A stretch of 44,414 nt of DNA from Alphaproteobacteria bacterium. GTDB lineage: Bacteria; Pseudomonadota; Alphaproteobacteria; Paracaedibacterales; CAIULA01. The stretch's first letter is position 1. Every line of letters begins with the position of its first letter. The stretch spans positions 1-44,414 of the forward strand of contig JAIEPD010000043.1 of assembly GCA_019749935.1 (NCBI GenBank), read 5' to 3'. Shown here one piece after another: positions 1 through 44,414 of the stretch. The notes below the pieces were generated by a model that saw only the letters and a list, made by a program, of their open reading frames with translations, was not told the origin of the DNA and did no database searches. Both the position numbers and the translations under genes were made by a program.

Positions 1-76
1 TGGTGGGCCCTGAAGGATTCGAACCTTCGACCCCCTGATTAAAAGTCAGATGCTCTACCGACTGAGCTAAGGGCCC
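1..76 (-). tRNA. tRNA-Lys (anticodon UUU)
   Basis: Read on the minus strand this is a complete 76-nt cloverleaf that starts GGGCCC, pairs with GGGCCC at the 3' end, and carries an encoded CCA tail. The anticodon stem TCTGA/TCAGG closes a seven-base loop CTTTTAA, so the anticodon is TTT (lysine). The T arm has the usual GGTTCGAATCC core. The encoded CCA reaches the first base of the window. Confidence 0.97.
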
Positions 77-99
77 TTGCTTTATTAAGTCACTATTCC

Positions 100-129
100 C
101 TTATAAACTAAACTTTTAAGACTCGTCAA
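100..129 (-). promoter_or_regulatory. Promoter of tRNA-Lys
   Basis: On the minus strand a TTGACG -35 box (124-129) and a TATAAG -10 box (100-105) are separated by 18 nt. They lie about 24 nt upstream of the mature tRNA 5' end, a normal distance for a short leader. Assigned by match to the sigma-70 consensus. Confidence 0.6.
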
Positions 130-324
130 GGGATTCGTGGACTTTTTCCAAAGCTTTCCTTTCCTCCAAAATAGCAATATTTTTAATAAATTTCAACAAA
201 TCGATAATTAATAAATTAAAGTTGCTTTTTTAAGAATTAATCATTATAAAATTCTACCTTGTAAGGCATATTTGTTTCCAATTTTAAAATATTTTAACTC
301 AATCATTCAAAAAGGAATAAAAAA

Positions 325-1176
325 ATGAAAAAACTTTCCAACCAAATTTTATTAGGCGGTGCTATCTTTATTGCATTTATCGCATTCTGCAATTTTTCAA
401 CTTTTGCCTCTGAACCAGAAGGACTAGAAAAACCAGAAGAACCTCCTGTTGTCACTCTAGCAAAATATATCCCCCAGATAAAAACTTTAGCTAGCGAAAA
501 ACAGGCTATTCTTCAAGATGAATTGGCCTCCCTTCCTGTTGGATCGACCAAAACATTTACTTCATGTAAAGCAATTCTAGATAAAGAGTTAGTGCAAGCA
601 AAATACCTTCTGCAATTTGCTGATAATGCAGAAAAATATCTAAATCTATATAAAACTCTCAATGATACAATGATCAGTGGGGATGATTTATCCCAATGTA
701 AACAGCTAGCGTTAGCAGCTGAACGAGACCCTGATCAACCGTCTGTGTCAGCAAAAAGAAGATTAGATGTACAACCAGATCAGCCTCTTGCTGCGATTGT
801 AATGGCATTTAGTGAAGAAGTGGCTGCTCAATTAAGGTTTGATGTGTTTGGAGAATTTGAATATGCGAGACCATTGATCGTCGCAACCCTTGCAAGAGTT
901 TTTCCTGGCGAGGACTTAGATAGTTTGGCTGCAGAAACAAATGCATGGATTAAAACTTTATATGGCTATGATCTAAATGATGCGAATGCAAGAGAAGCTG
1001 GGGCAATTAAGGAATTAGAAAGATTGGCCAGCGATCCTTCTGGAGCGTTATCAACTCCAACCAAGCATTGGGAAAGAGAGCGTGATCTTGGCGTTCTTGA
1101 AATTGAGATAGTCGAAGACAGCGAAAAATTATGGGATGATGTTTGGGAGATCTTCAAAGGTAAAAAATTCTCTTAA
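325..1176 (+). CDS. Orphan secreted protein with signal peptide
   Basis: I do not recognise this 283-residue protein. The N-terminus is a textbook Sec signal: KK at positions 2-3, a hydrophobic stretch to about residue 27, then a probable cleavage around FAS-EPEG. The mature part is acidic and mostly helical by composition, with two cysteines (in SCKA and QCKQ) that could form a disulfide in the periplasm. An AAGGA ribosome site at 312-316 supports the ATG. It stands alone between tRNA-Lys and the channel gene. It is one of many signal-peptide proteins of unknown family in this window and is probably lineage-specific. A role outside the cytoplasm is inferred only from the signal. Confidence 0.75.
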   Translation: MKKLSNQILLGGAIFIAFIAFCNFSTFASEPEGLEKPEEPPVVTLAKYIPQIKTLASEKQAILQDELASLPVGSTKTFTSCKAILDKELVQAKYLLQFADNAEKYLNLYKTLNDTMISGDDLSQCKQLALAAERDPDQPSVSAKRRLDVQPDQPLAAIVMAFSEEVAAQLRFDVFGEFEYARPLIVATLARVFPGEDLDSLAAETNAWIKTLYGYDLNDANAREAGAIKELERLASDPSGALSTPTKHWERERDLGVLEIEIVEDSEKLWDDVWEIFKGKKFS

Positions 1177-1326
1177 TTACTTAAAAGCGTCTATTAAACG
1201 GTTATAGAAAAGATTCTGTAGCCGATTTTTATATTTATAAATAACTTGTGCACTGCGTAACTCTAGATTTCTTTACTGATAAAGTAAATTTAGTTAAAAT
1301 TTTATTATGTTTGAGGGGGTAAAGTG

Positions 1327-2139
1327 ATGCTGCGAGCTGGGAACAAGATAGAAACATTTTTGCATAACAATAAAACTCAAGACATTTTGGGCGTGTTGCT
1401 TATTTTAAATGCTGCTGTTTTAGGAATGGAAACTTATCCAAACCTAATGAGTAGCTATGGTGCTTATTTAAAAACTTTGGACACTGTGATTTTATATGTA
1501 TTTGCAGTAGAATTGATTTTACGACTGGTTGCAGGCGGTTTCCGTTTTTTTAAATGTGGGTGGAACATATTTGATTTTACAGTCATTTCTATTTCAATTT
1601 TAGCATCTGCAACTTCCTTTTCAGCGTTAAGAACCCTTCGCATCCTTCGTTTATTACGTTTTTTATCTATATCTGATGGGATGAAATTTCTTATCTCCTC
1701 TTTAGGGCGAGCCTTACCAGGTATTCTCAATATTGCTGTTATTCTTTTGGTGATGTTTTATATATCAGCCGTTGTCGCTTGTCTAGCATTTGGCGCAGAT
1801 AACGCGATATTTTCATCTCTTACAAGAAGCATGTATACGTTGTTTCAACTGATGCTAGGGGATAATTTTGGGGAATTAACCAATACGGTCATGGAAACCC
1901 ATCCACACGCTTATTTGTTTTTTATTCCTTACATGGTTGTTATGAGCTTTACCATTTTGAATTTATTCTTTGGATTAATCGTAGGCTCCATGCAAGGAGC
2001 CGCTGAAGAAGAAAATACAAAAGCCTTAGCCAAACATGCAGGTGTAGAGCATGATTCAGAAATGACACAGAACAAGCTGATCTTGAGTGAACTAAAAGAG
2101 TTAAGGAAGCAAATTAGTGAATTAAAGAAGGGTATGTGA
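1327..2139 (+). CDS. Voltage-gated cation channel, bacterial NaV (NaChBac-like) family
   Basis: A single six-transmembrane channel subunit (270 aa), expected to work as a homotetramer in the inner membrane. S1-S3 span about residues 18-95. S4 carries four arginines at three-residue spacing (R102, R105, R108, R111), the voltage sensor. The pore helix TLFQLM (171-176) matches the family, but the filter that follows is LGDNFG (177-182). In NaChBac the aligned segment is TLESWAS, so aspartate replaces the key glutamate and the tryptophan is phenylalanine. S6 covers about 197-220, and a C-terminal heptad stretch (246-268) fits the cytoplasmic four-helix bundle. I chose ATG 1327 over GTG 1324 because GAGGGGG at 1313-1319 is then ideally spaced. 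The family is secure; ion selectivity is not. Confidence 0.9.
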   Translation: MLRAGNKIETFLHNNKTQDILGVLLILNAAVLGMETYPNLMSSYGAYLKTLDTVILYVFAVELILRLVAGGFRFFKCGWNIFDFTVISISILASATSFSALRTLRILRLLRFLSISDGMKFLISSLGRALPGILNIAVILLVMFYISAVVACLAFGADNAIFSSLTRSMYTLFQLMLGDNFGELTNTVMETHPHAYLFFIPYMVVMSFTILNLFFGLIVGSMQGAAEEENTKALAKHAGVEHDSEMTQNKLILSELKELRKQISELKKGM

Positions 2140-2266
2140 AACGCACTATCGTCATGACGCATAATGCTTGTTCTCTCCTTATGGCTTTTCGTGACGATTC
2201 CTTAGAGTTAAACCTAAACAAGAAAACGTATAGACAATTTATGAATTGATCGATATTCCTTGTGTT

Positions 2267-2995
2267 ATGTCTTTTTCTTTAAAATCTCAATTAATAAAAA
2301 TCTTTAAAGCGCGGCACGTTTTGGGTTTTTGCGACAAATTGTTGCCATTTGCGGGCAGCATAGCTTTGATAAGTTTATTGATAGGTACTCTATGGGGGAT
2401 TTTTTATGCTCCGGCTGATTATCAACAAGGCGATATTTTCCGCATCATGTATGTGCATGTCCCGGCCTCTTGGTGGGCGCTTGGGATCTATATGTTTGCG
2501 GCAACCTTTTCCGTCCTTGGGCTTATATCACGCATTCCTATTTGTTTTCTTATCGCTAAAGCTTTCGCTCCTATTGGCGCTGGGTTTACGGTTATCAGCC
2601 TGATCACAGGTGCTATTTGGGGAAAGCCTACATGGGGAACTTGGTGGGTGTGGGATGCAAGGCTAACCTCTATGCTTATTTTATTATTTTTGTATATAGG
2701 GTATCTAAACCTTTCCTTTAAGTCTTATAATGAGCGAACCTTAAACTTTGCATCCATTGTTTTGGTTATTGGTTCCCTTAATATTCCCATTATCAAATGG
2801 TCTGTTGATTGGTGGTACACTCTTCATCAACCAGCAAGTCTTATGCGGTTTGCAAAGCCTGCCATTCATTCCAGTATGCTGTGGCCATTGTTAATTATGG
2901 CTTTAGGGTTTGGGGCTTATGCTTTGACATTTGGATGTTTAAATCTAAAATTTCTTATCCAACAGCGCCAACAACAAAGGGATACTATTGAATGA
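2267..2995 (+). CDS. ccmC: Heme exporter/chaperone CcmC, cytochrome c maturation system I
   Basis: CcmC is an inner-membrane protein that presents heme on the periplasmic side and loads it onto CcmE. The sequence has the hallmark heme-handling motif WGTWWVWDARLTS in a periplasmic loop, preceded by YAPADYQQ and HVPASWW, and flanked by six hydrophobic segments. Length (242 aa) is normal. I start at ATG 2267. The frame is open to a TTG at 2246, but neither start has a clear ribosome site, and the shorter form already has the usual N-terminal extent. ccmD overlaps the last codons. The ABC partners ccmA and ccmB are not in this window, so the ccm genes are split in this genome. Confidence 0.93.
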   Translation: MSFSLKSQLIKIFKARHVLGFCDKLLPFAGSIALISLLIGTLWGIFYAPADYQQGDIFRIMYVHVPASWWALGIYMFAATFSVLGLISRIPICFLIAKAFAPIGAGFTVISLITGAIWGKPTWGTWWVWDARLTSMLILLFLYIGYLNLSFKSYNERTLNFASIVLVIGSLNIPIIKWSVDWWYTLHQPASLMRFAKPAIHSSMLWPLLIMALGFGAYALTFGCLNLKFLIQQRQQQRDTIE

Positions 2996-3096
2996 ATGCC
3001 TGTCATTATATTTGGAGCGCTTATGGGGCAACTTTTTTCATTTTGATTGGAATGGCGATTATTTCTTATAAGAAAAGCCGGAATAGCGGTCAATAA
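2992..3096 (+). CDS. ccmD: CcmD, small membrane subunit of the heme-release complex
   Basis: A 34-residue ORF overlapping the ccmC stop codon (ATG at 2992, TGA at 2993-2995). It begins MNACHYIWSAYGATFF, continues as one hydrophobic helix, and ends in a basic tail with YKKSR. The pattern of an aromatic-rich start with an xYxWxAYG core, one membrane helix and positive residues on the cytoplasmic side is typical of CcmD. CcmD helps release holo-CcmE from the CcmABC complex. Position between ccmC and ccmE settles the call despite the short length. The ccmE ATG follows one base after its stop. Confidence 0.88.
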   Translation: MNACHYIWSAYGATFFILIGMAIISYKKSRNSGQ

Positions 3097-3097
3097 A

Positions 3098-3526
3098 ATG
3101 AAGCAGCGAAGCTGGTATCTTTTGGCTCTTATCCTCCTGGTTGGGGGAATTTCGCTTATGGTGCTGGGTGCATTAAAAGAAAATGTTGTTTTTTTTATAA
3201 CCCCGACTGAATGGCAGGAAAAAAGGCAATTTTTCGTTAAGACTAAAACTTTGCGTTTGGGTGGGCGCGTCGCTCAGGGCAGTATAGTCAAAGAAAATGA
3301 CAAGGTGATTTTTGAGATAACGGATGAAAAAACATCCTTAAAAGTTATGTGTAAAGGCACCCTTCCTGATTTATTTAAAGAAGGTCAAGGTATTGTGACT
3401 GAAGGATCCTTTGATGATCAGGGGGTCTTTATAGCTCGGCAAGTTTTAGCGAAACATGATGAAAATTATATGCCTAAAGAGGTTGCTGACAAATTAAAAG
3501 AGCAAGCTTTGTGGAGAGGGAAATGA
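3098..3526 (+). CDS. ccmE: Periplasmic heme chaperone CcmE
   Basis: CcmE binds heme covalently through a histidine and hands it to the CcmF lyase. This 142-residue protein has one N-terminal membrane anchor (about residues 6-28), a beta-barrel body with LGGRVAQGS, and the heme-binding LAKHDENYMP motif whose histidine is the attachment residue. The following tyrosine, which helps ligate the heme iron, is present. A longer frame from 3047 would overlap ccmD entirely and add residues foreign to CcmE, so ATG 3098 is preferred. Its stop overlaps the ccmF start (ATGA), implying translational coupling. Confidence 0.94.
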   Translation: MKQRSWYLLALILLVGGISLMVLGALKENVVFFITPTEWQEKRQFFVKTKTLRLGGRVAQGSIVKENDKVIFEITDEKTSLKVMCKGTLPDLFKEGQGIVTEGSFDDQGVFIARQVLAKHDENYMPKEVADKLKEQALWRGK

Positions 3527-5820
3527 TTCATTTTGTAAAATCCTTTTCTCCTTTCATCGGCCAAGGGTGCCTTTTAGGAGCAAGTATTGCAACATTTTTT
3601 CAGATTATTAGTCCGTTTAAGCGTTCTTCTTTTCTGGATCGCCACGCTACGCCCCTGATGACGGCAGAGAATAAACGTCATTGCGAGGAGCAATTGCTCT
3701 GTGGCAATCCAGGGTATGTTTTCAATTATTGGCCTTTCATAACTTTCACCTTTGTAGCCATAGCCTTTAGTCTATTGTTATGGGCGCATATCAGCTCTGA
3801 CTTTTCTTACCTAAATGTGATTCAGCATTCTCACACACTTAAACCCTTCCTGTATAAAATCAGCGGGGTTTGGGCTAATCACGAAGGGTCGATGCTGTTG
3901 TGGGTCTTGTTTTTGTGCCTTTATAATTTAATCGCCTCGCTAACTTTGCCTGATGATTTAAAAAATCCCACGAATAGGATTCTTGCGTGTCTGACTTTGG
4001 GATTTTTGTTGTTTATTATCTTGGCCTGTGATCCCTTCACGACGGTTTTGAATCCACCCCTTGAGGGTGAAGATTTAAATCCGCTTTTGCAAGATCCAAG
4101 CCTTGCCATTCACCCGCCCATTCTCTATTTAGGGCAGGTTGGTTGTTCCATTCCTTTTGCTTTATGCCTTGTGGCGCTTTTACAAAAAGATCTAACTGCT
4201 TTGACAATTCAGTGGATTCGTCTTTTCACGCTGATCGCGTGGTCATTTTTAACGACGGGTTTGGCTTTAGGCAGTTTTTGGGCCTATTATGAATTAGGTT
4301 GGGGCGGATGGTGGTTTTGGGATCCGGTTGAAAACATCGCGCTTTTACCATGGTTGACTTCAACAGCGCTTATCCACTGCCTAAGTGCAGCGCAAAAGCA
4401 ACAAACCCTACAACGAACAAGTTTATTCTTGGGTCTCTTGACTTTTGGTTTTTGTTTGTTTGGCTTATTTTTTGTAAGGTCTGGGCTTTTAACCTCTATT
4501 CATAGTTTTACCGTCGACCCTGAACGGGGTCACTTTTTATTAATACTCTTGATGTTATTTTTCGTACTGCCCTTTCTTTTATGGGTTATGAGGTTTCGCT
4601 TGTTTAGGGCAAACTCTATCTCCTCACCCTTCTCTAAAAGCGGCATGATTGCTTTAAATGCGGTGTTCTTGTTGTGTGGGACAGCAACGCTTTTTTTGTC
4701 AATCCTATATCCTTTAATTCTTGGATGGTTTGGAAAAAGCCTTACAATTGGCACTCCCTATTTTAGTGCAACGTTCATTCCCATGATGCTGCCTTTGGTA
4801 TTTTTAATGGGCCTTGGGGTTTGGATGTCTTATCTTGAGACACCCCTGAAACCTTTGTTTAAAAAATTACTTCCTGTGGGCAGTGCCAGTATTTTATCGG
4901 TTATTTTGGCCTGGCAACTTTTACCTAATGCTACGCTTTCAGCTTTTTTGATGTTAGGAGCTTCTGTCTGGCTTATGGGAAGCAGTTTTTTATACATTCT
5001 GAAAAATCCAAAAACTTTTAAAACTTTGGGAGTAGGGACTGCTCATTTTGGTATGGGACTTATGATCTTGGGAATGGTTTGGGCTAGCCAAGGGGACGTT
5101 GAAAAAGAGGTTTTTCTTAAAATCAACCAATCAACGGAAATTGCCGATTATACGTTTACACTGAAGTCTTTGAGCCAAAAAGATAGTCCAAATTACAAAG
5201 CTAACAGAGCGTTTGTCTCTGTTTCAAAAGGAGATCGTCTGATCACAATCCTAGAACCTGAAAAACGATATTATTGGACTCAAAAAACCATTCACACTGA
5301 AACATCCCTTTATTCAACGTTTCTATCCCATCTGCATGCCATGCTGCTGGATGATGAAAGAGGGCCTTACCGATTGCGCTTTTATTACAAACCTTTGATT
5401 AATCTGCTTTGGTTTGGAGTAGGCTTGATGACCTTGGGTGGAGTTTTAGCTGCCCTGAATCGTTTTAAAAAAATAATGATTTTAATGGTAATGACGACAG
5501 TCCCTGTATTTGCAGAAACAATAGGGCAAACAGCGACATCTCTTTATAAGCAAATCATTTGCCCCGTTTGCTCAGGGCAAACTCTGGCAGATTCTGGGGT
5601 TGAAGAAGCCGTTTTGATGAAAGAAGATATTTTGCGTAAGCTTAAGGCTGGAAAAACAGAAGCAGAGATTCTTGATGAACTTATTAGGGTATATGGAGCA
5701 AAAATCGTTCGAAATCCCCCGCTTGAAAAAAGCACCCTTCCGTTGTGGCTATTACCTTGGGCGTTGTTGTTAAGTTTGATCTCTGTTATTCTTTTTAAAT
5801 GGTGCCATAAATCGGGATAG
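3523..5820 (+). CDS. ccmF: CcmF-CcmH fusion: cytochrome c heme lyase with apocytochrome thiol-reductase domain
   Basis: Residues 1 to about 650 are CcmF, the multi-pass inner-membrane lyase that transfers heme from CcmE to apocytochrome c. Visible hallmarks are WANHEGSMLLWV, HPPILYLG, and the heme-binding WGGWWFWDPVEN motif. From about 652 the frame runs without a stop into a CcmH/CcmL domain: a hydrophobic lead segment ending VFAET, the redox motif CPVC (C680, C683), a three-helix body, and a C-terminal membrane anchor. In most bacteria CcmF and CcmH are separate partners in one complex, so the fusion is functionally sensible. ATG 3523 overlaps the ccmE stop and has GGAGAGGG just upstream. 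Residues 38-63 come from an inserted palindromic repeat. ccmG and ccmI are not seen here. Confidence 0.92.
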   Translation: MIHFVKSFSPFIGQGCLLGASIATFFQIISPFKRSSFLDRHATPLMTAENKRHCEEQLLCGNPGYVFNYWPFITFTFVAIAFSLLLWAHISSDFSYLNVIQHSHTLKPFLYKISGVWANHEGSMLLWVLFLCLYNLIASLTLPDDLKNPTNRILACLTLGFLLFIILACDPFTTVLNPPLEGEDLNPLLQDPSLAIHPPILYLGQVGCSIPFALCLVALLQKDLTALTIQWIRLFTLIAWSFLTTGLALGSFWAYYELGWGGWWFWDPVENIALLPWLTSTALIHCLSAAQKQQTLQRTSLFLGLLTFGFCLFGLFFVRSGLLTSIHSFTVDPERGHFLLILLMLFFVLPFLLWVMRFRLFRANSISSPFSKSGMIALNAVFLLCGTATLFLSILYPLILGWFGKSLTIGTPYFSATFIPMMLPLVFLMGLGVWMSYLETPLKPLFKKLLPVGSASILSVILAWQLLPNATLSAFLMLGASVWLMGSSFLYILKNPKTFKTLGVGTAHFGMGLMILGMVWASQGDVEKEVFLKINQSTEIADYTFTLKSLSQKDSPNYKANRAFVSVSKGDRLITILEPEKRYYWTQKTIHTETSLYSTFLSHLHAMLLDDERGPYRLRFYYKPLINLLWFGVGLMTLGGVLAALNRFKKIMILMVMTTVPVFAETIGQTATSLYKQIICPVCSGQTLADSGVEEAVLMKEDILRKLKAGKTEAEILDELIRVYGAKIVRNPPLEKSTLPLWLLPWALLLSLISVILFKWCHKSG
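3634..3712 (+). repeat. Rickettsia-like palindromic element inside ccmF
   Basis: A 79-nt segment with inverted ends: CTGGATCGCCACG at 3634-3646 and TGTGGCAATCCAG at 3700-3712 (11 of 13 positions complementary). Inside it TGACG at 3659-3663 faces CGTCA at 3676-3680. This is the widespread intergenic type whose arms read CGTCATTGCGA and GCAATCCAG. Here it sits within the CcmF reading frame, keeps it open, and encodes residues 38-63, including HCEEQLLCGNP, in the loop after the first membrane helix. Compared from memory with E. coli CcmF, this loop is about 16 residues longer. Confidence 0.8.
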
Positions 5821-5821
5821 T

Positions 5822-6397
5822 GTGTTGGAACAGTTTATTAGTTTTGTGCAAGATTGGGGCTATTGGGCCGTTTTTTTCGGATCCCTTATCGAAGGTGAGT
5901 CCGTTATTCTAACGGCAAGCTCAATGGCAGCTGCGGGTTATCTTTCTCTTCCAAAAATAATGATTATCGCTTTTCTGGGAACTTTGGTTGCCGATCAAGT
6001 TCTTTATGCTGTGGGCAGGGCCTATGGCCCAGCGATTTTTGAAAAATTTCCAAGGCTTAATAAATCATCAGAAAAAGCGTTTAAGTTGCTTCATCGTTAT
6101 GATGCTTTGTTTATTATTATTTCCCGATTTGTCTATGGCATTCGTATCACAAGTGCAGTTGTGATTGGAGCAGGGGGCGTTCCCCCTCATCGTTATATCC
6201 CACTTAATTTTATCTCGGCTCTTATTTGGACATGCGTTAGCTGCTTGGGTGGATATATGCTAGGTGATGTTATGATTTCGATTATTGAAAATTTTGAATT
6301 GGTGCAAAAATATTTCTTTGTTGGGCTTTTTATTTTTACAGTTTTGATTGCCATTTTTATGGGATGGAGAAAAAAGAAAAACGCATCAAAGGTTTAG
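5822..6397 (+). CDS. DedA/SNARE-associated family membrane protein
   Basis: A 191-residue DedA-family protein. The family acts in the inner membrane as flippases or transporters for lipid carriers and in envelope homeostasis. Visible features are the early acidic motif SLIEGESVILTASS, the GTLVADQVLYAVGR segment, the conserved ISRFVYGIRIT stretch with its arginines, and a Pro-Asn-containing VPPHRYIPLNF region. It ends in a basic tail (WRKKKNASK). The GTG start lies one base after the ccmF stop, so it probably shares the ccm transcript. The start fits the family N-terminus. The substrate cannot be told from sequence. Confidence 0.88.
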   Translation: MLEQFISFVQDWGYWAVFFGSLIEGESVILTASSMAAAGYLSLPKIMIIAFLGTLVADQVLYAVGRAYGPAIFEKFPRLNKSSEKAFKLLHRYDALFIIISRFVYGIRITSAVVIGAGGVPPHRYIPLNFISALIWTCVSCLGGYMLGDVMISIIENFELVQKYFFVGLFIFTVLIAIFMGWRKKKNASKV

Positions 6398-6454
6398 AGT
6401 TGTTTTAGATAAGGATTTGCGTAATTTTCAAAGTTGCGGTGTTTTGAAGGCACT

Positions 6455-6726
6455 GTTCTGGCCTTTGCGGGGCCCACCTCGAAACCCCAAAACGGCCGCC
6501 CACCCCAGCCTCCGCCTGGTAAAAACTCTTCCCTTTTTATCACCTTTAACAGGCTTACAAAGTTCCAATCTTAGATATGGGTTCCATCCCATAAAAAAGC
6601 AGTCTATACCTTTAGATACGCGCGTATCTAAAGTTAAACACGATAAACCTTTGGCAATATGTGGACAAAGGCGGTTTTAGCAACCAGTTTCGGACCCGGC
6701 AAAAGTCGAGTCTAAACTTACCACCA
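6455..6726 (-). repeat. Structured ~270-nt dispersed repeat, copy 1
   Basis: Read on the minus strand this aligns end to end with the plus strand at 20236-20512. A 76-nt core (from CTGCTTTTTT to GGGAAGA) is identical. Outside the core, indels of 1 and 7 nt rule out a shared reading frame. Stems visible here: GGTGGT with ACCGCC near the 5' end; CCTTTG with CAAAGG; a perfect 24-nt palindrome centred on ACGCGCGT (6609-6632); and TATGGG with CCCATA around an ATGGAA loop. It is more GC-rich than its surroundings, and downstream of dedA in antisense orientation. It could be a small-RNA gene family or a non-autonomous mobile repeat. No known RNA family was recognised. Confidence 0.72.
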
Positions 6727-6750
6727 AGCCCAATATAACAAAATGGGCTT
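6726..6750. other. Hairpin next to the structured repeat
   Basis: AAGCCCA (6726-6732) and TGGGCTT (6744-6750) form a 7-bp stem with an 11-nt loop at the edge of repeat copy 1. Neither side has a strong T-run, so it is not a clear terminator. The remaining intergenic DNA to 6896 is plain AT-rich sequence in which I see nothing else. Confidence 0.4.
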
Positions 6751-6896
6751 AATAAATGGTTAAAAACAAAAAAGGGTTAAATCCAACTTTTGGTTACATC
6801 TCTATAAAACCCGCATAATGTACTGCAAAAAAATCTTTCTAACCATTCTTTAATCTGCTTCAATTAATCTATAAATTAAAATTTAAGGTAAATTTA

Positions 6897-7226
6897 GTGA
6901 AGAGGATTGTTTTCTTTATTCTTTGCTTTTTGGCTGCTCTAGAGTCTGCTCAAGCATCAATTGAACTTGAGAAAGCTGAGCAAGTATTTTTCCACAGTAT
7001 TCCAGACAGAAAAACCTCAGAGGGTGTTCTTGAGCCCTTATTGACCGAAGAGCCAGGAGAGAGCAGAGTTCTATCTGAAAAATTGTCAGGTGTTCTTACA
7101 AAATTATTTTCTATTCAAAGAGACAATTTTCAAGAAGAGTGTGAGTGTCTAGCTCAAGCTTTGTATAGTGCAATTGGTTATGATCAGCAACTTGGTACTT
7201 TGGATTCAGCAGGCTTTCGTTGGTAA
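6897..7226 (+). CDS. Small orphan secreted protein
   Basis: An unrecognised 109-residue protein. MKRIVFFILCFLAALESAQA is a clear Sec signal with an AxA-type cleavage site before SIELEK. The mature 89 residues are acidic and predicted helical, with a CEC pair near the end. The start is GTG at 6897, supported by the signal peptide and by TAAGG at 6883-6887. The next gene (7254) is a similar small secreted protein 27 nt downstream and may be co-transcribed. No domain is recognisable, and the high coding plausibility rests mainly on the signal peptide. Confidence 0.6.
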   Translation: MKRIVFFILCFLAALESAQASIELEKAEQVFFHSIPDRKTSEGVLEPLLTEEPGESRVLSEKLSGVLTKLFSIQRDNFQEECECLAQALYSAIGYDQQLGTLDSAGFRW

Positions 7227-7253
7227 AGTTAATATATTGAAGAGATAAAATTT

Positions 7254-7529
7254 ATGAGGTTATTATTTTTAGCAATCATCTTTGTTCAGCTTTTTTCCAT
7301 CAATACTGGATACGCAATGAGTCCTGAAGATGAGCTAGAGACAGGACGTGTCGTGCGTTCAAGATTCCAAAGGCGACATGATGTTGAGCAAATAGATACC
7401 TCTGTAAATGTAAAAAGACTCTCTCTCGCAAGAATGATCCCGGATAAGATAAAGCCTTTTCTTCCCCTTGTTTTTTATCTTATTTTCCGTTTTTCTACAG
7501 AGATGTTCGGGGGGTGGTTGGCTGATTGA
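7254..7529 (+). CDS. Small orphan secreted or membrane protein
   Basis: A 91-residue protein of unknown family. The N-terminus (MRLLFLAIIFVQLFSINTGYAM) is a signal peptide with likely cleavage after GYA. The middle is charged, with RSRFQRRHD. A second hydrophobic stretch near the C-terminus (FLPLVFYLIFRFSTEMFGG) could be a membrane anchor, so the protein may remain attached to the inner membrane. The upstream sequence GAAGAGATAAAATTT offers a modest ribosome site. It converges with maeB, whose stop is only five bases away, and no terminator is visible between them. Confidence 0.55.
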   Translation: MRLLFLAIIFVQLFSINTGYAMSPEDELETGRVVRSRFQRRHDVEQIDTSVNVKRLSLARMIPDKIKPFLPLVFYLIFRFSTEMFGGWLAD

Positions 7530-7534
7530 GTAGC

Positions 7535-9820
7535 TTACGCTCCCAACCTTTCCTGTGCATCAACAACCGCCAAAGCTGCCATGTTAATAATACCGCGAAC
7601 GGTGACGGATGACGTTAAGATGTGCGCTTTGCCTTTAATGCCCATTAAAATAGGGCCAATGCTTAAGCCATTGCCGATACTTCTAGCAAAGTTAAAGGCA
7701 ATGTTCGCTGATTCTATATTGGGCATAATCAAAAGGTTCGCAACGCCCTTTAGCTTTGAATTTGGAAAGATGCGCTCTCTGATTTCAGGGCACAGGGCAG
7801 CATCTGCATGCATTTCGCCTTCAACCTCAAGATCAGGCGTCTTCTGTTCTAAAAGGCTTAATACATGTTGCATTTTTCGAGCAGATTCAGTCCGTGAAGA
7901 GCCAAAGTTTGAATGAGAGATTAGGGCTACCTTGGGTGTAATGCCAAATTTTTTAATTTGTTCAGCAGATAATAAAGCCATATGCGCTAATTGTTCAGCT
8001 GTTGGGTCCACGTTAACGTAAGGATCGCAAATAAATAAAGGATCATTTTCAATAATCAAAGCACATAATGCCGCACAGTGGCTGGCTTCAGGTTCTGTGC
8101 CAAGGATTTGTTTTATGTGACGAAAATGTTCTGTGTATCTTCCAATAGAACCGCACAAAACAGCATCCGCATCTCCTAAATGAACCATCAAAGATGCAAT
8201 AATCGTGGAATTGGTGCGAACAAATGTTTTTGCAACGTCGGGGGAAATTCCTCTACGTTCTGTTAGGCGATGATAAGCAGACCAATAGGTGTGATAACGC
8301 ACATCTTGATTTGGGTCTACAACCTCAAAATCGGTATTTTGTTTAATCCTAAGGCCTAATGAAGCAATACGGCGCGCAATTACCTCAGGTCTTCCTACCA
8401 AAATCGGTGTTCCTATATTCTCATCAATCAAAGTTTGAATGGCTTGAAGAACTCGCGGTTCCTCTCCTTCGGCAAAAGCAATGCGAATCGGTTTTTCTAG
8501 TTTCTTTTTTGCACGCTTAAAAATAGGCTGCATGACTTTTCCAGATTCATAGATAAAGGCTTCTAATTGCTCACGATAGGCCTTCATATCTTCAATAGGT
8601 CTGGTTGCAACGCCCGTTGCCATTGCTGCTTCTGCTACGACATAGGCAACCTCAACAAACAGTCTTGGGTCAAAAGGCTTGGGAATAATAAATTCAGGGC
8701 CAAAACGATGAACCTCGCCGCCATAGGCGTTGGAAACTACATCTGAGCTTTCTGCCTCAGCCAGTTTAGCAATTGCCTTCACACAAGCAATTTTCATAGC
8801 TTGATTGATTGTTGTAGCACCCACGTCCAAAGCTCCTCTGAAAATATAAGGAAAACAAAGAGCATTGTTAACTTGATTTGGAAAATCAGAGCGGCCTGTT
8901 GCAACGATCGCATCGTCTCTGACTTGTTTTACAAGGGTTGGGGATATTTCAGGTTCAGGATTGGAAAGCGCAAGGATCAACGGCTTATTTGCCATTTTTT
9001 TGACCATATCTTTTGTCATAACATTTGCAATCGAAAGTCCTAGGAAAATATCAGCTCCTTCAACAGCGTCGGCTAGAGTTCTTAAAGAGGTTTCACGAGC
9101 GTAAATGGTTTTGCTTTCATCCATTGACTCGGATCGGTTTTTATGAAGAACGCCTTGGCTATCGCAAACAATAATATTTTCACGCTTTAAACCCATTTCA
9201 ACTAGTAAATCTAGGCAAGCCAAAGCTGCCGCTCCCGCGCCAGATACAACCAGACGCACGTTTTCTATTTTTTTACCAACAAGCTGCAATCCATTTAAAA
9301 CCGCAGCCCCAACGATGATGGCGGTTCCATGTTGATCATCGTGGAATACGGGGATTTTTAAACGTTCTTTGAGTTTTTTTTCTACATAAAAACATTCTGG
9401 GGCTTTTATGTCCTCAAGGTTAATGCCCCCAAATGTTGGTTCAAGAGAAGCTATAATATCAACAAGCTTATCTGGATCTGTCTCATTAATTTCAAGATCA
9501 AAGGCATCGATGTCTGCAAATTTTTTAAAAAGAACAGCTTTTCCTTCCATCACAGGCTTTGCAGCTAAAGGGCCAATATTACCAAGGCCTAAAACAGCTG
9601 TGCCATTCGTAATGACTGCGATTAAGTTTGAACGTGCAGTAAGTTCTGCTGCTTGCAAAGGGTCTTTTTGGATGACACGACAAGGCTCTGCAACACCAGG
9701 CGAATAAGCTAAAGCCAAATCATCACGCTCACCAAGGGGCTTTGTGGGTGTGATTTCTAGCTTTCCATGAGGTTTTTTACGGTGATAATCAAGAGACCGC
9801 TTATAAATATCGTTCGACAT
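7535..9820 (-). CDS. maeB: NADP-dependent malic enzyme with phosphotransacetylase-like domain
   Basis: MaeB oxidatively decarboxylates malate to pyruvate, linking the TCA cycle to pyruvate and NADPH supply in the cytoplasm. The N-terminal ~420 residues hold the malic enzyme: YSPGVAEPC, the catalytic [14 protein letters not shown] stretch, the DDQHGTA segment that binds metal and substrate, and the Rossmann motif [16 protein letters not shown]. The C-terminal ~330 residues are a Pta/PTB-type domain ([29 protein letters not shown]), which in this family is regulatory rather than a working acetyltransferase. The length (761 aa) is standard. The frame is open to GTG 9832, but ATG 9820 begins [13 protein letters not shown], the usual family start. 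Confidence 0.95.
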
Positions 9821-9842
9821 TGCACTACCCACAAATAAAATT

Positions 9843-9870
9843 AGGCATAGGCAAAAATTTACCTATGCCT
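9843..9870. terminator. Bidirectional hairpin terminator between the isomerase gene and maeB
   Basis: AGGCATAGG (9843-9851) and CCTATGCCT (9862-9870) make a 9-bp stem with a 10-nt loop. On the minus strand it is followed by AATTTTATTT, so it can end the isomerase transcript about 20 nt after the stop codon. On the plus strand it is followed by TTTTATC. It separates this gene from maeB, which starts just beyond. Confidence 0.75.
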
Positions 9871-9890
9871 TTTTATCGTATCATAGTTTG

Positions 9891-11789
9891 TTAAGCTGCT
9901 GCAGCTGCTTTACTACTTTGGGCATTAATTGTTTCTGCTTTTTTATCTTCAAATGTTTTCCCAGCTAAAGAGTTACCTTGAGCATCAAGCTTTTTACCTG
10001 TTTCTTCTACTTTTTTCTCTTCAGGTGTTTTTTCAACAAGCGGCTTGCCTTCCATGTCAAATTTCTTGACTGTTGCGTCTTTGCGCAGTTTTTCAAGAAC
10101 TTTTACGGCTTGCTCTGCTGAAATAATCTTTAGCAATTCAACCTTAACTTCTTCGAGTGACGGCGGTGTAACAGCGCGTTTGTCTTCTACGCGAACAATA
10201 CTATAACCAAGCTCACCTAAGTTTATAGGCTCAGGCAATAAGGTTGCTTTTGCTGCTTTGAATACAAGTTCTGAGAATTCCTTTGGAAGTTCAGATTTTC
10301 TGACATACCCAAGTTCACCGCCATTTTCTTTGGTTTGTTCATCCGCAGATTTGGATTTCACAAGATCATCGAACTTAGCGCCTGATTTTAGGCTCTTCAT
10401 AATTTCGTCAGCTTCTCTTTTTGTTTTGACCAAAATGTGACGAAGGCGAACTTCCATTTCATCTTTTGGCAACATATTTAAGAATTCCTGATATTTACCT
10501 TTTAGCATTTCAGGAGTGATTAACTTAGCAACTTCGCCGTCCAAATATGCTTTTTGAATCAACGCATCTCTAGCTTCGTCTAGCTTTTTAAGAACAGTAG
10601 GATCTTTATCTATGCCCTCTTTTCTAACAACCATAGAGAGAAGCTGCATATCAACTTTGCGATTCAAAAGGGCTTCATAAATCTTTTCTATGGGTGCTTC
10701 ACGAAGCTGAGCCGGTAGGGATTTTACGCTCTCTTTGATCTCTCCAAGAGTGATTTTTTGGTTGTTTGGCAATTCTGCTACTACCATTTTATCATCGAGC
10801 TTTGTAATATCAACGCCTGGCTTGTCGTCTTTAACGCCTGCTTTTTCTTTTTCTGCTTCTGCTTTTTTCTCTTCAGGTGTTTTCTCTACTAAAGGCTTGC
10901 CATCCAAACCAAATTTCTTAACGTTGAATTCTTTGCGTAAGGCTTCAATAACCTTAACGGCATATTCAGGCGCAATTGCTTTGGTTATGTCTTCTTTTAC
11001 ATCTTCAAATTTTGGCGGCTCTACAGCGCGCTTGTCATCAACACGGAAAACGCTAAAGCCTAAGTCACCTACGCTAATGACTTCATTAACGATGGATCCT
11101 TTAGCTGCTTTGAAAACAATGTCACTTGTTTCTTTTGGAAGATCGCCTTTGCGAACAAAACCTAGATCACCAGCATTTTCCTTGGTTTGTGTGTCTATGG
11201 ATTTTTCTTTGACGATGTCTTCGAATTTTTTACCGTTTTTAATATCTTTTAAAACAGCAGCAGCTTCTTCTTTTGTCTTTACAAGAATATGACTTAGGCG
11301 AATTTCCATCTCACCCTTAGGCAGCATTTTCAGGATTTCTTGATATTTTTCTTGAAGAATTGCATCTGTAATAAGTTTAGCAATTTCTTTATCAAGGTAA
11401 GCTTTTTGCATGATGGCTTCTTGAGCATCTGCAATTCGCTTCAAAACTTCAGCATCCTTATCGATGCCGGCTTTGATTGCAGCATCGAGAACAAGCTTTA
11501 AATCAACTAAACGATTTAAAAGAATTTCGTAAATTTTTTCCATAGGGACATTTTTATATTGAGCAGGTAACTTACTTTTATTTTCTAAAACTTGGCTTAA
11601 TAAAATTTTTGAGCCATCGGAAAACTCAGCAACAACTGTCGACGGGTTGAATTTTTCTGTTCCTTGTGTTTCAGTGGCAGCAACAGGCGCGGCATTAGCA
11701 GCCGGGGCGGGTGGTTGTTCAGCAAATGCTTGAAAACTAGTGGTCAGTGCCAACGCTAAGGCGATCTTTATGTGAAGTTGACTCGTCAT
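9891..11789 (-). CDS. Secreted parvulin-type peptidyl-prolyl isomerase with a duplicated body
   Basis: A periplasmic folding factor of the PpiC/SurA class. A Sec signal (cleavage after AFA, near residue 23) precedes an Ala/Pro-rich linker. The rest is two copies of one unit, residues ~50-310 and ~335-593. Each has a SurA_N-like helical part (SLPAQ or KLPAQ, then EKIYE-LLNR-VD, then QKAYLD-E-AKLIT), a parvulin domain (163-253 and 447-537, with RLSHILVKTK or RLRHILVKTK and ELGYVRK-type strands), and a closing KKFxxxGKPLVEKTPEEKK. Related isomerases usually carry one such unit. The C-terminus ends in Lys- and Ala-rich sequence. ATG 11789 has AAGGA eight bases upstream; a longer frame to 11840 lacks this and buries the signal peptide. 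Confidence 0.87.
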   Translation of the reverse strand: MTSQLHIKIALALALTTSFQAFAEQPPAPAANAAPVAATETQGTEKFNPSTVVAEFSDGSKILLSQVLENKSKLPAQYKNVPMEKIYEILLNRLVDLKLVLDAAIKAGIDKDAEVLKRIADAQEAIMQKAYLDKEIAKLITDAILQEKYQEILKMLPKGEMEIRLSHILVKTKEEAAAVLKDIKNGKKFEDIVKEKSIDTQTKENAGDLGFVRKGDLPKETSDIVFKAAKGSIVNEVISVGDLGFSVFRVDDKRAVEPPKFEDVKEDITKAIAPEYAVKVIEALRKEFNVKKFGLDGKPLVEKTPEEKKAEAEKEKAGVKDDKPGVDITKLDDKMVVAELPNNQKITLGEIKESVKSLPAQLREAPIEKIYEALLNRKVDMQLLSMVVRKEGIDKDPTVLKKLDEARDALIQKAYLDGEVAKLITPEMLKGKYQEFLNMLPKDEMEVRLRHILVKTKREADEIMKSLKSGAKFDDLVKSKSADEQTKENGGELGYVRKSELPKEFSELVFKAAKATLLPEPINLGELGYSIVRVEDKRAVTPPSLEEVKVELLKIISAEQAVKVLEKLRKDATVKKFDMEGKPLVEKTPEEKKVEETGKKLDAQGNSLAGKTFEDKKAETINAQSSKAAAAA

Positions 11790-11985
11790 GAATAAATCCT
11801 TAAAACTAAATTGATACTGTCTGAGTACGATAAAATACAAAATTTATCAAGCTTCCATTCTATCTGTTTGCCCTAAATAGCATGAAACTCTAGAATTTTT
11901 CCTGTATTTTCGGTACTCTGTATCTTATATGTGTGATAATTATGAAAATTCCACATTTTTTTGTTTATTTTTCTAAGGATTCTAA

Positions 11986-14733
11986 ATGTTAGCGTCAGTC
12001 ATAAGAAATTTTTTTGGATCAGCTAATGATCGTGTTGTTAAAAAGTATGGAAAAACAGCAAAGTTAATTGGCGAACTGGAAACTCAACTAAGCTCTTTAA
12101 GTGATAGAGAACTCCAAGAACGTACTGTCGTTTTTAAAGAGCGCTTGGAAAAAGGCGAGACATTAGACGATATTCTTGTCGAAGCTTTTGCAACTGTACG
12201 CGAAGCATCGAAACGCGTTTTGAAAATGCGTCCCTTCGACGTTCAGTTAGTTGGCGGTATGGTTTTACATAACGGTATGATTTCTGAAATGAAAACCGGT
12301 GAAGGAAAAACCCTTGTCGCGACCCTGCCTGTTTATCTAAATGCCTTGTCTGGAAAGGGCGTTCACGTCGTTACTGTCAACGATTACCTAGCGCAACGTG
12401 ACTCAAATTGGATGGGGCAGCTTTACGAATTTTTAGGCTTAAAAGTTGGATGCATCATACATGGTTTAACAGATGGTCAAAGGCGCAGTGCCTATGCTGC
12501 TGATGTGACTTATGGAACTAACCATGAGTTTGGTTTTGATTATTTGCGCGATAATATGAAATTCCGCCTTAGCGAAATGGTCATGAGACCTTTCAATTAT
12601 GCAATTGTCGACGAAGTTGACAGTATTTTAATTGACGAAGCTAGAACCCCTCTTATTATTTCTGGGCCAGCTGAAAACTCATCTGACCTTTATGGAAAAA
12701 TTGATGAATTAATTCCGTACCTTGTCCCAGAAGATTTTGAAAAGGATGAGAAACAGCGTTCTGTTACTTTGACTGAAATGGGCGTTGAAAGATTAGAAAA
12801 GCTTCTTTTTGAGCGTGATTTAATCAAAGGAAACGGCCTTTATGATGTTCAAAACATTGGCGTTGTTCATCATGTGAATTCCGCGTTGCGTGCACACAAG
12901 ATTTTTAGCCGGGATGTAGACTACATTGTAAAAGATGATCAAGTCATTATTATTGACGAATTTACCGGCCGCATGATGGAAGGCAGACGTTATTCTGAAG
13001 GCCTTCATCAGGCGCTTGAGGCTAAAGAAAAAGTCACAATAGAGATGGAAAACCAAACATTGGCTTCCATTACGTACCAAAACTTTTTCAGACTTTATCC
13101 AAAACTGGCAGGTATGTCTGGTTCGGCCATTACCGAAGCCAATGAATTTGAAGAAATTTACAGCCTTCATAGTATTGAAATTCCCCCGAATGTCTCAGTA
13201 CTTCGTAAAGATCATGAAGATGAAGTCTATTTGACGGCAATGGAAAAATACAAAGCCGTTATTGACCAAATCAAAGAATGCCAGGCTAGAAAACAACCTG
13301 TTCTTGTTGGGACGGTTAGCATTGAAAAGTCAGAACTTTTGGCTGATTTGTTAAGGCAGGCAAAAATTCCTCACAAAGTTTTGAATGCGCGTTATCACGA
13401 ACAAGAAGCGCACATTATTGCTGATGCGGGTGATCTCGGGGCTGTGACTATTGCAACCAACATGGCGGGCCGTGGTACAGACATTAAACTAGGCGGGAAT
13501 CTTGAGATGCGTATAGAGCATCAATTGGGTGATATGGAGCCTGGTAAGGAACGTGATAAAGCAATTGCAAAAATTAAAGAAGAGATTGAAGCCGCTCAAA
13601 AAAAGGTCAAAGAAGCTGGCGGTTTATATGTGATTGGTACTGAGCGCCATGAAAGTAGGCGTATTGACAACCAGCTGCGGGGCCGTTCTGGTCGTCAAGG
13701 AGACCCAGGATCATCTAAATTCTTTATCTCTCTTGAAGATGATTTGATGCGTATCTTTGGATCTGAAAAATTAGACGGTATGCTTCGCAAATTAGGTGTT
13801 AAAGAGGGCGAGGCTATTTCTCATACATGGATAAGCAAAGCTTTAGAGCGCGCTCAGCAAAAAGTAGAAGCAAGAAACTTTGATATTCGTAAGCATTTGC
13901 TACGTTATGACGACGTGATGAATGATCAGAGAAAAATCATTTATGAGCAACGCCGTGAACTGATGCAATCAGATGATATTTCTGAAATGGTTGCTGAAAT
14001 TAAAGAAGAAGTTATCGAAAACGTTGTAAGAATGCATGCCTCTGAAGCTGTTGTTGCTGATCAATGGGATATCAAAGGATTTCATGCGGAATGTATTCGT
14101 CTTTTTGCACTCGATCTGCCTTTGGAAGCATGGGCTCATGAAGAAGGGATTAGCGAAGCTGAGCTGCGTCATCGTATTAAAGATAAGGTTTCTGCTCATT
14201 TTGCTGAAAAAGAGGAAAAACACACCGCTTCAATGATGAGGTTGGCTGAAAAGACCCTTTTATTAAAGCTTTTGGATCAGGCTTGGAAGGACCATCTTTT
14301 GGGATTGGATCATTTGCGCCAAGGAATTAACCTTAGAGCTTATGCCCAAAGCAATCCATTAAATGAGTACAAGCGTGAAGCCTTTAATTTATTCCAATAT
14401 ATGTTGCATCAATTAAAGTCCGAATATATTAGCGTTCTTTCACATTTTGAAACTAGCGATGCCAGTAACATTATGTTAGAAAGTATTCTTCCTAATGTAG
14501 ACTTTAGTTCGATGGAAGAAGTGCTCCCTAACTGGACTGAAGATCATTCGGACCCAGAGGAGGATGCTAAGAAGGGAAAAGCAAAGCCAAAAGTAACTCG
14601 TAAAAAGGCAGTAGAGCTTGACCCTAAAGATCCCTCAACATGGGGTAAGGTTTTGCGTAACGCGCCTTGTCCTTGTGGGTCTGGTAAAAAATATAAGCAT
14701 TGCCATGGTGAATTAGCTCCAGAGACAGTGTAA
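11986..14733 (+). CDS. secA: Preprotein translocase ATPase SecA
   Basis: SecA drives secretory proteins through the SecYEG channel using ATP. The 915-residue protein is full length: Walker A within MKTGEGKTL (104-109), Walker B DEVD followed by [11 protein letters not shown], the helicase-like second nucleotide domain with [14 protein letters not shown] and [11 protein letters not shown], helical scaffold and wing domains, and a C-terminal zinc-binding motif [14 protein letters not shown] that contacts SecB and lipids. The start has AAGGA seven bases upstream. A hairpin terminator is wrapped around the stop codon. It is the essential exporter on which the many signal-peptide proteins of this window depend. 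Confidence 0.98.
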
Positions 14734-14750
14734 AGCTGTCTCTTATTTTT
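14721..14750 (+). terminator. Rho-independent terminator overlapping the secA stop codon
   Basis: AGAGACAG (14721-14728) pairs with CTGTCTCT (14736-14743), an 8-bp stem whose 7-nt loop contains most of the TAA stop (14731-14733). TATTTTT follows at 14744-14750. It ends only 12 nt before the next start codon, so that gene must rely on read-through or a promoter inside secA. Confidence 0.85.
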
Positions 14751-14762
14751 CCAGGGGGGAAA

Positions 14763-15248
14763 ATGCGGATTGATTTTAAACCGAAAAATAGAGAAGAGCT
14801 TCGTTCGATTTTATTTTTTTATTGGGCTTATTGGTGGAGAAGTCTATTAATAAGTTTGTTAGTTAGTATACCTGCGGGAATTTTATATTTTTCACTCGAC
14901 GCCCCCTTGTTATCCTACTCCTTCTTATTTGGTATCTTTCTAACTTTATCTATCCTGTTTTATTTGTTCTTAATTGTAGCAGTCGTTCCTCTTTATATTT
15001 TTGAGAAGCTTGTTTCAAAAGAATTTAAAACTTTCTCAGTTAGGTGGAACATTAGCCCTCCCAAAGCACTCCTTGAGAAAGAGTATTTTAAAAGAATTGT
15101 GATTTATGAGGTGGCTTCCGTGGCTCCATTTGTATGCTCTGTCGGATTTGACTCATTTGCTATTATACTTGGTATTTTCATGTTTTATCTCTTTGCAAAA
15201 AATGAATGGTTGCCTTTTGCGATTGAGGCCAAGGCACAAGCTGCCTAA
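14763..15248 (+). CDS. Hypothetical integral membrane protein
   Basis: An unrecognised 161-residue protein with a basic cytoplasmic start (KPKNREELR), three or four hydrophobic segments (about 26-46, 50-80, 120-145), and a charged middle (EKLVSKEFKTF and LLEKEYFKR). The ribosome site AGGGGGG at 14753-14759 is among the strongest in the window. It lies immediately after the secA terminator on the same strand, but nothing in the protein suggests a Sec component. Codon use and base composition look like those of its neighbours. Confidence 0.6.
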   Translation: MRIDFKPKNREELRSILFFYWAYWWRSLLISLLVSIPAGILYFSLDAPLLSYSFLFGIFLTLSILFYLFLIVAVVPLYIFEKLVSKEFKTFSVRWNISPPKALLEKEYFKRIVIYEVASVAPFVCSVGFDSFAIILGIFMFYLFAKNEWLPFAIEAKAQAA

Positions 15249-15332
15249 TTATATACTCAAAAAACCTGTTGAAAATATTAAGAAGAGTTACTACGTAACA
15301 AGTAGTTAAAAATCTAACACAGGATGTTGTAA

Positions 15333-16370
15333 GTGAAATTAAAGATCATTTCCATTTTTTTATTTTTAAGTATAGTAAGCGTCCCTGGATATGCGTCAGA
15401 GTTTGAAGGGCTAGATTCGGGGTCTGCGGCCAGATCAATTCGATGGATAGATGCGATCGAAACTCGTGCGAATAGCATTCGAGAGCAAATAGTAGGCGGC
15501 CAAAAAATCACTGTAAATTTTTGTGTAGGCATGAGACCACATGAAGCTGACCATTTAAATGATGAATATTTAAATTCACTATACGGGCCTAACCAAGTTA
15601 ATTTCTTTGTTGATTGTTGGGAGCATAAGCATCCATCAGAAACTGAGCCTTGTAAAGAAAATTACACAGAAGACAGATTTCGGATTTATGAAGACGATCT
15701 TCTACGTTATAGAGAAAATTATGAAGGAAATTTTTAGGTTTATTCAACAAATGAATCAGTTGGCCAAGAAGGAAGATACATCAATATTGATTTGAATAAC
15801 GCTGAACAACGAAAAGAAATCGCCCGTATTTTCAGTGGTTTGGTAACAAATTTCATCCCAGATGGGAATGTTACTGGTTATTTTGCTTTAAATGCAGACA
15901 CCTTGAATGACTATGTTCCAATGTTAAGACCTGGCGGCAAGTTTATAATCGATAGCCATTGGGCTACTGGTGGTTTTGGCATAGAAATTTCTTTTGAAGC
16001 CGATGATATTGACACTGTGCAGCGTAAAAATTCTACGTATCCTATTGGAGAGGATGAAAATGGCAATCGTATTTATGATCTTAAAACTTTAAGAGCACTG
16101 ATTGCAGGAGAGTATTATGATGGTTCGAAAGATTCTTTAATGAGAGCTCCATGGATCTATGTTGGATCCTATATGCTCAATAAATTGAGCCCAAGTTTAA
16201 AAAATCAAGTCGATGCTTCCTACCTTACGTATACCCGAGGTTGGTTTAAAAGATTTATACCTCATCTGCCTGTATTACTGACCCAGGTTACACCGCAAGA
16301 AGCTCCTTATTTGTCTAGTAAAGCCTATTATAAATATCGTGATCTCCTTATTATCGAGCGTCTCGGCTAA
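15333..16370 (+). pseudogene. Secreted protein interrupted by one in-frame TAG
   Basis: A GTG at 15333 (AGGA eight bases upstream) starts a signal-peptide protein (cleavage after GYA, near residue 22) that stops at TAG 15735-15737 after 134 residues. The same frame then stays open from 15738 to 16370, continuing VYSTNESVGQEGRYINID and giving 345 codons in total. The downstream half alone would need a TTG at 15792, with no ribosome site and no signal peptide. One base change therefore best explains the split. The downstream part has an LRPGGKFIID stretch that faintly recalls the post-motif loop of class I methyltransferases. I cannot assign the family. Suppressed read-through or a sequencing error are the alternatives to decay. 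Confidence 0.7.
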
Positions 16371-16383
16371 TCTATTAGAATCT

Positions 16384-16411
16384 GAAGTTGCTTAATTATT
16401 TAAGCAACTTC
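16384..16411. terminator. Perfect 12-bp hairpin downstream of the broken gene
   Basis: GAAGTTGCTTAA (16384-16395) and TTAAGCAACTTC (16400-16411) are exact complements around a TTAT loop, 14 nt after the preceding stop codon. No T-run follows on either strand. It could be a terminator-like 3' end, an RNA-stabilising hairpin or a protein-binding palindrome. Confidence 0.5.
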
Positions 16412-16516
16412 ACACGAAAATCACTAAACTCAAAGGGTTTTTCTTCAAATTCATTGAGTATAACTTGTTATCGTATTAATATGTGGAAATGCAAACCGTA
16501 GGTTAAAAGCAATTTC

Positions 16517-17407
16517 GTGATTATAAGCTGCCCTCAATGTTCCAGTGAATTTGTGCTTGATCTAGATAAGCTGCCTCCTGCTAAATTTCTGCAGGACCAT
16601 GGATATGGCTGGGTTATGGCTTGCAGTGATTGTAAACATAGATGGTGGCATAAAAGCGCTGAAAAGCCCGAAGTGCCGGCATCTTCTCCGACAGAGATGT
16701 CTATTCCTCCAATCTCTGATGATTTTGAAGATTTGACGAACCTCGATGGCCTTAAAAGAATAATAACACGTGTGCCAACACCAGCGGAAGACGTATTGAC
16801 AAGATCTGCGTTTTATCAATCGCCTGCTCGCGAAGATTATTATCAGCCCTCAAATAATCAAGAACCAATCTTGGATCTTGAAGGAAGGCGTTTAAAATCT
16901 GAGCCACGTTCTTCAAGGCCAGGTTTCTCAAAAGCACTTTTTGGTTTTTGGTTAGTTATTCTTTTTCTAATGGGTATTTTGTTTGGCGGATTCTTTATCT
17001 ATAAAGACCGAATCATTGGCAAAGTCTGGAGTCAGCCTACAAAATCAGTCAAAAAATCCTCAGCTAATGTCACGCCTTTGGTTTTACAAAATGTAAAATA
17101 CGTTTCCCAAAGCACCGGCGGAGGGCGTAATTATCTGAATGTTATGGGTGAGATTGTAAACAACAATTCGACAGCTATTGCCCTGCATCCAATCAGAATT
17201 GTTGTGTGGTCGCATTGCCCAGCAGCAAATGCAAATCCCAATGCTGCTGCTCCTAGTGCAGAAGCCCTTGTCAATTGCATTAAGGCAGACTGGTCTCACA
17301 CCTGGGAAAGACTTCATATTTTACCAGGAGAGCGTTTATGGTTTCAAACAGGCACACCTCTAGCAGCAGATGTTAAGGTCGAGCGCGTTGATGTGACGCT
17401 GCCTTAG
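16517..17407 (+). CDS. Zinc-ribbon (MJ0042-type) membrane protein with DUF3426 domain
   Basis: A 296-residue protein of a family common in alphaproteobacteria. It begins with a zinc ribbon (CPQC at residues 5-8 and CSDC at about 36-39). A polar linker of about 90 residues follows, then one membrane helix (about 139-160), and a periplasmic DUF3426 domain (about 185-296) with VMGEIVNNNS and the closing WFQTGTPLAADV. The family's function is not established; the architecture suggests a cytoplasmic zinc-binding sensor tethered to an extracytoplasmic beta domain. The start is GTG 16517, which places the ribbon at the extreme N-terminus as usual. It converges with valS, 13 bases away. Confidence 0.83.
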   Translation: MIISCPQCSSEFVLDLDKLPPAKFLQDHGYGWVMACSDCKHRWWHKSAEKPEVPASSPTEMSIPPISDDFEDLTNLDGLKRIITRVPTPAEDVLTRSAFYQSPAREDYYQPSNNQEPILDLEGRRLKSEPRSSRPGFSKALFGFWLVILFLMGILFGGFFIYKDRIIGKVWSQPTKSVKKSSANVTPLVLQNVKYVSQSTGGGRNYLNVMGEIVNNNSTAIALHPIRIVVWSHCPAANANPNAAAPSAEALVNCIKADWSHTWERLHILPGERLWFQTGTPLAADVKVERVDVTLP

Positions 17408-17420
17408 AATTTTCCTGAAT

Positions 17421-44414: not shown

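Follow-up and report, generated by a model that had tools for sequence, protein, structure and literature searches.

The window analysed here, a stretch of 44,414 nucleotides from a draft alphaproteobacterial genome (G000), carries two copies of a structured element, and the question it raises is what kind of entity such an element represents. The sequence-only reading proposed either a multicopy small-RNA family or a non-autonomous mobile element. Both halves of this proposal are supported together, by covariation, a conserved promoter, terminal inverted repeats, target duplications and the presence of the element at 19 genomic places. The CtrA box, the optional 115-nt domain and recombination among copies lie beyond what that reading anticipated. 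Judged by its sequence, the element appears to be an undescribed folded RNA gene under the control of the cell-cycle regulator CtrA, spread as a small mobile element; no description of it was found in open-licence papers.

The presence of a matching element at two sites in opposite orientation was borne out by alignment, the bodies being 0.878 identical over 270 positions, and the blastn match to copy 2 (E = 2.5e-82) lies far outside chance. The 76-nt run is indeed the longest exact run common to the two copies, which also differ, as described, by one 7-nt indel and several of 1-2 nt. Likewise, the GC content (0.471 and 0.484 in the two copies) is above that of the 300-nt flanks (0.343 and 0.358) and of the window (0.398). 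The element extends beyond the stretch first recognised, with a promoter upstream and, in most copies, flanking arms with inverted-repeat ends. Copy 1 has a recombinant-looking 3' part (GAGTTTTTACCAGG) and an imperfect long-range helix; inverted-repeat ends were looked for around this copy and none was recognised. The features of the two copies are as follows.

6453-6726, minus strand: structured RNA body of copy 1, with its predicted 5' end at the GG at 6725.
6521-6692, minus strand: match of copy 1 to covariance model R2.
6527-6602, minus strand: 76-nt run identical to copy 2, from the alignment.
6732-6737, minus strand: -10-like box TATATT of copy 1, a putative -10 element by its sequence.
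6749-6763, minus strand: CtrA box of copy 1, TTAACCATTTATTAA, after the consensus TTAA-N7-TTAA quoted from PMC9437464.
20151-20159, plus strand: left decayed target duplication of copy 2, GGTAAAAAC, matching at 6/9 positions in exact register and 7/9 at the best offset.
20160-20177, plus strand: left terminal inverted repeat of copy 2, CTTATCACCCGACAAGAT, from the end consensus and pattern.
20199-20213, plus strand: CtrA box of copy 2, TTAATAATATGTTAA, from the comparison of upstream regions.
20225-20230, plus strand: -10-like box TATGTT of copy 2, likewise a putative -10 element.
20237-20515, plus strand: structured RNA body of copy 2, with its predicted 5' end at the GG at 20238.
20270-20447, plus strand: match of copy 2 to covariance model R2.
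20270-20275, plus strand: 5' strand CGAAAC of the long-range helix of copy 2; the helix is paired in 16 of 16 aligned sequences, copy 2 lying outside those 16.
20359-20434, plus strand: 76-nt run identical to copy 1, from the alignment.
20442-20447, plus strand: 3' strand GTTTTG of the long-range helix of copy 2, complementary to its CGAAAC strand.
20584-20601, minus strand: right terminal inverted repeat of copy 2, CTTGCCACGCGACAGAAT, from the end consensus and pattern.
20602-20610, plus strand: right decayed target duplication of copy 2, GGGTAGAAC, from the flank comparison.

A conserved protein, which the sequence-only reading held to be excluded, is made improbable by indels that are not multiples of three and by the lack of a Pfam family in the two ORFs that run across copies 1 and 2. 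The RNA measures 270-300 nt, or about 390 nt in copies with an extra 115-nt domain. Single-sequence folds only moderately beat shuffles (three copies have z = -2.45, -1.23 and -3.23, and the antisense strand of copy 2 has -1.21), and the case for a structure thus rests on covariation. Alignment A5 contains 16 diverged sequences from G000 and three other carrier genomes (G002, G004 and G006), excluding the extra-domain copies, the cut copies, c9 (which is near c11), c1 (recombinant 3' end) and c5 (3' end one column off). A structure of 46 pairs leaves 90.8% of its cells paired, compared to at most 52.3% for slid partners, with double compensatory changes at 26 of the 46 pairs, and none of 500 shuffles matches any of five measures; this test favours the structure, since the pairs were set by hand on the same alignment. 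In alignment A7, comprising 40 copies from all six carrier genomes fitted to the model, double changes are seen at 37 of 39 pairs. The long-range helix is paired in all 16 sequences of A5, its CGAAAC/GUUUUG form being replaced by CGUGAU/GUCAUG in G004 (AUCAUG in one copy). Among the stems first proposed, the GGNGGT/GCCGCC stem proved weaker than stated. The middle pair of that stem is A-G or A-A in 6 of 13 copies and is without support, and its 3' strand is also used by two better supported helices; the stem was rejected.

Two sequence motifs are kept within the fold to different extents. The hexamer [AGU]UGGAA (RUGGAA or UUGGAA) is present in 36 of 40 sequences; in G000, G006 and G004 it makes up a hairpin loop, but in G034 it is found elsewhere than in this loop. 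Fewer sequences, 13 of the 40, keep the stretch GAUURGAACUUUGUAARC (all from G000, G002 C63 and G006). The absence of a recognisable RNA family was upheld in Rfam 15, where the window at the gathering score yields tRNA only and four loci searched at E <= 5 yield nothing on the element. By eye, no intrinsic terminator was seen after the RNA. A G-rich segment of the 3' domain (window 20452-20469, plus strand, and the same place in other copies) fits a two-tier G-quadruplex; the motif occurs in 32 of 43 copies, compared to 29% of shuffles, is missing in 11, and no claim is made for it. The idea of a CsrA sponge, prompted by GGA noted by eye in RNA loops, is not adopted.

The check named by the sequence-only reading, a search for further copies, found the element by blastn at 19 places in its own genome of 1.89 Mb; model R1, built from the core, gives 23 matches there, 11 of them single and the others representing 6 copies split in two. 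Eleven copies lack the extra domain, including one (C43) in which unrelated sequence begins just after the core; six carry the extra domain of about 115 nt, which sits after the GAUACGCGCGUAUC hairpin, and two are 3' fragments at contig ends. In the six extra-domain copies (L050, L051, L052, L053, L054 and L055) the domain is closed by GUUUCAAA/UUUGAAAC, and at a locus common to G000 and G002 it is present in the former (L050) and absent in the latter (L058). The two 3' fragments (L057 1-124, and L099 on the minus strand at a contig end) have the same unrelated upstream sequence and lie at contig ends; they are possibly a further recombinant or chimeric form.

Five other genomes also hold the element; they comprise one from its own genus, two from its family, one from a different family of the order and one from another lineage of the class. 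The six carriers hold 3 to 19 places each, 57 in total, with 19 in G000, 3 in G002, 18 in G004, 5 in G006 and 5 in G034 (the latter four by model R2 at E <= 0.01), and 7 in G112; all are drafts, and several copies lie at contig ends. Two of the carriers were recognised by a pattern scan, JAIEMR01 (a MAG labelled Alphaproteobacteria) being G002 and DAHVSZ01 (Candidatus Paracaedibacteraceae) being G006. Blastn detects the element in 4 of 38 relatives, its own genome counted, model R1 in 4 of 42 genomes of the order, and model R2 (E <= 0.01) in 5 of 38, namely G000, G002, G004, G006 and G034, the last from another family of the order. Seven other genomes listed by R2 at E <= 1 all have E > 0.1 and look like noise, and G001, G003, G005 and G007 have no copies at E <= 0.01. 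Across a 385-genome sample of the class, R2 gives two carriers, G000 and G112, the latter representing another family and being the sole sampled genome of its order; seven candidates were scored per genome, and absence elsewhere in the class is therefore lightly tested. A third class-level match, in G231 (model R3, E = 0.0064), has no CtrA box and coding-like surroundings and was set aside as chance. Copy 1 has no match in phage and plasmid records, nor has one core pattern in IMG/VR.

How the element came to be so dispersed is indicated by its borders. The G000 element moved as DNA, since it is bounded by 18-bp inverted-repeat ends and decayed 9-bp target duplications; of the two routes first suggested, spread as DNA is thus supported by transposition traces, and spread as RNA is unsupported. 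In copies 2 and c8, where both ends were hit, the unit measures 442 and 437 bp (about 115 more with the extra domain), running in copy 2 from 77 nt upstream of the RNA to about 100 nt beyond GGGCCCC. The ends agree with one another at 16 of the 18 positions of the consensus, CTTACCAYCCGACARGAT, from which c1 and c3 were excluded because their flanks could not be aligned. At three mismatches or fewer, the end pattern has 17 hits in G000, ten of them at known copies; a rough estimate puts chance hits at about 4, yet the reversed control gave 0. The repeats are visible in the consensus only, as in single copies 1 of 17 rises above its 200 shuffles. Among the seven hits away from copies, five in coding-like sequence look by eye like chance and two belong to another repeat; the 17 hits in this draft genome include no autonomous element with the same ends. 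When the 9-bp flanks of 12 G000 copies were compared, with ends placed by hand, at least 7 of the 9 positions agreed in six copies, compared to 5 of 132 cross pairs (permutation P 0.0001), as would be expected of old, decayed target duplications; in 6 of the 12 a duplication is unconvincing. In G000 the element thus has the hallmarks of a MITE: terminal inverted repeats, target-site duplication, short length and no transposase gene. The ends of G112 copies are unlike those of G000: C13 carries the repeat CTTCTTTCGAAAC at each of its ends, C15 and C30 (whose left ends are cut) have it on the right, and C5 has an imperfect form on the left. In G002 C5/C7, G004 and G034, inverted-repeat ends were not recognised. 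A second palindromic MITE-like repeat occupies about 35512-35728 of the window (minus strand; CTTGTCATCYCGGAA ... CCGGAATGACAAG); it starts with an end resembling that of the RNA element, and contig C80 holds a related stretch (80%, 107 nt).

Occupied and empty sites were compared between genomes. The site at rph is occupied in G000 and empty in G001 and G002, and G004 has its own diverged copy beside rph; the G000 and G004 copies were first read as vertically inherited, a reading weakened by the empty sites. The tRNA-Glu site is occupied in G000 and G002 and empty in G001, and the site upstream of ctrA is occupied in G000 and empty in G001. G001, which belongs to the same genus and is 91% complete, has no copy; it does have ctrA, and the RNA is thus not required in every member of the genus. 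One insertion is common to G000 (C85) and G002 (C63), with flanking proteins 91-97% identical. At this locus identity is 0.89 for the RNA, 0.83 for the promoter, 0.74-0.75 for the arms and 0.86-0.95 for the outer flanks, so that no other part of the element is as well kept as the RNA; conversion could partly account for its higher conservation, and the outer flanks are equally well kept.

These traces also bear on the main rival explanation, that of a purely selfish element whose RNA would help only its spread, for example through transposase recruitment or CtrA timing, and would bring the host nothing. Such an element would have the observed inverted-repeat ends, target duplications and empty sites, as well as the patchy presence (0 copies in G001, G003, G005 and G007), and alphaproteobacterial phages are described, in a passage of PMC9437464, as carrying CtrA boxes too. 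It sits less well with a fold and promoter that are kept while the ends differ between genomes, and with an RNA better kept than the arms at the G000/G002 locus, although conversion from active copies could mimic the latter. Taken together, a purely selfish nature is unlikely, yet it is the most credible of the rivals.

The promoter is the second feature that the copies have in common. In the 46 of 57 places that provided an upstream region (the other 11 having no usable anchor, being cut by a contig end or being fragments), TTAA-N7-TTAA occurs exactly in 28 and with at most one mismatch in 40. The box lies at about -39 to -25, starting 36-41 nt before the 5' GG, and in most upstream regions a TATATT-like box follows at about -12. 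Thirteen other spacings (2-6 and 8-15) give 0-6 of the 46 regions, dinucleotide shuffles of the regions give a mean of 1.38 and a maximum of 6, and the 44 kb of the window hold nine TTAA-N7-TTAA, two of them at the copies. With one mismatch allowed, the box is present in 16/17 regions of G000, 3/3 of G002, 11/13 of G004, 3/3 of G006, 5/5 of G034 and 2/5 of G112. The CtrA consensus appears as TTAA-N7-TTAA in one source (PMC9437464, in the portion available) and as TTAA-N7-TTAAC in another (PMC9791040, likewise), and the accessible text of PMC11264516 places the CtrA box at -35 in CtrA-activated promoters. In sequence terms, the upstream layout of the RNA copies is that of CtrA-activated promoters. 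A ctrA gene was found in nine of ten genomes checked, 60-70% identical to the Caulobacter protein; among these ten, it was not found in G006, though five copies of the element are present there.

According to another alternative, the motif is an ordinary AT-rich -35 region in which CtrA plays no part. The promoters are very AT-rich, sites are imperfect or halved in G112 and part of G004, and G006 has copies and no ctrA match. Against it, spacing 7 alone is enriched, at one position and in several lineages, and the motif is the published CtrA consensus quoted above; this alternative is judged improbable.

The copies exchange sequence as well. Mosaic pairs (c13/c14, c9/c11, c5/c9 and c12/c17, the last with c17 ending at its contig end) have tracts of 100% identity flanked on both sides by diverged sequence. 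Between the -10 box and the end of the RNA, C5 and C7 of G002 agree at 291 of 296 positions, with flanks that are unrelated, and in G004 the likeness of C206 and C151 starts exactly at the 5' GG. Conversion between scattered copies would best explain the mosaics; single cases may be assembly chimeras. The identical tracts and the sharp borders in G002 and G004 would also suit a regulatory RNA gene of the host that had multiplied without transposition, through ordinary duplication and recombination. Conversion between already scattered copies also gives sharp borders of identity, however, and ordinary duplication fails to provide the ends and target duplications found in G000; a role for it in place of transposition is accordingly rather improbable.

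The neighbouring genes were surveyed as the 51 nearest ORFs of at least 100 aa around 31 of the 57 places (the scan omits copies found later in G004, G034 and G112); 42 of them have a Pfam family and 9 have none. They are ordinary genes in both orientations, among them ctrA, polA, rph, ftsK, fumC, trmD, rplS and gap (names other than ctrA, rph and fumC being read from domains), and by Pfam they include no reverse transcriptase, transposase or HNH-type nuclease. Some neighbours recur: rph at c4 and g4_C3, an ABC transporter pair at c7 and g4_C3, and a DEAD-box helicase near c13 and g6_C99, besides ABC ATPases and MFS transporters, which are general families. In G000, the ctrA gene on contig C93 is preceded, at a distance of about 230 nt and on the same strand, by an RNA copy (L040 2762-3274, minus strand); G001 has no copy upstream of its ctrA. 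In G006 (L061 2678-3098, minus strand), a tmRNA gene matching both the alphaproteobacterial and the permuted tmRNA models lies about 2.4 kb from an RNA copy. Within the window, a 769-aa ORF at 3511-5820 (plus strand) has CcmF domains (PF01578 and PF16327) followed by CcmH (PF03918), an apparent CcmF-CcmH fusion.

The copy before ctrA and the recurring neighbours would suit a cis-acting leader, riboswitch or attenuator of a downstream gene; no gene family is a regular downstream partner among the 51 neighbours, which are mixed housekeeping genes in both orientations, and such a leader is thus disfavoured and very improbable. Least credible of all is an insertion-sequence fragment, decayed coding gene or assembly artefact, as some copies do lie at contig ends and drafts often collapse repeats, but the indels out of multiples of three, the two ORFs without a Pfam hit, the RNA-type covariation and the presence in six genomes all speak against it.

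The element therefore probably represents a CtrA-timed, trans-acting structured RNA whose genes are scattered by transposition and kept alike by recombination. What was computed is how many copies there are, their fold and promoter motif, their ends and target duplications, the sites occupied or empty and the mosaics; transcription, CtrA binding, action in trans, a binding partner and a source of transposase are inferred. Each copy would be its own transcription unit, in which a CtrA box at -35 and a -10 box precede a folded RNA of some eight predicted helices, most of them enclosed by the long-range helix. At one stage of the cell or developmental cycle, phosphorylated CtrA would activate every copy, producing a pulse of one folded RNA that may act in trans, most likely via protein or mRNA binding; a candidate contact is the RUGGAA loop of one hairpin, which most copies outside G034 retain. 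The gene would have been scattered in the chromosome inside short DNA units with inverted-repeat ends, using a transposase presumably supplied from elsewhere, and recombination among copies would keep them alike.

Several known systems resemble parts of this arrangement. Correia, RUP, ERIC and similar bacterial MITEs are short and dispersed, with inverted repeats and without a transposase gene, and mostly consist of one palindrome, unlike the present element, which has a multi-helix RNA between its ends. HEARO/IscB omega RNA, retron RNAs and group II intron RNAs are structured RNAs tied to mobile DNA; the element differs from all three in having no Rfam match (four loci, E <= 5), and from retron, group II intron and IscB RNAs in lacking a reverse transcriptase, transposase or HNH gene among the neighbours surveyed. 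Correia elements carry promoters, according to the part of PMC10969869 available.

The nearest mobile sRNAs are those of the QMITE elements of Coxiella burnetii, and the nearest CtrA-linked ncRNA is CcnA, as far as the accessible portions of the two sources describe them. QMITE1 and QMITE2, with some 50 dispersed elements per family, resemble the present element in being short and dispersed, with terminal inverted repeats and direct repeats, and in serving as a source of sRNAs (CbsR3, CbsR13 and CbsR16). As described there, QMITE promoters lie upstream of the insert, or the -10 alone lies inside it, whereas here most copies have a full conserved promoter; QMITE copies are often degenerate or truncated and a covarying fold is unreported in that text, whereas here one fold extends across distant lineages (PMC5896051). 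CcnA of Caulobacter crescentus is a single gene of 182 nt at the origin, proposed to act on the ctrA and gcrA 5' UTRs through a CCCC loop that pairs with their leaders; compared by description, it differs from the present element in that the available text mentions no mobile or multicopy form (PMC8959179). The upstream regions resemble CtrA-activated promoters such as those of pilA and fliQ, where a near-consensus TTAA-N7-TTAA overlaps the -35; those promoters, in the passages at hand, drive protein genes, whereas here the motif travels with a repeated RNA gene (PMC11264516).

MITE-derived sRNAs and CtrA-linked ncRNAs are thus each known, from the sources as far as they were accessible, and searches of the open-licence literature gave no report of their combination, a structured RNA gene that is mobile and multicopy and has a conserved CtrA promoter. 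The element offers a concrete RNA, promoter and structure for testing in bacteria that may develop under CtrA control, and the family could be curated from the alignments and covariance models. It would also be a natural example of a cell-cycle regulator capturing a mobile element, or being captured by one, and the combination could link jumping DNA, RNA and development in symbiont-like bacteria. A bolder and more tentative possibility, less likely than the explanation above, is that the element may be a bacterial counterpart of SINEs: non-autonomous mobile DNA that carries as its payload a folded RNA gene driven by a developmental promoter of its own. Such DNA may have entered distant symbiont-like Alphaproteobacteria and plugged itself into the CtrA circuit (once directly upstream of ctrA), so that a CtrA-timed pulse of an abundant, possibly protein-bound RNA might have become part of development in some lineages.
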